Shown here: positions 1-64,000 of the stretch, piece by piece | How the letters are laid out: every line of letters begins with the position of its first letter | Numbering within the stretch: position 1 is the first letter of the stretch | Assembly (NCBI RefSeq): GCF_009659535.1 | Contig: NZ_VJZZ01000010.1 | Location: forward strand, 62,001 to 126,000 | DNA from: Aggregicoccus sp. 17bor-14 | GTDB lineage: Bacteria; Myxococcota; Myxococcia; Myxococcales; Myxococcaceae | Length of the DNA stretch: 64,000 nt | Reading direction: 5' to 3' | Notes under the pieces: generated by a model | The model's input: the letters and a program-made list of their open reading frames with translations, nothing else | Databases searched by the model: none | Told to the model about the DNA's origin: nothing | Translations under genes and position numbers: made by a program

Positions 1-405
1 CGCATCGCCCAGCGCGTTCTGCACCTCCACCCAGTCCACGCCCGCGTGCTGGTAGAAGCGCGCGTCCTCGGAGACGAGCACCGCGGCCACCGCGTGCGGC
101 GCCACGGAGGAGAGCGCCACCCAGCTCTGGCGCTGGCGGGGCCGCAGGCCCTCGTCTCGCGCCTCCTCGGCCCGCTGCGCCATGAGGGAGGTGCTGCGCG
201 GGTTGCTCTTGAGCAGGGGGGCCACGTCCGGGAGCCGCGCGTACTCGACGCTGAGCCACACGACGGTGAGCAGCCAGCCCAGGAGCATCCAGCGGCCCCA
301 CCGCAGCCCCGAGCCGCCCGAGCGCGAGGGGGCGGCGGTGGCGGAGCGCTTCGTCTTCTGCGTCCTGACGGAGGAGGTGCGGGCGGAGGGCGGACGGGTG
401 GCCAT
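1..405 (-). CDS. mtgA: Monofunctional peptidoglycan glycosyltransferase, N-terminal part (runs off window)
   Basis: The first 135 codons of a GT51-family transglycosylase that polymerises lipid II into glycan strands at the outer face of the inner membrane. A basic, serine/threonine/proline-rich cytoplasmic tail (residues 1-38) precedes one membrane anchor (about 39-53, WMLLGWLLTVVWLSV). Near the window edge lies SEDARFYQHAGVDW, the family's first motif with the catalytic glutamate. No transpeptidase domain can be judged because the 3' end is missing. The ATG at 405 is the only good start and directly precedes the basic tail. It is transcribed away from the kelch lipoprotein gene. A larger GT51 enzyme, PBP1A-like, sits at the other end of the window (61207-63783). 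The alternative is the N-terminus of another bifunctional PBP, but the short anchor-to-motif distance favours MtgA. Confidence 0.85.
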   Translation of the reverse strand, partial: MATRPPSARTSSVRTQKTKRSATAAPSRSGGSGLRWGRWMLLGWLLTVVWLSVEYARLPDVAPLLKSNPRSTSLMAQRAEEARDEGLRPRQRQSWVALSSVAPHAVAAVLVSEDARFYQHAGVDWVEVQNALGDA

Positions 406-534
406 CTGCCGGCTCAATTGCCTCAGGCCTCCGGTGCTGTCCAGAACATGGCCCGGGGTTGCTGCGCACCCGGGCGCAATGGGAATGCCGCGCCCCGCGG
501 GCTGTCCTGGGGCACGCCCCTCGCTGGAGGTCCC

Positions 535-1512
535 ATGTCGCCCCGTCACGCGCTCGCCGTCCTCTGCTTCACAGGCGCGCTGCTCGCCGCCTGCCGCTCC
601 GCAGCCCCCGCTCCCGCTGCAGAGGCTGCGCGCAGCGAGGGCACGTGGGAGCCCGCACCGCCGATGCTGCATGCGCGCTCGGCGCACGCGGTGGTGAGTG
701 ACGGGAAGAGCATCTACGCGCTCGCGGGCTCCGGCGCCGGAGGCGTGCCCGTGCGCGAGGTGGAGCGCTTCGACGGCACGCGCTGGCAGGTGGAGACGCA
801 GCTGCCGGGAGACGGGCTCAACGCGCCGGCGGCCGTGGTGCTGGGGGACACCCTGTACCTGGTGGGCGGCTTCAGCGGGGTGAGCAACCTGCCCACGGAC
901 CGGGTGTACCGGTACTCGCTCTCGCAGCACACCTGGAGCGAGGCTGCGCCCTTGCCCGCGCCGCGCGGAGGGCATGCGGCGGTGGTGCTCGACGGGAAGC
1001 TCCACGTGCTGGGCGGAGGCAACTCGCAGTCCACGCTCGCGCTGCACTCGGTCTACGACCCGGCCACGAACACCTGGTCGGAGCGCGCGCCGCTGCCGCG
1101 CTCGGAGGGCAGTCCCGCGGCGCTCGCGGTGGACGGGAAGCTGTGGGCCATCGGCGGGCGCAGCGGGCCCTCGGACTTCGGCGAGGTGTATCTCTACGAC
1201 CCTGCGCAGGACCGCTGGAGCTCGGGGCCCCCCATCCCGCCGCGGGGCACCGCGGGCGCGGTGCGCTACCGTGGCGCCCTCTACGTCATCGGAGGCGAGT
1301 CGCAGGCGCTGGGACGGAGCCTCGACAGCGTGCTGCGGCTGGACCCCACCGAGGGCACCTGGCGCGACGCGCCGCCGCTGCCCACGGCGCGCAACTACGC
1401 GCGCGCGGTGCTGCTGGGAGACGCGATCTACGTCGTGGGCGGCAGTCCGCTCGCCGGCCGCAGCCACTCCTCGGAGGGCAGCACCATCGTCGAGCGCTTC
1501 CGGTTCCCGTGA
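535..1512 (+). CDS. Kelch-repeat lipoprotein
   Basis: A 325-residue exported protein. The start at 535 is chosen because GGAGG lies 4 nt upstream and the N-terminus is a lipoprotein signal, with a hydrophobic stretch ending in the lipobox LAAC (Cys20). The frame is open far upstream but that part is GC-frame artefact. After an Ala/Pro linker come six kelch blades, seen as hydrophobic-Gly-Gly strands (YALAGSGAGG, YLVGGFSG, HVLGGGN, WAIGGRSG, YVIGGES, YVVGGSP) with the usual Tyr and Trp spacing, so a six-bladed beta-propeller is expected. Such propellers bind proteins or sugars; no enzymatic residues are visible. Lipidation places it in the inner or outer membrane. It stands alone, divergent from mtgA and convergent with folA, with a hairpin repeat just after the stop. 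The function is unknown beyond the fold. Confidence 0.85.
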   Translation: MSPRHALAVLCFTGALLAACRSAAPAPAAEAARSEGTWEPAPPMLHARSAHAVVSDGKSIYALAGSGAGGVPVREVERFDGTRWQVETQLPGDGLNAPAAVVLGDTLYLVGGFSGVSNLPTDRVYRYSLSQHTWSEAAPLPAPRGGHAAVVLDGKLHVLGGGNSQSTLALHSVYDPATNTWSERAPLPRSEGSPAALAVDGKLWAIGGRSGPSDFGEVYLYDPAQDRWSSGPPIPPRGTAGAVRYRGALYVIGGESQALGRSLDSVLRLDPTEGTWRDAPPLPTARNYARAVLLGDAIYVVGGSPLAGRSHSSEGSTIVERFRFP

Positions 1513-1523
1513 GCAATGCGGTC

Positions 1524-1544
1524 CCCTCGCCCTCTGGGAGAGGG
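1524..1544. repeat. Dispersed GC-rich hairpin repeat, copy 1
   Basis: CCCTCGCCC-TCT-GGGAGAGGG: a 9-bp stem with one mismatch and a 3-nt loop, followed by CCGGGTGAGGG. The same element recurs at 63794-63814. It lies between the convergent kelch and folA genes and may act as a bidirectional terminator, though no T-run is present. Confidence 0.6.
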
Positions 1545-1580
1545 ACCGGGTGAGGGAGCCGGGAGAAGCCGCGCCCCTGT

Positions 1581-2069
1581 TCAGCTCCGCCGGTCGTAGG
1601 TGAGAAAGCGATAGGGCAGCGGCTCCTCCGCGCCCACGTGCGCCTCCTCCTCGACGAGCGTCCACCCGCTCAGGTCCACCGGCGGGAAGTACGCATCCCC
1701 CTCCACGTCGCGCTCGACGATGGTGAGGTAGATGCGGTCCGTGAGCTCCATCGCCTGGCGGTAGATCTCCGCGCCGCCGCCGATGAACAGCTCCTGCTCG
1801 TCCGGGGGCGCCGCGGCGAGCGCGGCCTCGAGCGAGTGCACCACCTGCACGCCCTCGGGGCGGAAGTCCGGCTGGCGGCTGATGACCACCATGCGCCGGC
1901 CGGGCAGCGGCCGCCCGATGGACTCGTAGGTCTTGCGCCCCAGGACCAGCGTGTGGCCCATGGTGAGGCGCTTGAAGCGCGCGAGGTCCGCAGGCAGCCG
2001 CCAGGGCAGGGCGTTGTCGCGGCCGATGACGCGGTTGCGCGCCATGGCCACCAGCGCCGAGCGCCTCAT
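1581..2069 (-). CDS. folA: Dihydrofolate reductase
   Basis: A 162-residue cytosolic enzyme that reduces dihydrofolate to tetrahydrofolate with NADPH, regenerating the cofactor oxidised by thymidylate synthase. Length and motifs are standard: N-terminal [19 protein letters not shown] with the substrate-binding LPADL acid, the NADPH loop [17 protein letters not shown], and the glycine-rich [12 protein letters not shown] near residue 105. The start ATG overlaps the thyA stop in an ATGA arrangement, so the two are almost certainly translationally coupled in a thyA-folA operon. This is a common order in bacteria and makes metabolic sense because ThyA produces the substrate of FolA. Nothing looks degenerate. 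Identification is secure. Confidence 0.97.
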
Positions 2070-2860
2070 ACCGCCACCGGCGCCTTGATGGCCGGGTGCG
2101 GGTCGTAGCCCTCGAGCCGGAAGTCCTCGTACTTGAACGCGAAGAGGTCCTTCACCTCGGGGTTGAGGTGCATGCGCGGCAGGGGGCGCGGCTCGCGCGT
2201 GAGCTGCGTCTTCGCCTGCTCCAGGTGGTTCAGGTACAGGTGCGCATCACCCAGCGTGTGGATGAACTCGTGCGCCACGAGCCCCGTCGCCTGCGCGACC
2301 ATCATGGTGAGCAGCGCGTAGGAGGCGATGTTGAAGGGCACCCCGAGGAACAGGTCTCCGCTGCGCTGGTAGAGCTGACAGCTGAGCTTCCCGTCCGCCA
2401 CGTAGAACTGGAACAGGGTGTGGCAGGGCGGCAGCTTCATCGCGTCCACGTCCGCCGGGTTCCACGCGCTCACCAGGTGGCGGCGGCTGTCCGGCTTCTT
2501 CTTCAGGCCCTCCACCAGCTGCGCCATCTGGTCGATGACGCGCCCGTCCGGCGCGGCCCAGCTGCGCCACTGCTTGCCGTACACCGGGCCCAGCTCGCCG
2601 TTCGCGTCCGCCCACTCGTCCCAGATGGTGACGCCGTTCGCCTGCAGGTCCTTCACGTTGGTGCTGCCCGCGAGGATCCACAGCAGCTCGTAGATGATGC
2701 TCTTGAGGTGCACCTTCTTCGTCGTCACCAGGGGGAAGCCCTCGGTGAGGTCGAAGCGCATCTGGTGGCCGAACACGCTGAGCGTGCCGGTGCCGGTGCG
2801 GTCGGTCTTGCGGGTGCCGTGCTGCAGCACGTGCTCGAGCAGTGCGAGGTACTGTCTCAT
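2066..2860 (-). CDS. thyA: Thymidylate synthase
   Basis: A 264-residue enzyme, exactly the length of E. coli ThyA, that methylates dUMP to dTMP using methylenetetrahydrofolate. Arg21 of the phosphate-binding loop DRTGTGT, the catalytic cysteine in [10 protein letters not shown] (about residue 146), the dUMP-contact segment [20 protein letters not shown] and the C-terminal [15 protein letters not shown] are all present. The start is placed at MRQYLALL because this matches the family and AGAGAGGG lies just upstream. The open frame extends 16 codons further but without family similarity. It overlaps folA by 4 bp. The promoter must lie in the 92-bp gap shared with the divergent cobalamin adenosyltransferase gene. 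Confidence 0.97.
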
Positions 2861-2882
2861 CCCTCTCTGTCTAGATTCAGTC

Positions 2883-2931
2883 CCGAGCGGGATCCACCTT
2901 TCCGTCACGGCGGTGGACGCCTCGTGCTCGG
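2883..2931 (+). promoter_or_regulatory. Nested inverted repeats in the thyA/adenosyltransferase divergent region
   Basis: The outer arms are CCGAGC (2883-2888) and GCTCGG (2926-2931); the inner arms are TCCACC (2893-2898) and GGTGGA (2912-2917). If transcribed rightwards they form a leader hairpin about 20 nt before the adenosyltransferase start. They could equally be an operator. I see no cobalamin-riboswitch core. Function is not established. Confidence 0.3.
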
Positions 2932-2952
2932 CACCGTTAGAAGGCGGTCGCC

Positions 2953-3516
2953 ATGAAGATCTACACGAAGACCGGGGATGCGGGAGAAACGGGTCTGTTC
3001 GGCGGCGGACGCGTCTCGAAGGCGGACGAGCGCGTGGACGCCTACGGCGAGGTGGACGAGCTCAACGCCCACCTCGGCCTCGCGCGCAGCTTCGGGCTCC
3101 CCCAGGACCTGGACGCGCTGCTGCAGCGGCTGCAGGACCAGCTCTTCACGGTGGGCGCGGTGCTCGCCACGCCGGCGGACACGAAGGCGGCGGCGCACAT
3201 CCCCGTGCTCAAGCCCGAGTGGACCGAGGCGATGGAGCAGGCCATCGATGCGGCCGAGGCCGAGCTCTCCCCCATGACCCACTTCATCCTCCCGGGCGGG
3301 ACTTCCGCTGCGAGCGCGCTGCACGTGGCGCGCACCGTGTGCCGCCGGGCCGAGCGCCGGGTGGTGCCGCTGCTCGCCGCCGGGAAGGCGCCGGTGGGCG
3401 TGGTGGTTTTCTTGAACCGCCTCTCCGACCTGCTCTTCACGCTCGCGCGCCTGGCCAACCACCGCGCGGGCGTGCAGGACGTGAAGTGGATGCCGGAGAA
3501 GCCCGCCGCCAAGTAA
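2953..3516 (+). CDS. Cob(I)alamin adenosyltransferase, PduO type
   Basis: A 187-residue enzyme that transfers the adenosyl group of ATP to reduced corrinoid, giving adenosylcobalamin. Diagnostic features are the N-terminal ATP-binding motif [17 protein letters not shown], an acidic helix [20 protein letters not shown], the arginine-rich [12 protein letters not shown] around residue 125 and [14 protein letters not shown] near the C-terminus, all typical of the trimeric PduO/MMAB family. The start has AGAAGG about 8 nt upstream. The gene is divergent from thyA and 33 bp upstream of queG. QueG is a corrinoid-dependent iron-sulfur enzyme, so the adjacency of a corrinoid-processing gene is suggestive, although QueG does not strictly need the adenosyl form. 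No other B12 genes are near. Confidence 0.93.
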
Positions 3517-3549
3517 CCCGCCCCGCCGCCGCGCGGGGCCGCTCTCGAG

Positions 3550-4578
3550 ATGCCCGCCGTGACCCCGCTGCCCACAGACGTGCTGCGCGCCCTCTCCCGC
3601 GAGGCGGGCTTCGACGACGTGGGCTTCGCGCGCGCCGAGCCCATCCCGGCCGCCGTGCTCACCGAGTGGCTCGAGGCGGGGCACGCGGCGGACATGGACT
3701 GGATGGGCGAGCGGCTGGCCGAGCGCCTGGACGTCCGGGAGCTGCTGCCGGATGCGCGCTCGGTGCTCGTCTTCGCCTCCAACTACTACCGCGACGACGC
3801 GCCCACGCAGGGCTCGCCCATCGCGCGCTACGCGCGCGGCCGCGACTACCACGCCACGCTGAAGGACCGCCTGCGCCACTTCCGGCGCCTGCTGCGCGAG
3901 CGCTTCCCGCAGGTGCAGGACTACGGCTCGGTGGACCACGGGCCGATGATGGAGAAGGTGTGGGCGGCGCGCGCGGGGCTGGGCTACGTGGGCAAGAACG
4001 GGCTGCTCATCCACGAGCGCTACGGCTCCTGGGTGCTGCTCGCCGGGCTCATCCTGGACGCCGAGCTGGACGCCTACGCGGGCGGCCCCACCGCGAACCG
4101 CTGCGGCCCCTGCCGCCGCTGCCTCGTGGCCTGCCCCACGCACGCGCTGCAGGGCGAGGGGAGGGTGGACGCGGGCGCGTGCCTCTCCTACCAGACCATC
4201 GAGAACCGCCACGGCGAGGTGCCCGAGGGCTTCCGGCTCGCGATGGGCGGCATCGTGTTCGGCTGCGACATCTGCCAGGACGTGTGCCCGCTCAACCGCC
4301 ACCCGGTGTTCAACCCCCACGAGCGCTTCGCGCCGCGCGCCGTGGCGGAGCTGGGCGTGCTGGAGCTCGCCGCGATGACGCCCGAGCAGTACCAGCAGCT
4401 GGTGCCCGGCACCCCGCTCGCGCGCGCGAAGTACGACGGGCTGCGCCGCAACGCCGCCTACGCGCTGGGCGCACTGCGCCGCGAGGACGCGCGCCCCACC
4501 CTGGAAAAGCTCGGCGAGGACCCCAGCGAGCTGGTACGTAGCGCCGCGCAATGGGCTCTCCGCCAGCTCGCGCCGTGA
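3550..4578 (+). CDS. queG: Epoxyqueuosine reductase
   Basis: A 342-residue enzyme of the last step of queuosine tRNA modification, reducing epoxyqueuosine to queuosine with a cobalamin and two [4Fe-4S] clusters. The N-terminal catalytic half carries SIARYARGRDYH-like and DYGSVDHGPMMEKVWAARAG segments. Two ferredoxin-type clusters follow at about residues 185-195 (CGPCRRCLVACP) and 238-247 (CDICQDVCP). The C-terminus (about 280-342) contains HEAT-like repeats (RRNAAYALGAL, VRSAAQWALRQL) seen in long QueG forms. It follows the adenosyltransferase by 33 bp and overlaps the EamA gene start by a GTGA junction. No other queuosine genes are in the window. Identification is secure. Confidence 0.95.
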   Translation: MPAVTPLPTDVLRALSREAGFDDVGFARAEPIPAAVLTEWLEAGHAADMDWMGERLAERLDVRELLPDARSVLVFASNYYRDDAPTQGSPIARYARGRDYHATLKDRLRHFRRLLRERFPQVQDYGSVDHGPMMEKVWAARAGLGYVGKNGLLIHERYGSWVLLAGLILDAELDAYAGGPTANRCGPCRRCLVACPTHALQGEGRVDAGACLSYQTIENRHGEVPEGFRLAMGGIVFGCDICQDVCPLNRHPVFNPHERFAPRAVAELGVLELAAMTPEQYQQLVPGTPLARAKYDGLRRNAAYALGALRREDARPTLEKLGEDPSELVRSAAQWALRQLAP

Positions 4579-5480
4579 CCTCCTCCCCGCCGCCGACTCA
4601 TGCCGCGCCCTCCGGCCGGGTGTACGCCGCGCTCACGCTGCAGGTGCTCATCAGCGCCGGCACCTACCTCGCCGGCAAGCGCGCCATGGCGGAGCTGCCG
4701 CCCATCACCGTGGTGCTCTGGCGCTTCTTCCTGAGCGCGCTGGTGTTCGCGCTGCTGCTCGCCGTGACGAAGGGGCCGAAGCTGCCGCCGCGCGCGAGCC
4801 TTCCGCGCATCCTCTTCCTCGGGCTGCTCGCGGGCCCGCTCAACCAGATGTTCTTCTTCTACGGGCTCTCGCGCTCCACCGCCGCGCACGCCGCGCTGCT
4901 CTACGCGCTCACGCCCATGGGCGTGTACCTGCTGAGCCTCGCGCGCGGGCGCGAGCGCGTGTCCGCGCGCGCCGCGGGCGGCATCGCCACGGCGCTCGCG
5001 GGCGTGGTGGTGCTCCTCCTGGGCCGCGGGCTCGCGCAGGCGCAGGGCTCGCTCTTCGGAGACCTGCTCATCCTCACCGCCGTGGCCGCCTGGGTCGTCT
5101 ACACCACGGAGGGCAAGCCCTTCGCGGCGGAGGTGGGCCCGGTGCGCGCCACCTCCTGGAGCATGATCGCCGCCGCGCTGCTCACCCTGCCCGCGGCGCC
5201 CTTCGCGGCGCACCCGCTGCAGGTGATGGAGGCGAGCGGGGCGGCGCGCGGGTGCATCGCGTACCTGGCGGTGCTCACCTCGGTGGTGGCCTACCTGCTC
5301 TGGTACTACGCGCTCTCGCGCACCGAGGCCTCGAAGGTCGCCATCTTCAGCAACCTGCAGCCCGCGGCCACCGCGCTCGCCGCGTGGCTGCTGCTCGGCG
5401 AGTCGCTGCACTGGGAGCTGTGGGTGGGCGGCCTGCTCATCGTGGCCGGCGTGCGCCTCACCCAGCGCGCGCGCGTCTAG
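4575..5480 (+). CDS. EamA/DMT-family transporter
   Basis: A 301-residue inner membrane protein of the drug/metabolite transporter superfamily, with about ten predicted membrane helices in two homologous halves. The first half contains VVLWRFFLSALVFALLL and the second YYALSRTEASKVAIFSNLQP followed by LLLGESLHWELWVGGLLI, the hallmark end of the second EamA repeat. I prefer the GTG at 4575, which overlaps the queG TGA as GTGA and would be translationally coupled; an in-frame ATG 24 bp upstream lies inside queG. Substrate cannot be inferred; relatives export amino acids, nucleosides or other metabolites. A second EamA protein is encoded at 38154-39092. Confidence 0.85.
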   Translation: MTSSPPPTHAAPSGRVYAALTLQVLISAGTYLAGKRAMAELPPITVVLWRFFLSALVFALLLAVTKGPKLPPRASLPRILFLGLLAGPLNQMFFFYGLSRSTAAHAALLYALTPMGVYLLSLARGRERVSARAAGGIATALAGVVVLLLGRGLAQAQGSLFGDLLILTAVAAWVVYTTEGKPFAAEVGPVRATSWSMIAAALLTLPAAPFAAHPLQVMEASGAARGCIAYLAVLTSVVAYLLWYYALSRTEASKVAIFSNLQPAATALAAWLLLGESLHWELWVGGLLIVAGVRLTQRARV

Positions 5481-5517
5481 CCCGCGCGCGCGCCGTTCTT
5501 CGTCACCGGGCCGGGGC

Positions 5518-6330
5518 CTAGCGCTGGCCGGCGGGAGCCGGGGTGGCCGAGCCGCTGCCGCCGCTGCCCGCGCCGCCGGTGAGGCTCTCGCCGCTGCCGC
5601 GCGCGAGCCGCGCCTTCATCTTCTTGATGAGCCCGTCCACGCCGTCCTTGCGGATGATGCGGTTGAACTGGCTGCGGTAGTTCTCGAGGATGCTCACGCC
5701 GTCCGTGACCACGTCGTAGGCGCGGAAGCCCTGGCCCTGCGGGTGCAGCAGGTAGTCGATGCGCACCTCGAAGGGGCGGCCGCGGCGCTGCGCGAGGATG
5801 CGCGTGTGCACGAGCTGGTCGGCGCCGCGCGCCTCCTCACCCTCGTACTTGATCTCGTAGTTGAGGTTGCTGCGCAGCTGGGAGAGGTAGTTCTGCTCCA
5901 CCACGTCGCGCAGCGTCTCGGTGAGCGTCTTGCGCTGCGCCGGGGTCATGGTGCCCCAGTGCGAGGCGAGCGCCCGCTTCGCCAGGTCCTCGATGTCGAA
6001 GAGCGAGCGCAGCTCCTCGGTGATGGCGCGCGAGGTCTTCGCGTCCGGCGCCTGGCCGGCGGGCACCGCCTGCAGCAGCTTGCGCAGCCGCACGTTCGCA
6101 TCGCGCAGGGCGCGCGTGGCGCCGGTCTCGGGGCCCGGGGCGCTGGGGGCCGCGGCCGCCGCAGGGGCGCTCGGCGCGGGGGCGGCCGCGGGAGCCGGCG
6201 TCTGGGCGGCTGCCGAGCGGCCGAGCAGCATCAGGCCGAGTGCGAGCAGGCTGGCGCGCAGGACGCGGGGCCGGGCGGCAGAGGGAGTGCGGCGGGTGGC
6301 AGAGAGAGAGGGGGAGTGGCTCATGGTCAT
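5518..6330 (-). CDS. MlaC/HpnM-family periplasmic lipid-carrier protein
   Basis: A protein of about 270 residues with a Sec signal (hydrophobic LRASLLALGLMLLG, cleavage near AAAQ) and a long Ala/Pro linker. A toluene-tolerance/MlaC domain follows, seen in RSLFDIEDLAKRALASHWG, LRDVVEQNYLSQL, VDYLLHPQG-like strands and AYDVVTDGVSILENYRSQF. Family members are soluble periplasmic proteins that ferry phospholipids or hopanoid-type lipids between membranes; HpnM of hopanoid loci belongs here. It is the last gene of the minus-strand operon with TolC, RND and PAP2 proteins, starting about 22 bp after the PAP2 stop. ATGs at 6330 and 6324 are equally plausible, and neither has a strong ribosome site. 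No MlaABDEF partners are nearby, so it probably serves the RND pump. Confidence 0.85.
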   Translation of the reverse strand: MTMSHSPSLSATRRTPSAARPRVLRASLLALGLMLLGRSAAAQTPAPAAAPAPSAPAAAAAPSAPGPETGATRALRDANVRLRKLLQAVPAGQAPDAKTSRAITEELRSLFDIEDLAKRALASHWGTMTPAQRKTLTETLRDVVEQNYLSQLRSNLNYEIKYEGEEARGADQLVHTRILAQRRGRPFEVRIDYLLHPQGQGFRAYDVVTDGVSILENYRSQFNRIIRKDGVDGLIKKMKARLARGSGESLTGGAGSGGSGSATPAPAGQR

Positions 6331-6352
6331 CTGTACCGATGGAGGCGGCGGT

Positions 6353-7168
6353 CTATTCAACCGACTGGGCCGAGGCGGAGTCGGCTGCGAGCGGGCGCAG
6401 CCGCGCGAGCGCGGGGTTCTGCAGGCGCTGGTACTGCCACAGCAGGACGAAGGCGAGCGCCATCACCAGGCCGCCCGCGGCCGCGTCCAGGACGAAGTGG
6501 TTCCCGGTCACCACGATGACCAGGAGGATGAGCGGGGCGTACAGCGCGCTCACCGCCTTCACCCACAGCGGGCGCGCCCAGCGCACGATGCCGGTGCTCA
6601 CCAGCAGCGAGTAGCCGAAGTGCATGGAGGGCACGGCTGCGTACTGGTTGAAGAAGTGGCGCCGCCAGCCGCGGTACAGGTCCACGCCGCTCGAGTGGCG
6701 CAGCGTGTCCACGATCCCCAGCGCCTCCATGAGCCGCGGCGGGGCCACCGGGTACACCACGTAGATGATGACCGCGATGGCATTGGCCACGAAGAAGCCG
6801 TTGCGCACCCAGGCGTAGTCGCTGCGGTGGTAGCGGTACAGCCACATGAAGAAGAGGATCGTCACCGGCAGGTGCGCGCGCATGTACACCGCGTTGAGCA
6901 CCTGCTTGAGCGCCTCGTGCGGCAGGAACAGCGCCTGCATCCCGGGCTCCACGTACAGCCCCAGGGCGCGCTCGAAGCGGACGATGTCCATCGCGTGGCC
7001 CATCGCCACCTCCTCCCCCCCGATCGCGATGGCCCGGCTCAGCTGGTACACGCCCAGCGCGAGGAGGAAGTACAGCCACTCCATCGCCCACGGGCGGCGC
7101 TGGGCGAGCCGCGCGAGCGCCGAGGTGGGCGGCTGCGCAGGGACGGAGGGGAGGCTGGTGGGGCTCAT
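6353..7168 (-). CDS. PAP2_3-family phosphatase/phosphotransferase, inositol-phosphoceramide-synthase-like
   Basis: A 271-residue polytopic membrane protein with about six helices. The catalytic signatures are VPSMHFGYSLL and GNHFVLDAAAGG, matching the PS(L/M)HxG and HHYxxDxxxG pattern of fungal AUR1 and related PAP2_3 enzymes rather than the KxxxxxxRP/PSGH/SRxxxxxHxxxD set of ordinary PAP2 phosphatases. The first His would act as base and the second His as phospho-nucleophile. YPVAPPRLM before the first motif is also typical of the subgroup. Known relatives dephosphorylate lipid phosphates or transfer phosphoinositol to ceramide. Its ATG overlaps the RND stop as ATGA, so it is coupled to the exporter. 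A role in making or trimming the exported lipid is inferred. Confidence 0.82.
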   Translation of the reverse strand: MSPTSLPSVPAQPPTSALARLAQRRPWAMEWLYFLLALGVYQLSRAIAIGGEEVAMGHAMDIVRFERALGLYVEPGMQALFLPHEALKQVLNAVYMRAHLPVTILFFMWLYRYHRSDYAWVRNGFFVANAIAVIIYVVYPVAPPRLMEALGIVDTLRHSSGVDLYRGWRRHFFNQYAAVPSMHFGYSLLVSTGIVRWARPLWVKAVSALYAPLILLVIVVTGNHFVLDAAAGGLVMALAFVLLWQYQRLQNPALARLRPLAADSASAQSVE

Positions 7169-9747
7169 CGCCGGCTCGCAGTCAGTCGCGTCAGGAGGGC
7201 AGGCACGGCACCGAGCGCCGCGGCAAGGCAGGTGAACTCCCCGAGGATCGCGGCGCCGCCGAACGAGCGCAGCCCCTGGTTCTCGGAGATGAGCAGCGAA
7301 CCGTAGCCGACGATGGTGGTGTAGGAGCAAAGGAACACAGCGCCGCCCACTGTAGACAAAAGCTGGCGCGGGCTCTCGCCCGTCTGCTGGTGGCGCGCGG
7401 CGAGGTTCGCCGCGTAGTCGATGCCGATGCCGATGGTGATGGGCAGGGCCACGAAGTCCAGGAAGTTGACCTTGATCCCCATCACCGCGCACAGCCACAG
7501 CATCATCGTGGTGCCCAGCAGGCTCGCCAGCAGCGTGATGGTGGCGTGGCGCGAGAAGCCCAGCATCAGCAGCACCACCAGCGTGGCGCCCACCATCGAG
7601 GCCACCGTGGCGCGCGGGCCGTCCGTGTTCATGGAGTCCAGCAGGTCCGCGAACACGAAGGTGCTGCCGCCCACCTGGGCGCCCTGCACGTCGATCTTGC
7701 GGAAGTCGTTCACGAAGGAGCGCAGGTCCTCGGCGAGCCAGGTGTTGTAGTGCAGCCCCACGCCCGCGAGCACGATGCGCCCGCGCGTGCCGTCGCGCTC
7801 CGTGTAGGGCCAGGCCAGCTCCACCGGCACGTCCTGGGTGGTGAGCGCGCGCAGGCCCTCGGGGGGCAGCAGCAGGCGGCGGTCCTCGTCCGAGAGCTCG
7901 GAGGCGGCCGCGCCCTGCAGCATCTGGCTGCGGATGTCCTGGAGCAGCGCGAGCTTCTGCGGCTGGTCCGTGGGCAGCTGGTCCTCCAGCGTGGAGATGC
8001 GGCTGAAGAGCTTCTCCTGGTCCTGCTTGCCCGCGTCGTGCGCGCGCAGCCGCGCCGCCACCTGGGTGGCCGCCTCCTGCGTGGGCAGCGCGATCACCAT
8101 GCCGCCCGAGATGCCGCGGCCGAAGCCCCGGTCCACCTTGTCCAGCCAGTCGCGGATGGCCAGGATCTCCGCGCTCGAGGAGCGCACGTTGCGGAAGTCG
8201 CGCTCGAGCGGGTCGTGCGCGAGGTAGAGCACCGCGCCCAGCACGCTCACCAGCAGCAGCGCGAGGCTCACCAGCGCCACGGGCGCCGTGCGGCTCGGGT
8301 AGAGCTTCGCCAGCGCCTGGCCGCTCTTCGGCTCGCCGCGCGGGTGCATCCCGCGCCGCCGCGCCACCGCCAGCAGCGCGGGCAGCACCGTGTAGGTGGC
8401 CACCCAGCACGCCACCATGCCCATGCCGCCGATGATCCCGAAGTGCCGGAAGCCGCGGAACTGGGTCACGATGAGCGAGCCGTAGGCCACCGCCGCCGTG
8501 AGCCCCGCGGTCGCCGTGCCCTTGAGCGTGCCGCCCAGCGCGTGGGCGAGCGCGTCCAGGTCCGGGCGCCCCGCGCGCAGCTCCTCGAAGTAGCGCGCGA
8601 GCAGCACGATCCCGAAGTTGATGCCGTTGCCCACCACGATGGCCGAGAGGAAGGCCGTGGCCAGGTTCAGGTGGCCGATGGTCAGCTTGGTCAGCGCGAA
8701 GGTGAGCAGCGTGCCCACCGTCAGCGTCCACAGCAGCGCCCCCACCCCGCGCACCGAGCGGTAGTAGGCGAACAGCCCCAGCCCCACCAGCACGATGGTG
8801 AGCACCGTGGCCAGCAGCATGCCGCTGAGGATGGACTTCTGCTCCGCCTGGCCGTTGGCCACGTCTCCGGCAAGCCCCACCGTCACCGTGGGGCCTGCGG
8901 CCGCCTTCGCCACCGGCCCGTCCTGCACCTGCGGGGCGCTGCAGCCCGGCCCCACCTCGGCGCAGGCCTCCTGCACCGCCTTGCGCACCGCGCTCATCAG
9001 CTCGCGCGACAGCCGCACCTCGCTCGAGGCGAAGGGCGTGCGCACGATGAGCAGCTGCATCTTGCCGTCCTTGGACACCAGCCCCGCGGACTCGTGCGCC
9101 TTCTTCTCGGCGTCACGCATGCGCGTGCGCAGCTCCTCGATGCGCGTGTCCGGCGCGTCTCCAGAGGCCTTGTCGTCAGAGCCCTTGTCGTCAGAGCCCT
9201 TGTCCGCGCCCTGCTTCTTCGCGTCCTTCTTGGGAGCCGGCGCCTCGTCCTCGTCCTCGAAGGAAACGTAGAGCGGGTTGCTCTTGAGCTTCGCCTCGGT
9301 GATGCGCGAGCTGAGCGCGTCGTGCGCGGACTGCAGGTCCGCGAGCGGGGCGAAGAGGAAGCGGTTCTGCCAGCGGAACTCGCGCGCCTTCGCGTCGTCC
9401 GCGGCCACGCTCGCCACCAGCTTCGGATCGATGGTGCGCAGCCGCCGTGCCACCTGCTCGGCGGTGCGCGTGCGCAGGGCCGCGTCGTCGCTCTCCACCG
9501 CGATGAGCAGGGTGCCCAGCGAGCTCACCCGCTGCTGCAGCGCGCGCAGGTCGCGCACCGACTTCGCGTCCGGCGGCAGCAGCCAGGAGAAGTCGCCGTA
9601 CACCGGCAGGCGCGAGGAGAGCCAGCCGCACAGCAGCACCAGCACCACGGACACCGCGAGCACCCGCACGCGGTTCGTGTCCAGCCAGGTCGCCCAGCGG
9701 AGGCTGCGCTCGGAGGGGGCGGAGCCCGGTTCACTTGGGGAGTGCAT
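7165..9747 (-). CDS. RND/MMPL-family lipid exporter, HpnN-like
   Basis: An 860-residue inner membrane protein with the twofold MMPL layout. Helix 1 (about residues 28-47) precedes a large periplasmic loop with a charged low-complexity insert (KGSDDKGSDDKASGD, encoded by a 15-bp tandem repeat). A five-helix bundle follows, with FLSAIVVGNGINFGIVLLAR. After a second helix-plus-loop comes a second bundle with DFVALPITIGIGIDYAANLA. The GN(G)INFGI and GIGIDYA segments hold the acidic and polar residues of the proton relay, though the first half has Asn where Asp is common. Size and two-loop structure match HpnN-type hopanoid exporters and MmpL proteins. It overlaps the tolC gene by 17 bp and the PAP2 gene by 4 bp. 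No periplasmic adaptor gene is present. Confidence 0.88.
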   Translation of the reverse strand: MHSPSEPGSAPSERSLRWATWLDTNRVRVLAVSVVLVLLCGWLSSRLPVYGDFSWLLPPDAKSVRDLRALQQRVSSLGTLLIAVESDDAALRTRTAEQVARRLRTIDPKLVASVAADDAKAREFRWQNRFLFAPLADLQSAHDALSSRITEAKLKSNPLYVSFEDEDEAPAPKKDAKKQGADKGSDDKGSDDKASGDAPDTRIEELRTRMRDAEKKAHESAGLVSKDGKMQLLIVRTPFASSEVRLSRELMSAVRKAVQEACAEVGPGCSAPQVQDGPVAKAAAGPTVTVGLAGDVANGQAEQKSILSGMLLATVLTIVLVGLGLFAYYRSVRGVGALLWTLTVGTLLTFALTKLTIGHLNLATAFLSAIVVGNGINFGIVLLARYFEELRAGRPDLDALAHALGGTLKGTATAGLTAAVAYGSLIVTQFRGFRHFGIIGGMGMVACWVATYTVLPALLAVARRRGMHPRGEPKSGQALAKLYPSRTAPVALVSLALLLVSVLGAVLYLAHDPLERDFRNVRSSSAEILAIRDWLDKVDRGFGRGISGGMVIALPTQEAATQVAARLRAHDAGKQDQEKLFSRISTLEDQLPTDQPQKLALLQDIRSQMLQGAAASELSDEDRRLLLPPEGLRALTTQDVPVELAWPYTERDGTRGRIVLAGVGLHYNTWLAEDLRSFVNDFRKIDVQGAQVGGSTFVFADLLDSMNTDGPRATVASMVGATLVVLLMLGFSRHATITLLASLLGTTMMLWLCAVMGIKVNFLDFVALPITIGIGIDYAANLAARHQQTGESPRQLLSTVGGAVFLCSYTTIVGYGSLLISENQGLRSFGGAAILGEFTCLAAALGAVPALLTRLTASRR

Positions 9748-11194
9748 AGGCCTCGGTATAGGGGGCGCCCATGGCGCGCATCAGGGTGAAGACGGCGATG
9801 TCCCAGTCGAACGTCGCCTGGGCGAGCCGCGCGCGCTGGCCGAACCAGGCCGTGAGCGAGTCGCCGATGTCCTTGGTGTCCACGAGGCCCGCGGCCTCCG
9901 CCTGCAGGCTGGAGACGAGCCAGGCGCGCGCCTCGGCCTCGCCGGCGATCGCCGCCTCGCGGCGCCCCAGCGCATCCTGCGCGTCCGCCCAGGCCGCGCG
10001 CGCGGCGAGCTGCGCGGCGGAGGCGGCGAGCCCCGCGCCGGTGCGCGCGCGCGCGGCGTCCGCCTCGGCGCCCCGCAGCCGCGCGAGCCGCGTGGCCGGG
10101 TCAATGGTCCAGCGCAGCGCGAGCCCCGCGCCCACGCTCGTGGTGTTGAAGGGGTCGGCGAAGTAGGCGTTGTGCGGGTTCTCGGCGCCGGCGGCGCGCG
10201 CGAAGGCGCCCTGCGCCACCACCGCCAGGTCTGGCAAGAGGCGCGCGCGCTCCACGTCCGAGAGCCCCTCGGCCGCCTTGGCCGCGTACTGCGCGGCGCG
10301 CACGTCCGGCCGCCCCGAGCTCTCGCTCTCCGCGTGCGCGAGCTGCGGCAGCCGCCCGGGCAGCGCCTCCAGCGGCTTCTCGTCCACGTCCACCTTGTCG
10401 TCGCCCGCGAGGAAGCGCACGCCCGCGAGCGCCACCGCCTCCAGCTTGCGCGCCTCGGCGAGCCGCCCGGCGGCCTCCGTCTGCAGCACGCGCAGGCGGC
10501 GGCGGTCGCCCTCGCCCAGCTCGGTGTCCGGCTGCGCGAGCTCCTCCTCGGTGCGCTTCACCGCCTGGCGCAGGATGTCCTGGCCCTCCTCGAGCATGGA
10601 CACCAGCTCGCGCCCCAGCTTCACGCCGTAGTAGGCGCGCGCCGCGTCCACCGAGGCGTCTGCCGTGCCCGCCTCCACCAGCGCCTGCGTCGCCGCCACG
10701 CCGGCCTTCGCCGCGCGCAGGCCGCCCTCGCGCTTGCCGAAGGTGTAGATGGGCCAGACGGCGCGCAGGTCGATGCGCACCAGGGCGCCCTGGAAGTGCA
10801 CGCCCGGCTCGCGCGGGTCGGTGGTGATGCAGTCGTCCACGGACGGGATGCAGTTGATGCGCGGGCTGGGCGCCCCCAGCACCGTGAGCTCGCCCTGGGG
10901 CAGGGTCACGCGCGCGACCTCGTCCTGCTTCGCCTGCATCGACTGCACCTGCGAGCGCACCATCTCCACGCGGGCGCCGCGCTGGGCGCGCTCGATCAGC
11001 GCGGGCAGGTCCAGCGCCTGCGCCGGGCGCGCGTGCGCCGCGGTGGGCGGGGCGGGGGCCGCCGGAGCCGCGGCGGCAGGCGCCGGTGTGGGAGCCGGTG
11101 CGGAGGTGGGCGCGGACGCCGCGGGGGGAGCCGGGGCCTGGGCCAGCACGGGCCCCGCTACCCACAAGCTCAGAATCGTGAAGCACGCGCGCAT
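9731..11194 (-). CDS. TolC-family outer membrane efflux protein
   Basis: A 487-residue outer membrane channel subunit. The start at 11194 gives a signal peptide ([20 protein letters not shown]) and an Ala/Pro-rich linker to about residue 60. After this come long amphipathic alpha-helical segments with coiled-coil character ([58 protein letters not shown]) typical of the periplasmic barrel of TolC. The frame is open 27 codons upstream but lacks a signal there. It is the first gene of the operon with the RND exporter, the PAP2 enzyme and the MlaC-like carrier, so it probably forms the outer membrane exit for that system. A perfect 9-bp inverted repeat lies 58-102 bp upstream of the start. Confidence 0.87.
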
Positions 11195-11251
11195 TCGACC
11201 CTCGGAAAGCAAAGACTGCCCGCGCTGCCTGGTACGGGGGGCGCGCGGCGG

Positions 11252-11296
11252 GCGCAACACTAGAAGCGAGGCCACCCTTCAGCCAGCGTGTTGCGC
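11252..11296. promoter_or_regulatory. Perfect inverted repeat between tolC operon and gamma carbonic anhydrase
   Basis: GCGCAACAC (11252-11260) and GTGTTGCGC (11288-11296) are exact reverse complements with a 27-bp spacer, 36 bp apart centre to centre. They sit in the divergent region just before an AT-rich CAATATTTTTCC tract. On the minus strand TTGACG partly overlaps this area and could be a -35 for the tolC operon. An operator for a looping or dimeric regulator is plausible. Confidence 0.4.
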
Positions 11297-11391
11297 AGCG
11301 TCAATATTTTTCCTCACCCCGCGCACCAGACGGGCTTCCCGGGGACACGCCGGGCTTGCGCGGGGCGCCGGGGTGCGCTTGGGTGGGACAC

Positions 11392-11922
11392 ATGCCCCTG
11401 TATGCACTGCAAGACATGGTCCCGGAGGTGGTGCCCGGCGCCTACTGGGTAGCGCCCACCGCCTCCGTCATCGGGAGGGTGCGCCTGGCGCGCGACGTGA
11501 GCGTGTGGTGGGGCGCGGTGCTGCGCGGGGACATGGACCTCATCGACATCGGCGAGGGGACCAACATCCAGGACGGCGCCATCCTGCACACCGACGCCGG
11601 CGTGCCCCTGGTGCTGGGGGCGCACGTGACGGTGGGCCACCGCGCGATGCTGCACGGCTGCAGCGTGGGGGAGGGCAGCCTCATCGGCATCGGGGCCACG
11701 GTGCTCAACGGCGCGCGCATCGGGCGCCACTGCCTCGTCGGCGCGCACGCGCTCGTCACCGAGGGCACCGAGATTCCCGACGGCAGCCTGGTGCTGGGCG
11801 CGCCCGCCAAGGTCGTGCGCCCGGTGAACGAGAAGCAGTTGATGGTGCTCCAGGGCTCGGGTCCCCACTACGTGCACAACGCCGAGCGCTACCGCAAGGG
11901 GCTGCGGCCCGTGGGCGACTGA
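11392..11922 (+). CDS. Gamma-class carbonic anhydrase family protein
   Basis: A 176-residue left-handed beta-helix protein with hexapeptide repeats ([38 protein letters not shown]). The three zinc ligands of the gamma-CA fold are visible as His66 (ILHTDAG), His83 and His88 (GHRAMLHGC). Members hydrate CO2 or are acyltransferase-like scaffold proteins of unknown activity (YrdA/PaaY group); many bacterial forms have weak or no activity. The start ATG at 11392 gives the family-typical MPLYALQD N-terminus; an upstream in-frame ATG adds 12 unrelated residues. The last 34 bp overlap, tail to tail, with the LytTR regulator gene on the other strand. Confidence 0.92.
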
Positions 11923-12746
11923 GGCTCGCGCCCCGCGAGCAGCGCGTCGAGCCGCTCGCGGTAGCTGCGGCTGAGCTTGAGGTGGCTGCCGTCCTGCAGC
12001 ACCACCCAGTACTCGCCGTGGAACAGCGGCTGCAGCTCGCGCACGCGCGCCACGTTCACCAGCGTGGAGCGGTGGATGCGCAGGAAGCGGCGCGGGTCCA
12101 GCTGCCCCTCCAGCGCGCGCAGGCTCTGGCGCAGGAGGTAGCTCCTGCCCCCGGCGTGCACCTGCACGTAGTAGTCGTCCGCCTCCACCCAGTCCACCTC
12201 CTCCACCGGCAGCAGCGTCACCCGGCCCGTCTCCTTGAGCGCGAGCCGCTGCAAGTAGCCCTGGGTGGCGGGCGCACCAAGACCCTCCGGGCCGCCGGGC
12301 GCGGCGCTGCCGCCGTACAGGGCCCCGAGCTGCCGCGCCAGCTGCTGCACCCGCAGCGCCCGCACGCGCTCCTTGGCGCGCGCCACGCCTCGCGCGAGCT
12401 GCTCGGCGTCCAGCGGCTTGAGCAGGTAGTGCAGGGCGCCCACGTCGAAGGCGTGCAGCGCGTGGGCGTCCGAGCCGGTGACGAAGAGCACGGCCGCGGC
12501 CGCGCCGGGCCCCGCCTCGCGCAGCAGCTCGAAGCCGTCCAGGTCCGGCAGCCCCACGTCCAGCAGCAGCAGGTCCACCGGCGCCTGCTGCAGCGCCCGC
12601 AGCGCCTCGCGCCCCGAAGCGCACTCGCCCACCAGCTCCAGCTCCGGGTCGCGCTCGAGCAGCTCGCGCAGCGCCGCGCGCGCCGCCGGCTCGTCGTCCA
12701 CGAGCAGGGTGTGCAGGGGCGGGGGAAGGCGGCTTTCCGCGAACAT
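11889..12746 (-). CDS. LytTR-family response regulator
   Basis: A 285-residue two-domain transcription factor. The receiver domain (about residues 12-125) has the acidic pair DD17-18, phospho-acceptor Asp63 in [13 protein letters not shown], Thr90 in FVTGSD and Lys110 in YLLKPLD. A linker rich in Gly/Ala/Pro leads to a LytTR DNA-binding domain (about 170-275) with [14 protein letters not shown] and [17 protein letters not shown]. It should bind paired direct repeats as a dimer when phosphorylated. No LytS-type histidine kinase is adjacent, so it is an orphan. It is divergent from the SARP-AAA regulator across 237 bp, and that region holds three 21-bp tandem repeats that either protein might bind. 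The 3' end overlaps the carbonic anhydrase gene. Confidence 0.93.
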
Positions 12747-12845
12747 GGTCCTCCAGCGGCGCGAAGCGCCATCCTAGCGGGCGGGCGCTCTGCCCACCGG
12801 CCGCCCCCCGCGCGGCTGCCCGGTCCCGGACGATCTCCCGGCGCG

Positions 12846-12910
12846 GGCCCCCGGGCCGCCTGGCAGGCCCCCGGGGCCCGCTCGCAGGCTCCCCGGGCCG
12901 GCTCGCTGCA
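12846..12910. repeat. Three tandem 20-24 bp GC-rich repeats in divergent regulator promoter
   Basis: Units start at 12846, 12866 and 12887, each beginning GGC(C/T)CCC(C)GGG and ending GCA. The pitch of about 21 bp is two helical turns, placing copies on one DNA face. They lie 74-138 bp upstream of the SARP-AAA start and 100-164 bp upstream of the LytTR gene. SARP and LytTR proteins both bind spaced direct repeats, so this is a candidate operator. Confidence 0.45.
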
Positions 12911-12983
12911 AATTGCGGCAGGTTCCCCGCACGGCACTCGTTTCTTCAGCAAGGAGCCACGCACGGCCGGGGGCGAGGAGACC

Positions 12984-15038
12984 ATGGCCTCAGCAGGTGG
13001 TCAGCGAGCCGAGAACAGGGGCAGCGGCCCGGCAGTGCCGGGCTGGCGCCTGAAGCTGCTGGGCAGCGTGGAGCTGTGCGGCCCGCGCGGGCGCATCCCG
13101 CTGGAGGGCCGCATCGCGGCGGCGCTCGCGTACGTGGCCTGGTCCGCCCCCACGCCCAAGGCCCAGCTCGCCGGGCTGCTGTGGCCGGACACCGTGCCCT
13201 CCCAGGAGCGCAACAACCTGCGCCAGCTGCTGCGCCGGCTGCGGCTCGCGTGCGGAGAGCCCCTGCTGCAGAGCGTGGGGCAGCAGGACGCGCTGGTGCT
13301 GGACGAGGCGGTGGAGTGCGACCTGCTGCGGCTGCGCGAGGCGGCCCGGCGCGGGCACTCCGAGGAGGTGCTGGGGCTGCAGGGCTCGCTGCTCGCCGGG
13401 CTGGACTTCGACGAGCTGCCCGAGTTCACCCGCTGGCTGGACGGGGCGCGGCTCGCGGCCGAGGGCTGGTTCCGCAAGCTCATCGGGCTGGAGCTGCGGC
13501 GGCGCGAGGACGTGGGCGACCTGCTGGGCGCCATCGGCGTGGCGGAGACCTGGCTCAGCCTCGAGCCGGAGTCCGAGCCCATCGCCCGCACGCTGATGCG
13601 CCTTCACCACGTGGCCGGCAGCCGCCACGCCGCGCTGCACGTGTACGAGCAGCTCAAGGCCCGGCTCGCCGAGGAGCTCGCGGTCGCGCCCACCGAGGAG
13701 ACGGCGGGGCTCGCGCGCCGCATCGCGCGCAGCCTGCAGCAGGACCGCAGCGCCGCCGCCATCGCCTCGGCCACGCCCCTGCAGCTGCGCCGCCCCTGGT
13801 TGCGCGTGGGGCGCGAGGACGCGTGGCAGCAGCTGCAGGACGGCTGGGCGCGAGGCCGCGTGCTCTGCCTCGCCGGCGCGCCCGGAGTGGGCAAGAGCCG
13901 GCTCGCACTGGACTTCGCCGCAGCGCAGGGCGAGTTCCTCCTGGTGACCGGCCACCCGGCGGACGCCCCGGTCGCCTATGCCACGCTCACCCGCGCGCTG
14001 CGCCAGCTGCTGCGCGTCGCGCCCGCCGGCGCGCTGCCCACCTGGGTGCGCGCGGAGCTCTCGCAGCTGCTGCCCGAGCTGTCCCCGCCGCGGCGCGCAC
14101 GCCGGCGCAGCGAGCACGCGCTGCAGGTCCGGCTGCACGGGGCGCTCGGCCACGCGCTCAGCCTGCTCGCGCCGCACGCCACCTCCTTCGTCGCCGACGA
14201 TCTGCACGACTGGGACGCGCACAGCCTGGCCTTCCTCGGCGCGTGGATCGCCTCGCTGCAGACCGCTTCGCCGCAGTCGCCGGAAGGCCCCGCGCGGGAG
14301 GGCTCCGCACTGCGGCTGCTCTGCTGCACCGAGTGGCAGGGGGGGGCCTCGAGCCGCTGGCCCGCGGCGGAGCCGGACGTGGCGCACCTGCTGGCCCACG
14401 CGCAGCGCGTGGAGCTCGCGCCGCTGTCGCGCGTGCAGGTGCTCGCACTCGTGGACTCGCTCTCCCTGCCTCACGCCGCGCGGGAGCTGGGCGAGGCGGT
14501 GTGGCGCTTCGCCGGCGGCAACCCCTTCCTCGTCCTCGAGGCGCTGCGCGACTGGGTGCGCCGCGCTGCGGGCAGCGCGGATCCCGCGGGCGTCGCGGTG
14601 GGCTCGGAGAGCGTGGCGGCCACCGCCCGCAGCCGGGTGGCGCGCCTGCACCCGCACGCGCTGCCGGCGGCCCTGGCCGCGGCCGTGGCCGCCGAGCACC
14701 TCTCCGAGCACCTGGCCGAGCACGGCGAAGGCGAGGACGGGCGCATCACGGCGGCGCTCGTGGCCGAGCTGCTGCAGCTGCCCGAGCTGGAGATGGCCGC
14801 GGCGCTCGAGGCGCTGCAGCGCATGGGCGTGGTGGGCGCGGCGCCCCCGCAGCCCTTCGGCGTGTGCGGTGCGCTGCGGGTCGCGCTCGCCAGCGCCCCT
14901 GCCACCGCGCAGCTGCTGCGTGCGCGCTGCGCCCCGGCGCTCGCCCGCCGGCGCGGCCTGGCCGCCGCGAGCGCGGCGGGGCGGGGCGCCCGCACCACCT
15001 GGGACGATGCGCCCGACCTGCAGGTGCTGCTTCCCTGA
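12984..15038 (+). CDS. SARP/BTAD transcriptional regulator with AAA ATPase domain
   Basis: A 684-residue regulator. Residues about 20-110 form a winged-helix OmpR-like DNA-binding unit (LKLLGSVELCGPRGRIPLEG). About 110-260 is the bacterial transcriptional activator TPR-like domain, ending HVYEQLKARLAEELAVAPTEE. A STAND/AAA_16 NTPase module begins near residue 290 with Walker A GAPGVGKSR and continues with SFVADDLHDWD (Walker B). The C-terminal end is short; the long TPR array usual after this ATPase is absent. The start ATG at 12984 has GGAG 7 nt upstream; the frame is open far upstream without coding character. It is divergent from the LytTR regulator. Related AfsR-type proteins control secondary metabolism or development; no biosynthetic cluster is adjacent. 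Confidence 0.9.
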   Translation: MASAGGQRAENRGSGPAVPGWRLKLLGSVELCGPRGRIPLEGRIAAALAYVAWSAPTPKAQLAGLLWPDTVPSQERNNLRQLLRRLRLACGEPLLQSVGQQDALVLDEAVECDLLRLREAARRGHSEEVLGLQGSLLAGLDFDELPEFTRWLDGARLAAEGWFRKLIGLELRRREDVGDLLGAIGVAETWLSLEPESEPIARTLMRLHHVAGSRHAALHVYEQLKARLAEELAVAPTEETAGLARRIARSLQQDRSAAAIASATPLQLRRPWLRVGREDAWQQLQDGWARGRVLCLAGAPGVGKSRLALDFAAAQGEFLLVTGHPADAPVAYATLTRALRQLLRVAPAGALPTWVRAELSQLLPELSPPRRARRRSEHALQVRLHGALGHALSLLAPHATSFVADDLHDWDAHSLAFLGAWIASLQTASPQSPEGPAREGSALRLLCCTEWQGGASSRWPAAEPDVAHLLAHAQRVELAPLSRVQVLALVDSLSLPHAARELGEAVWRFAGGNPFLVLEALRDWVRRAAGSADPAGVAVGSESVAATARSRVARLHPHALPAALAAAVAAEHLSEHLAEHGEGEDGRITAALVAELLQLPELEMAAALEALQRMGVVGAAPPQPFGVCGALRVALASAPATAQLLRARCAPALARRRGLAAASAAGRGARTTWDDAPDLQVLLP

Positions 15039-15102
15039 AGGCCCACCGCAGGGCGCGCGTCGCTGCGGGCGCTGGGGTGGGGATCCGGGCTCAGGTCTCC
15101 GG

Positions 15103-15141
15103 CGATGCGTCCCGGTGATGCGCCCCTCCGATGCGCCGCGG
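15103..15141. repeat. Three 13-bp tandem repeats
   Basis: YGATGCGYCSC repeats occur with GATGCG at 15104, 15117 and 15130, an exact 13-bp period. They lie in the gap between the convergent SARP-AAA and TonB receptor genes. No function can be assigned. Confidence 0.5.
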
Positions 15142-15180
15142 CCCCGCCTCGCGCGAGGCCCCCGCCAGCGTGGGGCGGGA

Positions 15181-15198
15181 GCCCCGCTCGAGCGGGGC
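15181..15198. terminator. Palindromic hairpin between convergent genes
   Basis: GCCCCGCTCGAGCGGGGC is a perfect 18-bp palindrome, 28 bp downstream of the TonB receptor stop and also downstream of the SARP-AAA gene. It probably terminates transcription from both sides, though without a T-run. Confidence 0.5.
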
Positions 15199-15225
15199 CG
15201 GAGCGGGGACTGCGGGGCTGCTGCG

Positions 15226-18200
15226 CTAGAAGGTCACCTTCGCGCCGAAGCGGACGGAGCGAGGCGCCTGGTAGGCCGTGGCGTTGCGGAAGTTCGGGTT
15301 CTTGTCCGCATCCGTGAAGCCCTGGTCCTGGAAGCACTGGTTCACGGCCTCGTCACCCTGCGGGTTGCCCGTGCACGGCGTCACTGCTTGCGTGGTGTAG
15401 GCCTGGTCGACCGTGGTCACGGTCTGGAAGTTGAACAGGTTGAACACGTCCACGCCGACGGTGATGAGGTTGTTCTCGCTCAGCTTGTAGTTCAGGCCGA
15501 GGCGACCATCGATGTCGTTGCGCCACGGGGTACGGCCCGCGGTGCCGCGCTCGGCGAGGAAGGCCTCCTGCTGGCCGTAGATGGGGTGCGCGCCCAGGTA
15601 GCTGATGGGCGTGCCCGAGCGGCCACGGTAGGTGGCGCCGAGGTTGAAGCTGACGGCATCCGTGAGGACGAACTCCTTCGCCGCGAACACCTTGATGCTG
15701 TGCGTACGGTCACCGGGCAGCTTGCCGGTGCGGTTCGCCAGCAGCGAGATGAGGTCGAAGTCGGAGTTGATGTTCGGGTCCAGCTGGCCGGTCTCCGGGC
15801 GGAAGAGGCCCGCGTAGTTACCCTCGAGCTTGCTCCAGGTGTAGCTGACCTGGGCGAGCCACAGGTCGGCGAAGGTCTTGTCGAAGAAGACCGTCACCGC
15901 GTCGTAGTCGCGCGTCGCCTTGGGGAAGTCCGAGGCCACGCCCGTGCCCGGGTTGCCGATGAAGTAGGTGTTCGCCTCGTCGCGGCTCATGTCCTCGATG
16001 ACCTGGTTCATGTAGCGGCGGGTGTAGCTCGCACCCAGGCGGCCGTTGTTGATGACCTCGTACTCGCCGCCGACCACGAACTCGTCCGAGCTCTGGGGCT
16101 TCAGGTCGGGGTCCACAGGGCTGCGGACACCGCCGGTGGGCTGCAGGAACTCGTTGGGATCGCTCGGGTCACTGCCGGACACCAGTCCCGCGGGGTCCAC
16201 CGAGAGGCAGCCCGCGGTGGCAGCCGAGATGTCCACCACGCCGTTCGCGGCGGTCATGTTGCAGTTGGAGCGCGCGTGCACGATGTTGGCCTGACGCTCA
16301 CCGGGGAACTGACGGTCGGCCAGGTCGAGGGGAACCTGCTCGTAGAAGCGCGCGTAGTTCGCGTAGATCTTGGAGCGGCCCTGCTGGGTGAAGTCGTACA
16401 GGACGCCGACGCGCGGGCTCCACTGGTTGCCCAGGCTGAGCGCGAGGATGTCATCGGCGCCGTACATCTTCTGCTGGTCGTAGCGAACGCCGGCGTTGAT
16501 GGTGAAGAGGTCGAGCACGCTCCAGCTGTCCTGCACGAAGCCACCGATGGTGTTGCTGCTGGTGGCCGCCGGCACGGAGGCCTGACGGGTGAACTGACCC
16601 GGGGCGGTGAGGTAGCCGTAGTTGCGGAACTCCTGGAAGCCGGTGGAGGGCGCCGTCGCGGTGCGGTCCAGGGTCTCGCGCAGCCAGGCGCCGCCCGAGT
16701 ACGCCTTGTTGCGGTCGTAGTTCAGGTACTCGTAGTCCACGCCGACCTTGAACACGTGACGGCCGGCCAGGTTCGCCAGGTAGGTGCCCACGCCCTTCGC
16801 CTGGTAGCGGTCGAGCTTGTCCTCGGTGATGAAGCCGGGGCCGCCCACCGAGTAGGTGGTGACCGGGCAGAGGTTGGCGCCGCCGGGACCCGTGCACGCC
16901 GCGACCACGGCGGGGTCGCTCGCGTACTCGAAGTCGGTGGCGCGGTAGGCGCCGGCGCCGGAGCGCGCGCGGAACTGCACGAGCGGGGTCGCCGCGATGC
17001 CCGAGGTGTCCGCCACGTGGGTGCCGTCCACCGGCAGGATGTTCGCATCCTGGTGGTGCCAGCCGGCCGTCACGTCCAGGAGGAACTTCTTGTCCGCGAA
17101 CGACGAGGCCGTCTTCAGCGCGAGGTCCATGGAGTTGGCGGTGTTGATGGTGGACAGGGCGTTGAACTGCCCGTTCACGAACACCGTCGGAGTGCCGTCC
17201 TGGTTGTCGAAGGGGAAGCTGGTGCTGCTGCCCGACTTGGAGGGCGAGCCGTACACGGACAGGCTGACGTTGTGATTCTGGTTGAGCAGGTAGGTCAGCT
17301 TGCCGATGTACTGGAAGCTCTTCTGGTCCGCGAAGCGGTTGCTCTCGGTGCCCGGGACGACCTCGGAGGCGAAGAGGCTGCGTGCCGTCAGGGCGCCCGA
17401 GGAGCCCGGGATGCGGAGCAGCCCGCCGAAGCAGTTGTTCGTGCCGTCCGGGTCCGAGCAGGGGACGCGCGCGTTCACGTTGCGCTCGTTGCTGTAGCGG
17501 GTGAACGAGGGGGCGAAGCCCGCGTAGAACCACAGCTTGTCCTTGAGGATGGGACCGCCGAGCTCGGCGCCGAAGTCACCGAGGTTGTGCAGGCTCGTGT
17601 TGACGGAGAAGGCGCTCGCCTGGGAGAGGACCGTCTTCGCGTTGCCCTCGAGCGCGCCCGGGGTGAAGTTCGCGAACACGGAGCCGTGGAACTCGTTGGA
17701 TCCGCTCTTCGTCACGGCGTTGAGCACGCCGCCGGTGGCCCGCCCGTACTCGGGCATGTAGCCACCAGTGATGACGTTCACGTCCTGGATGAACTCCACG
17801 CTCAGGGGCGTGCCGAGCACGCCGAAGCCGGGGTCGTTCACGGAGAGGCCGTCGATGACGAACGAGTTCTCGGGGGACGTGGTGCCGCTGATGCTCACGC
17901 CGTACTGGTCGGCATTCGCGCCGGGGGCGATGTCCGCGAGAGACTCGAAGGAGCGCGCAGCGCCGCCCTTGCCGGTGGGACGCACCACGGCGATGTTGCG
18001 CACGAAGTCCGCGCCCACGTTGACGCCGGTGGAGGTGGAGCCCACGTCGATGGTGGGCGCCGTGCCCTGCACGACGATGTTCTCGGTGATGCCGGTGGGC
18101 AGCAGCTCCACGTTCACGCGGATGGTGCGGTCCACGCGCAGCTGGACGCCCGCGCGGCTGTAGGGCTGGAACTGCTCCTTCTCGAAGCGCAGCGTGTAAT

Positions 18201-18435
18201 TGCCGGTGGGCAGCTGCGGGATGCGGTACTGGCCGGTGGCGTCCGTCACCACCACCTGCTCACCTTGGAGGTTGGGCGAGGTCGCGGTCACCACGACATC
18301 GGGGACGGGTTGTTTGTTGGAAGCGTCGCTCACCGTACCGGTGATGACGCCGCTCTGAGCAAAGGCGGCGGTGCCATACAAGAGGCCCGCGACCAGGAAC
18401 GCTCCGGTTGCCCGGAGTACACGAGGCCATTGCAT
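15226..18435 (-). CDS. TonB-dependent outer membrane receptor with carboxypeptidase-regulatory-like domain (Oar-like)
   Basis: A 1069-residue outer membrane protein. Signal peptide residues 1-26 end at TAAFA. About 30-110 is a CarboxypepD-regulatory-like beta-sandwich (GVITGTVSDASNKQPVPDVV; TGQYRIPQLPTGNYTLRF). A plug domain with SFVIDGLSVNDPGFG and GGYMPEYGRATGGVLNAVTK follows, then a long beta-barrel ending in aromatic AKVTF, the outer-membrane sorting end. This architecture and length match Oar, the Myxococcus protein needed for development, and other TonB receptors for macromolecular ligands. The start at 18435 has AAGGAG 8 nt upstream. The leader forms a remarkable pseudoknot-like structure touching that site. 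A palindromic terminator follows the stop. No TonB/ExbBD genes are near; the ligand is unknown. Confidence 0.92.
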   Translation of the reverse strand: MQWPRVLRATGAFLVAGLLYGTAAFAQSGVITGTVSDASNKQPVPDVVVTATSPNLQGEQVVVTDATGQYRIPQLPTGNYTLRFEKEQFQPYSRAGVQLRVDRTIRVNVELLPTGITENIVVQGTAPTIDVGSTSTGVNVGADFVRNIAVVRPTGKGGAARSFESLADIAPGANADQYGVSISGTTSPENSFVIDGLSVNDPGFGVLGTPLSVEFIQDVNVITGGYMPEYGRATGGVLNAVTKSGSNEFHGSVFANFTPGALEGNAKTVLSQASAFSVNTSLHNLGDFGAELGGPILKDKLWFYAGFAPSFTRYSNERNVNARVPCSDPDGTNNCFGGLLRIPGSSGALTARSLFASEVVPGTESNRFADQKSFQYIGKLTYLLNQNHNVSLSVYGSPSKSGSSTSFPFDNQDGTPTVFVNGQFNALSTINTANSMDLALKTASSFADKKFLLDVTAGWHHQDANILPVDGTHVADTSGIAATPLVQFRARSGAGAYRATDFEYASDPAVVAACTGPGGANLCPVTTYSVGGPGFITEDKLDRYQAKGVGTYLANLAGRHVFKVGVDYEYLNYDRNKAYSGGAWLRETLDRTATAPSTGFQEFRNYGYLTAPGQFTRQASVPAATSSNTIGGFVQDSWSVLDLFTINAGVRYDQQKMYGADDILALSLGNQWSPRVGVLYDFTQQGRSKIYANYARFYEQVPLDLADRQFPGERQANIVHARSNCNMTAANGVVDISAATAGCLSVDPAGLVSGSDPSDPNEFLQPTGGVRSPVDPDLKPQSSDEFVVGGEYEVINNGRLGASYTRRYMNQVIEDMSRDEANTYFIGNPGTGVASDFPKATRDYDAVTVFFDKTFADLWLAQVSYTWSKLEGNYAGLFRPETGQLDPNINSDFDLISLLANRTGKLPGDRTHSIKVFAAKEFVLTDAVSFNLGATYRGRSGTPISYLGAHPIYGQQEAFLAERGTAGRTPWRNDIDGRLGLNYKLSENNLITVGVDVFNLFNFQTVTTVDQAYTTQAVTPCTGNPQGDEAVNQCFQDQGFTDADKNPNFRNATAYQAPRSVRFGAKVTF

Positions 18436-18447
18436 CGTTTCACTCCT

Positions 18448-18519
18448 TCCAGGTGCACGCCTGCTGCGTGGACTGCAGGATGGTCTCTGCGCGGACCGCA
18501 CCTGGACGGCGCGCAGAGA
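18448..18519 (-). promoter_or_regulatory. Structured mRNA leader (candidate pseudoknot) of the TonB receptor gene
   Basis: Reading the minus strand 5' to 3', UCUCUGCGCG (18519-18510) pairs perfectly with CGCGCAGAGA (18493-18484), enclosing a 16-nt loop. The loop holds UCCAGGUGC (18506-18498), exactly complementary to GCACCUGGA (18456-18448), whose last base begins the ribosome site AAGGAG (18448-18443). A small hairpin CCUGC/GCAGG can form between them. Loop-to-leader pairing would form an H-type pseudoknot abutting the ribosome site and could switch translation. I recognise no known riboswitch core. Confidence 0.5.
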
Positions 18520-18676
18520 AGGACGGAAGACCCGTGCTCCACGGGGGAAGATGGCACCGGGGGCGTTTTCAAAGCGTGACGGCTCGCCCCACTCTGCAAA
18601 GCCCCCAAAGGCCCGTTTTCACTCTCAAAATGCAACGGTGCGCGGGGCCGCGCGAGTTGCCCTGGAGGACGAGGAC

Positions 18677-19567
18677 ATGGCGGCAGAGACGCTTGTGGCG
18701 ATCATCGGCGGTACGGGGCTGGGCGAGGCGCTGGGCGCCCTGGGGCCGGGCGAGGTGCGCGAGCTGGACACGCCCTTCGGGCGGCCCTCCGGCCCCATCA
18801 CGCTCACGGAGGTGGACGGCGTGCGGGTGGCGCTGCTCTCGCGCCACGGCGAGGGCCACCTGCTCAACCCCACGCAGGTGCCCTACAGCGCGAACCTCTT
18901 CGCGCTCAAGGCGCTGGGGGTGACGCACGTGCTGGCGAGCGGCGCGGTGGGCTCGCTGCGCGAGGAGATCGCCCCGCGCGACCTGGTGGTGCCGGACCAG
19001 CTCATCGATCGCACCACGCGGCGCGCGGGCACCTTCTTCGAGGAGCTCAGCGTGCACGTGGAGCTCTCGCAGCCCTTCTGCCCCGCGCTGCGGCGCGCGC
19101 TGCTGGAGGCGGGCGCCGCGGGCGGCGGCGCGCGGGTGCACGCGCAGGGCACCTACGTGTGCATGGAGGGCCCGGCGCTGAGCACCCGCGCCGAGAGCCT
19201 CATGCACCGCGCGTGGGGCGCGGACCTGGTGGGGATGACGGCGATGCCGGAGGCGAAGCTCGCGCGTGAGGCGGAGCTGCACTACGCGCTGGTGGCGCTG
19301 CCCACCGACTACGACTGCTGGCAGCTGCCTCCGCCCGGCGCGAGCGCGCAGAGCATCGTCGAGGGCGTGGTGAAGAACCTGCGCGCGGTGACCGCGAGCG
19401 GGCTCGCGCTCATCCGGCGCGCCCTGCCGCGCGTGGCGGCGCTGCCCGCCGGCTGCGGCTGCGACTCGGCGCTCGCGCTGGGCATCTGGTCCGACCGCGC
19501 CCGCACCCCGCCCGAGGTGCGCCGCCGCCTCGCCCCGCTGCTGGGCAAGTACCTGCCGGCAACCTGA
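18677..19567 (+). CDS. mtnP: S-methyl-5'-thioadenosine phosphorylase
   Basis: A 296-residue PNP/MTAP-family enzyme that phosphorolyses methylthioadenosine, the by-product of polyamine and acyl-homoserine-lactone synthesis, into adenine and methylthioribose-1-phosphate. It shows the phosphate loop IIGGTGLGEALG, SRHGEGHLLNP, the base and ribose pocket YVCMEGPALSTRAES and GMTAMPEAKLARE, and TDYDCW, which marks methylthioadenosine rather than guanosine/inosine preference. The C-terminal 40 residues are a slightly long tail. The start at 18677 has GGAGGACGAGGAC upstream; the frame is open before it but reads into the receptor promoter. It is divergent from the TonB receptor, with an AT-richer 100-bp promoter zone (two TTTTCA-type tracts). 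No other salvage genes adjoin it. Confidence 0.92.
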   Translation: MAAETLVAIIGGTGLGEALGALGPGEVRELDTPFGRPSGPITLTEVDGVRVALLSRHGEGHLLNPTQVPYSANLFALKALGVTHVLASGAVGSLREEIAPRDLVVPDQLIDRTTRRAGTFFEELSVHVELSQPFCPALRRALLEAGAAGGGARVHAQGTYVCMEGPALSTRAESLMHRAWGADLVGMTAMPEAKLAREAELHYALVALPTDYDCWQLPPPGASAQSIVEGVVKNLRAVTASGLALIRRALPRVAALPAGCGCDSALALGIWSDRARTPPEVRRRLAPLLGKYLPAT

Positions 19568-19721
19568 GGGAGTTCTTCCCCATACCAGGCAGGCGGGCAG
19601 GGGAGGGCCGGCGGGTTCCCCACCGGGGAGTGGGGACAGGCGCCCGGGGATGGTATGAGGGGGCCGGCAGCGTTCGTCCCGGGCTGCTTCCCTTCCCCCC
19701 ACCTGACCGAGGTCCAGTCCC

Positions 19722-20729
19722 ATGGCGCAGCTCGCCTTCGCCCGCTCCACCGAGAAAGAGCCGCACCTCGCGCGCGCTCGCGCCATCCTGGTGGCCCACC
19801 CCGAGCTGAAGGCGCTGTGCGGTCACACGCCCATCACCGCGCTCTTCGTCGCGGCGCTGGTGGGAATCATGGTGGGCATGGCGGCGCTGCTGCGCGCGCA
19901 GCCCTGGTGGGTCATCCTCGCCGCCTCCTGGCTGGTGGGCGCGGTGGTGAACCACGGCCTGTGGGTGCTCATCCACGAGTGCACCCACAACCTGGTCTTC
20001 AAGAGCCCGCGGATGAACGCGCTGCTGCAGATGTTCGCGAACCTGCCGATCCTCTTCCCGGCGGCCATCTCGTTCCGCAAGTACCACCTGCTGCACCACC
20101 GCTTCCAGGGTGACCCCGAGCTGGACGCGGACCTGGCGAGCCCGCTCGAGGCGAAGCTCATCGGCAACTCCACCTTCGGCAAGGCCTTCTGGATGCTCTT
20201 CTTCTGGGCGTTCCAGGCCAGCCGCGTGGGCCGGCTCAAGCGCATCCCCTTCTTCGACCGCTGGTACGTGGCGAACCTCCTCATCCAGGTCGCCTTCATC
20301 GGCGGCGTGGTGTTCTGGCTGGGCTGGGGCGCGCTCGCGTTCCTCTTCCTCTCCAGCATCTTCTCCATCGGGCTGCACCCGGTGGGCGCGCGCTGGATCC
20401 AGGAGCACTACCTGGTCAAGCCGGACCAGGAGACCTACTCGTACTACGGCCCGTTCAACGTGGTGGCCTTCAACGTGGGCTACCACAACGAGCACCACGA
20501 CGTGATGCGCGTGCCGTGGACGCGCCTGCCGCAGGTGCGCAGCATCGCGCCCGAGTTCTACGAGTCGCTGCACTCGCACTCGAGCTGGACGAAGCTGTGG
20601 CTGCAGTTCCTCTTCGACCCGAAGCTCTCGCTCTACAGCCGCATGACGCGCGGCGGGAACACCGCAGCGAAGCTGGACGCGCCCCCCGAGCACACCGAGG
20701 GGCTGCTCGCCACCGGCGCGGGGAAGTAG
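19722..20729 (+). CDS. Membrane fatty-acid/sphingolipid desaturase, dihydroceramide delta-4 desaturase (DEGS)-like
   Basis: A 335-residue integral membrane di-iron desaturase. The three histidine boxes are HECTH (85-89), HLLHH (122-126) and HNEHH (255-259). The stretch ETYSYYGPFNVVAFNVGYHN before the last box, GLHPVGARWIQEHY upstream of it, and the N-terminal AHPELKAL correspond closely to human and plant DEGS/DES1 dihydroceramide desaturases, which are nearly the same length (about 323). These enzymes insert the delta-4 double bond in the sphingoid base. Bacterial acyl-lipid desaturases of the DesA type normally lack the ETYSYYGP block. The start has GAGGT 9 nt upstream. It follows mtnP by 154 bp in the same direction. 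The substrate is inferred only; a ceramide or a fatty acyl chain are both possible. Confidence 0.85.
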   Translation: MAQLAFARSTEKEPHLARARAILVAHPELKALCGHTPITALFVAALVGIMVGMAALLRAQPWWVILAASWLVGAVVNHGLWVLIHECTHNLVFKSPRMNALLQMFANLPILFPAAISFRKYHLLHHRFQGDPELDADLASPLEAKLIGNSTFGKAFWMLFFWAFQASRVGRLKRIPFFDRWYVANLLIQVAFIGGVVFWLGWGALAFLFLSSIFSIGLHPVGARWIQEHYLVKPDQETYSYYGPFNVVAFNVGYHNEHHDVMRVPWTRLPQVRSIAPEFYESLHSHSSWTKLWLQFLFDPKLSLYSRMTRGGNTAAKLDAPPEHTEGLLATGAGK

Positions 20730-20737
20730 CGCGCGCC

Positions 20738-20968
20738 GTGGCGCCGCTCGCGCTCGAGGACCGGGCAGGGCTGGCGGCAGAGGCGCGCGCCGCGCTGCAG
20801 GCGCAGCTCGCGCCGCTGCGCACGCTGGAGCAGGTGGCGCGCTGGGCGTTCGCGCAGCGCCCCGCGCTGGACATCGCCGAGGTGCTCGTCCAGGACGAGT
20901 TCACGCACGACGTGGTGGTTCCGCTCACGCAGCCCGAGGGCCACTGCCTCGTCTTCGACGTCACCTGA
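20738..20968 (+). CDS. Small conserved-looking protein
   Basis: A 76-residue protein with a GTG start 8 bp after the desaturase stop, so probably co-transcribed. It has an amphipathic alanine-rich N-terminal helix, then LEQVARWAFAQRPALDIAEV and a C-terminal VQDEFTHDVVVPLTQ-HCLVFDVT segment that looks like a compact beta-sheet. Third-position GC is high throughout, which supports coding. No signal or membrane helix is present. I do not recognise a named family; the DEFTHDVVVP block has the look of a conserved motif. There is no good Shine-Dalgarno, consistent with translational coupling to the preceding gene. Confidence 0.55.
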   Translation: MAPLALEDRAGLAAEARAALQAQLAPLRTLEQVARWAFAQRPALDIAEVLVQDEFTHDVVVPLTQPEGHCLVFDVT

Positions 20969-20977
20969 CTCGGGCAC

Positions 20978-21130
20978 GTGACGGCGGTCGCCGTCTGGAG
21001 GACGCGCCCCGATGCCCCCGCGCTGCTCGAGGCGCGGCTTGCGCGCGGGTGGCGCCCCACGCCCTCGGCGCTGCAGGACGGTGAGCAGGTGCTGGGCTAC
21101 GCCGCCTGCGCCGTGCTCTCGCGCCGCTAA
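20978..21130 (+). CDS. Possible 50-residue protein
   Basis: A GTG start 9 bp after the previous stop opens a 50-codon frame rich in Arg, Ala and Leu with Trp residues (AVWRTRPDAPALLEARLARG; DGEQVLGYAACAVLSRR) ending in TAA. The close spacing and the strong third-position GC suggest a third gene in the desaturase transcript. It is too short to be sure; it may be non-coding spacer. No motif is recognised. Confidence 0.35.
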   Translation: MTAVAVWRTRPDAPALLEARLARGWRPTPSALQDGEQVLGYAACAVLSRR

Positions 21131-21234
21131 CAAAGTGGCAGTGCTGTGAGCGGGCGCTCGCCCGGCCGCCTGCTGCTCCGGCAGGATGCGCGCCTACCTT
21201 TGCTCTTGGCAGACGGGAGGAGCGAGCGCGAGCG

Positions 21235-22278
21235 ATGACGTGGTGGCCCCCCAGGCTCAAGCACCTGACGTGGCGCGAGTTCGCGCGCCGCTTCTACAAG
21301 GAGATGGAGGAGGACACCGTCACCGACTGCGCCGCGCAGCTCGCGTACTACTTCCTCTTCTCGCTCTTCCCCTTCCTCTTCTTCCTCGTCACGCTCGTGG
21401 CCTACCTGCCCCTGGGGCCGGGCGCCGTGGACATGATGATGGACCGCGTCGCGCACCTCATGCCGGGCGACGCGCTCTCGCTCCTGCGCGAGCACCTGCA
21501 GTCGCTGGTGAGCGAGACGCGCCCCAAGCTGCTCACCCTGGGCGTGCTGGTGACGCTGTGGAGCGCGAGCCGCGGGGTGGACGCCCTGCGCAAGAGCCTC
21601 AACCTCGCCTACGACGTGCCCGAGTCGCGCCCGTGGTGGAAGACGCAGGCGCTCAGCATGCTGATGACGCTGGCCGGCACGCTGCTCATCCCCATCGCCG
21701 TGGCGGCCTTCGTGCTGGGCGGGCGGCTGGGGGAGTGGCTCGCGGACAAGCTGCAGATCATCGACGAGTTCGTGATCTTCTGGAACCTGATGCGCTGGCC
21801 CTTCACGGCCCTGCTCATCATGTTCGCGCTCGCGCTCGCGTACTACCTGCTGCCGGACGTGAAGCAGCGCTTCAAGTACATCACCCCGGGCTCGATCTTC
21901 GGCACGCTGGGGTGGCTGCTCTCCACCTGGGCCTTCACCCAGTACGTGGAGCACTTCGGCAAGTACAACGTCACCTACGGCTCCATCGGCGGCGTGGTGG
22001 TGCTCTTGCTGTGGCTCTACATCACCGGGCTCATCTTCATCCTCGGCGGCGAGCTCAACGCCGTGCTCGAGCACGCGAGCACGCGCGGGAAGATGAAGGG
22101 GGCGCGGCGCGAGGGGGAGCTGCCCCCGCTCGAGCCGCCGCTCAAGACGCCCGGCGCCGCGAAGAGCGCCGAGAGCGCGCGCAAGACGCGCCTCGCGTTC
22201 TGGCGCTGGCGCCGGCGCGTGGCGCAGGGCCAGCCGCCCGAGCCGGTGGAGCCCGGGCCGCGCGGCCCCTTGCCCTGA
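21235..22278 (+). CDS. YihY/BrkB-family inner membrane protein
   Basis: A 347-residue polytopic membrane protein of the UPF0761/virulence-factor BrkB family, with about six to seven hydrophobic helices. Characteristic features are the early CAAQLAYYFLFSLFPFLFFL helix, LWSASRGVDALRKSLNLAYD in the middle and the late GSIGGVVVLLLWLYITGLIF helix followed by GGELNAVLEH. The last 80 residues are a hydrophilic, Pro/Arg-rich cytoplasmic tail not typical of the core family. The GGGAGGAGCGAGC stretch before 21235 supplies the ribosome site. The biochemical function of the family is unknown despite older annotation as ribonuclease BN. The gene ends 7 bp from the convergent M48 protease gene. Confidence 0.9.
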   Translation: MTWWPPRLKHLTWREFARRFYKEMEEDTVTDCAAQLAYYFLFSLFPFLFFLVTLVAYLPLGPGAVDMMMDRVAHLMPGDALSLLREHLQSLVSETRPKLLTLGVLVTLWSASRGVDALRKSLNLAYDVPESRPWWKTQALSMLMTLAGTLLIPIAVAAFVLGGRLGEWLADKLQIIDEFVIFWNLMRWPFTALLIMFALALAYYLLPDVKQRFKYITPGSIFGTLGWLLSTWAFTQYVEHFGKYNVTYGSIGGVVVLLLWLYITGLIFILGGELNAVLEHASTRGKMKGARREGELPPLEPPLKTPGAAKSAESARKTRLAFWRWRRRVAQGQPPEPVEPGPRGPLP

Positions 22279-22285
22279 AGCGCTG

Positions 22286-23110
22286 CTACTTGCCGCCCAG
22301 CTTGCGCTTGATCGGCGCGAGCCGGTCCGCGCCCACGTCCGTGCCCGAGAGGTTGTGCTGGGCGATGAAGGCGTTGATCAGCTCCACGCGCTGCGCGCTG
22401 GAGGGGTGCGTGGAGAGGAACTGCAGCACGCCGGGGTTGCCCTCCTGGGCCTCGAGCTTCTGGAAGAAGGTGACCAGGCCGCGCGGGTCGTAGCCCGCGG
22501 CGCTGCTGTAGGTGGCGCCGTACTCGTCCGCCTCCTTCTCCATGTCGCGGCCGAACTTGAGCATCCCCACGTTGCCGGCGAGGCCCGCGGCCATCTGCGC
22601 GATGGCGTTGGGGTTCTGGCCCAGGGCCATGCCGGTCACCGCCTGCAGGCCGTACGCGTCCACCATCTGGCGCGCGGAGTGGCGGGCCACCACGTGGCCG
22701 GCCTCGTGGCCCATCACGCCCGCGAGCTCCGCCTCGTTGTCCGCCGCGAGCAGCAGGCCCGTGTACACGTAGAGGAAGCCGCCGGGGGTGGCGAAGGCGT
22801 TGACCGTCTTGGGGTCGTCGATGACGTGGACCTGCCACTTCACCTCGGGGCGGTCCTTGCTCGCGAACTGGAGGATCCGCTGCGAGACCCCGTTCACGTA
22901 GTTCACCACCTCGGGGTCGGTGACGTACTTGATCTTCTCCTTCGTCTCGAGCTCGCTCTTCACCTGCTGGCCGAGCTGCAGCTCCTGCTCGGGGGTGATG
23001 AGCGCCTTGGCCGCGGCCGTCTCCGCGCCGCGGCGCTGCGCCATCGTGCAGGCGGGCAGGGCCCCGGCGGCGAGGGAGAGGGCGAGCAGCGCTGCGAGGT
23101 TGCGTCTCAT
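22286..23110 (-). CDS. M48-family zinc metalloprotease lipoprotein
   Basis: A 274-residue lipoprotein (signal MRRNLAALLALSLAAGALPA, Cys21) with a periplasmic Ste24/HtpX-like peptidase domain. The zinc motif HEAGH is at 135-139 (GVMGHEAGHVVARHSARQM) and the third ligand glutamate lies in MEKEADEYGATYS. The segment AFATPGGFLYVYTGLLLAADNEAELAGV before the motif is the family's substrate strand. It resembles BepA/LoiP-type proteases that police outer membrane protein and lipopolysaccharide assembly. The start was moved to the ATG at 23110 because it opens the lipoprotein signal; 28 upstream codons are unlike protein. It is probably monocistronic and in the same direction as the SOD gene, whose terminator lies in the 237-bp gap. 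Confidence 0.92.
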   Translation of the reverse strand: MRRNLAALLALSLAAGALPACTMAQRRGAETAAAKALITPEQELQLGQQVKSELETKEKIKYVTDPEVVNYVNGVSQRILQFASKDRPEVKWQVHVIDDPKTVNAFATPGGFLYVYTGLLLAADNEAELAGVMGHEAGHVVARHSARQMVDAYGLQAVTGMALGQNPNAIAQMAAGLAGNVGMLKFGRDMEKEADEYGATYSSAAGYDPRGLVTFFQKLEAQEGNPGVLQFLSTHPSSAQRVELINAFIAQHNLSGTDVGADRLAPIKRKLGGK

Positions 23111-23280
23111 GGCGGGTGTGCCTTTCTGGAACGGGAACGGGACCTGACGTGGGGCGGGCATGCCTAGCGGGCGTACCGGGGCCCCGGCAAGCACTGGACG
23201 CGAGCCCCCTCCGCCCCATTCACCGGGTGGACGCTCGTGGCAGGCCGGGCGGGGGCCGGGCGGGCAGGGGAGGGGCCCGC

Positions 23281-23322
23281 GAAAAAGAGCGCGGCGGGCA
23301 GGCCCGGAGGCCCACCCGCCGC
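23281..23322 (-). terminator. Rho-independent terminator of the SOD gene
   Basis: On the minus strand GCGGCGGG (23322-23315) pairs with CCCGCCGC (23298-23291) around a G/C-rich 16-nt inner region, followed by GCTCTTTTTC. It lies 26 bp after the SOD stop. The stem plus five-T run is the clearest intrinsic terminator in the window. Confidence 0.8.
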
Positions 23323-23347
23323 GGGGGAAGCAGCTGCGGTGCGCGCG

Positions 23348-23953
23348 CTACTTCAGGCGCGGCTCGCAGGCCTCGTAGTCGATGTTGGAGAAGTACGCGT
23401 CCACGTACTTGCCCCGCTCGTTCGCCTTGTAGTCCGGGGTGAAGGCGTGCTCCCACGCGTCCATGATGATGACGGGGCGGAAGCCGGCGATGTTGTTCGT
23501 CTCGTGCAGCGTGATCCAGTGGTTGCTCAGCCAGCCGTTCTTCGGGTCCTGGAAGGTGACGGCCCAGCCGATGCCCGGCATGGTGGCCACGGCGCGGAAG
23601 TCGGCGAGCCAGTTCTCGTAGCTGCCGAAGCTCGCCTCCATCGCCTGCTTCAGCTTGCCCTTGGGCTCGCCGGAGCCGCCGGGGCGCATGTTCTCGAAGT
23701 AGTACTCGTGCAGGACCATGCCGTTGTACTCGAAGCCGAGGCGGCGGGTGAGCTCGGCATAGACCGGGTTGGTGCCGGCGGCCTCACCCTTGCCCTGCAG
23801 GCCCTGCAGCGTCTCGGTGAGCTTGTTGGTGCGGTTGACGTAGCCCTCGTAGAGCTTGAAGTGCGTCTCGAGGACCGCGTCGCTCAGGCCCTTGAGTCCC
23901 TTGAGCTTGGGGAACTGCATCGGGGTGTACTTCTTCTGCGGCATGTCGGCCAT
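23348..23953 (-). CDS. Fe/Mn-family superoxide dismutase (divergent subgroup)
   Basis: A 201-residue protein converting superoxide to oxygen and hydrogen peroxide. The four metal ligands can be placed: His in ETHFKLYEGYV, His in MVLHEYYFENM, and Asp and His in DAWEHAFTPDY. GIGWAVTF and the late KYVDAYFSNIDYEACEPRL also fit. The classical FHYGKHHQTYVNNLN motif is replaced by THFKLYEGYVNRTNKL, so the second-shell histidines are missing although the gateway tyrosine position is kept. No signal peptide is seen, so it is cytosolic. GGGAGG lies 4 nt before the ATG. It is divergent from mutM, and both protect against oxidative damage. A strong terminator follows. Metal identity cannot be told from sequence. 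Confidence 0.9.
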   Translation of the reverse strand: MADMPQKKYTPMQFPKLKGLKGLSDAVLETHFKLYEGYVNRTNKLTETLQGLQGKGEAAGTNPVYAELTRRLGFEYNGMVLHEYYFENMRPGGSGEPKGKLKQAMEASFGSYENWLADFRAVATMPGIGWAVTFQDPKNGWLSNHWITLHETNNIAGFRPVIIMDAWEHAFTPDYKANERGKYVDAYFSNIDYEACEPRLK

Positions 23954-24096
23954 GGGGCCTCCCTGAGAGAAGCGTGGGTGCAGAGCTGCAACGCGTGCAG
24001 GGCCCCTTGTAAAGGCGCCGCGCACGGACTGCCGCCTCTCTTTCACGCCCGTGTGTGGCCATCAACAAGAAGAAATCTGCTATCCCGGTCCGTGCC

Positions 24097-24912
24097 ATGC
24101 CCGAGCTTCCCGAGGTCGAGTTTGCGCGCCGTGCGCTCCTGCGCTGGCTGGAGGGACGCCGCGTCCTCTCCGCCGAGGCGGACGCCACGCGCGTGTTCCG
24201 CGGCGCCGAGCCCAAGCGCTTCACGCAGCTGCGCGGGCGCCTGCAGTCGCTCGAGCGCCGGGGCAAGTACCTGCTCTTCACCTTCGAGGAGGGGCGCGGG
24301 CTGCTGGGCCACCTGGGGATGACGGGCAAGTTCGTGCGCCGCCCCGAAGGCCACGTGGAGCCCTACAGCCGCGCCCGCTTCCACCTGGAGGGCGGGGACG
24401 TGGTGCACTTTCGCGACCCGCGCCTCTTCGGCCGGCTCGAGCCCGCGCCGGCCGGCACGCTGCTGCAGCTCCCCGCGGTGGCCGCGCTGGGGCTGGACCC
24501 GCTGGTGGACGGCCTGAGCGCCGCGCAGCTGAAGGAGGCCCTGGGAACTTCCAAGCAGGACCTCAAGGTCGCGCTGATGGACCAGGGGCGCATCGCGGGG
24601 CTGGGCAACATCCACGCGGCCGAGGCGCTGTTTCGCGCAGGCCTGCACCCCTCGCGCAAGCCCGCGAGCCTCACGGGCGCCGAGTGGACGAAGCTCGCGC
24701 GCGCCATCCAGGCCACGCTGGACTACGCCTTCGAGCTCAACGGCGAGGGCGACGAGATGGACTACCTGGAGGAGCCCGGCGCGAAGAACCCCTTCCGCAT
24801 CTACGGGCGCGCCGGCGAGCCCTGCCGCAAGTGTCGCACCCCGGTGGAGTCCTTCACCCAGGGCGGGCGCACCACGCACTTCTGCCCCCGCTGTCAGCCC
24901 CACCCGGAGTGA
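24097..24912 (+). CDS. mutM: Formamidopyrimidine-DNA glycosylase
   Basis: A 271-residue bifunctional glycosylase/AP lyase that removes 8-oxoguanine and formamidopyrimidines. The start is fixed biochemically: Pro2 and Glu3 of MPELPEVE are the catalytic nucleophile and acid, so the ATG at 24097 is right even though the frame is open 14 codons upstream. LERRGKYLLF holds the catalytic lysine, GRIAGLGNIHAAEALF is the helix-two-turn-helix, and the C-terminal GEPCRKCRTP-FCPRC is the zinc finger. The length matches E. coli Fpg (269). The divergent arrangement with the SOD gene suggests shared oxidative-stress logic, though no OxyR or SoxR site could be recognised. It is followed by an unrelated outer membrane protein gene with its own promoter. 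Confidence 0.95.
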   Translation: MPELPEVEFARRALLRWLEGRRVLSAEADATRVFRGAEPKRFTQLRGRLQSLERRGKYLLFTFEEGRGLLGHLGMTGKFVRRPEGHVEPYSRARFHLEGGDVVHFRDPRLFGRLEPAPAGTLLQLPAVAALGLDPLVDGLSAAQLKEALGTSKQDLKVALMDQGRIAGLGNIHAAEALFRAGLHPSRKPASLTGAEWTKLARAIQATLDYAFELNGEGDEMDYLEEPGAKNPFRIYGRAGEPCRKCRTPVESFTQGGRTTHFCPRCQPHPE

Positions 24913-24983
24913 GGGTCCATCCCTACATGCAAGGGCTGGAAACCGGCGCGCGGGGCCCCCTCGCGCCTCGCCGGGGATTCGCG

Positions 24984-25012
24984 TTGACACCCCTCGGGCC
25001 CCCCGCTTAACT
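24984..25012 (+). promoter_or_regulatory. Consensus sigma-70-type promoter of the outer membrane protein gene
   Basis: A perfect TTGACA (24984-24989), 17-bp spacer and TTAACT (25007-25012) lie 49 bp upstream of the ATG at 25062. A perfect -35 with ideal spacing is unusual in this GC-rich background and suggests strong housekeeping expression. Confidence 0.75.
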
Positions 25013-25061
25013 CCCCCGCCCTCGCCGCACCGCTCGTCACAGCTCCCGGAGAACCGTACCC

Positions 25062-26987
25062 ATGCCTCACCACCTGCTGGCGGCGCTGCTCGTCGCCTCT
25101 GCCACGGCCACTGCGCAGACCCCGGCGCCCGGCACCAAGCCTGCCGCCCCCGCCCCGGCCGCGAAGTCTGCGCAGCAGCCGCAGCAGCAGCCCGCTCCGG
25201 CCGGTGAGGACGAGGACGCGGCCCCCGCGCCCGCGCAGCCCTCGCGCCCCGCGGCTCCGGCTGGCCAGACCGCTGGCCAGAACTCCACTGACGACGTGGA
25301 CGCGAAGATCGCCGCCGCGAAGGAGGAGATGCGCCAGGAGATCACCGCGCAGCTCGCCACGCAGAGCACCTCCGAGGAGTGGAACGCGGAGTTCGTGACC
25401 CAGCAGAAGAAGCTGGAGCTGTTCACGCTGGACGGCTACCTGCGCCTGCGCCCCACGCTCTATTACAAGTTCGACCTCGGCAAGGACCCCACCGCCGGCC
25501 GCAACCTCATCTGGCCCAACAGCCCGCGCACCCGCAAGGAGCAGACGCAGGCGGGCGCCAACATGCGCGTGCGCCTGGAGCCCACCTTCAACGTCTCCGA
25601 GGAGGTGCGGATCAAGATGCAGGTGGACGCGCTGGACAACGTGCTGCTGGGCAGCACGCCGGACACCGCCTTCACCTCGAGCGACCGCAACGCCTTCACG
25701 CTCTTCTCGGAGAGCCAGAGCCCGCCCACCTCGGGCGTGAACGCGCTCAAGGACTCCATCCTCGTGCGCCGCGCCTACGGCGAGGTGAGCACCCCGGTGG
25801 GCATCCTGCGCTTCGGCCGCATGGGCAGCCACTGGGGCCTGGGCATGCTGCGCAACGACGGCAACTGCCTGGACTGCGACTTCGGCGACACGGTGGACCG
25901 CATCCAGTTCGTCACCGAGCCCTTCAACGGCTGGTACGTGACGCCGATGTTCGACTTCAACTCCGAGGGCCTCACCAGCGAGGGTCGCAACGCCGCGGGA
26001 GAGCCCTACGATCTCACCCAGTCCGACGACGCCCACAGCCTGGTGCTCGCGGTGGCGCGGCGCGACACCGAGCAGCAGGTGAAGGCGAAGCTGGCGGACG
26101 GGCAGGGCGTGCTCAACTACGGCCTGCACTTCACCTACCGCACCCAGCGCTGGGACACGGACTACGGCCAGGGTGACGTGAACGCGGGCGCCAGCGGCGC
26201 CACCGGCTTCATCCCGCGCAAGGGACGCCTCTTCGTGCCGGACTTCTGGCTGCGCTACGAGCAGAAGTCCTTCCGCCTCGAGATGGAGGCCGCCGCGCAG
26301 CTGGGCGACATCGAGAACCGCGCCCTGGACCCGGCGCTCGCCAACGTGCCCGGCCAGAACCAGTCGCTGTCCATCGTGCAGTTCGGCGCGGTGGTGCAGG
26401 CCGAGGCGAAGCTGATGAAGAACGCGCTCTCACTCGGGCTCGAGCTGGGCTACGCGTCCGGTGACGACGCGCCGGGCTTCGGCAACTACCCGCGCCGCCA
26501 GACGGTGGGGGCGGACGGCACCACCGTGGTGCTCACCGAGCCGCAGTTCGACTGCACGACCCGGGCGAACACCACCTCGTGCGACGACCGCGCCATCCGC
26601 AACTTCCGCTTCAACCGCGACTACCGCGTGGACATGATCCTCTGGCGCGAGATCCTCGGCGGCCTGACGGACGCCATCTACGCCAAGCCCACGCTCAAGT
26701 ACACGCTGGCGCCGGGCTTCGACCTGCACGGCAGCCTCATCTACTCGCGCGCCGTCTTCAAGGAGTCCACGCCCTCCTTCTTCGACGTCGAGACCGGCAA
26801 GGACCTGGGCAGCGCGAACCTCGGCGTGGAGTTCAACGCGGGCGTGCGCTACGAGACCGAGGACGGCTTCATCTCGGGGCTGGACTGGGGCATCCTCTTC
26901 CCGCTCTCGGGCCTCGAGCAGGCGGGCTTCCCCAACACGCTGAAGACGCCGCAGGCGCTGCGCGCGATGCTGGGCATCAAGTTCTAG
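25062..26987 (+). CDS. Myxobacterial outer membrane beta-barrel protein
   Basis: A 641-residue exported protein with a short signal peptide (cleavage near TATAQ). A Pro/Ala/Gln-rich linker to about residue 75 and a short coiled coil (DVDAKIAAAKEEMRQEITAQ) follow, then a long domain of alternating amphipathic strands beginning LDGYLRLRPTLYYKFDLG. Strands such as MRVRLEPTFNV, VGILRFGRMGSHWGLGM, FWLRYEQKSFRLEMEAAAQ and FDLHGSLIYSRAVF, and the terminal aromatic in LGIKF, indicate an outer membrane barrel. The coiled coil plus porin-like barrel resembles SLH-less OmpM/OprO-type porins. It may correspond to a Myxococcales-restricted family catalogued as TIGR04551, from memory only. A cysteine pair (NCLDCDFGD) is notable. 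Strong promoter at 24984-25012. The lptM-like lipoprotein gene follows 15 bp later. Confidence 0.8.
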   Translation: MPHHLLAALLVASATATAQTPAPGTKPAAPAPAAKSAQQPQQQPAPAGEDEDAAPAPAQPSRPAAPAGQTAGQNSTDDVDAKIAAAKEEMRQEITAQLATQSTSEEWNAEFVTQQKKLELFTLDGYLRLRPTLYYKFDLGKDPTAGRNLIWPNSPRTRKEQTQAGANMRVRLEPTFNVSEEVRIKMQVDALDNVLLGSTPDTAFTSSDRNAFTLFSESQSPPTSGVNALKDSILVRRAYGEVSTPVGILRFGRMGSHWGLGMLRNDGNCLDCDFGDTVDRIQFVTEPFNGWYVTPMFDFNSEGLTSEGRNAAGEPYDLTQSDDAHSLVLAVARRDTEQQVKAKLADGQGVLNYGLHFTYRTQRWDTDYGQGDVNAGASGATGFIPRKGRLFVPDFWLRYEQKSFRLEMEAAAQLGDIENRALDPALANVPGQNQSLSIVQFGAVVQAEAKLMKNALSLGLELGYASGDDAPGFGNYPRRQTVGADGTTVVLTEPQFDCTTRANTTSCDDRAIRNFRFNRDYRVDMILWREILGGLTDAIYAKPTLKYTLAPGFDLHGSLIYSRAVFKESTPSFFDVETGKDLGSANLGVEFNAGVRYETEDGFISGLDWGILFPLSGLEQAGFPNTLKTPQALRAMLGIKF

Positions 26988-27002
26988 CCGGAGCCCTCCT
27001 CC

Positions 27003-27335
27003 ATGCCGACGTTCCCGCCCGCTGCGCGCCGCCTCGCCCTGCTCCTCGCAGTCGTGGGGGGGAGCGCGGCGGCGCTCGCCGGCTGCGGCATCAAGGGGGC
27101 GCCGCGCCCCCCGCTGCCGCCCGCCGCACCGCCCGCGCCCTCGGCCGCTCCCGAGCAGCAGCCGGCGGGGCAGCCCGCGGGTGAGCCCGCGCGTCCCGCC
27201 GCCCCGGACGCGACCGCGCCCGGCGAGGTGGCCCCGCGCGGCCCCTTCCCGTCCATGCCGCCGCCGGACGCCGGCGCGTCTCCCGGCAGCGCTGCGGGCA
27301 CGGACGCCGGCTCCACTCCCGACGCAGGGTCATGA
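27003..27335 (+). CDS. LptM/LppL-like small lipoprotein
   Basis: A 110-residue lipoprotein. Signal residues 1-27 end in the lipobox LAGC (Cys28), immediately followed by GIKGAPRPPLPP. The CGxKGPxxxP pattern after the lipidated cysteine is the signature of LptM (YifL) in enterobacteria and LppL in pseudomonads; LptM helps LptD disulfide maturation. The rest is a low-complexity Pro/Ala tail far longer than LptM (about 67 residues). The stop overlaps the lysA start as ATGA. In gammaproteobacteria the homologue is also next to lysA and/or dapF, so synteny supports the call. It lies 15 bp after the upstream outer membrane protein gene. Confidence 0.72.
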   Translation: MPTFPPAARRLALLLAVVGGSAAALAGCGIKGAPRPPLPPAAPPAPSAAPEQQPAGQPAGEPARPAAPDATAPGEVAPRGPFPSMPPPDAGASPGSAAGTDAGSTPDAGS

Positions 27336-28576
27336 ACCACTTCAGCTACCGCCGCGGCAGTCTCCACGCGGAGGGGGTCCCGCTCTCCGCGATCGCGGAG
27401 GCCGTGGGCACCCCCACGTACGTCTACTCGAGCGCCACGCTGGTGCGGCACTACCGCGTCCTTGCCGAGGCCTTCGGCGAGGCGCCGCACCTCATCTGCT
27501 ACTCGGTGAAGGCCAACAGCACGCTCGCGGTTTTGCGGCTGCTCGCCCGCGAGGGCTGCGGCTTCGACGTGGTGTCCGGCGGCGAGCTGGCGCGCGTGCA
27601 GGCGGCCGGCGGTGACCCCGCCCGCACGGTGTTCGCCGGGGTGGGCAAGACGCCCGAGGAGATGGAGCGCGCGCTCGCCGCGGGGCTGCTGCTCTTCAAC
27701 GTGGAGGGCGCCGAGGAGCTCGCCATGCTGGACGCGGTGGGCCGGCGCCTCGGCCGCCCCGCGCCCTTCGCGCTGCGGGTGAACCCGGCGGTGGACGCGC
27801 GCACCCACAAGCACATCTCCACCGGCCTCAAGACCTCCAAGTTCGGCGTCCCCTTCGAGGAGGCGAGCGCGCTCTACCAGCGGGCCAAGCGCATGAAGGG
27901 CCTGGTGGCGCGCGGGCTGGACTGCCACATCGGCAGCCAGCTCACCCGCACGGGGCCGGTGCGCGCGGCGCTGACCAAGGTGGCGGGGCTGTACCGAGAC
28001 CTGAAGGCGCGCGGCCATGGGCTCGAGTACCTGGACGTGGGCGGCGGCCTGGGCATCACCTACGTGGACGAGACCCCGCCCAGCCCCGTGGAGTACGCGA
28101 AGACGGTGCTGCAGGCGACCCGGGACACCGGCGCCACGCTGGTATTCGAGCCGGGGCGCGTGCTGGTGGGCAACGCCGGCGTGCTGCTCACCCGCGTGCT
28201 GTACCGCAAGCGCACCCCCGCCCGCACCTTCGTGGTGGTGGACGCGGGCATGAACGACCTGATGCGCCCGGCCCTCTACGACGCGCACCACGCCCTGCAG
28301 CCCCTGCGCAAGCCGCGCGGCGGGAAGGCGGAGCCGGTGGATGTAGTGGGCCCGGTGTGCGAGTCCACGGACGTGCTCGCGCGCGGGCGCGAGCTGGTGC
28401 TGCCGCGGCAGGGGGACCTGTACGCGGTGATGAGCGCCGGGGCCTACGGGATGAGCATGGCCAGCACCTACAACTCCCGCCCCCGCCCGGCCGAGGTCCT
28501 GGTGGACGGGGAGGCGTGGCGGGTGGTGCGCGAGCGCGAGGCGCTGGAGGACCTCTGGCGCGGCGAGCGGGCCTGA
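27332..28576 (+). CDS. lysA: Diaminopimelate decarboxylase
   Basis: A 414-residue PLP enzyme catalysing the last step of lysine synthesis, meso-diaminopimelate to lysine. PLP-binding Lys60 is in CYSVKANS. The phosphate-binding glycines lie in DVGGGLGITY, the fold-III signature HIGSQ near residue 200 and the second active-site cysteine in GPVCESTDVLA. Length and motifs are standard. The ATG overlaps the stop of the LptM-like gene, and dapA follows 15 bp later, so lysA, dapA and dapB are one transcription unit controlling the split between peptidoglycan diaminopimelate and lysine. No lysine riboswitch was seen upstream. Confidence 0.97.
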   Translation: MNHFSYRRGSLHAEGVPLSAIAEAVGTPTYVYSSATLVRHYRVLAEAFGEAPHLICYSVKANSTLAVLRLLAREGCGFDVVSGGELARVQAAGGDPARTVFAGVGKTPEEMERALAAGLLLFNVEGAEELAMLDAVGRRLGRPAPFALRVNPAVDARTHKHISTGLKTSKFGVPFEEASALYQRAKRMKGLVARGLDCHIGSQLTRTGPVRAALTKVAGLYRDLKARGHGLEYLDVGGGLGITYVDETPPSPVEYAKTVLQATRDTGATLVFEPGRVLVGNAGVLLTRVLYRKRTPARTFVVVDAGMNDLMRPALYDAHHALQPLRKPRGGKAEPVDVVGPVCESTDVLARGRELVLPRQGDLYAVMSAGAYGMSMASTYNSRPRPAEVLVDGEAWRVVREREALEDLWRGERA

Positions 28577-28591
28577 CCTAAAGAGCAGCGC

Positions 28592-29479
28592 ATGGCAATC
28601 CGAACCTTCGAAGGGTCGATGACGGCGCTCGCCACCCCGTTCCGCGACGGGGCCCTGGACGAGGCGGCGTTCGCGAAGCTCGTGGAGCAGCAGGTGGCGG
28701 GGGGCACGCAGGTGCTCATCCCCATGGGCACCACGGGCGAGAGCGCCACCATGACCCCCGAGGAGCGCCAGCGCGCCATCGCGGTCTGCGTGGCGAGCGC
28801 GAAGGGGCGGGTGCCGGTGGTGGCGGGCGCGGGGAGCAACAGCACCCGCGAGGCGATCGACGGGGTCGCCCGCGCGCGCGAGGCCGGCGCGGACGGCGCG
28901 CTCATCGTCACGCCCTACTACAACAAGCCCACCCAGGCGGGCCTGGTGGAGCACTTCCGCGCCATCGCGGCCGCGCACCCGGGCTACCCGCTGGTGGCCT
29001 ACAACGTGCCGGGCCGCACCGGCGTGGACCTGCTGCCGGAGACCTGCCAGCGCCTGTGCGACCTCCCCGAGGTGGTGGCGCTGAAGGAGGCCACGGGCAA
29101 CGTGGCGCGCACCCTCGACATCGTCGAGAAGTGCGGCGAGCGGCTCACGCTGCTGTCCGGCGACGACTTCACGGTGCTGCCCTTCATCGCCTGCGGCGGC
29201 AAGGGCGTCATCTCGGTGTCCAGCAACGTGGCGCCGCGGATGATGGCGGACCTGGTGCAGGCGGCGCGCGGCGGGGACCTCGCCCGCGCGCGCGAGCTGC
29301 AGGTGCGCATGAACGCGCTGCACCGCCTGCTCTTCGTGGAGAGCAGCCCCATCCCGGTGAAGTGGGCGCTGCACCTGCTCGGCCTCTTCGGGCCGGAGCT
29401 CCGCCTGCCGCTGGTGCAGATGACCGAGCCGAACGCCCAGAAGCTGCAGGCAGAGCTCAAGAAGCTGGGCCTGCTCTGA
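28592..29479 (+). CDS. dapA: 4-hydroxy-tetrahydrodipicolinate synthase
   Basis: A 295-residue class I aldolase condensing pyruvate with aspartate semialdehyde, the first committed step to diaminopimelate and lysine. Schiff-base Lys165 is in VALKEATG and Tyr137 in LVAYNVPGRTG. MGTTGES (about residues 45-51) and TPYYNKPTQ are the substrate loop signatures. The allosteric lysine site residues cannot be judged without alignment. The start has AAAGAGC 6 nt upstream. It sits between lysA and dapB with short gaps (15 and 37 bp), in one operon. Confidence 0.97.
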   Translation: MAIRTFEGSMTALATPFRDGALDEAAFAKLVEQQVAGGTQVLIPMGTTGESATMTPEERQRAIAVCVASAKGRVPVVAGAGSNSTREAIDGVARAREAGADGALIVTPYYNKPTQAGLVEHFRAIAAAHPGYPLVAYNVPGRTGVDLLPETCQRLCDLPEVVALKEATGNVARTLDIVEKCGERLTLLSGDDFTVLPFIACGGKGVISVSSNVAPRMMADLVQAARGGDLARARELQVRMNALHRLLFVESSPIPVKWALHLLGLFGPELRLPLVQMTEPNAQKLQAELKKLGLL

Positions 29480-29516
29480 GCCGGGGCCCTCCCTCGCTCT
29501 CCCCGGGAGACCGCAC

Positions 29517-30335
29517 ATGATCCGCACCGTCATCACCGGGGTCACCGGCCGCATGGGCAGCACGCTGGTGCGGCTGGTCAACGCCTCGGACACCTTCGAG
29601 CTGGTGGGCGCGAGCGACCGCAAGGGCGCGGGGCTCCCGCTGCTGGACGCGGCCCTCGCCGCGCGCCTGGGCTCGCTCGCGACCCCGCTCTCGGACGACC
29701 TGGCCAAGGTGCTCGAGGGCGCGCGCCCCCACGTGGTCATCGACTTCACCAGCGCCGAGGCCAGCCTCGTGCACGCGCGCGCCTGCGCGGCCGCCGGGGT
29801 CGCGCTGGTGGTGGGCTCCACGGGCTTCAGCGCGGCGCAGCGCGCGGAGCTGGTCGAGCTCGCGCGACGCATCCCCCTGGTGGTCGCGCCCAACATGTCG
29901 GTGGGCGTGAACGTGGTCATCCAGGTGGCGGCGCGGCTCGCGCAGCTGCTGGGCGAGGGCTTCGACGTGGAGGTGCTCGAGGCGCACCACCGGATGAAGA
30001 AGGACGCGCCCAGCGGCACCGCGCTGAAGCTCGCGGATGCGCTCGCGCAGGCGCTCCAGCGCTCCCCGGGGGACCTGCGCTACGAGCGCAACGGGCAGAT
30101 CGGTGAGCGCCCCCCGCGCGAGATCGGCGTGCAGACGCTGCGCGGCGGGGACGTGGTGGGCGAGCACACGGTGTTCTTCTACGGAGAGGGCGAGCGCGTG
30201 GAGCTCACCCACCGCGCCACCAGCCGCGACCAGTTCGCCAAGGGCGCGCTGCGCGCCGCGGCCTGGGTGGCCCGCCGTCCTCCTGGCCTCTACGACATGG
30301 CCGACGTGCTCGGCCTCAAGGAGCTGCTCCCGTGA
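29517..30335 (+). CDS. dapB: 4-hydroxy-tetrahydrodipicolinate reductase
   Basis: A 272-residue NAD(P)H-dependent reductase catalysing the step after DapA. The N-terminal Rossmann motif is VITGVTGRMGSTLVRLV. The catalytic and substrate-binding block EAHHRMKKDAPSGTALKLA is intact, with the His-His pair and the Lys. VGSTGFSAAQ and NMSVGVN are further family signatures. GGGAGA lies 6 nt before the ATG. The stop overlaps the GTG of the FAH-family gene as GTGA, so translation is probably coupled to a gene with no known role in lysine synthesis. Confidence 0.97.
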   Translation: MIRTVITGVTGRMGSTLVRLVNASDTFELVGASDRKGAGLPLLDAALAARLGSLATPLSDDLAKVLEGARPHVVIDFTSAEASLVHARACAAAGVALVVGSTGFSAAQRAELVELARRIPLVVAPNMSVGVNVVIQVAARLAQLLGEGFDVEVLEAHHRMKKDAPSGTALKLADALAQALQRSPGDLRYERNGQIGERPPREIGVQTLRGGDVVGEHTVFFYGEGERVELTHRATSRDQFAKGALRAAAWVARRPPGLYDMADVLGLKELLP

Positions 30336-31120
30336 ACACCCCCGCCCGCTACCTGCGCTTCACCCACCCGGAGAGCGGCGAGGCCCTGCACGGCCGGCTC
30401 GGCGCGGACGGGCAGGTGCGGGTGCTCTCGGCGGCGCCCTGGCGCAAGGGCGCGGAGACCGGCGAGGTGCTCGCGCTCGAGGGGCTCGCGCTGCTCGTGC
30501 CGGCGGACGCCTCCAAGGTGGTCTGCGTGGGCCAGAACTACCGCAAGCACGCGGAGGAGATGGGCAAGCCGGTGCCGGTGGAGCCGCTCATCTTCATCAA
30601 GCCGTCCACCGCGCTCAACCCGCACGGCGCCCCCATCCGCATCCCCCGCGTGAGCGAGGAGGTGCACTACGAGGCCGAGCTCGCGCTGGTCATCGGCGAG
30701 CGCGTGAGCGGCGCGGACGAGGCCCAGGCCGAGCGCGCCATCTGGGGGCTCACCTGCTTCAACGACGTGACGGCCCGCGACATCCAGCGCAAGGAGATCC
30801 AGCACACGCGCGCCAAGGGCTTCGACACCTTCGCCTGCGCGGGGCCCTGGGCGGTCGCGGCGCGCGAGCTGTCGCCGCGAGACCTGCGCGTGGTGTGCCG
30901 GGTGAACGGGCAGGTGCGCCAGGACGGGCGCACCTCGGACATGATCTTCAGCCCCGCGCGGCTCGTCTCGTTCATCTCGCAGGGCATGACGCTGCTGCCC
31001 GGAGACCTGGTGAGCACCGGCACGCCCTCGGGCGTGGGGAAGCTCGCGGCGGGAGACCGGGTGGAGGTGGAGCTCGAGGGAATCGGGACCCTCTCCAACC
31101 CTGTTGAGAAGGGGTTGTGA
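30332..31120 (+). CDS. Fumarylacetoacetate hydrolase (FAH)-family protein
   Basis: A 262-residue protein with a short N-terminal domain and a C-terminal FAH fold. The metal-binding acidic residues lie in SEEVHYEAELALVIG and GLTCFNDVTARD. KGFDTFACAGPW and GMTLLPGDLVSTGTPSGVG complete the family core. Members hydrolyse or decarboxylate 2-oxo acids: acylpyruvase, oxaloacetate decarboxylase and 2-hydroxyhepta-2,4-diene-1,7-dioate isomerase. Oxaloacetate decarboxylase or tautomerase activity would fit beside the aspartate-derived DapA/DapB pathway but is only inferred. Both ends overlap neighbours through GTGA junctions (dapB before, folK after), embedding it in the operon. The start is GTG. Confidence 0.88.
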   Translation: MNTPARYLRFTHPESGEALHGRLGADGQVRVLSAAPWRKGAETGEVLALEGLALLVPADASKVVCVGQNYRKHAEEMGKPVPVEPLIFIKPSTALNPHGAPIRIPRVSEEVHYEAELALVIGERVSGADEAQAERAIWGLTCFNDVTARDIQRKEIQHTRAKGFDTFACAGPWAVAARELSPRDLRVVCRVNGQVRQDGRTSDMIFSPARLVSFISQGMTLLPGDLVSTGTPSGVGKLAAGDRVEVELEGIGTLSNPVEKGL

Positions 31121-31677
31121 ACCCGACCGACCATAGCGCCGCGTCCGGGCTCGGCTCCGGGCTCGTCTATGTGGGCCTGGGCTCCAACGAGGGCGACCGC
31201 GAGGCGCACCTCGTGCGGGCGCTCACCGCGCTCGCGCGCATCGATGCGGTCAGCGTGGTCGCCTGCTCCTCGCTCTACGAGAGCGCGCCGGTGGGTCCGC
31301 CCCAGCCGCGCTACCTGAATGCCGCGGTGGCGCTCGCCTGCGACCTCGCCCCGCAGCGGCTGCTCGCCATCCTCCAGCAGATCGAGCGCGACGAGGGGCG
31401 CCGGCCCAGCGCCCAGCGCTGGGGCCCGCGGCCGCTGGACCTGGACATCCTCCTGTGGGACGGCGCCGTCGTGGCCGACCCGAACCTCCAGGTCCCGCAC
31501 CTGGAGCTGCACAAGCGGCGCTTCGCCCTCGAGCCGCTCGCAGAGCTGGCCCCCGAGGTGCTCCACCCGGTCCTGGGAGAGTCGGTGCAGCAGCTGCTGC
31601 GGCAGCTCTCGCCCCAGGACGTTCAGCGGCGCGAGGCCACGAGCTGGCCCGAGGCGCCGCCTCCCTCCGAGCAATGA
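31117..31677 (+). CDS. folK: 2-amino-4-hydroxy-6-hydroxymethyldihydropteridine diphosphokinase
   Basis: A 186-residue folate-pathway enzyme that pyrophosphorylates hydroxymethyl-dihydropterin using ATP. N-terminal GLGSNEGDREAHL and SLYESAPVGPPQPRYLNA are the pterin-binding blocks. RWGPRPLDLDILLWDG holds the two magnesium-binding aspartates, and VPHLELHKRRFALEPLAELAP is the C-terminal family signature. The GTG start overlaps the FAH gene stop and its own stop overlaps the TPR gene start (ATGA), so it is the sixth gene of the coupled run beginning at the LptM-like lipoprotein. No folP or folB is present; other folate genes in the window are folA and thyA near the left end. Confidence 0.95.
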   Translation: MNPTDHSAASGLGSGLVYVGLGSNEGDREAHLVRALTALARIDAVSVVACSSLYESAPVGPPQPRYLNAAVALACDLAPQRLLAILQQIERDEGRRPSAQRWGPRPLDLDILLWDGAVVADPNLQVPHLELHKRRFALEPLAELAPEVLHPVLGESVQQLLRQLSPQDVQRREATSWPEAPPPSEQ

Positions 31678-32996
31678 CCTCCTCCCTCCTGCTGTCCCTG
31701 TACGCGCTCTCCGCCCTCGCCCAGACGCCGCTGCCCAAGGATCACCCCAAGGTGGAGCAGCCCGCCGCGAACGCGCCGCTGCCCGCGGACCACCCGCCGG
31801 TGGCCAACGGCGGCCGCCCCGCGCCCACCGCCGAGCAGCTGCTGCAGCAGCTGGACGCGACCCTGGGGCTCAAGGAGCGGGAGAAGTCCTTCGAGATCGC
31901 CGCCGCGCTCGGAAAGCTCTACTTCACCAACGGGCGGCCCCAGGACGCGGTGCCCTACTTCGAGCAGGCCGAGGCCAAGGCGAAGGGCGTGCGCGCGCTG
32001 TACCTCGCGCAGGTGAAGCGCCTGGGCAAGCGCCCCGTGCCCAGCGCGGAGGAGGCCCGGTGCGGCTTCGGTCCGGACACGGCCCTCGAGGCGATGGCGA
32101 GCGCGGCCGAGCAGCGCGCGAAGGCGGGCGATGCGCCGGGCGCCGCGGCCTGCGCGCGCGCGGCGCTCGCGCCCGCGCTCGAGGTGGAGGGCATGCGCGC
32201 CAGCGCCCTGGTGCTCGCCGGTGACAGCAAGGCGGCGCTCGCGGCGTACGAGGACGTGCTCGAGGTGGCCCCCACCCACGAGGAGGCCCAGTTCGGCCAC
32301 GCGGCGCTGCTCTACGAGACCCGCGGCGAGGACCTGAAGGCGCTCGAGAGCGCGCGCAAGGGCTTCGAGGCCTTCCTCGCTGCGCACCCGCAGTCGCCGC
32401 GCGCCGCGCTCGCGCGCAAGCTCGGCCAGATGACGCAGCAGACGATCGACGCAGGCGGGCGCAAGAAGTACCTCGCGAGCCGCGCCGAGGACCGCAAGGT
32501 GCGCCTGAGCCAGGTGCTCGCCGAGGCGCCGCCCGCGCAGCCGCCCGCCGCGGGCGCGCCGGGCATGGACGGGGCGCCGCCTCCGGACGCGCCGCCCGCG
32601 CTGACGAAGGAGATGCTGGACGCGGTGAAGAACACCGAGCGCACGCCGGAGCTCGAGGCGGGGCTCGCGAGGCTGGTGGAGGAGGGCGAGGAGCACCTCG
32701 CGCGCGGGCGCTACCAGGAGGCGCTGGGCGCCTACACGCGCGTGATGCCCTTCCAGCCGGACAACGGCCGCGCGCGCGCCGGCATGGCGTGGGCGCTGGT
32801 GGGGCTCAAGCGCCCCATGGCCGAGCGCGTGTGGAGCGTGGCGGTGAGCGGGGACCCGGCGGCGGTGGAGAAGCTGGGCGACACGCTCAAGGCCAAGAAC
32901 GACGCGGCCGGCGCGAAGGCGCTGTGGCAGCGCCTGGACGCGAGCGCCCCGGACTACCCGGGCAAGAAGGGCCTCGAGGCGAAGCTGCGCGAGTAG
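31674..32996 (+). CDS. Tetratricopeptide-repeat protein with signal peptide
   Basis: A 440-residue protein. An N-terminal hydrophobic stretch (SSLLLSLYALSALAQ) looks like a short Sec signal, followed by a Pro-rich linker. Three or four TPR-like helix pairs follow (KSFEIAAALGKLYFTNGRPQ, AALLYETRGEDLKALESARK, HLARGRYQEALGAYTRVMPF, ARAGMAWALVGLKRP) and a Pro/Ala-rich spacer around residues 285-305. TPRs mediate protein-protein contacts; a periplasmic scaffold is likely. The ATG overlaps the folK stop as ATGA, ending the operon that starts at 27003. The partner is unknown. Confidence 0.8.
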   Translation: MTSSLLLSLYALSALAQTPLPKDHPKVEQPAANAPLPADHPPVANGGRPAPTAEQLLQQLDATLGLKEREKSFEIAAALGKLYFTNGRPQDAVPYFEQAEAKAKGVRALYLAQVKRLGKRPVPSAEEARCGFGPDTALEAMASAAEQRAKAGDAPGAAACARAALAPALEVEGMRASALVLAGDSKAALAAYEDVLEVAPTHEEAQFGHAALLYETRGEDLKALESARKGFEAFLAAHPQSPRAALARKLGQMTQQTIDAGGRKKYLASRAEDRKVRLSQVLAEAPPAQPPAAGAPGMDGAPPPDAPPALTKEMLDAVKNTERTPELEAGLARLVEEGEEHLARGRYQEALGAYTRVMPFQPDNGRARAGMAWALVGLKRPMAERVWSVAVSGDPAAVEKLGDTLKAKNDAAGAKALWQRLDASAPDYPGKKGLEAKLRE

Positions 32997-33001
32997 CCGC
33001 G

Positions 33002-34117
33002 CTAGACGAACTTCGCCGCGAGCAGGTCCTGCACGTCGAGCAGGCCCACGGGCTTGCCCTCGGCGTCCACCACCGGCAGCTGGTCCACGCGCGCTTCCCG
33101 CATGCGCGCGGTCGCGGTGAGCACCAGCATCTCCGGCCCGATGAAGCGCGGGTGGCGCGCCATCACCTCGCGCACCGGCACGTCGAAGTCGGTGCGGCCC
33201 TGCTCCACGAGGCGGCGCAGATCACCGTCCGTGAAGATGCCCACCAGGCGCCCGCCGCGGTCCACCACGAGCGCGGCGCCGGGGCGGCCCGGGGTGTTGG
33301 TCATCACCACCACCACCTCGCTGAGCCGCGCGCTCTCCTTCACCACCGGGTTGCTCTTGCCCGAGCGCATCACCTCGAACACGCGCATCACCGAGCGGCC
33401 CAGCTTTCCGCCCGGGTGCAGCAGGGCGTACTCGTCCGGGGTGAACTGGCGGCTCTTGAGCAGCGCCATCGCGAGCGCATCGCCCAGCGCGTGCAGGGCG
33501 GCGGTGGAGGCGGTGGGCACGAGCCCCAGGGGGCAGGCCTCGTCGATGCGGCCGATGTCCAGCACCACGTCGCTGCCGCGCGCGAGCGCGCTCTCCGTGT
33601 CGCCGGTGAGCGCGATGAGGGGCGTGGCGAGGCGGCGGAAGGAGGGGAGGATGCGCACCAGCTCCTCGGTGGCCCCGCTGTTGGACAGCGCGATGATCAC
33701 GTCCCCGCGCGCCACGCGGCCCAGGTCGCCGTGCACGGCCTCGGCCGGGTGCAGGTAGAGCGAGCGGATGCCGGTGGAGGCGAGCGTGCTGGAGAGCTTC
33801 TGGGCGATGAGGCCCGCCTTGCCCATGCCCGTCACCACCACCTGGCCCTCGCAGCCGCGCACCAGGGCGAGCGCACGCAGGAAGGGCTCGCCCAGCCGCC
33901 CCGTGAGCCCGAGGATGGCGCGCGCCTCGGCCTCGAGCACGCCGCGCGCGTAGGCGAGCGTCTCCGCGTCCGTGCTCCGGGCGTCCGTGCTCCCGGCGAT
34001 GGCGGCCGCCTGCTGCCCACCCTTGCGGGAGGCGCGCGGACGCCGGGGCGCCGGGGCCTGCGAAGGGAGGGCGCGAAGGCGGGGCTTGGGGGTTACATCT
34101 TTGGGAGCGCGGGCCAT
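33002..34117 (-). CDS. kdsD: D-arabinose-5-phosphate isomerase (KpsF/GutQ family)
   Basis: A 371-residue enzyme converting ribulose-5-phosphate to arabinose-5-phosphate, the precursor of KDO in lipopolysaccharide. After an unusual basic, Pro/Arg-rich N-terminal extension of about 50 residues comes a SIS domain (VVVTGMGKAGLIAQKLSSTL; ALSNSGATEELVRI; LHPAEAVHGDLG), then two CBS domains (VRVFEVMRSG region; REVMARHPRFI) that may sense CMP-KDO or nucleotides. HPGGKLGR links the two parts. The start is uncertain: ATGs at 34117 and 34171 both lack a strong ribosome site. An internal STDARSTDAE repeat reflects a 15-bp duplication. It is convergent with the TPR gene and divergent from the transaldolase gene. 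Confidence 0.9.
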   Translation of the reverse strand: MARAPKDVTPKPRLRALPSQAPAPRRPRASRKGGQQAAAIAGSTDARSTDAETLAYARGVLEAEARAILGLTGRLGEPFLRALALVRGCEGQVVVTGMGKAGLIAQKLSSTLASTGIRSLYLHPAEAVHGDLGRVARGDVIIALSNSGATEELVRILPSFRRLATPLIALTGDTESALARGSDVVLDIGRIDEACPLGLVPTASTAALHALGDALAMALLKSRQFTPDEYALLHPGGKLGRSVMRVFEVMRSGKSNPVVKESARLSEVVVVMTNTPGRPGAALVVDRGGRLVGIFTDGDLRRLVEQGRTDFDVPVREVMARHPRFIGPEMLVLTATARMREARVDQLPVVDAEGKPVGLLDVQDLLAAKFV

Positions 34118-34274
34118 GGTCTGACCGCGGCTTCTACTCCCGCTGGCCGCCCCCCTGCCAGCTTGACGCATGGGGGGGCATCGACTACGGGCACGCCCGG
34201 ACGCTGGCCGGGCCGGCGCGCCGCGCGCAGCTTTCGTTCTGTTCCGAGTTCCAACCCTCTTCAGGAGCTACCAG

Positions 34275-34934
34275 ATGAAGTTCTTCATCGACACCGCGGA
34301 CGTGGGCGAGATCCGCAAGGCCTACGACATGGGCTGCGTGGACGGCGTCACCACCAACCCCTCGCTCCTGATGAAGGCCAACCGGCCGCTCGAGGAGACC
34401 ATCCGCGAGATCTGCTCCATCGTGGACGGCCCGGTGAGCGCCGAGTGCGTGTCGCTCGAGGCGCCCGCGCTCATCGAGGAGGGCCGCGGCCTCGCCAAGA
34501 TCCACGACAACGTGGTGGTGAAGATCCCCATGGGCGTGGAGGGCATGAAGGCGGTCAAGGCGCTCACCGCCGAGGGCATCAAGACCAACGTCACCCTCTG
34601 CTTCAGCGCGAACCAGGCCCTGCTGTGCGCCAAGGCCGGCGCCACCTACGTGAGCCCCTTCGTGGGCCGCCTGGACGACATCGGCCAGGACGGCATGGAG
34701 CTCATCGCGCAGATCGTCGAGATCTACCGCAACTACGACTTCAGCACCCAGGTGCTCGTCGCCAGCGTGCGCAACCCCATCCACGTGACCAACGCCGCGC
34801 GCCTCGGCGCCGACGTGGCGACCCTGCCCTACAGCGTGATCCAGCAGCTCGCCCAGCACACGCTCACGGACCTCGGCATCAAGAAGTTCCTCGCCGACTG
34901 GGAGAAGGTCCCCAAGGCCGCCGCCAAGAAGTAG
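34275..34934 (+). CDS. fsa: Fructose-6-phosphate aldolase/transaldolase (FSA/TalC family)
   Basis: A 219-residue small transaldolase. The Schiff-base lysine is Lys83 in VVVKIPMG. N-terminal [14 protein letters not shown] and TTNPSLL are diagnostic, as are [19 protein letters not shown] and [14 protein letters not shown]. Members either transfer dihydroxyacetone units (pentose phosphate pathway) or cleave fructose-6-phosphate; sequence alone does not separate these. AGGAG lies 8 nt before the ATG, which is the family-typical start. It is divergent from kdsD, and both act on pentose/hexose phosphates, so joint regulation through the 157-bp gap is possible. Confidence 0.93.
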
Positions 34935-35006
34935 GCGGAGCGCCCCGGGCCCCGGGTCCTTCTGTTGAGATAGGCAAGGAAAACTGCGCGCTTGGGGCGT
35001 TTCTCG

Positions 35007-35036
35007 TTGCCGCCCCCGGCGCCGGATGCCTATTAC
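35007..35036 (+). promoter_or_regulatory. Probable promoter of the etfBA operon
   Basis: TTGCCG (35007-35012), an 18-bp spacer and TATTAC (35031-35036) lie 78 bp upstream of the etfB GTG. It is the best -35/-10 match in the 179-bp gap after the transaldolase gene. Confidence 0.4.
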
Positions 35037-35113
35037 TTCGTCCGCGTTTCGTCGCGGTGCGTCATGCGCCGCACCACCTCAAGTCCAGTCTCCGTTTCGA
35101 GAGAGGAGTCGCC

Positions 35114-35911
35114 GTGAAGATCCTCGTCACCGCCAAGCGCGTGGAAGATCCCGAGTCCAAGATCAAGGTGAAGCCGGATGGCTCGGGCATCGTGCAGGAG
35201 GGGCTGAAGTACAAGATCAACCCCTTCGACGAGATCGCCGTCGAGGAGGGGCTGCGCCTGGCCGCGAAGCACGGCGGTGAGGTGGTGGTGGTCTCCATCG
35301 GGGACAAGGTGGTGCAGGAGCAGCTGCGCCACGCGCTCGCCATGGGCGCGCACCGCGCCGTGTGGGTGAACCACGCGGGCGTGCTGGACCAGATGGCCAT
35401 CGCCGGGCTGCTGCAGAAGGTGGTGGAGAAGGAGAAGCCGGACCTGGTCATCCTCGGCAAGCAGAGCATCGACGACGACCAGAACCAGGTGGGCCAGTAC
35501 CTCGCCGAGTTCATGGGCGCGGGCCAGGCGACCTTCGCCTCCAAGGTGGAGAGCCTGGAGAGCGACGCGGAGAAGAGCAAGGCGCCGGCGCTGCAGGTGG
35601 GCGCGGACGGCAAGAGCGTGCGCGTGGTGCGCGAGGTGGACAACGGGCTGGAGACGCTCGAGTGCGCGCTGCCGGCGGTGGTCACCACCGACCTGCGCCT
35701 GAACCTGCCGCGCTACGCCTCGCTGCCCGGCATCATGAAGGCCAAGAGCAAGCCCATCGAGGAGCTCACCCCCGCCAAGCTCGGCGTGGACGTGACCCCC
35801 GTGGTGCAGGTGCTCAAGCTGCAGAGCCCCCCGCCGCGCAAGGCCGGCATCAAGGTGCCGGACGTGCCCGCGCTGGTGGAGAAGCTGCGCAACGAGGCGA
35901 AGGCGCTCTAA
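35114..35911 (+). CDS. etfB: Electron transfer flavoprotein, beta subunit
   Basis: A 265-residue AMP-binding subunit of ETF, which carries electrons from acyl-CoA dehydrogenases to ETF-quinone oxidoreductase. It shows KILVTAKRVEDPESKIKV, the NPFDEIAVEEGLRL block, LVILGKQSIDDDQNQVGQ (the AMP/recognition region) and LPAVVTTDLRLNLPRYASLP, all typical. The GTG start at 35114 has GAGAGGAG 5 nt upstream. The open frame extends over 2 kb upstream in the same phase, but that is artefact. etfA follows 40 bp later. This pair and the acyl-CoA ligase at 41841 point to fatty-acid oxidation. Confidence 0.95.
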   Translation: MKILVTAKRVEDPESKIKVKPDGSGIVQEGLKYKINPFDEIAVEEGLRLAAKHGGEVVVVSIGDKVVQEQLRHALAMGAHRAVWVNHAGVLDQMAIAGLLQKVVEKEKPDLVILGKQSIDDDQNQVGQYLAEFMGAGQATFASKVESLESDAEKSKAPALQVGADGKSVRVVREVDNGLETLECALPAVVTTDLRLNLPRYASLPGIMKAKSKPIEELTPAKLGVDVTPVVQVLKLQSPPPRKAGIKVPDVPALVEKLRNEAKAL

Positions 35912-35951
35912 CCCTTTCCAAGATCCTTCCAGGACTCCAGGAGCCACTCCC

Positions 35952-36917
35952 ATGCCGATCGTCCTCATCGTCGCCGAGCAGCAGCCGGACGGGCAGCTGC
36001 GCAAGGCCAACCTCCACGCCATCGCCGCGGGCAAGGCGCTCGCCGAGAAGACCGGTGGCGAGCTGCACCTCGCGCTCTTCAGCGCCGACCCGAGCAAGGT
36101 GGTCGACGAGCTCAAGGGCTACGGGGCGAAGGTGGTGCACACCAGCACGAACGCCGCCTTCCAGCACTACACCGCCGAGGCCTACGCCCCCACGCTCGCC
36201 GCGCTCGCGCAGAGCGTGAAGGCAGACTTCGTGGGCATGGCCTCCACCGCCGTGGGCAAGGACCTGCTGCCGCGCGTGGCCGCCCGCCTCAAGGCCGGCA
36301 TGGCCACGGACATCATGGCCTTCGGCGGCTCGGGCGCCGACATCACCTTCACCCGCCCCATGTGGGCCGGCAGCGTGATTGCCGACGTGAAGCTCACCAG
36401 CCCCGTGAAGCTGTTCACCGTGCGCACCAGCGAGTTCCCGGCGGCCGCGGGCGGCGCCGGCGCCTCCGAGGTCAAGACCTTCGACGCGAAGATCGAGGCC
36501 GCGAAGACCAGGTTCGTGGACTTCAAGGAGGTCAAGAGCGCGCGGCCGCAGCTCACCGAGGCCAAGGTGGTGGTCTCCGGTGGCCGCGGCACCAAGGGTG
36601 ACTTCAAGGAGATCGAGGCGCTCGCCGACGAGCTCGGCGCCGCGGTGGGCGCGAGCCGCGCGGTGTGCGACGCGGGCTGGGTGCCCAACGATCTGCAGGT
36701 GGGCCAGACGGGCAAGGTGGTCGCGCCGCAGCTGTACATCGCGGCGGGCATCTCCGGCGCCATCCAGCACCTGGCCGGCATGAAGAGCAGCAAGACCATC
36801 GTGGCCATCAACAAGGACCCCGAGGCGCCCATCTTCCAGGTGGCGGACTACGGCCTGGTGGCGGACCTCTTCAAGGTCCTGCCCGAGCTGCGCGCCGCCA
36901 TCCACGGCAGCAAGTAG
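35952..36917 (+). CDS. etfA: Electron transfer flavoprotein, alpha subunit
   Basis: A 321-residue FAD-binding partner of EtfB. The N-terminal ETF domain covers roughly residues 1-180. The C-terminal FAD domain contains [57 protein letters not shown] and the diagnostic [25 protein letters not shown] lies about 8 nt before the ATG. It is co-transcribed with etfB. A 9-bp perfect inverted repeat with an internal 10-bp palindrome starts 27 bp after the stop. Confidence 0.96.
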
Positions 36918-36943
36918 TCCGCAGCAGTCCGCAGGAGTCGCAC

Positions 36944-36984
36944 GAGGGCGGCAGAGCTTCCGGAAGGGAGCGCTGGCCGCCCTC
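36944..36984. terminator. Inverted repeat after etfA
   Basis: GAGGGCGGC (36944-36952) and GCCGCCCTC (36976-36984) are exact reverse complements. The loop contains the perfect palindrome CTTCCGGAAG (36957-36966). It may terminate etfBA without a T-run, or serve as an operator for the antiporter gene 46 bp downstream. Confidence 0.4.
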
Positions 36985-37029
36985 GGCGCGTTGTGCGACA
37001 AGCGCCGCTTCCGTCCCCGGAGAGTGCCC

Positions 37030-38136
37030 GTGTCCGCGACCCCCGCCGCCCCTGCCGACCGCATCTTCCTCGCGTTGCTGGTGGTCTCGTTCCCGGCGGC
37101 CGTGACGGCGCACTTCCTGGGCGCCGGCACCTGGACCTTCGTGCTCTGCGCCATCGCCCTGGTGCCGCTCGCGCGCCTGATGGGCGAGGCCACCGAGGCC
37201 ATCAGCCACAAGCTGGGCAGCGGCCTGGGCGGGCTGATGAACGCCTCCTTCGGCAACGCGGCGGAGCTCATCATCGCCATCGCCGCGCTGCGCTCGGGGC
37301 ACCTGGACGTGGTGCGCGCCTCCATCACCGGCGCCATCCTGGGCAACCTGCTGCTGGTGCTCGGCGCGAGCATCTTCGCCGGCGGCCTGCGCTACCCGCG
37401 CCAGACCTTCAACATGACGGCGGCGCTCTCCGGCAGCGCGATGATGTTCCTCGCGCTCACGGCGCTCGCGCTGCCGGACCTGTTCCACGCGTCTCGCGGC
37501 AAGGCGGCCGAGCCCGTGCTCTTCCCCATGTCGGTGGCCATCGCCGTGGTGCTGCTGGTGGTGTACGCGCTCAGCCTCGTGTTCTCGCTGCGCACGCACT
37601 CGCACCTGTACCAGGGCGGGGACGAGGGCGGGGAGCCCGCGGCGGAAGGGGACCTGGAGCTGGAGGAGGCGCCCGCCTGGGGCACGAAGAAGGCGACCGC
37701 CATCCTGCTGCTCTCCACGCTGGGCGTGGTGGTGGTGGCCGAGTTCCTGGTGCACGCGCTGGAGGCGGCCATCGCCACCTTCGGCTTCACCCACACCTTC
37801 GTGGGCGTGATCATCATCGCCACGGTGGGCAACGCCGCCGAGCACTCCACCGCGGTGCTGATGGCGCTCAAGAACAAGATGGACCTGGCGTTCAACATCG
37901 CCTTCGAGTCCTCGAAGCAGATCGCCCTCTTCGTCGCCCCCGTGCTGGTGCTGCTCTCCATCCCCTTCGGCCAGCACCTCACGCTGGAGTTCAGCCACAT
38001 GGAGGTGCTGGGCATCGCCATCGGCGTGGGCGGCGCCACGCTCATCGGGCTGGACGGCGAGAGCAACTGGCTGGAGGGCGCGATGCTCATGGCCGTGTAC
38101 GCGCTGCTCGGCGTCACCTTCTTCTTCATCCCCTGA
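37030..38136 (+). CDS. Ca2+/H+ antiporter, CaCA/CAX family
   Basis: A 368-residue inner membrane cation/proton exchanger with about eleven helices in two inverted halves. The two signature c-repeats are GLMNASFGNAAELIIAIAAL and VIIIATVGNAAEHSTAVLMA, each with the ion-coordinating glutamate. The acidic stretch between halves (DEGGEPAAEGDLELEE) is the central acidic motif seen in CAX proteins. The GTG at 37030 has GGAGAG 6 nt upstream; an ATG 39 bp earlier would add an Arg-rich tail. It exports calcium or other divalent cations using the proton gradient. An EamA transporter gene follows 17 bp later. Confidence 0.92.
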   Translation: MSATPAAPADRIFLALLVVSFPAAVTAHFLGAGTWTFVLCAIALVPLARLMGEATEAISHKLGSGLGGLMNASFGNAAELIIAIAALRSGHLDVVRASITGAILGNLLLVLGASIFAGGLRYPRQTFNMTAALSGSAMMFLALTALALPDLFHASRGKAAEPVLFPMSVAIAVVLLVVYALSLVFSLRTHSHLYQGGDEGGEPAAEGDLELEEAPAWGTKKATAILLLSTLGVVVVAEFLVHALEAAIATFGFTHTFVGVIIIATVGNAAEHSTAVLMALKNKMDLAFNIAFESSKQIALFVAPVLVLLSIPFGQHLTLEFSHMEVLGIAIGVGGATLIGLDGESNWLEGAMLMAVYALLGVTFFFIP

Positions 38137-38153
38137 GCCCGGAGCGCGCCCCC

Positions 38154-39092
38154 GTGTCCCAGCACGCCGTCGAGCACGAGAGGAGGGGCCGCCTGCAGGC
38201 GGACCTCGCGCTCCTGCTCATCACCGCCTTCTGGGGCGTGACCTTCGTGGTGGTGAAGGACGCGCTGGGCCACGCGGACCCCTTCACCTTCCTCGCGTTG
38301 CGCTTCGCCACCGGGGCGCTGCTGCTCTCGCTGCTCGCGGGGCGCCAGGTGCTGCAGCCTCAGGCGCTGCGCGCGGGCGGCCTGCTCGCGGTGTTCCTCT
38401 TCCTCGGCTTCGCGCTGCAGACGGTGGGGCTCACCAGCACCACCGCGAGCCGCAGCGCCTTCATCACCGGCCTGAGCGTGGTGGGCGTGCCCTTCGTGTC
38501 GCTCGTGTTCTTCCGCCGTGTGCCGCGCCTGCCGTCCCTGGTGGGCGTGGTGCTCGCGGTGGCGGGGCTGTGGGCGCTCACCCGGCCGGATGCGGCCGGG
38601 GCGGGTGGGGGCCTCACCCGCGGGGACCTCCTCACCGTGGGCTGCGCCGTGGCCTACGCCTTCCACATCGCGTTCACCGAGAAGCTCGCCCCGAAGCAGG
38701 GGGTGATGGGCATGGTGGCGGTGCAGCTGTGGGGCGTGGCGCTGCTCTCGGCCCTGTGTGTGCCCTTGCAGCCCGGGGGCCCGCGGGTGGAGTGGACGGG
38801 CTCCTTCGTCATGGGCTTCCTCTTCTGCGGCGTCTTCGCGAGCGCCGTGGCCATCAGCGTGCAGACCTGGGGGCAGGCGCGCACCAGCGCGGTGCGCGCG
38901 GCGCTCATCTACTCGCTGGAGCCCGTGTTCGCGGCCGCCTACTCGGTGCTCCTGGGCTACGAGCGGCTCGGGGCGCGCGAGGCCCTGGGCGGCGGGCTGA
39001 TCATGCTCGGCGTCCTGGTCGCCGAGCTGGGGGCCCACCTCCTGGACCGCTTCCGGCCGGGGATGGGGGAGCGTCGGGAGGACGCGGTATAA
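38154..39092 (+). CDS. EamA/DMT-family transporter
   Basis: A 312-residue membrane protein with about ten helices. It shows LLLITAFWGVTFVVVKDALG at helix 1, FLALRFATGALLLSLLAG, LGFALQTVGLTSTTASRSAF (end of the first EamA repeat), then ALIYSLEPVFAAAYSVLLGY before the last helices, the standard second-repeat motif. The GTG at 38154 has GGAG about 10 nt upstream and lies 17 bp after the antiporter stop. Substrate is unknown. The beta-CASP nuclease gene follows 14 bp later, so three genes may share one transcript. Confidence 0.88.
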   Translation: MSQHAVEHERRGRLQADLALLLITAFWGVTFVVVKDALGHADPFTFLALRFATGALLLSLLAGRQVLQPQALRAGGLLAVFLFLGFALQTVGLTSTTASRSAFITGLSVVGVPFVSLVFFRRVPRLPSLVGVVLAVAGLWALTRPDAAGAGGGLTRGDLLTVGCAVAYAFHIAFTEKLAPKQGVMGMVAVQLWGVALLSALCVPLQPGGPRVEWTGSFVMGFLFCGVFASAVAISVQTWGQARTSAVRAALIYSLEPVFAAAYSVLLGYERLGAREALGGGLIMLGVLVAELGAHLLDRFRPGMGERREDAV

Positions 39093-39106
39093 CCCCGGCC
39101 GTCCCC

Positions 39107-40081
39107 ATGAGCGTCGAGCTGAAGCGAACCGGCCTGCACCTGACGGGCACCCCCCTGTCCCTGGATGCAATCCGCAAGACCCCCCTGTCCTTCGTCAGCC
39201 ACGCGCACTCGGATCACATTGCCCGCCACGAGCGCACCATCGCAACGGCGGCCACGCTGCGCCTCATGGCGCACCGGCTCGGCGAGCTGAGCGCGCCCCT
39301 GCCCGCGCCCTACAACCGCCCCTTCGAGCTGGGGCCGCTGGTGCTCGAGCTGCTGCCGGCGGGCCACATCCTGGGCAGCGCGCAGCTGCGCGTGACGCGC
39401 GCGGATGGCCAGCGCATCGTCTTCACCGGCGACCTGAATCTCGTGCCCAGCCTCACCGCGGAGCGCGCGCAGGTGGCCGAGTGCGACACGCTCATCATCG
39501 AGAGCACCTTCGGCCATCCGCGCTACGCCTTCCCGCCGCGCGAGGAGACGCTGGGGCGGGTGGAGGCCTGGGTGCGCGAGCAGCTCGAGCGCGGCGTGAC
39601 GCCGGTGCTGCTCGGCTACGCGCTGGGCAAGAGCCAGGAGGCGATGAAGTTCCTCGCGGGGCGCGGCTTCAAGCTCGCGGCGCACGCCTCCATCTACGAG
39701 GTGGCGGAGCTGTACGCGGAGTTCGGCGTCCCCATCGAGAACCTGCGCAAGTTCAACGGCACCGTGCAGCCGGACGAGGTGGTGTTCTACCCGCCGCACC
39801 TCGCGCGCAAGGGAGGGCTCGCGCCCATCTGGCCGCGCGCGACCGCGGTGCTCACCGGCTGGGCGATGGACCCCGGCTGCGCTCTGCGCTACGGCGCGCA
39901 GGTGGCCTTCCCCCTGAGCGACCACGCGGACTGCCAGAGCCTCGTGAAGTACGCGAAGGAGACCGGGGCCACGGACGTCATCACGCACCACGGCTTCGCC
40001 GAGGAATTGGCCCAGGCGCTCAAGGACGCGGGCGTGGATGCGCGGCCGCTGGGCAAGCCGCAGCAGCTCGCACTGCTGTAG
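39107..40081 (+). CDS. MBL-fold/beta-CASP nuclease-like protein
   Basis: A 324-residue metallo-beta-lactamase-fold protein. The dinuclear zinc motif HAHSDH lies near residue 37-42, with further ligands in GHILGSAQ, FTGDLN and the late PLSDHAD and THHGF. CDTLIIESTFGHP is the beta-CASP EST block. RRG-like GYALGKSQEAM marks the nuclease cap. The fold is shared by ligase-associated DNA exonucleases, CPSF-73-type RNA nucleases and related hydrolases; size and the LVPSL/IESTFG spacing best resemble the exonuclease branch. The DNA ligase and helicase usually next to that branch are absent here. The start ATG at 39107 follows the EamA stop by 14 bp. Confidence 0.85.
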   Translation: MSVELKRTGLHLTGTPLSLDAIRKTPLSFVSHAHSDHIARHERTIATAATLRLMAHRLGELSAPLPAPYNRPFELGPLVLELLPAGHILGSAQLRVTRADGQRIVFTGDLNLVPSLTAERAQVAECDTLIIESTFGHPRYAFPPREETLGRVEAWVREQLERGVTPVLLGYALGKSQEAMKFLAGRGFKLAAHASIYEVAELYAEFGVPIENLRKFNGTVQPDEVVFYPPHLARKGGLAPIWPRATAVLTGWAMDPGCALRYGAQVAFPLSDHADCQSLVKYAKETGATDVITHHGFAEELAQALKDAGVDARPLGKPQQLALL

Positions 40082-40176
40082 CGCCGGGTCGCGGCGACGC
40101 GCCGGTCTCCTCCGCAGAACACGCTCGGCGAAGCGCGGTTGGCCTCCAGGGCATTGTCGAGGATGGTGGGCCGGTC

Positions 40177-40668
40177 ATGTCCCTCTTTTCTCGCAGCGCG
40201 CAGCTCGAGGTGCCGCTCGCTCCAGCAGAGGTGCTCGCGCGCCTCGAGGCGGAGCTGCGCGGCGTGCGCGGGCCGATGCTCGAGAGGACCGGGACCCGGA
40301 TGCCTTCGGGCCAGCGCTGGGTGGGCCACGTGGAGGGCGCCCGCTTCGTCGTGCGGCGCGCGGCCGTGAGCGGGCCGCTCGTGCGCAACCTGCACGCCAT
40401 CACGCGTGGCCAGGTGGAGGCGACTGCCGGAGGCTCGCGACTGTCGCTCCTCCTTCGGCCCGCGTGGCTCGACTCGCCTCCCTGGACGCCCCTGCTGCTG
40501 CTCTCGCTCGGCGGCGTGGGGCTCGCGCTGTGGGACCGCAAGCCCGGGCTGCTCGGCCTCGTGCTGCTGCTCTGGTGCGTGCCGCTCGCGCTCGGTCTGC
40601 TCGCGCGGCCGCTGCTGGGCTGGGAGGAGCGGGAGGTGCTCGAGGACCTGCGGCGCCTGCTGAGCTGA
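40177..40668 (+). CDS. Small membrane protein of unknown function
   Basis: A 163-residue protein. The N-terminal half (about 1-95) is soluble, with an acidic-basic mix and the strand-like segments ARFVVRRAAVSGPLVRN and VEATAGGSRLSLLLRP. Two adjacent hydrophobic helices follow (about 97-140, WTPLLLLSLGGVGLALW and GLLGLVLLLWCVPLALGLLA), and a short acidic tail EEREVLEDLRRLLS. This arrangement is common in small bacterial membrane proteins of no known function. The ATG at 40177 is preceded by GAGGATGGTGGG, a weak ribosome site. It is convergent with the beta-propeller gene. Confidence 0.7.
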   Translation: MSLFSRSAQLEVPLAPAEVLARLEAELRGVRGPMLERTGTRMPSGQRWVGHVEGARFVVRRAAVSGPLVRNLHAITRGQVEATAGGSRLSLLLRPAWLDSPPWTPLLLLSLGGVGLALWDRKPGLLGLVLLLWCVPLALGLLARPLLGWEEREVLEDLRRLLS

Positions 40669-40689
40669 GTCCCTTCCGTCCTGACGGCC

Positions 40690-41670
40690 TCAGCGCGGAA
40701 AGCGGACCACCACGAGCCGGCCTCCGCGCGAGTCGGGCACGTAGGCCGTGCCGTCCGCGTCCACCGCAACGTTTCGCCCGCCCTGCGCGGTCGGAGCGCT
40801 CGCCACCTTGCGCAGCTCTCCGGCGTGGCTCAGGTCGACGATGGTCAGCGTCGCGGTCTTCCCGCTCGCGACGTAGAGGCGGTGGTGCGCCGCGTCCCAG
40901 GCGGGGTTGTCCACGCCGCCGCCCGTCCCCAGCTCCGCGCGAATCGCGCCTGCGTGCGCGGCGTCCAGCAGCTTCACCCGGTCGGTGCACGCGACCGCGA
41001 GCTGGCGGTGGGAGGCATCGAAGGCGAGCCCGCGCGGGCCCGCCTCGCCGCAGCCGGGCTTCCACGTGTCGAGCACCCGGCGGGCGCGCGCGTCGATGAC
41101 CACGGTGCGGTCCGCGTCCTCCAGGTTCGTGTAGACGAGCCCGCGCGCCGCATCCAGCGCGTAGCCCTCCGGCTCTCCTGCGAGCGGCACCCGCGCCACG
41201 ACGGCAGGGCTAGCCGGATTCTTCACGTCGAGCACCTCCATGGCGTGGGCTTCCGGCAGCGTCACCCACACCTCCTTCGTCGCGGGCACGTACATGACGC
41301 CGTCGGGCTGGGAGGCGAGCTTCACGCAGCCCTCGCGCGCGAGCGAGCGCTGCTCCAGGGCGCACACGGTCCAGTCCGCGCGGTTGCCCACGAAGACCGA
41401 GCCCTCACCCACGGTGACCGAGCTGAGCCCGACCGTGCGCTCGCCGCGCTTCGCCGTGGGGAAGCTCTCGAGCGCCGTGAGCTTCCCGGTGGTCGTATCC
41501 ACCACGTCGAGGCGGCCCGTGTTGCCGGCCGGCAACAGCACCCGGTGCGTGGCAGGGTCGAAGGCGAGGTAGTCCATCGCCACGGGCGCCTCGCCCGGGA
41601 GGGGAATCGACGTCGGAGCGGAGGGCACCTGGAGTGCGAGGAGCAGCGGCAACGCGAGCAGTTGGGACAT
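40690..41670 (-). CDS. YncE-like exported beta-propeller protein
   Basis: A 326-residue exported protein with a Sec signal (SQLLALPLLLALQVPSA). The rest is a series of beta-propeller blades of the YncE/surface-layer type (YLAFDPATHRVLLPAGNTGR, GVMYVPATKEVWVTLPEA, ALDAARGLVYTNLEDADRTV, AWDAAHHRLYVASGKTATL, NVAVDADGTAYVPDSRGG). Each blade pairs a D-x-A turn with a hydrophobic strand and a DV(V)D-like segment. Such proteins bind ligands or DNA outside the cytoplasm; several are co-located with redox systems. The start at 41670 opens the signal peptide and has GAGGTG upstream. It is divergent from the acyl-CoA ligase. Confidence 0.82.
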   Translation of the reverse strand: MSQLLALPLLLALQVPSAPTSIPLPGEAPVAMDYLAFDPATHRVLLPAGNTGRLDVVDTTTGKLTALESFPTAKRGERTVGLSSVTVGEGSVFVGNRADWTVCALEQRSLAREGCVKLASQPDGVMYVPATKEVWVTLPEAHAMEVLDVKNPASPAVVARVPLAGEPEGYALDAARGLVYTNLEDADRTVVIDARARRVLDTWKPGCGEAGPRGLAFDASHRQLAVACTDRVKLLDAAHAGAIRAELGTGGGVDNPAWDAAHHRLYVASGKTATLTIVDLSHAGELRKVASAPTAQGGRNVAVDADGTAYVPDSRGGRLVVVRFPR

Positions 41671-41840
41671 GGCGCACCTCGAAGCCCCGGGGGGCACGGG
41701 GGAAGGATGGCTCAGCCCGAGGTGCTCGTCATTGGACCTGCGGTCCTCCCCCGCGACTGTCTGTCCGGTGCACATCGCGCACGCCGGCGGTGCGGGACGC
41801 CGGGGCCAACGCGCGTACGCTATGGCCCAGGGAGGCTTCC

Positions 41841-43463
<1,623 letters not shown>

Positions 43464-43512
43464 GGGGCCCGCTCAGCGCGGCTCTCGACATGTCGGCCGA
43501 CGCGGCAGGTCG

Positions 43513-43806
43513 TCAGGGCAGGGAGGCGTCGACGCTGGCGGGGAGGTTCGCGCGCCGCTCGGCGCCGTGACGCGCCGCGCGCGCGGGGCGCTCGGCCAGA
43601 GCGCTCGGGAGGGCTTCGGTGGGGGCGAGCTCGGGCATCCGGACGGAGCCCGCGGTCCAGTGCTCCTGCGCACGGTGCGCGAGCCAGCTGCTGGTGCCCA
43701 GCGCGGCGAGCCAGACCCCGAGCACGAAAGCGTAGGCGGCGCCCCTCGAGGAGACGACTGCGCGCCACGCGGGAGGGGGACGGGAAGAGGAGAGGGGAGG
43801 GTGCAC
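43513..43806 (-). CDS. Small single-pass membrane protein
   Basis: A protein of about 97 residues if started at the GTG 43806; a TTG at 43851 or an ATG at 43974 are in frame, and none has a good ribosome site. A Pro/Arg-rich N-terminus is followed by one membrane helix (AAYAFVLGVWLAALGTSSWL) and an Ala/Arg-rich C-terminal tail ending VDASLP. Third codon positions are almost all G or C downstream of 43806, supporting real coding on this strand. The gene lies between the acyl-CoA ligase (convergent) and the MYXO-CTERM protein (divergent). I do not recognise a family. Confidence 0.5.
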   Translation of the reverse strand: MHPPLSSSRPPPAWRAVVSSRGAAYAFVLGVWLAALGTSSWLAHRAQEHWTAGSVRMPELAPTEALPSALAERPARAARHGAERRANLPASVDASLP

Positions 43807-43991
43807 GGGGACACGGACGGGCGAGGGGAGAGGAAATTCGACCGCGTGCAACCTGCGCGAGGTCGATGGCACCCGCTCTAGCGAGCCGCGTGCCAGGCGC
43901 AGCCGTGGCTCCGGGGCCGCGAGGTGACGCTCCTGCCGGCGCCGCACGCTTCTCCATGGCCTCGGCGCAGGCAATCACGTCTAATCGGGGA

Positions 43992-45743
43992 ATGAGCGAC
44001 CTCCGATGGACCCCGCGACTGCTCACACGAGGTGGGCGCGCGCTGGGCGTCCTGCTGCTGCTCGCGTCTGCGTGGGCCGAGGCGGGAACCCTCACGGTCC
44101 GGATCCTCGAGCCCGCTGCGAACCAGGTCTCGAACCTGCAGGTCAACCTGAAGGTGAAGGTGGACTCGGAGCTCGCCATCGCGGGCGTCGTAGCGCGCGT
44201 GGAGGGCCGCGAGCAGGTGCTCTCGGGCGACATCGCGGGCAACTTCCAGGGCGTCGTCGATGTCGCGGGGCTCGCGTCCGGCCCGCACGCGCTGGAGGTC
44301 GTGGCCACCGACGATGCCGGCTCCAGTGCGAGCGCGAGCGTGGGCTTCCGGACCGACCGGGCACCGAGTGTGGAGGTGCTCGCGCCGCTCGAGGGGACGA
44401 CCTCGCGCGGCACGCTCACGGTGCAGGTGCGCTGCACGGACGACGACCCGACGGGCTGTGCGCGCGTGGGCGCGGTGCTCGAGAGCACGTTCGGACAGCC
44501 GCTCGCGGAGGAGGTGGCGCTGCAGCGCTCCAGCGCGGACAGCTCGCGCTTCGAGGGCACGCTCGACACCCGGTCGCTCGACGGCCGCGCGCTGAACCTG
44601 AAAGTCACCGCCACGGATGCGGCCGGGCAGCCGGCGGTCGCCTCACGCGCGATCCTCGTCGAGCGCAGCCCCCGCCTCCTCGAGCTCGCGCAGGTGCAGG
44701 GTCCCATCCTCGACTTCGACGCGAGCCGCATCCTGTTCCAGGAGCCCGGAGGGCGGATCCTGCTGCTCACGCTGGCCACCCGCACCGCCACGCTGCTCGC
44801 CGAGGTGCCGGGAGCTCCGGTGGGGCCTGCGGCGCTCACCGCGAACGGAGCGGTGTTCGCGCTGGGCGAGCAGGCCTTCCAGTGGAGGGGGGGACAGCTG
44901 CAGCCGCTCACGGGCCGCCTCGTCGCGGCGAACGCTGGATGGGCGCTGCTGTCTGGGGCGGGCGGTGCGCTGGTGCGGCGCGAGCTCGGCTCGGGCGACG
45001 AGGTGCAGCTGGCCTCGAGTGGCACCATGGCGCCCTTCGCGCTGGGGCCGGATGGCGACGCGGTGTTCGCGGAGCAACGCGAGGTGGTGTGGCTCGACGA
45101 CGGCGTGCGCAAGAGCTTCACCACCTCGGGTGCCGTGCGTCCCGCGGAGCGCGTGGCCACGGACGGCATCAACCTCACGTACACCGCCGAGGGATGGCCG
45201 GTCCGCGGCCAGAGCAGCTTCGTCACGACGCTGCAGACGGCGCAGGGCAGCCTCGACGTGCCGTCCTTCCCGGTGAAGCTCGAGCAGGGGTGGGCGGCCT
45301 TCAGTCTCCCGGTCGAAAGCGCGTACCAGGTCTTCGTCCGTCCCCCCACCGGAGGCACCCCGGTCCAGGTGAGCCCGCGCTCCAACTCGAGCAGTGTGGA
45401 TGCCCTGGGCGCGGGCGGCGAGGTGCTGTTCGAGCGGGACGGCCGCCGCTTCATTCCGGTGGCAGGGCAGCCCGAGCGCGAGCTGTCCAGCGCGCTGGGG
45501 GTGCCGCGGCTGCGCGAGGGCGAGTGGAGGGTCGCGCTCGGCCGCCACCTCTATCTCCTGCAGACGGGGGCGGAGTTCACCCCTGCGACCGACATCCCCG
45601 AGGAGCCGGCCGCTGCGGACGAGGGCCACCACGACGGCTGCAGCGGGGCAGGGGGTGGCCTCGCGCCGTGGCTCGTGCTGCTGACGCTGCTCGCGCTGGG
45701 GCGCCCGTCCCTGCGCGCGCGGCGCCTCTCGCAGGAGCGCTGA
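43992..45743 (+). CDS. Exported Ig-like/beta-propeller surface protein with MYXO-CTERM-like tail
   Basis: A 583-residue secreted protein. The signal helix (LGVLLLLASAWAEAG, ending near residue 30) is followed by two Ig-like beta-sandwich regions (LTVRILEPAANQVSNLQVNL; PSVEVLAPLEGTTSRGTLTV), the pattern of extracellular Big/cadherin-type domains. A central region of propeller-like strands (ILFQEPGGRILLLTLATRTA; AVFALGEQAFQWRGGQLQPL) follows. The end, Gly-Cys-Ser then a hydrophobic helix (APWLVLLTLLALG) and RPSLRARR, has the Cys, helix, Arg-cluster order of MYXO-CTERM sorting tails, which direct lipidated surface proteins through the myxosortase system. It stands alone and is divergent from the small membrane protein gene. 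The partner or ligand is unknown. Confidence 0.8.
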   Translation: MSDLRWTPRLLTRGGRALGVLLLLASAWAEAGTLTVRILEPAANQVSNLQVNLKVKVDSELAIAGVVARVEGREQVLSGDIAGNFQGVVDVAGLASGPHALEVVATDDAGSSASASVGFRTDRAPSVEVLAPLEGTTSRGTLTVQVRCTDDDPTGCARVGAVLESTFGQPLAEEVALQRSSADSSRFEGTLDTRSLDGRALNLKVTATDAAGQPAVASRAILVERSPRLLELAQVQGPILDFDASRILFQEPGGRILLLTLATRTATLLAEVPGAPVGPAALTANGAVFALGEQAFQWRGGQLQPLTGRLVAANAGWALLSGAGGALVRRELGSGDEVQLASSGTMAPFALGPDGDAVFAEQREVVWLDDGVRKSFTTSGAVRPAERVATDGINLTYTAEGWPVRGQSSFVTTLQTAQGSLDVPSFPVKLEQGWAAFSLPVESAYQVFVRPPTGGTPVQVSPRSNSSSVDALGAGGEVLFERDGRRFIPVAGQPERELSSALGVPRLREGEWRVALGRHLYLLQTGAEFTPATDIPEEPAAADEGHHDGCSGAGGGLAPWLVLLTLLALGRPSLRARRLSQER

Positions 45744-45777
45744 GGACGGGGCCGCAGCGCGGGCGGGCACGCGGCGC

Positions 45778-46842
45778 TCAGCCGCGCGCGGTGGCCTCCC
45801 AGATGACGGCCACAGGCTCGCCCCGCTCGTCCCCGTTCGCTTCGGGGGCCTTCAGGCGGCGCTGCGCCCAGCCGAAGACGCGCACGCGCTCGCCCTCGAC
45901 GCGGAGCTCCCGCGCCGTGGAGGTGACGAGCTCGGGCGGGAGCACGCCGTGCAGCTCCACGAAGCTGTCCGCCGTGCCCTGCCAGAGCGCGGCCCGCTCG
46001 TAGCACTCGTTCAGGGCCGGCTCACCCTGCGCGTCCGTGTGATGGAGCACGCGCCGCTGCACCACGCCCACCTGGAGGCCGCGCTTGCAGTCCCACGCCG
46101 AGGCGCCGACATGTCCTGCAGGGGTGAGGTCCACGCGCGAGTCCGCCGTCCCGTGCCAGAGCACCGCGCGCGTGGCGATGCCGCCCTCGGAGAGAATCCC
46201 CACCTGCTGCCCGTCTCCCACGCCCTGCGCGGCCGTCATGGGCCCCTTGCCCGGCGGGGCGAGGTCGACATAGGTGCGCGCCGCCCCGTCCCACAGCGCG
46301 GCGCGCGTGAAGGGGATGCCGCCGGTGCTCCCGACGTGCTGCGTGCCATCCGTGGCCGTCACGTTCGCGTCCCACTCGGGCGCAGGCAGCTCCTCGGGCT
46401 CCGCACCGCCGCGCCACACCAGCGGCCGGTCGTCCGCGTTCATCTTGCGCTTCCCGTGCCCCACCACCACGTCACCCGCCACGGCCCAGGCCTCTGCGCT
46501 CAGCCAGCCCGTCGCCGGGAGCTCCTGGGGCTGAAGGGCGCCCTGTGCATCCGGGCGCCACAGCAGTGCACCGCCCGCGCAGCGTGCGCCGCTGCCCGTC
46601 CAGTAGCCCGGCAGCGCGTGGCCTCGCCCCAGGCGCACCCCGACATCGCGCCGCTTGGGCGGCAGGGCGAGCAGCTCGGCGACACCCCCGCGCCAGACGC
46701 AGTGCTTGGGGGTGCCGGAGCTGCCGCTGCAGCTGCCCACCGGGAGGTCGCCGCAGAAGCCGAACGGGTAGACGCTGGACGTGCGGGGCAGGCGTGGGAG
46801 GGGCAGGACCGAGACGGTCCAGGGCGAGAGCTGGAGGGGCAT
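45778..46842 (-). CDS. HAF-repeat-like protein
   Basis: A 354-residue protein made of irregular repeats with the core RA(A/V)LW-x-G-(A/T)AD-x-(Y/R)VDL: RAALWDGAARTYVDLAP, RAVLWHGTADSRVDLTP and RAALWQGTADSFVELHG, plus weaker copies (PLVWRGGAEPEELPA, GALLWRPDAQG). Each also contains GxQVGxxxxG, the phrasing of the HAF family of extracellular repeat proteins that form beta-propellers. There is no clear signal peptide, although the first 20 residues are mildly hydrophobic and the start may be further upstream. Codon use is slightly less biased than in neighbours. It is convergent with the MYXO-CTERM gene. Function unknown. Confidence 0.65.
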   Translation of the reverse strand: MPLQLSPWTVSVLPLPRLPRTSSVYPFGFCGDLPVGSCSGSSGTPKHCVWRGGVAELLALPPKRRDVGVRLGRGHALPGYWTGSGARCAGGALLWRPDAQGALQPQELPATGWLSAEAWAVAGDVVVGHGKRKMNADDRPLVWRGGAEPEELPAPEWDANVTATDGTQHVGSTGGIPFTRAALWDGAARTYVDLAPPGKGPMTAAQGVGDGQQVGILSEGGIATRAVLWHGTADSRVDLTPAGHVGASAWDCKRGLQVGVVQRRVLHHTDAQGEPALNECYERAALWQGTADSFVELHGVLPPELVTSTARELRVEGERVRVFGWAQRRLKAPEANGDERGEPVAVIWEATARG

Positions 46843-46889
46843 CCGGCCATTTCAAGCGCGCGGAGAGTTGCTGGCAACTTCACGCCCGC

Positions 46890-48215
46890 TCAGGCGTGCG
46901 CGCGCCGCTCCAGCAGCAGCCGCGAGCGCTCGAGCGCCTGCGCCATGGCGAAGGCGACCTCGGAGACGGGCCGGGCGCTGCGGGCCAGCGCGCGCTGCGC
47001 GGAGAGCCGCGCCTCCACCCGGTCGCGCAGCTCGCGCACGTGCTCGCGCTGCGCGACCACGAAGGACTCGGCCGCGTGCTCGAGCGCCGCGTCCATCGCA
47101 GCGAGCTCCTCGCGCGCCCGCTCCAGCACGTCCGCGAGCTGGCGCTGGCGCAGCTCCAGCTCGCGGGCGAGCCGCTCCACCGCGCTGCGCAGCGGCGCGA
47201 GCAGGGCCTCGAGCTCGGAGGCCCGCAGCTCGCGGCCGTGGCGGCGCCCCGCGCGACCGCGCCGCGGGTCCAGCCACTGCTCGCCCCGTGCGCGCGCCTC
47301 CTTCTCGGCGCGGGTGAGGATGTGCGCGGAGTAGAGCGCCTGCAGCGGCGAGGCGCTGGAGACGATGGGCGGAAAGCCCGTGCTGCTGTTCACGTCCACC
47401 AGGTGCGTGAAGGCCTCCACCCAGCTGTGGTCCTCGCCGTAGCCCGTGTCGGACATGCCCACGGTGGTGACGCCCGGCGCGTCCAGCAGCCCGGGGTAGC
47501 GCGCGCGCAGCTCCTCGAGCTTCGCCCGCCCGCCGTTGATGCGGTGCAGGGAGGAGCCGATCACCTCCTCGATGCCCAGCGCCTCTCCCGCGGCCTCCAC
47601 CACCTGCTGGGGCGAGGCGCTGCTCAGCACGATGCGGATGCCGGGGCAGCGCTCGCGCAGCCAGGCCACGTCCTCGCGCTCGAGGATGAGGTCCTGCCGG
47701 TAGCGCGCCCACACGCGCGCCGCGAGCTCGCGCACCAGCGGCTCCGGCACCGAGGCCATCTGGCGGAACAGCGCGTACTGGGGCACGCGCTGCACGGCCT
47801 GCACCGGCTCGGGGCCGAAGCGCAGGAAGCTGCGGCGGCGCACGAGGCCCAGCCGCGCGGCCACCTTGCCCCAGAGCAGGTAGGAGAGCCCGGGCAGTCC
47901 CCACACGCGCACGGCGCTCCACAGGTAGCGCAGCGCCGCGAGCGGCCGCGTGCGCTCGAGGTAGAAGCGCCCCGCGGTGCGCTGCGGCTCCAGGTCGCGC
48001 AGGTATGCGGCGCCGTAGGCCTGGTACGCGTTGATCTCCCAGCCGAGCAGCTCGCCCATGTTGCGGCCGAGGTGCAGCGTGCGGTCGAGGTCCAGCACCA
48101 GCAGGCGCGTGTCCGGAGGGACCGCGCGCTCGCAGAGCTCGCGGAAGGAGAGCGGCTCGCCAGCGCTCCAGAAGGAGCCGACGACGCGCGTGCGGGGCAT
48201 GTCCTGCGCTTCCAT
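46890..48215 (-). CDS. HAD-superfamily phosphatase with C-terminal coiled coil
   Basis: A 441-residue protein. HAD motif I VLDLDRTLHLG (Asp42, Asp44), motif II VLSSASPQQVVEAAGEALG, motif III lysine in GGRAKLEEL and motif IV GMSDTGYGEDHSW form a complete SerB-like phosphatase core, with a long helical cap between I and II (about 60-190). The residues after about 310 form a charged coiled coil (RELRASELEALLAPLRSAVE; ARELELRQRQLADVLERARE). The mixture of a SerB-type catalytic domain and a long coiled coil is not a family I can name. The substrate is probably a phosphorylated lipid or small molecule. Starts at 48215, 48200 and 48233 are all possible; GGGAGC before 48215 decides. Confidence 0.75.
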   Translation of the reverse strand: MEAQDMPRTRVVGSFWSAGEPLSFRELCERAVPPDTRLLVLDLDRTLHLGRNMGELLGWEINAYQAYGAAYLRDLEPQRTAGRFYLERTRPLAALRYLWSAVRVWGLPGLSYLLWGKVAARLGLVRRRSFLRFGPEPVQAVQRVPQYALFRQMASVPEPLVRELAARVWARYRQDLILEREDVAWLRERCPGIRIVLSSASPQQVVEAAGEALGIEEVIGSSLHRINGGRAKLEELRARYPGLLDAPGVTTVGMSDTGYGEDHSWVEAFTHLVDVNSSTGFPPIVSSASPLQALYSAHILTRAEKEARARGEQWLDPRRGRAGRRHGRELRASELEALLAPLRSAVERLARELELRQRQLADVLERAREELAAMDAALEHAAESFVVAQREHVRELRDRVEARLSAQRALARSARPVSEVAFAMAQALERSRLLLERRAHA

Positions 48216-48318
48216 GCTCCCGAAGCTAAGCATCCCGCGCCACCGCCCCCCGCCCGTGGGCGGAGGGGGAGGGAGCGGGCGGGCCCTGGCCTCGCGGGCC
48301 GCCCTCGGCCAGGTGCCC

Positions 48319-48597
48319 TCAGCCCGTGGTGGAGGGCCCCTCGGGCTCGGCGCTGCGCTCCACGTCCACGGTGAGCCCGCCCACGAGCGCCCCCACGGTG
48401 GCGAGCGACACCCAGGCGGGCGCGAGCGCGAGGCCGACAATGCCCGCGGTGACGGGCAGGTCCAGCAGCGTGCGGCCCTGGCGGCTCTTCACGATGAGGC
48501 GCCGCACGCTCCCCTCCCGGAGGAGCCGCTTCAGCGTGTCCACGACTTGGTCGCCCGCGAGGTTGAGGCGCTCCCAGACGGTCTTCGATTCGGCCAT
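48319..48597 (-). CDS. DUF4342 family protein
   Basis: A 92-residue protein. An N-terminal ubiquitin-like helical segment (WERLNLAGDQVVDTLKRLLR) and a basic turn (EGSVRRLIVKSRQGRTLLDLP) are followed by a hydrophobic helix (TAGIVGLALAPAWVSLATVG) and a Val-Asp-Val-Glu-Arg end. This is the DUF4342 layout, in which a small domain is attached to one membrane helix. No function is known for the family. It lies downstream of the GMC dehydrogenase operon on the same strand, separated by a hairpin at 48614-48635 that may end or attenuate that transcript. GGAG lies about 9 nt before the ATG. Confidence 0.8.
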   Translation of the reverse strand: MAESKTVWERLNLAGDQVVDTLKRLLREGSVRRLIVKSRQGRTLLDLPVTAGIVGLALAPAWVSLATVGALVGGLTVDVERSAEPEGPSTTG

Positions 48598-48613
48598 GGT
48601 GGTGGTCTCCGGT

Positions 48614-48635
48614 GGAGAGGGTGTCTGCCCTCTCC
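48614..48635 (-). terminator. Perfect hairpin between GMC operon and DUF4342 gene
   Basis: GGAGAGGG-TGTCTG-CCCTCTCC forms an 8-bp perfect stem with a 6-nt loop. It lies 45 bp after the GMC stop and 17 bp before the DUF4342 start. There is no T-run. Its arms resemble the dispersed repeat at 1524 and 63794 in the opposite order. Confidence 0.5.
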
Positions 48636-48679
48636 TACGCACTGCGTCCAGAGCGATTGCACCGGGGGCTGCCCGGGCC

Positions 48680-50245
48680 TCAGCCGAGGCTCGCCGCCAG
48701 GTGGCTCGCCCCCACGCGCGCGACCCCGAGGATGGTCTGCATGGGGTTGACGCCCAGGCCGGTGGGCAGCACCGAGCCGTCCGTCACGTAGAGGTTGTCC
48801 AGGTCGTGGAAGCGCAGGGTGCTGTCCACCACGCTGTGCGCGGGGTCCTGCCCCATGCTGCAGCCGCCCATCTGGTGGGCGGTGAAGACGCGCACCCGGT
48901 TGCGCTCGAAGGGGGCCGCATCGAGCGCGCGGTCCACGTCCTCCGCGCGCTCGAGCACCACCGGGTCCGCGTGCAGCGTGGAGACGCGGCGGGCGCCGGC
49001 GGCGAGCTGGATGCGGGCCATGGCCTTCTGCGCCTCGCGCAGCGCCTCCCAGTTCTTGGGCCCCAGCGCGTAGTCGATGCTGAGCCGGCCGACGCTGCCC
49101 TTGCGCAGGCGCACCGTGGCGCCCTGCTCCTCGGGCAGCAGGCCGTCCAGGCTGATGCCGATGCAGGTGGCCGCGTGGGGAAGCTGGCGCATGGTGTCCG
49201 CGTGCTGGGCGCCGATGCCCGAGAGCACCGTGGACGCGAGCAGGGGCTGCAGGGGGCTGGTCTCGATGAAGAAGCCGATGCGCCCGGGGCCCCGCTCGAT
49301 GAACTGGTCGCTCCACACGCTCAAGGGGGCGCCGAAGTAGGCCTCCACGGGGTCGTCGAAGACGGCGCTGGAGACCACCACCGGGTGCAGCCAGGTGCGC
49401 GTGCCCACGCGGCCTTCCGCCTCCAGCCCGCTGCGCAAGAGCAGCGCGGGGCTGTTGAGGGCGCCGCAGGCCACGGCCACCGCGCGCGGCCGGAAGGTGA
49501 GGCGCACGCCGGTGGGGAGGTTCGTCTCGGGGTGCAGCACCTCGGCGTGCACCGCGCTCGCGCGCCGGCCGCTCCACTCGATGTGGAGCGCGCGCGTGTT
49601 CGCGTACACGGTGAGCCCGCGCTCCACCGCGTCCGGGATGAGCGTGGCGTGCATGCCCTGCTTCGCGTCCACCGGGCAGCCCACGCCGCAGCTGCCCGCG
49701 TTGACGCAGTTGTTCACGTTGCGCCGCAGCTGCGCGCGCTTCCAGCCCAGCTTGCCCAGGCCCTCCCAGAGCAGCTGGTTGTTGCGGTTGTTGCGCTCCG
49801 GCGGCCACTCCGCGATGCGCAGGCGCCGCTCGAGCCAGTCCCAGTGCGGGCCCAGCTCCTGGCTCGTCATCCCCTCCACCCCGTGCACGTCGCGCCAGTG
49901 CGAGAGGATGCGCTCGGGGGTGCGGAAGGAGACGCACCAGTTGACGGTGGTGCCGCCACCCACGCTGCGGCCCTGGAGGATGCTCATCGACAGGTCGTCG
50001 GTCGAGCGGTTGGCCATCTCCTGGTACAGGTGCGGGTAGGCCCACTCCTCGCGCTGGTTGAAGTCGCGGCGGGTGTAGTAGCCGCCCTCCTCGAGCAGGA
50101 CGACGCGCAGGCCGCGCTCGGTGAGCAGGTGCGCCGCCACCGCGCCGCCCGCGCCGCTGCCCACCACGCACACGTCGCACTCGACCTCCGTGCCCTGGGT
50201 GAGGTCCTCGGCCGTCAGGATGCGGCCCTGCGGGTGCGCGCTCAT
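48680..50245 (-). CDS. GMC-family flavoprotein dehydrogenase
   Basis: A 521-residue FAD enzyme. The dinucleotide motif VVGSGAGGAVAAHLL (near residue 28) opens the FAD fold. GRSVGGGTTVNWCVSFRTPE is the second GMC block, and VFTAHQMGGCSMG with DGSVLPTGLGVNPMQTI holds the catalytic His and the flavin-contacting C-terminus. A cysteine cluster (NNCVNAGSCGVGCP) lies in the middle and could bind an iron-sulfur centre, as in some GMC relatives. Such subunits oxidise alcohols or sugar alcohols and pair with a small Tat-exported subunit 3 and a cytochrome. The small-subunit gene lies upstream with a 4-bp ATGA overlap; no cytochrome gene is adjacent. Substrate unknown. Confidence 0.9.
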   Translation of the reverse strand: MSAHPQGRILTAEDLTQGTEVECDVCVVGSGAGGAVAAHLLTERGLRVVLLEEGGYYTRRDFNQREEWAYPHLYQEMANRSTDDLSMSILQGRSVGGGTTVNWCVSFRTPERILSHWRDVHGVEGMTSQELGPHWDWLERRLRIAEWPPERNNRNNQLLWEGLGKLGWKRAQLRRNVNNCVNAGSCGVGCPVDAKQGMHATLIPDAVERGLTVYANTRALHIEWSGRRASAVHAEVLHPETNLPTGVRLTFRPRAVAVACGALNSPALLLRSGLEAEGRVGTRTWLHPVVVSSAVFDDPVEAYFGAPLSVWSDQFIERGPGRIGFFIETSPLQPLLASTVLSGIGAQHADTMRQLPHAATCIGISLDGLLPEEQGATVRLRKGSVGRLSIDYALGPKNWEALREAQKAMARIQLAAGARRVSTLHADPVVLERAEDVDRALDAAPFERNRVRVFTAHQMGGCSMGQDPAHSVVDSTLRFHDLDNLYVTDGSVLPTGLGVNPMQTILGVARVGASHLAASLG

Positions 50246-50913
50246 CGCTCCTCCTTCGTCTGGGGGTTCGACGCGTAGAGGCCCGGGGGCGGAGAGCCGT
50301 TGCTCTGGGGCCGCGGCCCCTCGCCCTTCCACTTCTGAGCGCTGGGGTCGTGGAGCCCGGCAGGCTGCCCCGGCCAGCCGGTGGCGAGCTGCGCGCGGCG
50401 GTCGCCGTAGTAGCCGCCCAGCACCAGCGTGCGCAGCGCGAGGTAGCCCGTGCGCCGCACGGCGAGCGCGCTGTCGCGCCACTCGGCGAGCACCCGGTCC
50501 TGCTCGGCGCCCTCCAGCCGCGTGAAGGGGGTGACGCGACCGCCGAAGAGCAGGCCGCCCAGCGCATTCTCGAAGAGGCCGAGCAGCTGCTTCAGCTCCT
50601 TCGCCACCGTGGAGTCGCTCGTCGCGAGCAGCCGGTCCACGTTGAGGGCCGTGGGGATGTCCCGGGTCGGGTCGGGAAAGCCCGTGGTGACAGGCGCGAT
50701 GCGCCGCACCAGCGCCTCCACCACCGCGTACTCGCGCGCCGAGAGCACCCGCAGGCCCTCGGCCGGCAGCGGTAGCTCGCGCCCCGGGCGCAGCGCGAGC
50801 CCGGTGGCTCCGAGCGCGAGCACCGCTCCCCCCAGCAGGCCCTTCTTGAGAAAGCCGCGCCGGGGCATCCCCTCTGGCGCCTGCAGCGACTCTTGCGAGG
50901 TCTCGTGGCCCAT
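50242..50913 (-). CDS. Gluconate-2-dehydrogenase subunit 3-like protein with Tat signal
   Basis: A 223-residue protein. The twin-arginine signal PRRGFLKKGLLGGAVLALG spans about residues 16-36, so it and its partner are probably exported folded. The domain after it (LSAREYAVVEALVRRIAPVT; DIPTALNVDRLLATSD; LFENALGGLLFGGRVTPF) matches the gluconate-2-dehydrogenase subunit 3 family, the small subunit of membrane-bound GMC dehydrogenases. The C-terminal YYGDRRAQLATGWPGQP is also typical. It carries the signal for the flavoprotein encoded immediately downstream (ATGA overlap), which has none of its own. It is divergent from a lipoprotein gene across 169 bp. Confidence 0.88.
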   Translation of the reverse strand: MGHETSQESLQAPEGMPRRGFLKKGLLGGAVLALGATGLALRPGRELPLPAEGLRVLSAREYAVVEALVRRIAPVTTGFPDPTRDIPTALNVDRLLATSDSTVAKELKQLLGLFENALGGLLFGGRVTPFTRLEGAEQDRVLAEWRDSALAVRRTGYLALRTLVLGGYYGDRRAQLATGWPGQPAGLHDPSAQKWKGEGPRPQSNGSPPPGLYASNPQTKEER

Positions 50914-51082
50914 GCCCCGAGACGCTACAAGCCCTCGGGGCCCGCGCGCACGAGGGGCCCCGGTCCGAGGGTCCGCCACACGTGCCCGGCGTGCCGCAGA
51001 GCGAAACGGCGCTTCGCAACCGGGCCCTGCCCTCACCCTCCTGGGCAATGGCTCACGTGCGCGCCCGGACGCAGCATGGCGC

Positions 51083-52075
51083 ATGCGCCCTTCCGCTCCG
51101 CTCCTCTCCCTGCTCGCCGTCGCGGCAGCAGCCCTGGGCTGCCCGGCGAAGCAGGTCTCCGTCCCCACGCAGAACCCGAACAGCACGCCCACGGTGACCC
51201 TGGACATCGTCCCACCCTCGGGGAAGGTCGCCACCGTGACGGGCAAGGGCTGGGACACCGCGCTTCCCGCGGAGCTGAGCGGCACCGAGGAGCTCTCCTT
51301 CTCGGCCCGCTGCAGGGACGCCACGGTGGGGTGCAGGAACATCGAGATCTTCGTGGACGGCACGGGCAGCATGGCCAACGGTGCCCTGCAGCAGCTCGGG
51401 CTGCCCTCGCCGCGCAACAGCAACCTGGACAGCGCGGCGGCGCCCGGGGGCAGTGCGCTGCCCGAGCGCCTCGTCACCACCAAGCTGGACGTGGGACCCC
51501 TGCGCGGCAGCTTCGCGATGCTGCGCCTGGACGTGAGCGCGCGCGCCACCAACTCCTTCGGCGCCACGGTGGCCACCCAGAAGGTGACGCTGTTCTGGAT
51601 CAAGCCGGCGCCGCTGGTCATGCCCAACTGCCCGAGCTTCGCGCCCATCGGCTCGCCGCCGCCGGACCTCGAGGACGTGCACTCGCTGGTCGCCGGGATG
51701 CTGCAGACCCGGAACACGGACCCGAGCCGCACCCAGTTCGTCTTCGCCGTGTACACGAAGCCGGGCCCGGGGCAGCGGACCTTCCAGCTGCTCACCGAGG
51801 ACTCGGGGCTGCCCCCGAACAAGGCGAGCGTGAAGCTGGTGAACAAGACGGGCTCCCCGAAGTCGCTGCTCACCGTGAACGGCGCGAACTGCAGCGCGGC
51901 GGGTCAGCTGCTGCAGGTGCCCTCCAACGGCTCGAGCACCGAAGCGCTCTTCGACGCCACGAACACCACCACGCTGGTGCTCACGGACGGAGGCCACGAC
52001 GTGCTCGTCTGGAACGAGGCGACCTTCTGGCTGTTCTTCGGCGGCAAGAGGAGCACCTTCACCTGGCTGCAGTAG
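51083..52075 (+). CDS. Lipoprotein of unknown function
   Basis: A 330-residue lipoprotein: signal residues 1-20 end in AAALGC (Cys at about 20). The mature part is beta-rich with Ser/Thr/Asn-rich segments (VTLDIVPPSGKVATVTGKGW; LVTTKLDVGPLRGSFAMLRL; TNTTTLVLTDGGHDVLVWNE), suggesting two Ig-like or Big-type sandwiches, and contains two internal cysteines. The upstream frame is open but non-coding in appearance. It is divergent from the GMC dehydrogenase operon and its last 17 bp overlap the convergent MFS gene. No family could be assigned. Confidence 0.7.
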   Translation: MRPSAPLLSLLAVAAAALGCPAKQVSVPTQNPNSTPTVTLDIVPPSGKVATVTGKGWDTALPAELSGTEELSFSARCRDATVGCRNIEIFVDGTGSMANGALQQLGLPSPRNSNLDSAAAPGGSALPERLVTTKLDVGPLRGSFAMLRLDVSARATNSFGATVATQKVTLFWIKPAPLVMPNCPSFAPIGSPPPDLEDVHSLVAGMLQTRNTDPSRTQFVFAVYTKPGPGQRTFQLLTEDSGLPPNKASVKLVNKTGSPKSLLTVNGANCSAAGQLLQVPSNGSSTEALFDATNTTTLVLTDGGHDVLVWNEATFWLFFGGKRSTFTWLQ

Positions 52076-53339
52076 CGGGCCCTGCTGCGGGCGCCTCCCC
52101 GGCGCCGCGGCCGATGCGCAGCACGACGAGCGCCGCGCCGAGGCAGATGAGCCCCGCGGCGATCCACGCCGGCGTGTACGTCTCCACGCGCGTGCGGATG
52201 ATGCCTGCCCCGAGCGCGCCGAGGCCTGCGCCCACCTGGTGCGCGGCGACGATCCACCCGAAGGCGATGGGGCCGCTCTCCGCGCCCAGCGTCTGCATCG
52301 TGAGCCGCACGGTGGGCGGCACCGTGGCGATCCAATCCAGGCCGTAGAAGACGGCGAAGAGCGGCAGCCCGAAGAGCGAGAGCCCGAACGCCGTGGGCAG
52401 GTAGAGCAGGGCGAGCCCGCGCAGGCCGTAGTACCAGAACAGCAGCCAGCGGCTGTCGTAGCGGTCCGAGAGCCAGCCGCTCGCGGTGGTGCCCACCAGG
52501 TCGAAGACGCCCATGAGCGCGAGCAGCCCCGCGGCGCGCACCTCGGGGATGCCGTGGTCGTGGCAGGCGGGCACGAGGTGCGTGCCCACGAGCCCGTTCG
52601 TGGTGGCTCCGCAGATGAAGAAGCTGCCCGCGAGCAGCCAGAAGTCGCGGCGGCGCGCCGAGGCCGCGAGCACGTCGAGCGCATGGCGCACGGGATTGGC
52701 CGGCGCGGGCGGCTCCTCCCAGGGGCCGGGCGCGGCGCCATAGGGGCGCAGGCCGAGGGCGGACGGGTGGTCGCGCACCAGCAGGGCCACCGGCACCACC
52801 AGCAGCGCCACCGCGAGCGCGATGCCGAGCGACACCGCGCGCCAGCCGTGGCGCTCCACCTGCGCCGCGAGCAGCGGGAGGAAGAGCAGCTGCCCCGTCG
52901 CGGTGCTTGCGGTGAGGATGCCCATCACCAGCCCGCGCCGCGTGCTGAACCAGCGCTGCACCACGGTGGCCCCCAGCACCATCGCCGTGGTCCCCGTGCC
53001 CAGCCCCACCAGCACGCCCCAGGAGGCGACGAGCTGCCACGGCGCGCGCATGAGGTGGGTGAGCGCCACGCCTACCGAGATGATCCCGAGCGAGGCGAGC
53101 ATCGTGCGCCGCATGCCGAAGCGCTGCATCAGCGCGGCGGCGAAGGGGCCCACCAGGCCGTAGAGCACCAGGTTCACCGAGACGGCGCCGGAGACGAGCG
53201 CCCGGCTCCACCCGAACTCCTGCTCGAGGGGCACCATGAAGAGGCTGGGCGTGGAGCGCACCCCGGCCGCGCACAGCAGGACGAGGAACACCACGCCCAC
53301 GACGACCCAGGCGTAGTGCAGCCGGAAGGACGGGCGCAT
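52059..53339 (-). CDS. Major facilitator superfamily transporter
   Basis: A 426-residue inner membrane protein with about twelve helices in two halves of six. The MFS loop signature GxLaDrxGrR is seen as FAAALMQRFGMRRTMLASLG after helix 2, and a second loop as LSDRYDSRWLLFWYYG. A central cytoplasmic linker of about 30 residues (RPYGAAPGPWEEPPAP) separates the halves. Substrate is unknown; monocarboxylate/drug families are similar in size. It is co-directional with, and 21 bp downstream of, the hydrolase gene, and probably shares a MarR-controlled promoter. Its 3' end overlaps the lipoprotein gene on the other strand by 17 bp. Confidence 0.9.
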   Translation of the reverse strand: MRPSFRLHYAWVVVGVVFLVLLCAAGVRSTPSLFMVPLEQEFGWSRALVSGAVSVNLVLYGLVGPFAAALMQRFGMRRTMLASLGIISVGVALTHLMRAPWQLVASWGVLVGLGTGTTAMVLGATVVQRWFSTRRGLVMGILTASTATGQLLFLPLLAAQVERHGWRAVSLGIALAVALLVVPVALLVRDHPSALGLRPYGAAPGPWEEPPAPANPVRHALDVLAASARRRDFWLLAGSFFICGATTNGLVGTHLVPACHDHGIPEVRAAGLLALMGVFDLVGTTASGWLSDRYDSRWLLFWYYGLRGLALLYLPTAFGLSLFGLPLFAVFYGLDWIATVPPTVRLTMQTLGAESGPIAFGWIVAAHQVGAGLGALGAGIIRTRVETYTPAWIAAGLICLGAALVVLRIGRGAGEAPAAGPATAAR

Positions 53340-53360
53340 CGGGAGGCCTCGCTCGGGGGA

Positions 53361-54140
53361 CTAGGGAAGGGCCGCGCAGTGGCGCAGGTGCGCGGCGATG
53401 GCGGCGTTCACCTGCGCCGCGTGGGTGACCGGGCCCATGTGGCCCAGCTCCGGAAAGAGCTGCAGCGTCGCGTGGGGCAGGGCCGCGGCGAGCCGCGCAA
53501 GCACCCGGCGCTCGGTCGCGGGTGTCCGGCCCCCTCCCAGCAGCAGGGTGGGCACCTGCACCTGCGCGTACCTGGCTGCATCCGTGCGGTCCGCCACCAG
53601 CGTGGTCACCTCCTGCGAGAGCTTCCAGCCCACGGCGCGGAAGCTCGCGCGCACCTCCGGTGCCATGGTGTCCCACGCGCCCGCCCCGTTCCACCAGTCC
53701 ACGAAGCCCCGCAGCCACGCCTCGTCCACGCCGTCCGCATCCGGCGCGTAGCGCATCGGGACGCGCTGCAGGGCCTCCAGCGCGGCCGCGTCCTCGTCCG
53801 TCGCACCGGGGCCCGGCTGAAGGATGCCGAAGGCGACGGGCTCGTAGAGTGCGAGCGAGCGCACCGCGTCCGGGCGGGAGAGCGCGAGCTGCAGCGCGAG
53901 CAGCCCGCCGTAGGAGTGGCCCACCACGTGCGCGGGCCCCGCCTCGAGCAGGCCCTCGAGCAGCGCCAGGTCCTCGTGGAAGTGGAAGGGGCGCCCGGGC
54001 GGCCAGGCGCCCGCCGTCCCGTAGCCGAGCAGGTCCGGCGCGAGCACCTCGAAGTCCGCGGAGAGTTCGGCGCCGAGCCGCCGCCACTGGCGCGAGGAGA
54101 GGCCACCGCTGTGCACCAGCAGGACGCGATGAGCCGCCAC
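53361..54140 (-). CDS. Alpha/beta hydrolase
   Basis: A 259-residue serine hydrolase. The nucleophile elbow GHSYGG (HVVGHSYGGLLALQLALSR), oxyanion residues in VHSGGLSSRQWRRLG and the catalytic His in ELGHMGPVTHAAQV are all present; the acid is probably the Asp of the LLLGGGRTPATERR region. It is cytosolic. The start is a GTG with GGAGG 6 nt upstream. Downstream is the MFS gene, and divergently the MarR regulator, a layout typical of inducible detoxification or aromatic-ester degradation units. The substrate is not predictable from sequence. Confidence 0.85.
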   Translation of the reverse strand: MAAHRVLLVHSGGLSSRQWRRLGAELSADFEVLAPDLLGYGTAGAWPPGRPFHFHEDLALLEGLLEAGPAHVVGHSYGGLLALQLALSRPDAVRSLALYEPVAFGILQPGPGATDEDAAALEALQRVPMRYAPDADGVDEAWLRGFVDWWNGAGAWDTMAPEVRASFRAVGWKLSQEVTTLVADRTDAARYAQVQVPTLLLGGGRTPATERRVLARLAAALPHATLQLFPELGHMGPVTHAAQVNAAIAAHLRHCAALP

Positions 54141-54162
54141 GGGAAGCCTCCAGGAGAATTAG

Positions 54163-54174
54163 GTGTATATGCAC
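54163..54174. promoter_or_regulatory. Near-palindromic MarR operator and shared promoter core
   Basis: GTGTATATGCAC is a 12-bp near-palindrome with one mismatch per half, in the only AT-rich stretch of the 56-bp gap between the hydrolase and marR genes. It can also provide a TATATG-like -10 for one of the divergent promoters, so MarR binding here would repress both. Confidence 0.55.
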
Positions 54175-54196
54175 GCAATAGGAGAGGATGGGGACC

Positions 54197-54664
54197 ATGT
54201 CAACGCGAAGTGGGGACGAGGCGTCGGCCACCGTGTGCAACTGCCTCGCGCTGCGGCAGGCGGCGCGCCGGGTGACGCAGCACTACGACTCGGTGCTCGC
54301 GCCCACGGGGCTGCGCACCACGCAGTACTCCCTCCTGACGCGCCTCGTGCGCCGCGGGCCGATGACCATCCAGGAGCTCTCCGCCGACCTGGTGATGGAC
54401 CGCACCACGCTGGGGCGCAACGTGCTGCCGCTCGAGCGCGATGGCCTGCTCACCATCCGCCCGGGCGCGACCGACCGCCGCCGCCGCGAGCTGCACGTCA
54501 CGCGCGAGGGCGCCGCGCGCCAGGCGCGCGCGGCCAGGTACTGGGAGCAGGCGCAGGCCCAGTTCGAGCAGCACTTCGGGGTGCGGCGTGCCCGGGAGCT
54601 GCGGGCCGTGCTGCACGACGTCTCGACCGGCCCACTGGGAGCGGAGCCCCTCGCGGAGGGCTGA
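54197..54664 (+). CDS. MarR-family transcriptional regulator
   Basis: A 155-residue winged-helix repressor. The N-terminal dimerisation helices (NCLALRQAARRVTQHYDSVL) are followed by the winged HTH: MTIQELSADLVMDRTTLGRN as the recognition unit and PGATDRRRRELHVTREGAAR as the wing. The C-terminal helix completes the MarR fold. There is no obvious effector pocket residue. Two ATGs, 54188 and 54197, are possible; 54197 is preferred because GGAGAGG ends about 9 nt upstream, whereas the first ATG touches that sequence. It is divergent from the hydrolase-MFS pair across 56 bp that holds a near-palindromic operator. By analogy it represses the pair and itself until a small aromatic ligand binds. Confidence 0.88.
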   Translation: MSTRSGDEASATVCNCLALRQAARRVTQHYDSVLAPTGLRTTQYSLLTRLVRRGPMTIQELSADLVMDRTTLGRNVLPLERDGLLTIRPGATDRRRRELHVTREGAARQARAARYWEQAQAQFEQHFGVRRARELRAVLHDVSTGPLGAEPLAEG

Positions 54665-54699
54665 GGCGCCACTCGGGCTGCGCGGGAGGGACGCGCGCC

Positions 54700-57600
54700 T
54701 CAGCCGCGCGGAGCGCTGCTGCCGCCGGCGCGCGCGAGCACCTCGGTGGAGAGCGGGGCGCTCTCGCGCGCGGGGTGCGCCACGGGCAGCAGCACGCGGA
54801 AGCGCGCACCGCCGTCCGGCGCGGACGTGACCTCCACGCTGCCCGCGTGGCTCTCGATGATGCGCTTGACCAGCGCGAGCCCGAGGCCCGTGCCCTGGGC
54901 GCGCGTGGTGAAGAAGGGCTCGAAGATGCGCGTGCGCAGCTCGGGCGGCACCCCCGGCCCCGAGTCGGTGAGCTCCACGCACACGCCCTCGCGCGGGCCC
55001 GGCTGCGCGGCCACCCTCACGTGGAGCCGGCCTCCCTGCGGCATCACCTGCACCGCGTTCTGCGCGAGGTTGAGCAGCGCCTGGCGCAGCAGGCGCTCGT
55101 CCATGGGCACCGGGGCGAGCCCCTCCGAGAGCTGCCACTCCACCTGCACGGGCCCCTCTGCCTCCGCGAGCGCCGCCGTCACCGCGTCCTGCAGCACCGG
55201 CACCAGTGCGCCCGCGCGCAGCTGCGGCTGGGCGGGGCGGGCGAACTCGAGCAGGTCGTTCACGATGTGGTTCAGCCGCTCACTCTCCTCGCCCACGATC
55301 TCCAGCAGGGGCAGGGTGGGGCTCTGCGGGCCCACCAGGCGCTTGAGGCTCGCCACCGAGTTGAAGATGGCGCCCAGGGGGTTTCTCACCTCGTGCGCCA
55401 CCACCGCGGACAGCTCCCCGAGCGCGGCGAGCCGCTCGGTGTGCACCAGCTGCGCGTGGGCGCGCGCGAGCTCCGCGTAGCTGCGCTTGAGGTCCTCGTA
55501 GAGCCGCGCGCTGTCCAGCGCCACCGCGAGCTGGTTGGCCACGGCCGCCGCGCGCTCCACCTCCTGGGGCGTGAAGCGGCGCGTGTGGCGCGTCTCGCTG
55601 ATGACCGCCACGCCCACGGTGCGCTCGCGCACGACCAAGGGCAGCGCGAGGTAGCCCAGGCCCAGCTCGCGGCTGCGCAGCGCGGGGTTGACGCGCGGGT
55701 CCGTGCGCGCGTCCTCCACCAGCGCCCCCTCGCGCGTCTGGAACACGCGCGCCACCAGCGAGCTGTCCGGCGGCTGCGCGGGCAGGTAGAGCCCCACCAG
55801 CTCGGGGTGGTCGCCCGCCGCGGCGCGGATCTCCAGGCGCTCTCCGCCCGCGTCCGCGAGGAAGAGGTACGCGTCCGGCGCGTCCACGATGCGCGCCAGG
55901 TTCACCACGCCCCGGTCCAGCAGTTGCTGCAGCTCGAGCGTGCCGGTGAGCGAGCGCCCCACCTCGTGCACGATGGCCAGGTCCTCGGCGCGCCGGCGCG
56001 CCTCGTGGAAGAGGCGGCTGCTGTCCAGCGCCACGCCCAGCTGCGCGCCCACGCTGCGCAAGAGCTCGAGCTCGCGCGGGGTGAGGCCCGCCGCGCGGCG
56101 CCGCCCCAGCATGAGCACGCCGAGCGCCTCGCCCTTGGCGACGAGCGGCACCGCCGCCACCGCCTGCAGCCCGTCCACCTCCAGGTACTTGCGCGCCCCC
56201 GGGTCCACCTGCTCGAGCGAGTCCACCACCACGATCTCACCCGTGCGGGCCGCGAGGCTCGCCGGGCCCGTGCCGTTGCGCAGCCGCGCGAGCCGGAACG
56301 CGGTGGTGGGCGAGAGCCCCCGGTGGGCCACCAGCACCAGCTCCTCGCCCTCGCGCTGGAAGGCGGCGCCGGTGTCCATCTCGAAGGTGGGCAGCAGCCG
56401 CTCCATCGCCTGGGTGAGCTGGGCCACCGGCTCCAGGGTGGAGAGGCCGCGCGCCACGTCGTTGAGCAGGCTGAGCTCGTCCACGCGCCCGCGCAGCTCG
56501 CTGAGCAGCCGGTGCGAGTGGGCGGCCGCGGCGAAGTGCGCGCCCATGGCGTGCAGCGTCTCCAGCTCCACGGCGCTCAGGGTGCGCGCGCGGGTGAACG
56601 CCAGGTTCAGGGTGCCCACCACGCGCCGGTGCAGCTGCAGCGGGATGAGCGCCAGCGTGCGCAGGCCCTGCTTCGCGAGCATGCTGCGCACCGGCTCCTC
56701 GGCCACGTCGCGGTCCACCACGCGCGCGGTGCCGTCGCGCACCACCTCGCCCATCAGCGTGCCCTCGATGGGCACCTGGTGGATGGCGCCCAGGGTCTCG
56801 AGGCCCGGCCCCTCCGCGTGCGCGAGCTGCAGCGACCGCGCACCGCGCGCCACGAGGAAGAGCGAGGCGCCGGTGCAGCCGAGCAGCCCGCGCACCTCGC
56901 TCAGGCCGGTGGCGAAGAAGCCCTGCGGGTCCGGCGCGGCGGCGGCCGCGGTGGCGAGCCGGTCCAGCGCGGCGAGCGCCGTGTTGCGCTCGGACAGGTG
57001 CTGGATGGCGCGCGCCGCGTTGAGCGCGGTGGACACCTGCGCGCCGAAGAGGCGCAGCATCGGCAGGTCCTCGGCGCGCAGCCAGCGCCCCGCGAGCCGC
57101 AGGAGCGCGCGCGGCGCCCCCTCCACGTCGACGCGCACGACGATGAAGTGCACCTGCCCGCGGCGCAGCAGCAGCTCCCGGGTGAACTGCGCGTGGGGCG
57201 CGTCCACGAACTGCGCCGCCTCCAGCGCGTAGTCGTCCGCGTACACCGCGCCCTCGGCCCAGGCGCGCGCGAGCTGCGGGGTGAGCGGCCCCTCGAGCCC
57301 CTCCAGCGCGTGGCCCGTGCCGCTCTCGAAGTCCCCCTGCACCCCTGCCGGCGTCCACGCGCGCACGATGCGGGCGCGCCCGCCCGCCACCGGCACCAGG
57401 TAGCTGAAGGCGAGCCCCAGCGCCTCGAGCCCGGCGAAGAGCCGCTCGAGCACCGCCTCCTCGGTGGCCGCGGTGGTGGGCAGCGAGGTGCCCAGCCGCG
57501 CGAGCTCCAGCATGCGCTGTCGCCGCCCCGCGCGCTCCGTCACGTCGCGCGCGAACACCACCACGTCCTCGCCCACGCGCTCGAGCGTGAGCTCCACCTG

Positions 57601-57882
57601 CCGCGCCGCGCCGCTGCCCACCGTGATGCCCACCTCGTAGGTGGTGGGCACCGCCTCGCCCCGCATGCGGCGCTGGTAGCGCTCCTTCACCGAGGCCTCG
57701 TCCTCGCTGCCCAGCAGCTGCCACACGGGCCGCCCGCGCACCTGCTCCGCCGGGCGCTTCAGCAGCGCGAGCAGGGGCGGGTTCACGTAGACGACCTCGC
57801 CCGCGCGCACCACGAGGGTGGGCTGGCTGAAGGCGTCGAAGTGCGCGTAGGGGCCGGGGGGCGTGGAGGACGTCATCGTCAT
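54700..57882 (-). CDS. PAS-GAF sensor histidine kinase (orphan)
   Basis: A 1060-residue cytosolic kinase without membrane segments. Domain order is a PAS-like region (about 20-130, QPTLVVRAGEVVYVNPPLLA), then four GAF-type modules, and a HisKA dimerisation helix with phospho-acceptor His in AVVAHEVRNPLGAIFNSVAS. A HATPase domain follows with N-box NLAQNAVQVMPQGG, G1 ELTDSGPGVPPELR and G2 GTGLGLALVKRI. GAF modules bind small molecules or bilins; their repeated use suggests integration of several signals. No response regulator is adjacent, so the output is unknown. The start is one of two closely spaced ATGs (57882/57876). It is divergent from the MOSC gene. Confidence 0.88.
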   Translation of the reverse strand: MTMTSSTPPGPYAHFDAFSQPTLVVRAGEVVYVNPPLLALLKRPAEQVRGRPVWQLLGSEDEASVKERYQRRMRGEAVPTTYEVGITVGSGAARQVELTLERVGEDVVVFARDVTERAGRRQRMLELARLGTSLPTTAATEEAVLERLFAGLEALGLAFSYLVPVAGGRARIVRAWTPAGVQGDFESGTGHALEGLEGPLTPQLARAWAEGAVYADDYALEAAQFVDAPHAQFTRELLLRRGQVHFIVVRVDVEGAPRALLRLAGRWLRAEDLPMLRLFGAQVSTALNAARAIQHLSERNTALAALDRLATAAAAAPDPQGFFATGLSEVRGLLGCTGASLFLVARGARSLQLAHAEGPGLETLGAIHQVPIEGTLMGEVVRDGTARVVDRDVAEEPVRSMLAKQGLRTLALIPLQLHRRVVGTLNLAFTRARTLSAVELETLHAMGAHFAAAAHSHRLLSELRGRVDELSLLNDVARGLSTLEPVAQLTQAMERLLPTFEMDTGAAFQREGEELVLVAHRGLSPTTAFRLARLRNGTGPASLAARTGEIVVVDSLEQVDPGARKYLEVDGLQAVAAVPLVAKGEALGVLMLGRRRAAGLTPRELELLRSVGAQLGVALDSSRLFHEARRRAEDLAIVHEVGRSLTGTLELQQLLDRGVVNLARIVDAPDAYLFLADAGGERLEIRAAAGDHPELVGLYLPAQPPDSSLVARVFQTREGALVEDARTDPRVNPALRSRELGLGYLALPLVVRERTVGVAVISETRHTRRFTPQEVERAAAVANQLAVALDSARLYEDLKRSYAELARAHAQLVHTERLAALGELSAVVAHEVRNPLGAIFNSVASLKRLVGPQSPTLPLLEIVGEESERLNHIVNDLLEFARPAQPQLRAGALVPVLQDAVTAALAEAEGPVQVEWQLSEGLAPVPMDERLLRQALLNLAQNAVQVMPQGGRLHVRVAAQPGPREGVCVELTDSGPGVPPELRTRIFEPFFTTRAQGTGLGLALVKRIIESHAGSVEVTSAPDGGARFRVLLPVAHPARESAPLSTEVLARAGGSSAPRG

Positions 57883-58034
57883 CGGGTGAGAGGGTGCGCG
57901 CGAGGGGGCGACCATCGCACCGCGGGCGCCGGGTGAGAAGTGGCCCCGGCCTCCTCCCGCAGGACAGGCAGGCGGGCAGCAGCCGCGTGCGCGCGCAGCA
58001 TCCGTGGAAGGGGCTAGAGTGCGCGGACTCCCGC

Positions 58035-58679
58035 ATGCCCACGCTCCTGCACGCCCGCACCGTCCGCCTGCTGCTCGGCACCGAAGCGAAGCACCTCGCC
58101 ACCCGCGAGGTGCCCGAGGTGCAGGTCACCTTCGAGGGCTTCGTGGGAGACCGCCACTCGGGCCTCACCCGCGCCGCCGACGTGCGCACCCCGTGGTACC
58201 CGCGCGGCGCCCCCATCCGCAACACGCGCCAGGTGTCGCTCGTGTCCAGCGAGGAGCTGCAGCAGGTGGCCGACGCGCTCGCCCTGCCGCGCGTGCTCGC
58301 CGCGTGGCTCGGCGCGAACCTCGAGCTCGCGGGCCTGCCGCGCCTCACGCAGCTGCCGCCCGGCAGCCGCCTGCACTTCCCCGAGGACGCCACCCTGGTG
58401 ATGGACGCCGAGAACCTGCCCTGCAAGGGCCCCGGCAAGGTCATCGAGGCGCACTACCCCGAGCGCGTGGGGCTCGCCCCGCGCTTCGTGAAGGCCGCGC
58501 ACCAGCGGCGCGGGCTCGTGGGCTGGGTGGAGCGCGAGGGGCGCATCCGCGCCGGCGACGCCGTGCGCGTGCAGCTGCCCCCGGCCGTCGTCTACTCGCT
58601 GCCCGCCGTGGCTCCTGCCAATGCCGTGGCGAAGGGGACGGAGGAGCTGTTCGAGGTGGAAGCGGTGAGGAAGGGGTAG
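58035..58679 (+). CDS. MOSC-domain protein
   Basis: A 214-residue single-domain MOSC protein. The family core is visible as FVGDRHSGLTRAADVRTPWY, RQVSLVSSEELQQVADALAL, LAAWLGANLELAGLP and VMDAENLPCKGPGKVIEAHY, with the conserved cysteine in ENLPCKGPG that binds molybdenum cofactor or sulfide in characterised members. No beta-barrel N-terminal domain is present, so it resembles the short YiiM-like form. YiiM-type enzymes reduce N-hydroxylated bases using molybdenum cofactor. The gene ends 33 bp before the convergent pentapeptide-repeat gene, with an inverted repeat between them. Confidence 0.85.
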   Translation: MPTLLHARTVRLLLGTEAKHLATREVPEVQVTFEGFVGDRHSGLTRAADVRTPWYPRGAPIRNTRQVSLVSSEELQQVADALALPRVLAAWLGANLELAGLPRLTQLPPGSRLHFPEDATLVMDAENLPCKGPGKVIEAHYPERVGLAPRFVKAAHQRRGLVGWVEREGRIRAGDAVRVQLPPAVVYSLPAVAPANAVAKGTEELFEVEAVRKG

Positions 58680-58697
58680 GAGCCCGCTTTCCTCACC
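58664..58697. terminator. Bidirectional terminator between MOSC and pentapeptide-repeat genes
   Basis: GGTGAGGAA (58664-58672) and TTCCTCACC (58689-58697) form a 9-bp perfect stem with a 16-nt loop that contains the MOSC stop codon. It sits between two convergent genes and probably ends transcription from both sides. Confidence 0.6.
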
Positions 58698-58711
58698 CCT
58701 CCCAGCACCCG

Positions 58712-60184
58712 CTACTCCGCGGGCGACTGGACGATGAGCTTCTCCTTGCCGCACTCGTCGCAGCGCAGGTGGATGAAGAGGTCGCCCTCGCTCTCCTCCG
58801 GCACCTGGCCCTCGGGCACGCCCAGCTCCGCCTGCGCGAGCGCGGGCACCTTCGCCGGGATGTCCTCGGCGCGCAGCGCCTGGATGAAGGTCATCTCCTT
58901 GTCGTGGCACTCGCGCACCTCGGGGCCGCTGAGCCACGCGGGCTCCATGCCCTCGGGCAGCCGGCCCAGCAGCTCCAGGTGCGCCACGCCCTCGGCGAGG
59001 TACGCGAGGCGGCGCAGGCGCGCCTCCTCGGGCAGGCTCGCGTAGGTCTGGAAGCCGGTGAAGAGGGCCTCGCGGTCCTCGCCGGTGGCCTGGTTCGCGA
59101 GCTCCAGCGCCGCGTCCGCGCTCTCCAGCGCCTCCTCCCAGTTGTTCTCCGGGGTGAAGCCCGCCTCGAGCAGGCTCGAGTAGAGCTGGGCGGCGGCGAG
59201 GCGGCGGCGCGCCTCGGGCAGCAGCTCCAGCACGTCGTGCGGCAGGCGCAGCTCGAGCAGCGCGCCGGTGGTGCGCGGGTCGATGCTGCCGGTGAGGTCG
59301 TCCACCTCCAGCTCCTGGCGCAAGCTGTCCTTGAGCGCCTTGGCCGCGGAGAAGCGGAACTGGGGCAGCACGCCCACCTCGCGCAGGTACATGGCGGCGA
59401 CGTTGGCCTCCTTCGAGCCCAGCCGCAGCGCCTTCTGCGCGCGCTCCACCGCGCCCGGGTCCACCGAGGCCTTCTTGTTCTCGAGCCGCGTCTTCACCGC
59501 CTCGCGGTACAGCGTCTCGAGGGTGCTGCCCGGCGGCAGGCGCTGGGGCAGCAGCGGGCGCAGGCCCGGCACGTCCAGCGCCCACAGGGGCGGGGCGCCC
59601 AGCTGCTTCAGGCCGCGGAAGAAGAGGCTGCCGGGCGGGTCCTGGGGCCTGAAGGGCGGCAGCTCCTCGCCCGCGGGCTGCGCCTCGCCGCCGGCGGCCG
59701 CCGCCGCGCTCATGCCCAGCGCCTTCTCACGCTGCTCGCGGGTGAAGGCGGTGATGCCCTGCGCGGGGGGAGGGGGCGGAGGCGGGGCCTCCTCGCCGTC
59801 CAGGCCCACCACGCGGTCCATGTCCACCTCGTCCATCTCCAGCGCGTCCAGGCCGCTCGCGCCGGTGAAGTCGCAGCGCAGCAGCTTCAGGCGCTCGAAG
59901 GTCGCGCCCTCGAGGTTCGCCCCGCGGAAGTCGCAGTCCTGCAGGCGCCCGCCGTGGAAGTAGGCGTTGGAGAGGTCCGTGCCGCGGAAGTTCACCTTGG
60001 ACAGGTCGCAGCGTTCCCACTCGCTGCCGACGAGGCCGAGGCCGGAGAGGTCGGCGTTGGCGGAGAAGAGCTGCGCGAAGGTCGCGCCGGTGTGCTCGGT
60101 GGGCACCTGGCCGGCCTTGCGCAGCTTGTTCCACTCGGCACTGCCGTTCTGCAGGAGCTTTTCGATGGTGGGGGCTTTCGGCAT
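58712..60184 (-). CDS. Pentapeptide-repeat protein with C-terminal CxxC
   Basis: A 490-residue cytosolic protein. Residues about 45-115 contain pentapeptide repeats (ADLSGLGLVGSEWERCDLSK; RGTDLSNAYFHGGRLQDCDF; ANLEGATFERLKLLRCDFTG), which fold as a right-handed square helix mimicking DNA. A poly-Pro linker (APPPPPPP) and a longer alpha-helical domain (about 160-450) follow, then CDECGKEKLIV near the C-terminus, a possible zinc-binding CxxC. Pentapeptide proteins such as Qnr and MfpA protect gyrase, but this one's repeat block is short and atypical, so that role is not implied. Starts upstream of 60184 would overlap the RluC promoter. Divergent from rluC, convergent with the MOSC gene. Function unknown. 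Confidence 0.75.
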   Translation of the reverse strand: MPKAPTIEKLLQNGSAEWNKLRKAGQVPTEHTGATFAQLFSANADLSGLGLVGSEWERCDLSKVNFRGTDLSNAYFHGGRLQDCDFRGANLEGATFERLKLLRCDFTGASGLDALEMDEVDMDRVVGLDGEEAPPPPPPPAQGITAFTREQREKALGMSAAAAAGGEAQPAGEELPPFRPQDPPGSLFFRGLKQLGAPPLWALDVPGLRPLLPQRLPPGSTLETLYREAVKTRLENKKASVDPGAVERAQKALRLGSKEANVAAMYLREVGVLPQFRFSAAKALKDSLRQELEVDDLTGSIDPRTTGALLELRLPHDVLELLPEARRRLAAAQLYSSLLEAGFTPENNWEEALESADAALELANQATGEDREALFTGFQTYASLPEEARLRRLAYLAEGVAHLELLGRLPEGMEPAWLSGPEVRECHDKEMTFIQALRAEDIPAKVPALAQAELGVPEGQVPEESEGDLFIHLRCDECGKEKLIVQSPAE

Positions 60185-60227
60185 GGACCCGACTTTATGG
60201 GTGTGGTGTGGTCCTTGCGCCAGTCAA

Positions 60228-61220
60228 ATGATCGAGTTCCGAATCGACGAAGACAGCGCGGGGATGCGGCTGGACAAGTTCCTGCGCAAGCGCCTGCCCA
60301 ACGTACCCGTCAGCCACCTGTTCAAGATGGTGCGCACCAAGAAGGTGCGCGTGAACGGCAAGCGGGCCCAACCCGAGCAGGACCTCGCCCTGGGCGACGT
60401 GCTCTCCATCTGGGGGGACGAGAAGAAGCTCACGCTCGCCACCCGCCCGGACGAGCGCGAGCGGCCAAAGCCTCCGCCCCCGCCCGTGGACCCCTCCGAG
60501 CTCGCCATCCTGCTCGAGGACGACTGGATCATGGCGGTGGACAAGCCGAGCGGCATGGCCGTGCACACCGGCAGCGGCATCACCGGGGGCACGCTCGTGG
60601 ACTACGTGCGCGCCTACCTGGGGCCCAAGGCGGTGCGCAACGACTTCGCCGCGAGCCCCGCCCACCGCCTGGACCGGGAGACGAGCGGGGTCATCCTCGT
60701 GGCCAAGCGCCGCCCGGCGATGGTCCACTTCACCGACCTCTTCACGAACGGGCACCCGCTCAAGCGCTACCTCACCCTGGTGAAGGGCAAGATGCCCAGG
60801 CCCTCGGGCGTCATCGACCTGCCGCTCGCCGAGCACCAGCAGACGGGGGAGTCCAAGGCCCGTCGAGGGGTGAACATGCAGTCGGCCGTCACCCGTTGGA
60901 AGGTCGTCAAGCAGTCGAGCGAGGCGGCGCTCCTCTCCTGCACCATCGAGACCGGGCGCACTCATCAGATAAGAAGGCACCTGACGGCTGTTGGTCACCC
61001 CGTCGCAGGAGACAAGAAGTACGGCGACTTTGCCTTCAACCGAGACGTGCGGGCCCGCTGGGGCCTCAAGCGCCTCTTCCTGCACGCCGAGTTCATCGAA
61101 TTTCCCCACCCCGAGCACCGCCGCAAGGTGCGCGTCGAGGCGGCCCTGCCGCCTGAGCTGCTAGACGTCCTGAAGCGCGCCGCGCTGGAGTTCCCGAGCA
61201 AGCCTGATGAGCACCCCTGA
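60228..61220 (+). CDS. RluC/RluD-family 23S rRNA pseudouridine synthase
   Basis: A 330-residue pseudouridine synthase. An S4 domain (MRLDKFLRKRLPNVPVSHLF; TKKVRVNGKRAQPEQDLALG) binds RNA at residues about 10-65. The catalytic Asp149 is in the RluA-type motif HRLDRETSGV, and GRTHQIRRHLTAVGHPVAGD completes the active site. The S4 spacing and the PVSHLFKMVR motif resemble RluC, which modifies 23S rRNA, more than the shorter RluD or TruA forms, but assignment is inferred. A local block of rare AT-rich codons covers the THQIRRHLTAVGHP segment (60960-61001). The ATG at 60228 has no clear ribosome site. The stop overlaps the PBP1A gene start by 14 bp. Confidence 0.88.
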   Translation: MIEFRIDEDSAGMRLDKFLRKRLPNVPVSHLFKMVRTKKVRVNGKRAQPEQDLALGDVLSIWGDEKKLTLATRPDERERPKPPPPPVDPSELAILLEDDWIMAVDKPSGMAVHTGSGITGGTLVDYVRAYLGPKAVRNDFAASPAHRLDRETSGVILVAKRRPAMVHFTDLFTNGHPLKRYLTLVKGKMPRPSGVIDLPLAEHQQTGESKARRGVNMQSAVTRWKVVKQSSEAALLSCTIETGRTHQIRRHLTAVGHPVAGDKKYGDFAFNRDVRARWGLKRLFLHAEFIEFPHPEHRRKVRVEAALPPELLDVLKRAALEFPSKPDEHP

Positions 61221-63783
61221 CCCGAAGACGACCGACCGCAAGCACTCCCGCCTCGTGCTGGAGGGCGTGCCGCCGAAGCGCTCCTGGAAGACGCGCCTGG
61301 CCATGACCGCCGGCTGGCTCGCCCTCACCGGGCTCACCGCCGCGCTGATCGCCGTGCTCGGCATCTACTACGTCTTCAGCCGCGACCTGCCCGCCATCCC
61401 CAAGGTGGACGAGTACTGGCCGCCCATCGTCACCGAGGTCTACACGGACGACGCGGTGCTCGCGGGCGAGTTCTACAGCGAGCGGCGCAAGGTGGTGCCC
61501 TACGAGCACATCCCCAAGCGGCTCGTGCAGGCCTTCATCGCCTCCGAGGACTCGAGCTTCTTCGACCACCACGGCGTGGACGTGCTCGGCACGGCGCGCG
61601 CCGTGACGAAGACGGCGCTCAAGAAGCTGGGCCTGGGGGGCCGCGTGGAGGGCGGCTCCACGCTCACCCAGCAGACCGCGAAGGCGGTGCTCATCAGCGC
61701 CGAGGGCTTCAAGGAGGCCACGGCCAAGACGGCCAAGCGCAAGATCCGCGAGGCCATCCTCGCGCACCGGCTGGAGCAGGCGCTGACGAAGGAGGAGATC
61801 CTCTACCTCTACCTCAACAACGTCTTCCTCGGGCACCACAGCTACGGCGTGCAGAGCGCGGCGGAGAACTACTACCGCAAGGACGTGCGCGACCTGACCC
61901 TGGGCGAGATGGCGCTCATCGCGGGCCTGCCGCAGGCGCCCAGCCGCTACAGCCCCTTCCTGCGCCCGGAGGAGGCCAAGCGCCGCCGCCGCTACGTGCT
62001 GCGCCGCATGCTCGACGAGGGGATGATCACCCAGGCCGAGCACGACGCCGCGCGCGACGAGGAGGTGAAGGTGTACCCCGTGGAGGACGTGTTCCACGAG
62101 TTCGCCCCCTACTTCGTCGAGCAGGTGCGCAAGGACGTGGTGGACCGCTACACCAACAAGGCCCTGCTCACCGAAGGCCTCAAGGTCTTCACCACCATGG
62201 ACAGCGAGCGCCAGCGCGCGGCCCAGGAGGCGGTGATGGCCGGCCTGCTCGAGGTGGACAAGCGCCAGGGCTACCGCGGCCCCGCGCAGCAGCTCGCCAC
62301 CGAGGCCGAGCGCAAGGCCTTCATCGAGCGCTCGCGCAAGGTGATGGGCGAGGAGAAGCTCGAGCTGGGCAAGCTGTACGTGGGCCTGGTCACCAGCGTG
62401 GACGAGGATGGCAAGGGCTCCATCGTACAGGTGGGCCCCTACAAGGGCCGCCTCCCGCTGCTCGGCATGCGCTGGGCGCGCAAGGTGAACCCCGAGGGCT
62501 ACTACCCGGGCCTGATGCTCACCAGCGTGAAGAAGGTCGTCTCGGTGGGCGACGTGCTCGTGCTGCGCCACGTGGAGAAGAAGGACCTCACGGACGACCG
62601 CGAGCAGTTCGACCGCAAGCTGGACGCCGAGACCCCCGAGGACCTCCCGCTCTTCCGCCTGGAGCAGGAGCCCGAGCTGCAGAGCGCGCTCGTCTCCATC
62701 GACCCGCAGCGCCAGTACCTGACGGCGATGGTGGGCGGCTACGACTTCGACGCGAACGAGTTCAACCGCGCCTTCCAGGCCTGCCGCCAGCCGGGCAGTA
62801 CCTTCAAGCCCTTCGTGTACTCGGCCGCCATCGAGCTGCTCGGGTGGACGCCGGCCACCGTCATCGTGGACTCGCCCATCGTGGAGCACGACCCGGACAA
62901 CAAGGTGGCCTGGAAGCCGGAGAACTACGGCGAGGACTTCAAGGGTGACGTGCTCTTGCGCACCGCGCTCATCAACTCGATGAACATCCCCGCGGTGAAG
63001 ACCTTCGCCGCGGTGGGGGTGAAGAACATGGCGGAGTGGGCGCGCCGGCTCGGGATGAGCACGCCCATGAACATGGACTTCAGCGCCGCGCTCGGCTCCT
63101 CGTGCATGTACCCGTACGACCTGGCCAACGTGTACGCGACCTTCAACCGCTACGGACGCAAGAAGCCCACCTACTACGTGCGCAAGGTGGAGGACCGCTT
63201 CGGGCGCACGCTCGAGGACCACACGGCGTTCGATGACGCCTGGGCCCCGCTGCAGGACCGCGTGGCCGCCGGCTACGCGCGCCTCTACGAGCCGGGCGAG
63301 CAGGTGATGGCCCCGGAGACCGGCTTCATCCTCACCAGCCTGCTGCGCGGCGTGGTGCAGGAGGGCACGGGCGCCCCGGCGTCGAAGCTGGGCAAGCCCG
63401 CGGCCGGCAAGACGGGCACCACCAACGACTCCTTCGACACCTGGTTCGCCGGCTTCACGCGCGACCTCGTGACGGTGACGTGGATGGGCTACGACCTGAA
63501 CCCGCACCCGCTCGGCCGCTTCGAGACGGGCGGCCGCGCGAGCCTCCCGGTGTGGCTGAGCTACATGAAGCGCGCGCTCGCGGCGAAGCCCCAGGGCGAG
63601 TTCTATCCGCCGGAGTCCTTCGAGCTCGAGCGCCTGCGCATCGACGAGAAGACCGGGCAGATCGCCGCCGCGGGCGCCACCAAGGGCGTGAAGGACATGT
63701 GGTTCAAGAAGGGCACCGGCCCCACCGAGCAGGCCACGGTGAGCGGCACGGTGAACCCCGCGGACATCATGAGCATCCCGTAG
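61207..63783 (+). CDS. Class A penicillin-binding protein (PBP1A type)
   Basis: An 858-residue bifunctional peptidoglycan synthase: one membrane anchor near residues 29-50, then a GT51 transglycosylase domain (catalytic Glu in FIASEDSSFFDHHGVD; GGSTLTQQTAK; YLNNVFLGHHSYGVQSAAEN). A long linker (about 290-480) of the type found in Myxococcus PBP1A follows, then a transpeptidase domain with SxxK Ser531 in PGSTFKPFVY, an SxN motif near residue 591 and KTG in AAGKTGTTNDSFD. It polymerises and cross-links murein at the inner membrane. It overlaps the RluC-family gene by 14 bp. The dap/lysA operon in this window makes its cross-linking precursor. A hairpin repeat follows the stop. Confidence 0.93.
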   Translation: MSTPDPKTTDRKHSRLVLEGVPPKRSWKTRLAMTAGWLALTGLTAALIAVLGIYYVFSRDLPAIPKVDEYWPPIVTEVYTDDAVLAGEFYSERRKVVPYEHIPKRLVQAFIASEDSSFFDHHGVDVLGTARAVTKTALKKLGLGGRVEGGSTLTQQTAKAVLISAEGFKEATAKTAKRKIREAILAHRLEQALTKEEILYLYLNNVFLGHHSYGVQSAAENYYRKDVRDLTLGEMALIAGLPQAPSRYSPFLRPEEAKRRRRYVLRRMLDEGMITQAEHDAARDEEVKVYPVEDVFHEFAPYFVEQVRKDVVDRYTNKALLTEGLKVFTTMDSERQRAAQEAVMAGLLEVDKRQGYRGPAQQLATEAERKAFIERSRKVMGEEKLELGKLYVGLVTSVDEDGKGSIVQVGPYKGRLPLLGMRWARKVNPEGYYPGLMLTSVKKVVSVGDVLVLRHVEKKDLTDDREQFDRKLDAETPEDLPLFRLEQEPELQSALVSIDPQRQYLTAMVGGYDFDANEFNRAFQACRQPGSTFKPFVYSAAIELLGWTPATVIVDSPIVEHDPDNKVAWKPENYGEDFKGDVLLRTALINSMNIPAVKTFAAVGVKNMAEWARRLGMSTPMNMDFSAALGSSCMYPYDLANVYATFNRYGRKKPTYYVRKVEDRFGRTLEDHTAFDDAWAPLQDRVAAGYARLYEPGEQVMAPETGFILTSLLRGVVQEGTGAPASKLGKPAAGKTGTTNDSFDTWFAGFTRDLVTVTWMGYDLNPHPLGRFETGGRASLPVWLSYMKRALAAKPQGEFYPPESFELERLRIDEKTGQIAAAGATKGVKDMWFKKGTGPTEQATVSGTVNPADIMSIP

Positions 63784-63793
63784 GGCGCGTCCT

Positions 63794-63814
63794 CCCTCTC
63801 CCTCTGGGAGAGGG
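63794..63814. repeat. Dispersed GC-rich hairpin repeat, copy 2
   Basis: CCCTCTCCC-TCT-GGGAGAGGG is a perfect 9-bp stem with a 3-nt loop, followed by CCGCGGTGAGGG. It matches copy 1 at 1524 apart from one base per stem. It lies between the convergent PBP1A and SDR genes and may serve as a bidirectional terminator. Confidence 0.65.
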
Positions 63815-63856
63815 CCGCGGTGAGGGTGCCGGGCGCAGCTCGCGCCCCCCCTCGCT

Positions 63857-64000
63857 TCAGCGCTTCACGCGCCGCCCGATGGCATCGAACAGGCCATTGG
63901 GCAGCACCTTCACCAGGCGCAGCGCGTGGCGCATCGGGAAGGGGAAGGCGTACTCGCGCTTCCCCGCCTCGATGGCGTGCGCCATGTGCGCGACGCCCGC
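63857..64000 (-). CDS. Short-chain dehydrogenase/reductase, C-terminal part (runs off window)
   Basis: The last 47 codons of a minus-strand gene. The reading HMAHAIEAGKREYAFPFPMR followed by a hydrophobic helix and VLPNGLFDAIGRRVKR resembles the C-terminus of SDR enzymes, where a substrate-binding loop and the terminal helix end the Rossmann domain. The catalytic Tyr-Lys and glycine-rich cofactor motif would lie upstream, outside the window, so the assignment rests on the tail alone. It is convergent with the PBP1A gene, separated by the second copy of the dispersed hairpin repeat. Confidence 0.5.
   Translation of the reverse strand, partial: AGVAHMAHAIEAGKREYAFPFPMRHALRLVKVLPNGLFDAIGRRVKR

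Follow-up and report, generated by a model that had tools for sequence, protein, structure and literature searches.

The closest described systems are pumps of the MMPL/HAE3 type that work with a periplasmic protein of their own. In Rhodopseudomonas and Burkholderia the pump HpnN is paired with the MlaC-family protein HpnM, and hopanoid localisation to the outer membrane requires HpnN (Doughty et al., 2011, as cited in PMC6394551). Sterol transport in Methylococcus uses BstABC, an HpnN-like inner-membrane RND protein with a periplasmic lipid-binding protein, whose genes lie beside lipid synthesis genes; BstB belongs to the Phosphonate-bd superfamily and BstC to a third superfamily (PMC10942540). 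AmeABCD of Castellaniella is an HAE3 RND pump with its own outer-membrane protein and two periplasmic proteins and no classical MFP, whose loss lowers monoterpene tolerance (PMC6394551). Other precedents concern sphingolipids: the Bacteroides genes BT_1522-1526 tie a PAP2_3-type enzyme to ceramide and inositol lipids, with no exporter named, and ceramide phosphoinositol has been reported in M. xanthus (PMC9246714). For Caulobacter, Lpt-like proteins (LptC2/F2/G2) and a possible flippase, encoded beside ceramide genes, have been proposed to transport sphingolipids (PMC11324152). How sphingolipids pass from the inner to the outer membrane in bacteria is unknown, according to two 2024 papers (PMC11324152, PMC11087976).

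We analysed a 64,000-nucleotide stretch of the Aggregicoccus sp. 17bor-14 genome, here called the window. Open reading frames and Pfam confirm an operon of four coupled minus-strand genes, with its overlaps and gap just as an earlier, sequence-only reading had given them:

9731..11194, minus strand: TolC-family outer membrane channel (OEP), 487 aa; Pfam OEP 3e-18
9731..9747, minus strand: 17-bp overlap of the TolC and MMPL genes; from the sequence
7165..9747, minus strand: HpnN-like (HAE3) MMPL/RND transporter, 860 aa; Pfam MMPL 9e-35
7165..7168, minus strand: 4-bp ATGA overlap of the MMPL and PAP2_3 genes, common to relatives; from the sequence
6353..7168, minus strand: PAP2_3 lipid phosphatase/phosphotransferase, 271 aa; Pfam PAP2_3 4e-40
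6620..6631, minus strand: PAP2 catalytic motif PSMH, residues 180-183; from the sequence
6485..6499, minus strand: PAP2 catalytic motif HFVLD (H224...D228); from the sequence
5518..6330, minus strand: MlaC/HpnM-family periplasmic lipid-binding protein, 270 aa; Pfam MlaC 5e-35

All four proteins score above the Pfam gathering cut-offs, and none reaches an NCBIfam equivalog cut-off. The PAP2_3 and MlaC genes are separated by 22 bp, and the ATGA overlap is likely to couple translation of MMPL and PAP2_3. Long open frames had raised the suspicion of an MMPL-PAP2_3 fusion, which was rejected: these are separate genes that overlap by 4 bp. The TolC and MlaC proteins each begin with a signal-peptide-like stretch followed by an Ala/Pro-rich linker. 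A promoter and terminator scan was uninformative. Neither the operon nor the flanking genes gave a Pfam match to an MFP domain, in agreement with the earlier view that a dedicated TolC takes the place of an MFP adaptor. The flanking genes (EamA permease, QueG-like, cobalamin adenosyltransferase, hexapeptide transferase, BTAD/AAA protein) are unrelated to the operon.

The pump resembles HpnN in fold and size. It belongs to the HAE3/MMPL RND superfamily, scoring above the PF03176 cut-off and having the RND fold over its full length. The best PDB match of its structure model (pLDDT 89.4) is HpnN (5khn, Z 44.3 over 697 residues), with MmpL4/MmpL5 and AcrB-type pumps within about 2 Z, and the modelled fold supports family membership rather than any cargo. 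HpnN is also its nearest NCBIfam family, at scores far under the cut-offs (TIGR03480, 241 against 752 bits; NF052374, 155 against 1100 bits), and it falls below the BstA cut-off too (185 against 1400 bits). The MlaC protein is a member of its Pfam family (PF05494, 121 bits against a cut-off of 26), and its nearest NCBIfam family is HpnM (72 bits against 160). Unlike the HpnN/HpnM pair, the operon also has a TolC of its own and a PAP2_3 enzyme; unlike BstABC, it has MlaC and TolC as partners. Hopanoid function was set aside because the genome assembly (6.9 Mb, 38 contigs, 99.95% complete) gave no squalene-hopene cyclase match at E 0.001, in line with the earlier statement that hopanoid genes are missing; 14 control genomes also gave no match over the cut-off, so that this search had no strong positive control.

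The PAP2_3 protein keeps the His-His-Asp residues of the PAP2 superfamily (PSxH, HxxxD). Its sole NCBIfam match is phosphoinositol-dihydroceramide synthase (NF052609), the family of the Bacteroides enzyme, at 33.7 bits against a cut-off of 480. Its structure was modelled from an alignment of MMPL-linked PAP2_3 relatives (pLDDT 67); the IPC synthase-ceramide complex (9vj4, Z 14.9), Aur1-Kei1 (14.1) and SMSr (13.7) rank above LpxE (11.8) and PgpB, by narrow margins. Generic PAP2 proteins from Streptomyces and Thermomicrobium are the closest that turned up by sequence (34-36% across 70-80% of the length); they share with it an NHF/NHY motif where IPC-linked proteins have HHY. The enzyme is not orthologous to the SPT- or IPC-linked PAP2_3 proteins; 195 Myxococcota genomes yielded only weak paralogs, and no ortholog was found in genome contigs (close relatives only) or viral contigs. 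The description of this enzyme as AUR1-like is weak: the fold model narrowly favours IPC synthases, but the nearest sequences do not. Its chemistry could be that of either a transferase or a phosphatase.

The likeness to generic PAP2 proteins, together with MlaC family membership, would also suit a retrograde, Mla-like recycling system that brings mislocalised lipids back to the inner membrane and in which PAP2_3 acts as their phosphatase. We consider this improbable, since no MlaA, MlaD, MlaE, MlaF or MlaB partner domain was recognised in the operon or the scanned flanking genes, and the reported role of HpnN in placing hopanoids in the outer membrane points the other way.

Other lipid genes of this genome lie elsewhere. 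SPT and a GNAT ceramide synthase form an operon on contig C1, facing a PAP2_3 gene; no MMPL, TolC or MlaC was found in the 30 kb read around it, and the P0002 search found no MMPL beside this SPT, while finding SPT-linked MMPLs elsewhere in the same family (e.g. G022:C1:4517277). That PAP2_3 gene (L131:12918-13862) is divergent from SPT and sits at the position that MMPL has in other genera of the family. An inositol-lipid cluster resembling that of Bacteroides (INO1, PAP2_3, PIP-synthase-like) is on contig C6; the identity of its genes was checked at a homologous locus (L091). The genome has three HAE3-type MMPL genes (window, C6 and C2); searched with the window MlaC, it gives that copy as the only match. 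The complete synthesise-and-export route claimed for the operon is not supported in that form: it contains no ceramide or inositol synthesis genes, which are on C1 and C6. The operon probably stands in for the MMPL, TolC and MlaC missing at the C1 ceramide locus. Ceramide phosphoinositol clusters like that of Bacteroides (INO1, PAP2_3, PIP synthase) were seen both in this genome (L089) and in three further loci (L091-L093); in the latter three, two divergent HpnN-like MMPLs lie near the cluster, and L091 also has a DSP phosphatase.

We examined ceramide-gene loci in relatives, reading 20 SPT loci, three picked for visible MMPL adjacency (L134-L136) and the other 17 by genus. In six genomes of the window's family, three of them chosen with the adjacency already known, the SPT and GNAT ceramide synthase genes have MlaC on one side and an MMPL-PAP2_3 pair on the other; the order is TolC-MlaC, GNAT-SPT (in places preceded by SDR), MMPL-PAP2_3 in five, and the sixth (L149) lacks only TolC. 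Among the 17 genus-chosen loci, PAP2_3 was found in nine, MlaC in five, TolC in four and MMPL in three, and 14 of all 20 SPT loci have no MMPL; the linkage of SPT to the pump is recurrent, not universal. The GNAT (ceramide synthase) and SDR (ceramide-reductase-like) assignments follow from operon position and fold family only. A second arrangement, AT3-MocA-MMPL-SPT-GNAT-SDR, occurs in four loci of family f5 (L076, L101, L102, L110), with MlaC and a CDP-alcohol transferase on the opposite strand and TolC there in three; solved serine palmitoyltransferases are matched by the L102 SPT at 4e-107. In the phylogeny, MMPLs linked to SPT fall into two separate clades, so the SPT linkage has recurred. 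The 4-bp overlap of MMPL and PAP2_3 is shared by the window, five of the six SPT-linked loci (all but L134) and three loci of family f7 (L083, L084 and L103, with L191 counted together with L083 and L220 with L103), which argues that the arrangement is not due to chance. That all four gene types recur around the SPT and ceramide synthase genes of relatives thus supports two suggestions of the sequence-only reading, a dedicated lipid export system and a possible link to sphingolipids.

In seven loci (the four of f5 with L082, L119 and L097), class III aminotransferase, inositol-dehydrogenase-like MocA, CDP-alcohol transferase and GtrA genes, with or without a HAD phosphatase, lie beside MMPL; four of the seven also have SPT/CerS. 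This set may make an amino-inositol-type head-group. A gene of about 446 aa beside MMPL had been taken for inositol phosphate synthase, wrongly; it encodes the class III aminotransferase.

A scan of 84,980 species genomes for MMPLs similar to the window clade gave 80 loci, with PAP2_3 in 18, AT3 in 16, INO1 in eight and MocA in seven; many of the PAP2_3 genes stand directly after MMPL. As a rough chance level, about 3 PAP2_3 genes per 7 Mb would put one in about 1% of 20-kb stretches. Contigs of Bdellovibrionota type have MMPL followed by PAP2_3 and inositol-lipid genes, and one locus (L117) reads PAP2_3-GT4-MMPL-TolC-MlaC on one strand. The closest MMPLs (44-46%) include three without any tested lipid gene nearby (L156, L157, L159); among the closest full-length ones, those of L154 and L155 do have head-group genes and PAP2_3 nearby. 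In the phylogeny the window MMPL is sister to that of L068 (a contig fragment carrying TolC-MlaC-MMPL), with those of L105 and L106 next, and lies outside the SPT-linked clades; the window TolC likewise groups with the L068 TolC, which adjoins MMPL/MlaC. Because the window and SPT-linked MMPLs fall in different clades, the tie between HAE3 pumps and lipid genes is one that reappears from clade to clade and does not denote a single orthologous operon. The sequence-only reading had named operons with only two of the four genes as evidence against it, and the outcome is mixed: MMPL-PAP2_3 and TolC-MlaC pairs do occur separately, which makes the system modular, and full sets also recur. In L105 and L106, MMPL is preceded by LPG_synthase_TM and FemAB/GNAT genes.

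Glycosyltransferase-4-like genes adjoin MMPL in L117, L154 and L155, and MmpL4/MmpL5 are among the best structural matches of the window pump. Pumps of the MmpL type export lipids and siderophores in mycobacteria, and the operon might by analogy send a secreted specialised (glyco)lipid or lipid-linked metabolite, not a membrane sphingolipid, out through its TolC, a channel that opens to the outside. We regard this as unlikely: the operon gave no Pfam match to a PKS, NRPS or glycosyltransferase, the MlaC family is known to act in phospholipid trafficking and to occur in hopanoid loci, and the SPT linkage in relatives favours ceramide lipids. About equally unlikely, perhaps by a hair less so, is efflux of toxic hydrophobic compounds or drugs by MMPL, TolC and the periplasmic binding protein, on the model of monoterpene efflux by AmeABCD. 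The general architecture is the same, and TolC-type channels usually release their cargo outside the cell; however, AmeA (DUF1302) and AmeB (LolA-like, DUF1329) are not TolC and MlaC, the Castellaniella system has no lipid enzyme, and genes for degradation or resistance were not seen next to the window operon. Its embedded PAP2_3 and the recurring SPT/INO1 neighbourhood suit a lipid cargo better.

Our preferred reading, to which we give a probability of roughly one half, is that HAE3 pump, PAP2_3, MlaC and TolC form a lipid export machine for a sphingolipid or inositol-type cargo. The gene identities, their coupling and the recurring linkage are established, and from these we infer a direction, a cargo and a series of transport steps. 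By analogy with its family, the HpnN-type pump would draw a polar lipid from the periplasmic leaflet of the inner membrane, driven by the proton gradient. PAP2_3 may finish or trim the phospho-head-group and hand its product to the pump; the MlaC-family protein would ferry the lipid through the periplasm, and the TolC-type protein would be the exit or docking point at the outer membrane, with no membrane-fusion adaptor. Export of some polar lipid is probable. The cargo would most likely be a sphingolipid or a phospholipid of the inositol type, given that ceramide genes in relatives are surrounded by the same kinds of gene; that it is specifically a sphingolipid is a tentative proposal with somewhat less than even chances. 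Slightly more tentative again is a dedicated sphingolipid exporter of Myxococcota and Bdellovibrionota, built from HAE3 RND pump, MlaC-type carrier, adaptor-free TolC and coupled head-group enzyme.

The operon can be described as a variant of the lipid exporters of HpnN type, and it offers a testable candidate for a sphingolipid route to the outer membrane. If so, this route from the inner membrane would differ from the Lpt-like one proposed for Caulobacter, with RND, MlaC and TolC in place of Lpt-like proteins; transport is a proposal in both cases. In the literature searched, which covers few subscription journals, we found no prior description of an RND-MlaC-TolC-PAP2_3 set with sphingolipid genes, nor of MMPL or MlaC tied to myxobacterial sphingolipids. 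The linkage names specific candidate genes, beside ceramide genes in several genera of the window's own family.

Three further genes of the window may be mentioned. Divergent from the operon, at 11982-15038 (plus strand), is the gene of a possible regulator, a protein of 1018 aa that carries a BTAD transcriptional activator domain and matches AAA weakly. At 15226-18435 (minus strand) is a TonB-dependent-receptor-like outer membrane barrel with a CarboxypepD_reg domain at its N-terminus. At 19722-20729 (plus strand), 8.5 kb from the operon, is a fatty acid desaturase whose N-terminal Lipid_DES domain (sphingolipid delta-4 desaturase) scores above the Pfam cut-off.

What the first reader, a model, noticed from the sequence alone, without database searches (positions are those of the whole stretch)
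6353..7168. AUR1/IPC-synthase-like PAP2_3 enzyme inside an exporter operon
PSMHFGY and GNHFVLDAAAG fit the PS(L/M)HxG plus HHYxxDxxxG signature of inositol-phosphoceramide synthases rather than classical PAP2. In Bacteroides such an enzyme makes inositol sphingolipids (established). Finding one coupled to an RND exporter suggests phosphoinositol-type lipid synthesis linked to export in myxobacteria (inference).
Basis: partly seen in the sequence, partly recalled or inferred. Interest (0 to 1): 0.6.

Follow-up and report, generated by a model that had tools for sequence, protein, structure and literature searches.

The report
AUR1-fold lipid enzyme in lipid-export operon
A myxobacterium carries a membrane enzyme with the same fold as the fungal inositol-sphingolipid synthase AUR1, but from a different branch of that family, inside an operon that looks like a machine for moving lipids to the outer membrane.

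Summary
The gene is real: a 271-aa PAP2_3 protein (P0002) at 7168..6353 on the MINUS strand, in a tight operon OEP/TolC-like - MMPL/RND (HpnN-like) - PAP2_3 - MlaC. Fold and family are right: its AlphaFold2 model matches AUR1 best (Z 18). The specific claim is wrong: P0002 is outside the AUR1/BT_1522 clade (AU p 0.0175), has N where those have the first H of HHY, and R where they have W in APPWY. The genome has a better phosphoinositol-ceramide synthase candidate in a MIPS-PAP2_3-PIP synthase operon. P0002's nearest relatives are in Flavobacteriales and Thermoleophilia MAGs; 3 of the best 4 sit beside myo-inositol-phosphate synthase. RNDs of the window's type lie within 16 kb of MIPS or PIP-synthase genes in 26 of 84 cases (about 1 expected), in some genomes inside whole inositol-sphingolipid clusters. 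Three PAP2_3 subfamilies occupy the slot just downstream of an HpnN-like RND in this phylum. New variant of a known kind; moderately interesting because bacterial sphingolipid transport to the outer membrane is an open question.

The parts
6353..7168 (-). CDS of P0002, PAP2_3 membrane enzyme, 271 aa, ATG start overlapping the RND stop (ATGA)
6611..6631 (-). motif PSMHFGY, residues 180-186; P180, S181, H183 invariant in 50 of 50 aligned subfamily rows
6485..6508 (-). motif TGNHFVLD, residues 221-228; T221, N223, H224, D228 invariant in 50 of 50 aligned subfamily rows; N223 replaces the first H of the AUR1/BT_1522 HHY motif
6734..6745 (-). motif APPR, residues 142-145; R145 invariant in the P0002 subfamily, W in 17 of the 22 rows of A1
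7165..9747 (-). MMPL/RND transporter, 860 aa, HpnN-like (TIGR03480 241 bits, below its cut-off of 752)
9731..11194 (-). outer-membrane efflux protein (OEP/TolC-like), 487 aa from the chosen ATG; the open frame runs to 11275
5518..6360 (-). MlaC-family periplasmic lipid carrier (HpnM/MlaC); the open frame starts with TTG at 6360, an ATG about 30 bases further in is a likelier start (inference)

Best explanation
P0002 is a PAP2_3 membrane enzyme with the AUR1 fold and a presumed active site of H183, H224 and D228, from a branch separate from AUR1/BT_1522. It probably works at the periplasmic face of the inner membrane on the phosphorylated head group of an inositol (phospho- or sphingo-) lipid, most likely as a head-group phosphotransferase that makes the export-ready lipid. 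The HpnN-like RND of the same operon extracts this lipid, and MlaC and the TolC-like OEP take it to the outer membrane. Shown: gene, family, predicted fold, operon layout, clade, and the genomic linkage of relatives to inositol-lipid genes. Inferred: substrate, direction, topology, and transferase rather than phosphatase. The operon may replace the exporter that other Myxococcaceae keep beside serine palmitoyltransferase, which is missing from that locus here.
For: Fold: model pLDDT 89.8, pTM 0.83; best VIA-align matches AUR1 Z 18.1 over 215 residues, ahead of LpxE 14.6 and PgpB-type 8.9-12.3. No Arg at the C3 position in 50 of 50 subfamily rows (motif definition recalled). Relatives: 3 of the best 4 P0002 homologues lie beside MIPS (L089, L090, L092) and 9 others beside PIPS/Ino1, 12 of 84 loci in all. 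RND: 26 of 84 window-type RND hits (24 of the 55 genomes with a hit, 189 searched) lie within 16 kb of MIPS or PIPS, about 1.1 expected. L071, L178 and L180 show clusters of PIPS, GtrA, MlaC, RND and PAP2_3, with OEP in L071 and L180, and with SPT and GNAT/CerS in L071 and L178. RND directly followed by PAP2_3 on the same strand in 9 of 40 genomes including the own one (read by eye). Own genome: the SPT/CerS locus L077 lacks RND, OEP and MlaC, while RND and MlaC are present in 8 of 8 and OEP in 7 of 8 comparison loci; no close orthologue of that RND in the genome, best 33%.
Against: No inositol or sphingolipid gene was identified beside the window operon. 72 of 84 P0002-type loci have no inositol gene found in the stored flanks. 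The two Thermoleophilia relatives' genomes have no SPT-family match (0 of 2), so ceramide is not the general acceptor. The genome already has a BT_1522-like PAP2_3 and an SPT-linked PAP2_3, so the function may be redundant or different. The window RND is a long single branch whose sister is unresolved.
Confidence: 0.4

Rival explanations
1. P0002 is a phosphatidylinositol-phosphate phosphatase: it removes the phosphate from the product of PIP synthase to give phosphatidylinositol.
For: In Solirubrobacterales the P0002-type gene stands directly before PIPS and Ino1 (for example L113, L120, L096, L099, L100, L116, L119). The authors of PMC9246714 (passages) write that the bacterial PI pathway had lacked a PIP phosphatase until BT_1525. 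A MIPS-linked relative (L092) occurs in a genome without an SPT match.
Against: The own genome has a DSP-type phosphatase in its MIPS operon (L059), a likelier PIP phosphatase. The C3 Arg of PAP2 phosphatases is absent. PAP2 active sites usually face the periplasm while PIP is made inside (established knowledge, not tested).
Confidence: 0.2
2. P0002 is a lipid-phosphate enzyme unrelated to inositol (polyprenyl or phosphatidate phosphatase, or a transferase of another head group) that is co-expressed with a lipid exporter of the hopanoid/sterol type.
For: RND and MlaC match HpnN, BstA and HpnM best by name, although below the cut-offs. Most P0002-type genes (72 of 84 loci) have no inositol neighbour found. 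No inositol gene identified next to the window operon.
Against: Recurrent inositol linkage of both P0002's nearest relatives and the window-type RND. No classical phosphatase C3 Arg.
Confidence: 0.3
3. P0002 is a true phosphoinositol-ceramide synthase of the AUR1/BT_1522 family.
For: AUR1-like fold; PSxH and HxxxD motifs; weak match to NF052609 (33.7 bits).
Against: Outside the AUR1/type II/III clade (AU p 0.0175); N for H and R for W at clade-specific sites; a profile of the P0002 subfamily does not find AUR1 at E 10 while the mostly type II/III profile finds it at 1.8e-35; a better candidate exists in the genome (L059, 151.5 bits, MIPS operon).
Confidence: 0.08

Closest known systems
AUR1 / BT_1522 phosphoinositol-ceramide synthases
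   Same: PAP2_3 family, same fold (Z 18 to AUR1), PSxH and HxxxD catalytic pattern
   Different: separate clade; TxNH not HHY; APPR not APPWY; no MIPS/PIPS identified in the operon
Actinobacterial / Chloroflexi-type PAP2_3 (Solirubrobacterales PAP2_3-PIPS-Ino1 operon)
   Same: same clade, same invariant residues
   Different: those lie in PI-synthesis operons or elsewhere; P0002 lies in an RND-MlaC-OEP operon
HpnN-HpnM hopanoid transporter and BstA sterol transporter
   Same: MMPL/RND and, for HpnM, a MlaC-family carrier
   Different: scores far below the equivalog cut-offs; PAP2_3 and OEP included; substrate probably not hopanoid (inference)
Caulobacter sphingolipid locus with second LptC/F/G copies (PMC11324152, passages)
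   Same: proposed dedicated sphingolipid transport encoded beside synthesis genes
   Different: Lpt-type there, RND-MlaC-OEP-type in the myxobacteria examined

Membership tests
PAP2_3 (PF14378) | score over Pfam cut-off 27 bits | tested here: met
   138.2 bits
AUR1/BT_1522 IPC synthase | same fold | tested here: met
   Z 18.1 and 18.0 to AUR1; a shared fold shows no function
AUR1/BT_1522 IPC synthase | within the clade of AUR1 and BT_1522-like proteins | tested here: not met
   trees; AU p 0.0175; AUR1 is a long branch, and no Bacteroides BT_1522 sequence was in the tree
AUR1/BT_1522 IPC synthase | HHYxxD and APPWY signatures | tested here: not met
   TGNHFVLD and APPR; N223 and R145 in 50 of 50 rows of A3, H and W in 17 of 22 rows of A1
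AUR1/BT_1522 IPC synthase | NF052609 PhinosDhcerSyn cut-off 480 bits | tested here: not met
   33.7 bits; the myxobacterial type II/III proteins tested also fail (121.7 to 213.3 bits), so this cut-off alone is not decisive
AUR1/BT_1522 IPC synthase | makes ceramide-phosphoinositol | not testable with these tools
   needs lipidomics
classical PAP2 phosphatase | motif C3 SRxxxxxHxxxD (recalled) | tested here: not met
   the Arg position (218, six before H224) is I, V or T in 50 of 50 rows of A3
HpnN hopanoid RND | TIGR03480 cut-off 751.85 bits | tested here: not met
   241.2 bits
HpnM | TIGR03481 cut-off 160.1 bits | tested here: not met
   72.3 bits
MlaC (PF05494) | score over Pfam cut-off 26 bits | tested here: met
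   121.1 bits
undecaprenyl-diphosphatase-like PAP2 | placement with UppP-type PAP2 proteins | not tested
   no UppP-type reference in the trees; NCBIfam gave no such match for P0002 at E 0.01

The most novel reading that the evidence does not exclude
In Myxococcota, HpnN-like RND - MlaC - OEP operons are the missing route that carries inositol sphingolipids and other inositol lipids from the inner to the outer membrane, and a PAP2_3 head-group enzyme sits beside the RND as a coupled 'finish and load' step. At least three non-orthologous PAP2_3 subfamilies have filled this slot, P0002 being one acquired from outside the phylum. The P0002 subfamily itself would be a new kind of inositol-phospholipid enzyme.
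Probability: 0.3. Interest if true: 0.75.

Novelty: new variant of a known kind. Interest (0 to 1): 0.52.

Why it matters
How bacterial sphingolipids reach the outer membrane is stated to be unknown in two 2024 papers (PMC11087976: no flippases or lipid transporters identified yet; PMC11324152: 'Presently it is not known'; passages). The myxobacterial clusters found here name a concrete candidate set (RND, MlaC, OEP, PAP2_3) that can be deleted one gene at a time. The P0002 subfamily is also a testable candidate for an unassigned step of bacterial phosphatidylinositol metabolism.

Tried and rejected
Rejected: (1) 'AUR1 family member', by tree, motifs and profile. (2) 'Ordinary PAP2 phosphatase', weakened by the missing C3 Arg and the AUR1-like fold. 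(3) 'P0002 is the genome's IPC synthase', because the MIPS/PIPS operon PAP2_3 (L059) is the better candidate. (4) Recent foreign DNA: GC 0.701 and GC3 0.978 are within the window's norm (0.724 +/- 0.031; 0.969 +/- 0.021), so acquisition, if any, is old.

Led nowhere: the first genome-contig scan with P0002 alone (0 relatives); P0002 in 195 genomes of the phylum gave, apart from itself, only two partial matches at E 1e-8 or better (35%, best E 7.6e-9), so no orthologue was found there; literature searches for an RND/MlaC sphingolipid transporter (0 papers with all five terms) and for a PAP2-family enzyme in bacterial PI metabolism (none of the 10 listed answers it, by titles and abstract starts).

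Limits: the gene caller is a home-made codon-usage script with start sites unsure, and noisy. In the PAP2_3 trees 29 and 19 of the 84 P0002-type rows were used, and 17 long or crowding rows were left out. The clade tested by AU was chosen after the first tree was seen. The match list was truncated, so 26 of 84 is a lower bound; the chance figure assumes random placement and a 5.5 Mb genome. Type I and III loci were mostly fetched because RND and PAP2_3 were adjacent; the less biased figure is the 9 of 40 genomes. The nine PIPS/Ino1-linked loci are largely one group (Solirubrobacterales and allies), so they count as about one event; L089/L090 and L092 as about two.

Full report
1. Observation. 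The reported interval holds a real gene, on the minus strand: 271 aa, ATG at 7168, stop ending at 6353. Pfam gives PAP2_3 at 3.7e-40. The quoted motifs are present. Neighbouring frames on the same strand are OEP/TolC-like (to 9731), MMPL/RND (9747..7165), PAP2_3 (7168..6353) and MlaC (from 6360 or a little inside), touching or overlapping by a few bases. The RND is nearest in name to HpnN and BstA, the MlaC to HpnM, all below curated cut-offs. The window lies in a 6.9 Mb, nearly complete genome.

2. Three kinds of myxobacterial PAP2_3. I read the neighbourhoods of 35 PAP2_3 loci. Type II is MIPS - PAP2_3 - CDP-alcohol phosphatidyltransferase/GtrA (NCBIfam PIPSynBT1523 1e-34) - unknown 332 aa - DSP phosphatase. 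This matches the Bacteroides BT_1522-1526 inositol-lipid cluster in content (PMC9246714 and PMC8791184, passages), and the own genome has it on contig C6 (L059). Type I is RND followed by PAP2_3, beside a serine palmitoyltransferase (SerpalmtaseCFB 3.3e-155, below its cut-off) and a GNAT protein taken as ceramide synthase (identification recalled), with OEP and MlaC. Type III is an AUR1-like PAP2_3, in L045, L046 and L070 directly behind a window-type RND and near a PIPS/GtrA protein. M. xanthus is reported to make ceramide phosphoinositol (cited in PMC9246714, passage).

3. P0002 belongs to none of these. In the tree it falls in that clade with 100/100 support, while AUR1 groups with types II and III at 92/86; holding P0002 with AUR1, II and III is rejected, p 0.0175. 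N223, T221 and R145 are invariant in 50 of 50 subfamily rows, against H, L and W in 17 or 18 of the 22 rows of A1. A profile of the subfamily does not find AUR1 at E 10; one dominated by types II/III finds it at 1.8e-35. Yet the predicted structure (pLDDT 89.8) is most like AUR1 (Z 18.1, 3.8 A over 215 residues), so 'works on the AUR1 plan' stands while 'is an AUR1' does not.

4. Links of P0002 relatives to inositol lipids. L089 and L090 read PAP2_3 - about 178 aa - 288 aa (GDPD in L089) - MIPS; L092 has MIPS about 1 kb before PAP2_3. Nine further loci, mostly Solirubrobacterales, have PIPS and/or Ino1 beside it. In total 12 of 84 loci, perhaps three independent arrangements. The two Thermoleophilia genomes have no SPT-family match, which argues against ceramide as the general acceptor and leaves a PIP phosphatase or another inositol-lipid transferase open.

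5. Links of the exporter. The window-type RND was found 84 times in 55 of 189 phylum genomes; 26 hits in 24 genomes lie within 16 kb of MIPS or PIPS, about 1.1 expected. L071, L178 and L180 are large clusters: PAP2_3, HAD hydrolase, GtrA, PIPS, MlaC, an aminotransferase, an oxidoreductase and RND, with OEP in L071 and L180, the 332-aa family in L071 and L178, SPT, GNAT and epimerase in L071 and L178, and MIPS in L180. L062 shows MIPS - PIPS - glycosyltransferase - two proteins that look like acyltransferases (by eye) - phosphoesterase - RND. In the RND tree the window protein is a long branch inside this clade with unresolved sister.

6. A replacement? The own SPT/CerS/PAP2_3-I locus (L077) lacks RND, OEP and MlaC, although RND and MlaC occur in 8 of 8 and OEP in 7 of 8 comparison loci. 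The genome has only distant homologues of the type I RND (best 33%) and two MlaC genes, one of them the window's. The window operon thus carries the parts that the sphingolipid locus lacks; that it serves the same lipids is inference.

7. Conclusion. Mechanism offered: a periplasm-facing H183/H224/D228 enzyme finishing an inositol lipid that RND, MlaC and OEP then move outward (confidence 0.4). The wider pattern, three different PAP2_3 subfamilies directly behind HpnN-like RNDs, is the most interesting part.

Noticed in passing
L059 (G000:C6, about 106.7-113 kb): The own genome carries a Bacteroides-like inositol-lipid operon: MIPS, PAP2_3 (NF052609 151.5 bits), PIPS/GtrA, unknown 348 aa, DSP phosphatase. 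It is the likely ceramide-phosphoinositol pathway of Myxococcaceae, with a DSP phosphatase where Bacteroides has a PgpA-type one.
   Followed up: partly
L071, L178, L180, L064, L072: Combined clusters of PIPS, MlaC, RND and often OEP, SPT, GNAT, epimerase, with a class III aminotransferase and an oxidoreductase of unknown role.
   Followed up: partly
L062 (G045): MIPS - PIPS - glycosyltransferase - two acyltransferase-like genes - metallophosphoesterase - RND: looks like a PI-mannoside-like glycolipid cluster in an Anaeromyxobacter-like genome.
   Followed up: no
L113, L120, L138 and others: Solirubrobacterales PI operon: PAP2_3 - PIPS - Ino1 - PHP/glycosyltransferase fusion; candidate location of an unassigned PIP phosphatase.
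   Followed up: partly
L049:5933-6931 and homologues: A 332-aa protein without any Pfam match, conserved between PIPS and the phosphatase in type II operons and found near the RND in other clusters.
   Followed up: no
L089:6254-7120 and L090:3057-3923: A glycerophosphodiester phosphodiesterase-like protein (GDPD, tested in L089) encoded between PAP2_3 and MIPS in Flavobacteriales MAGs.
   Followed up: no
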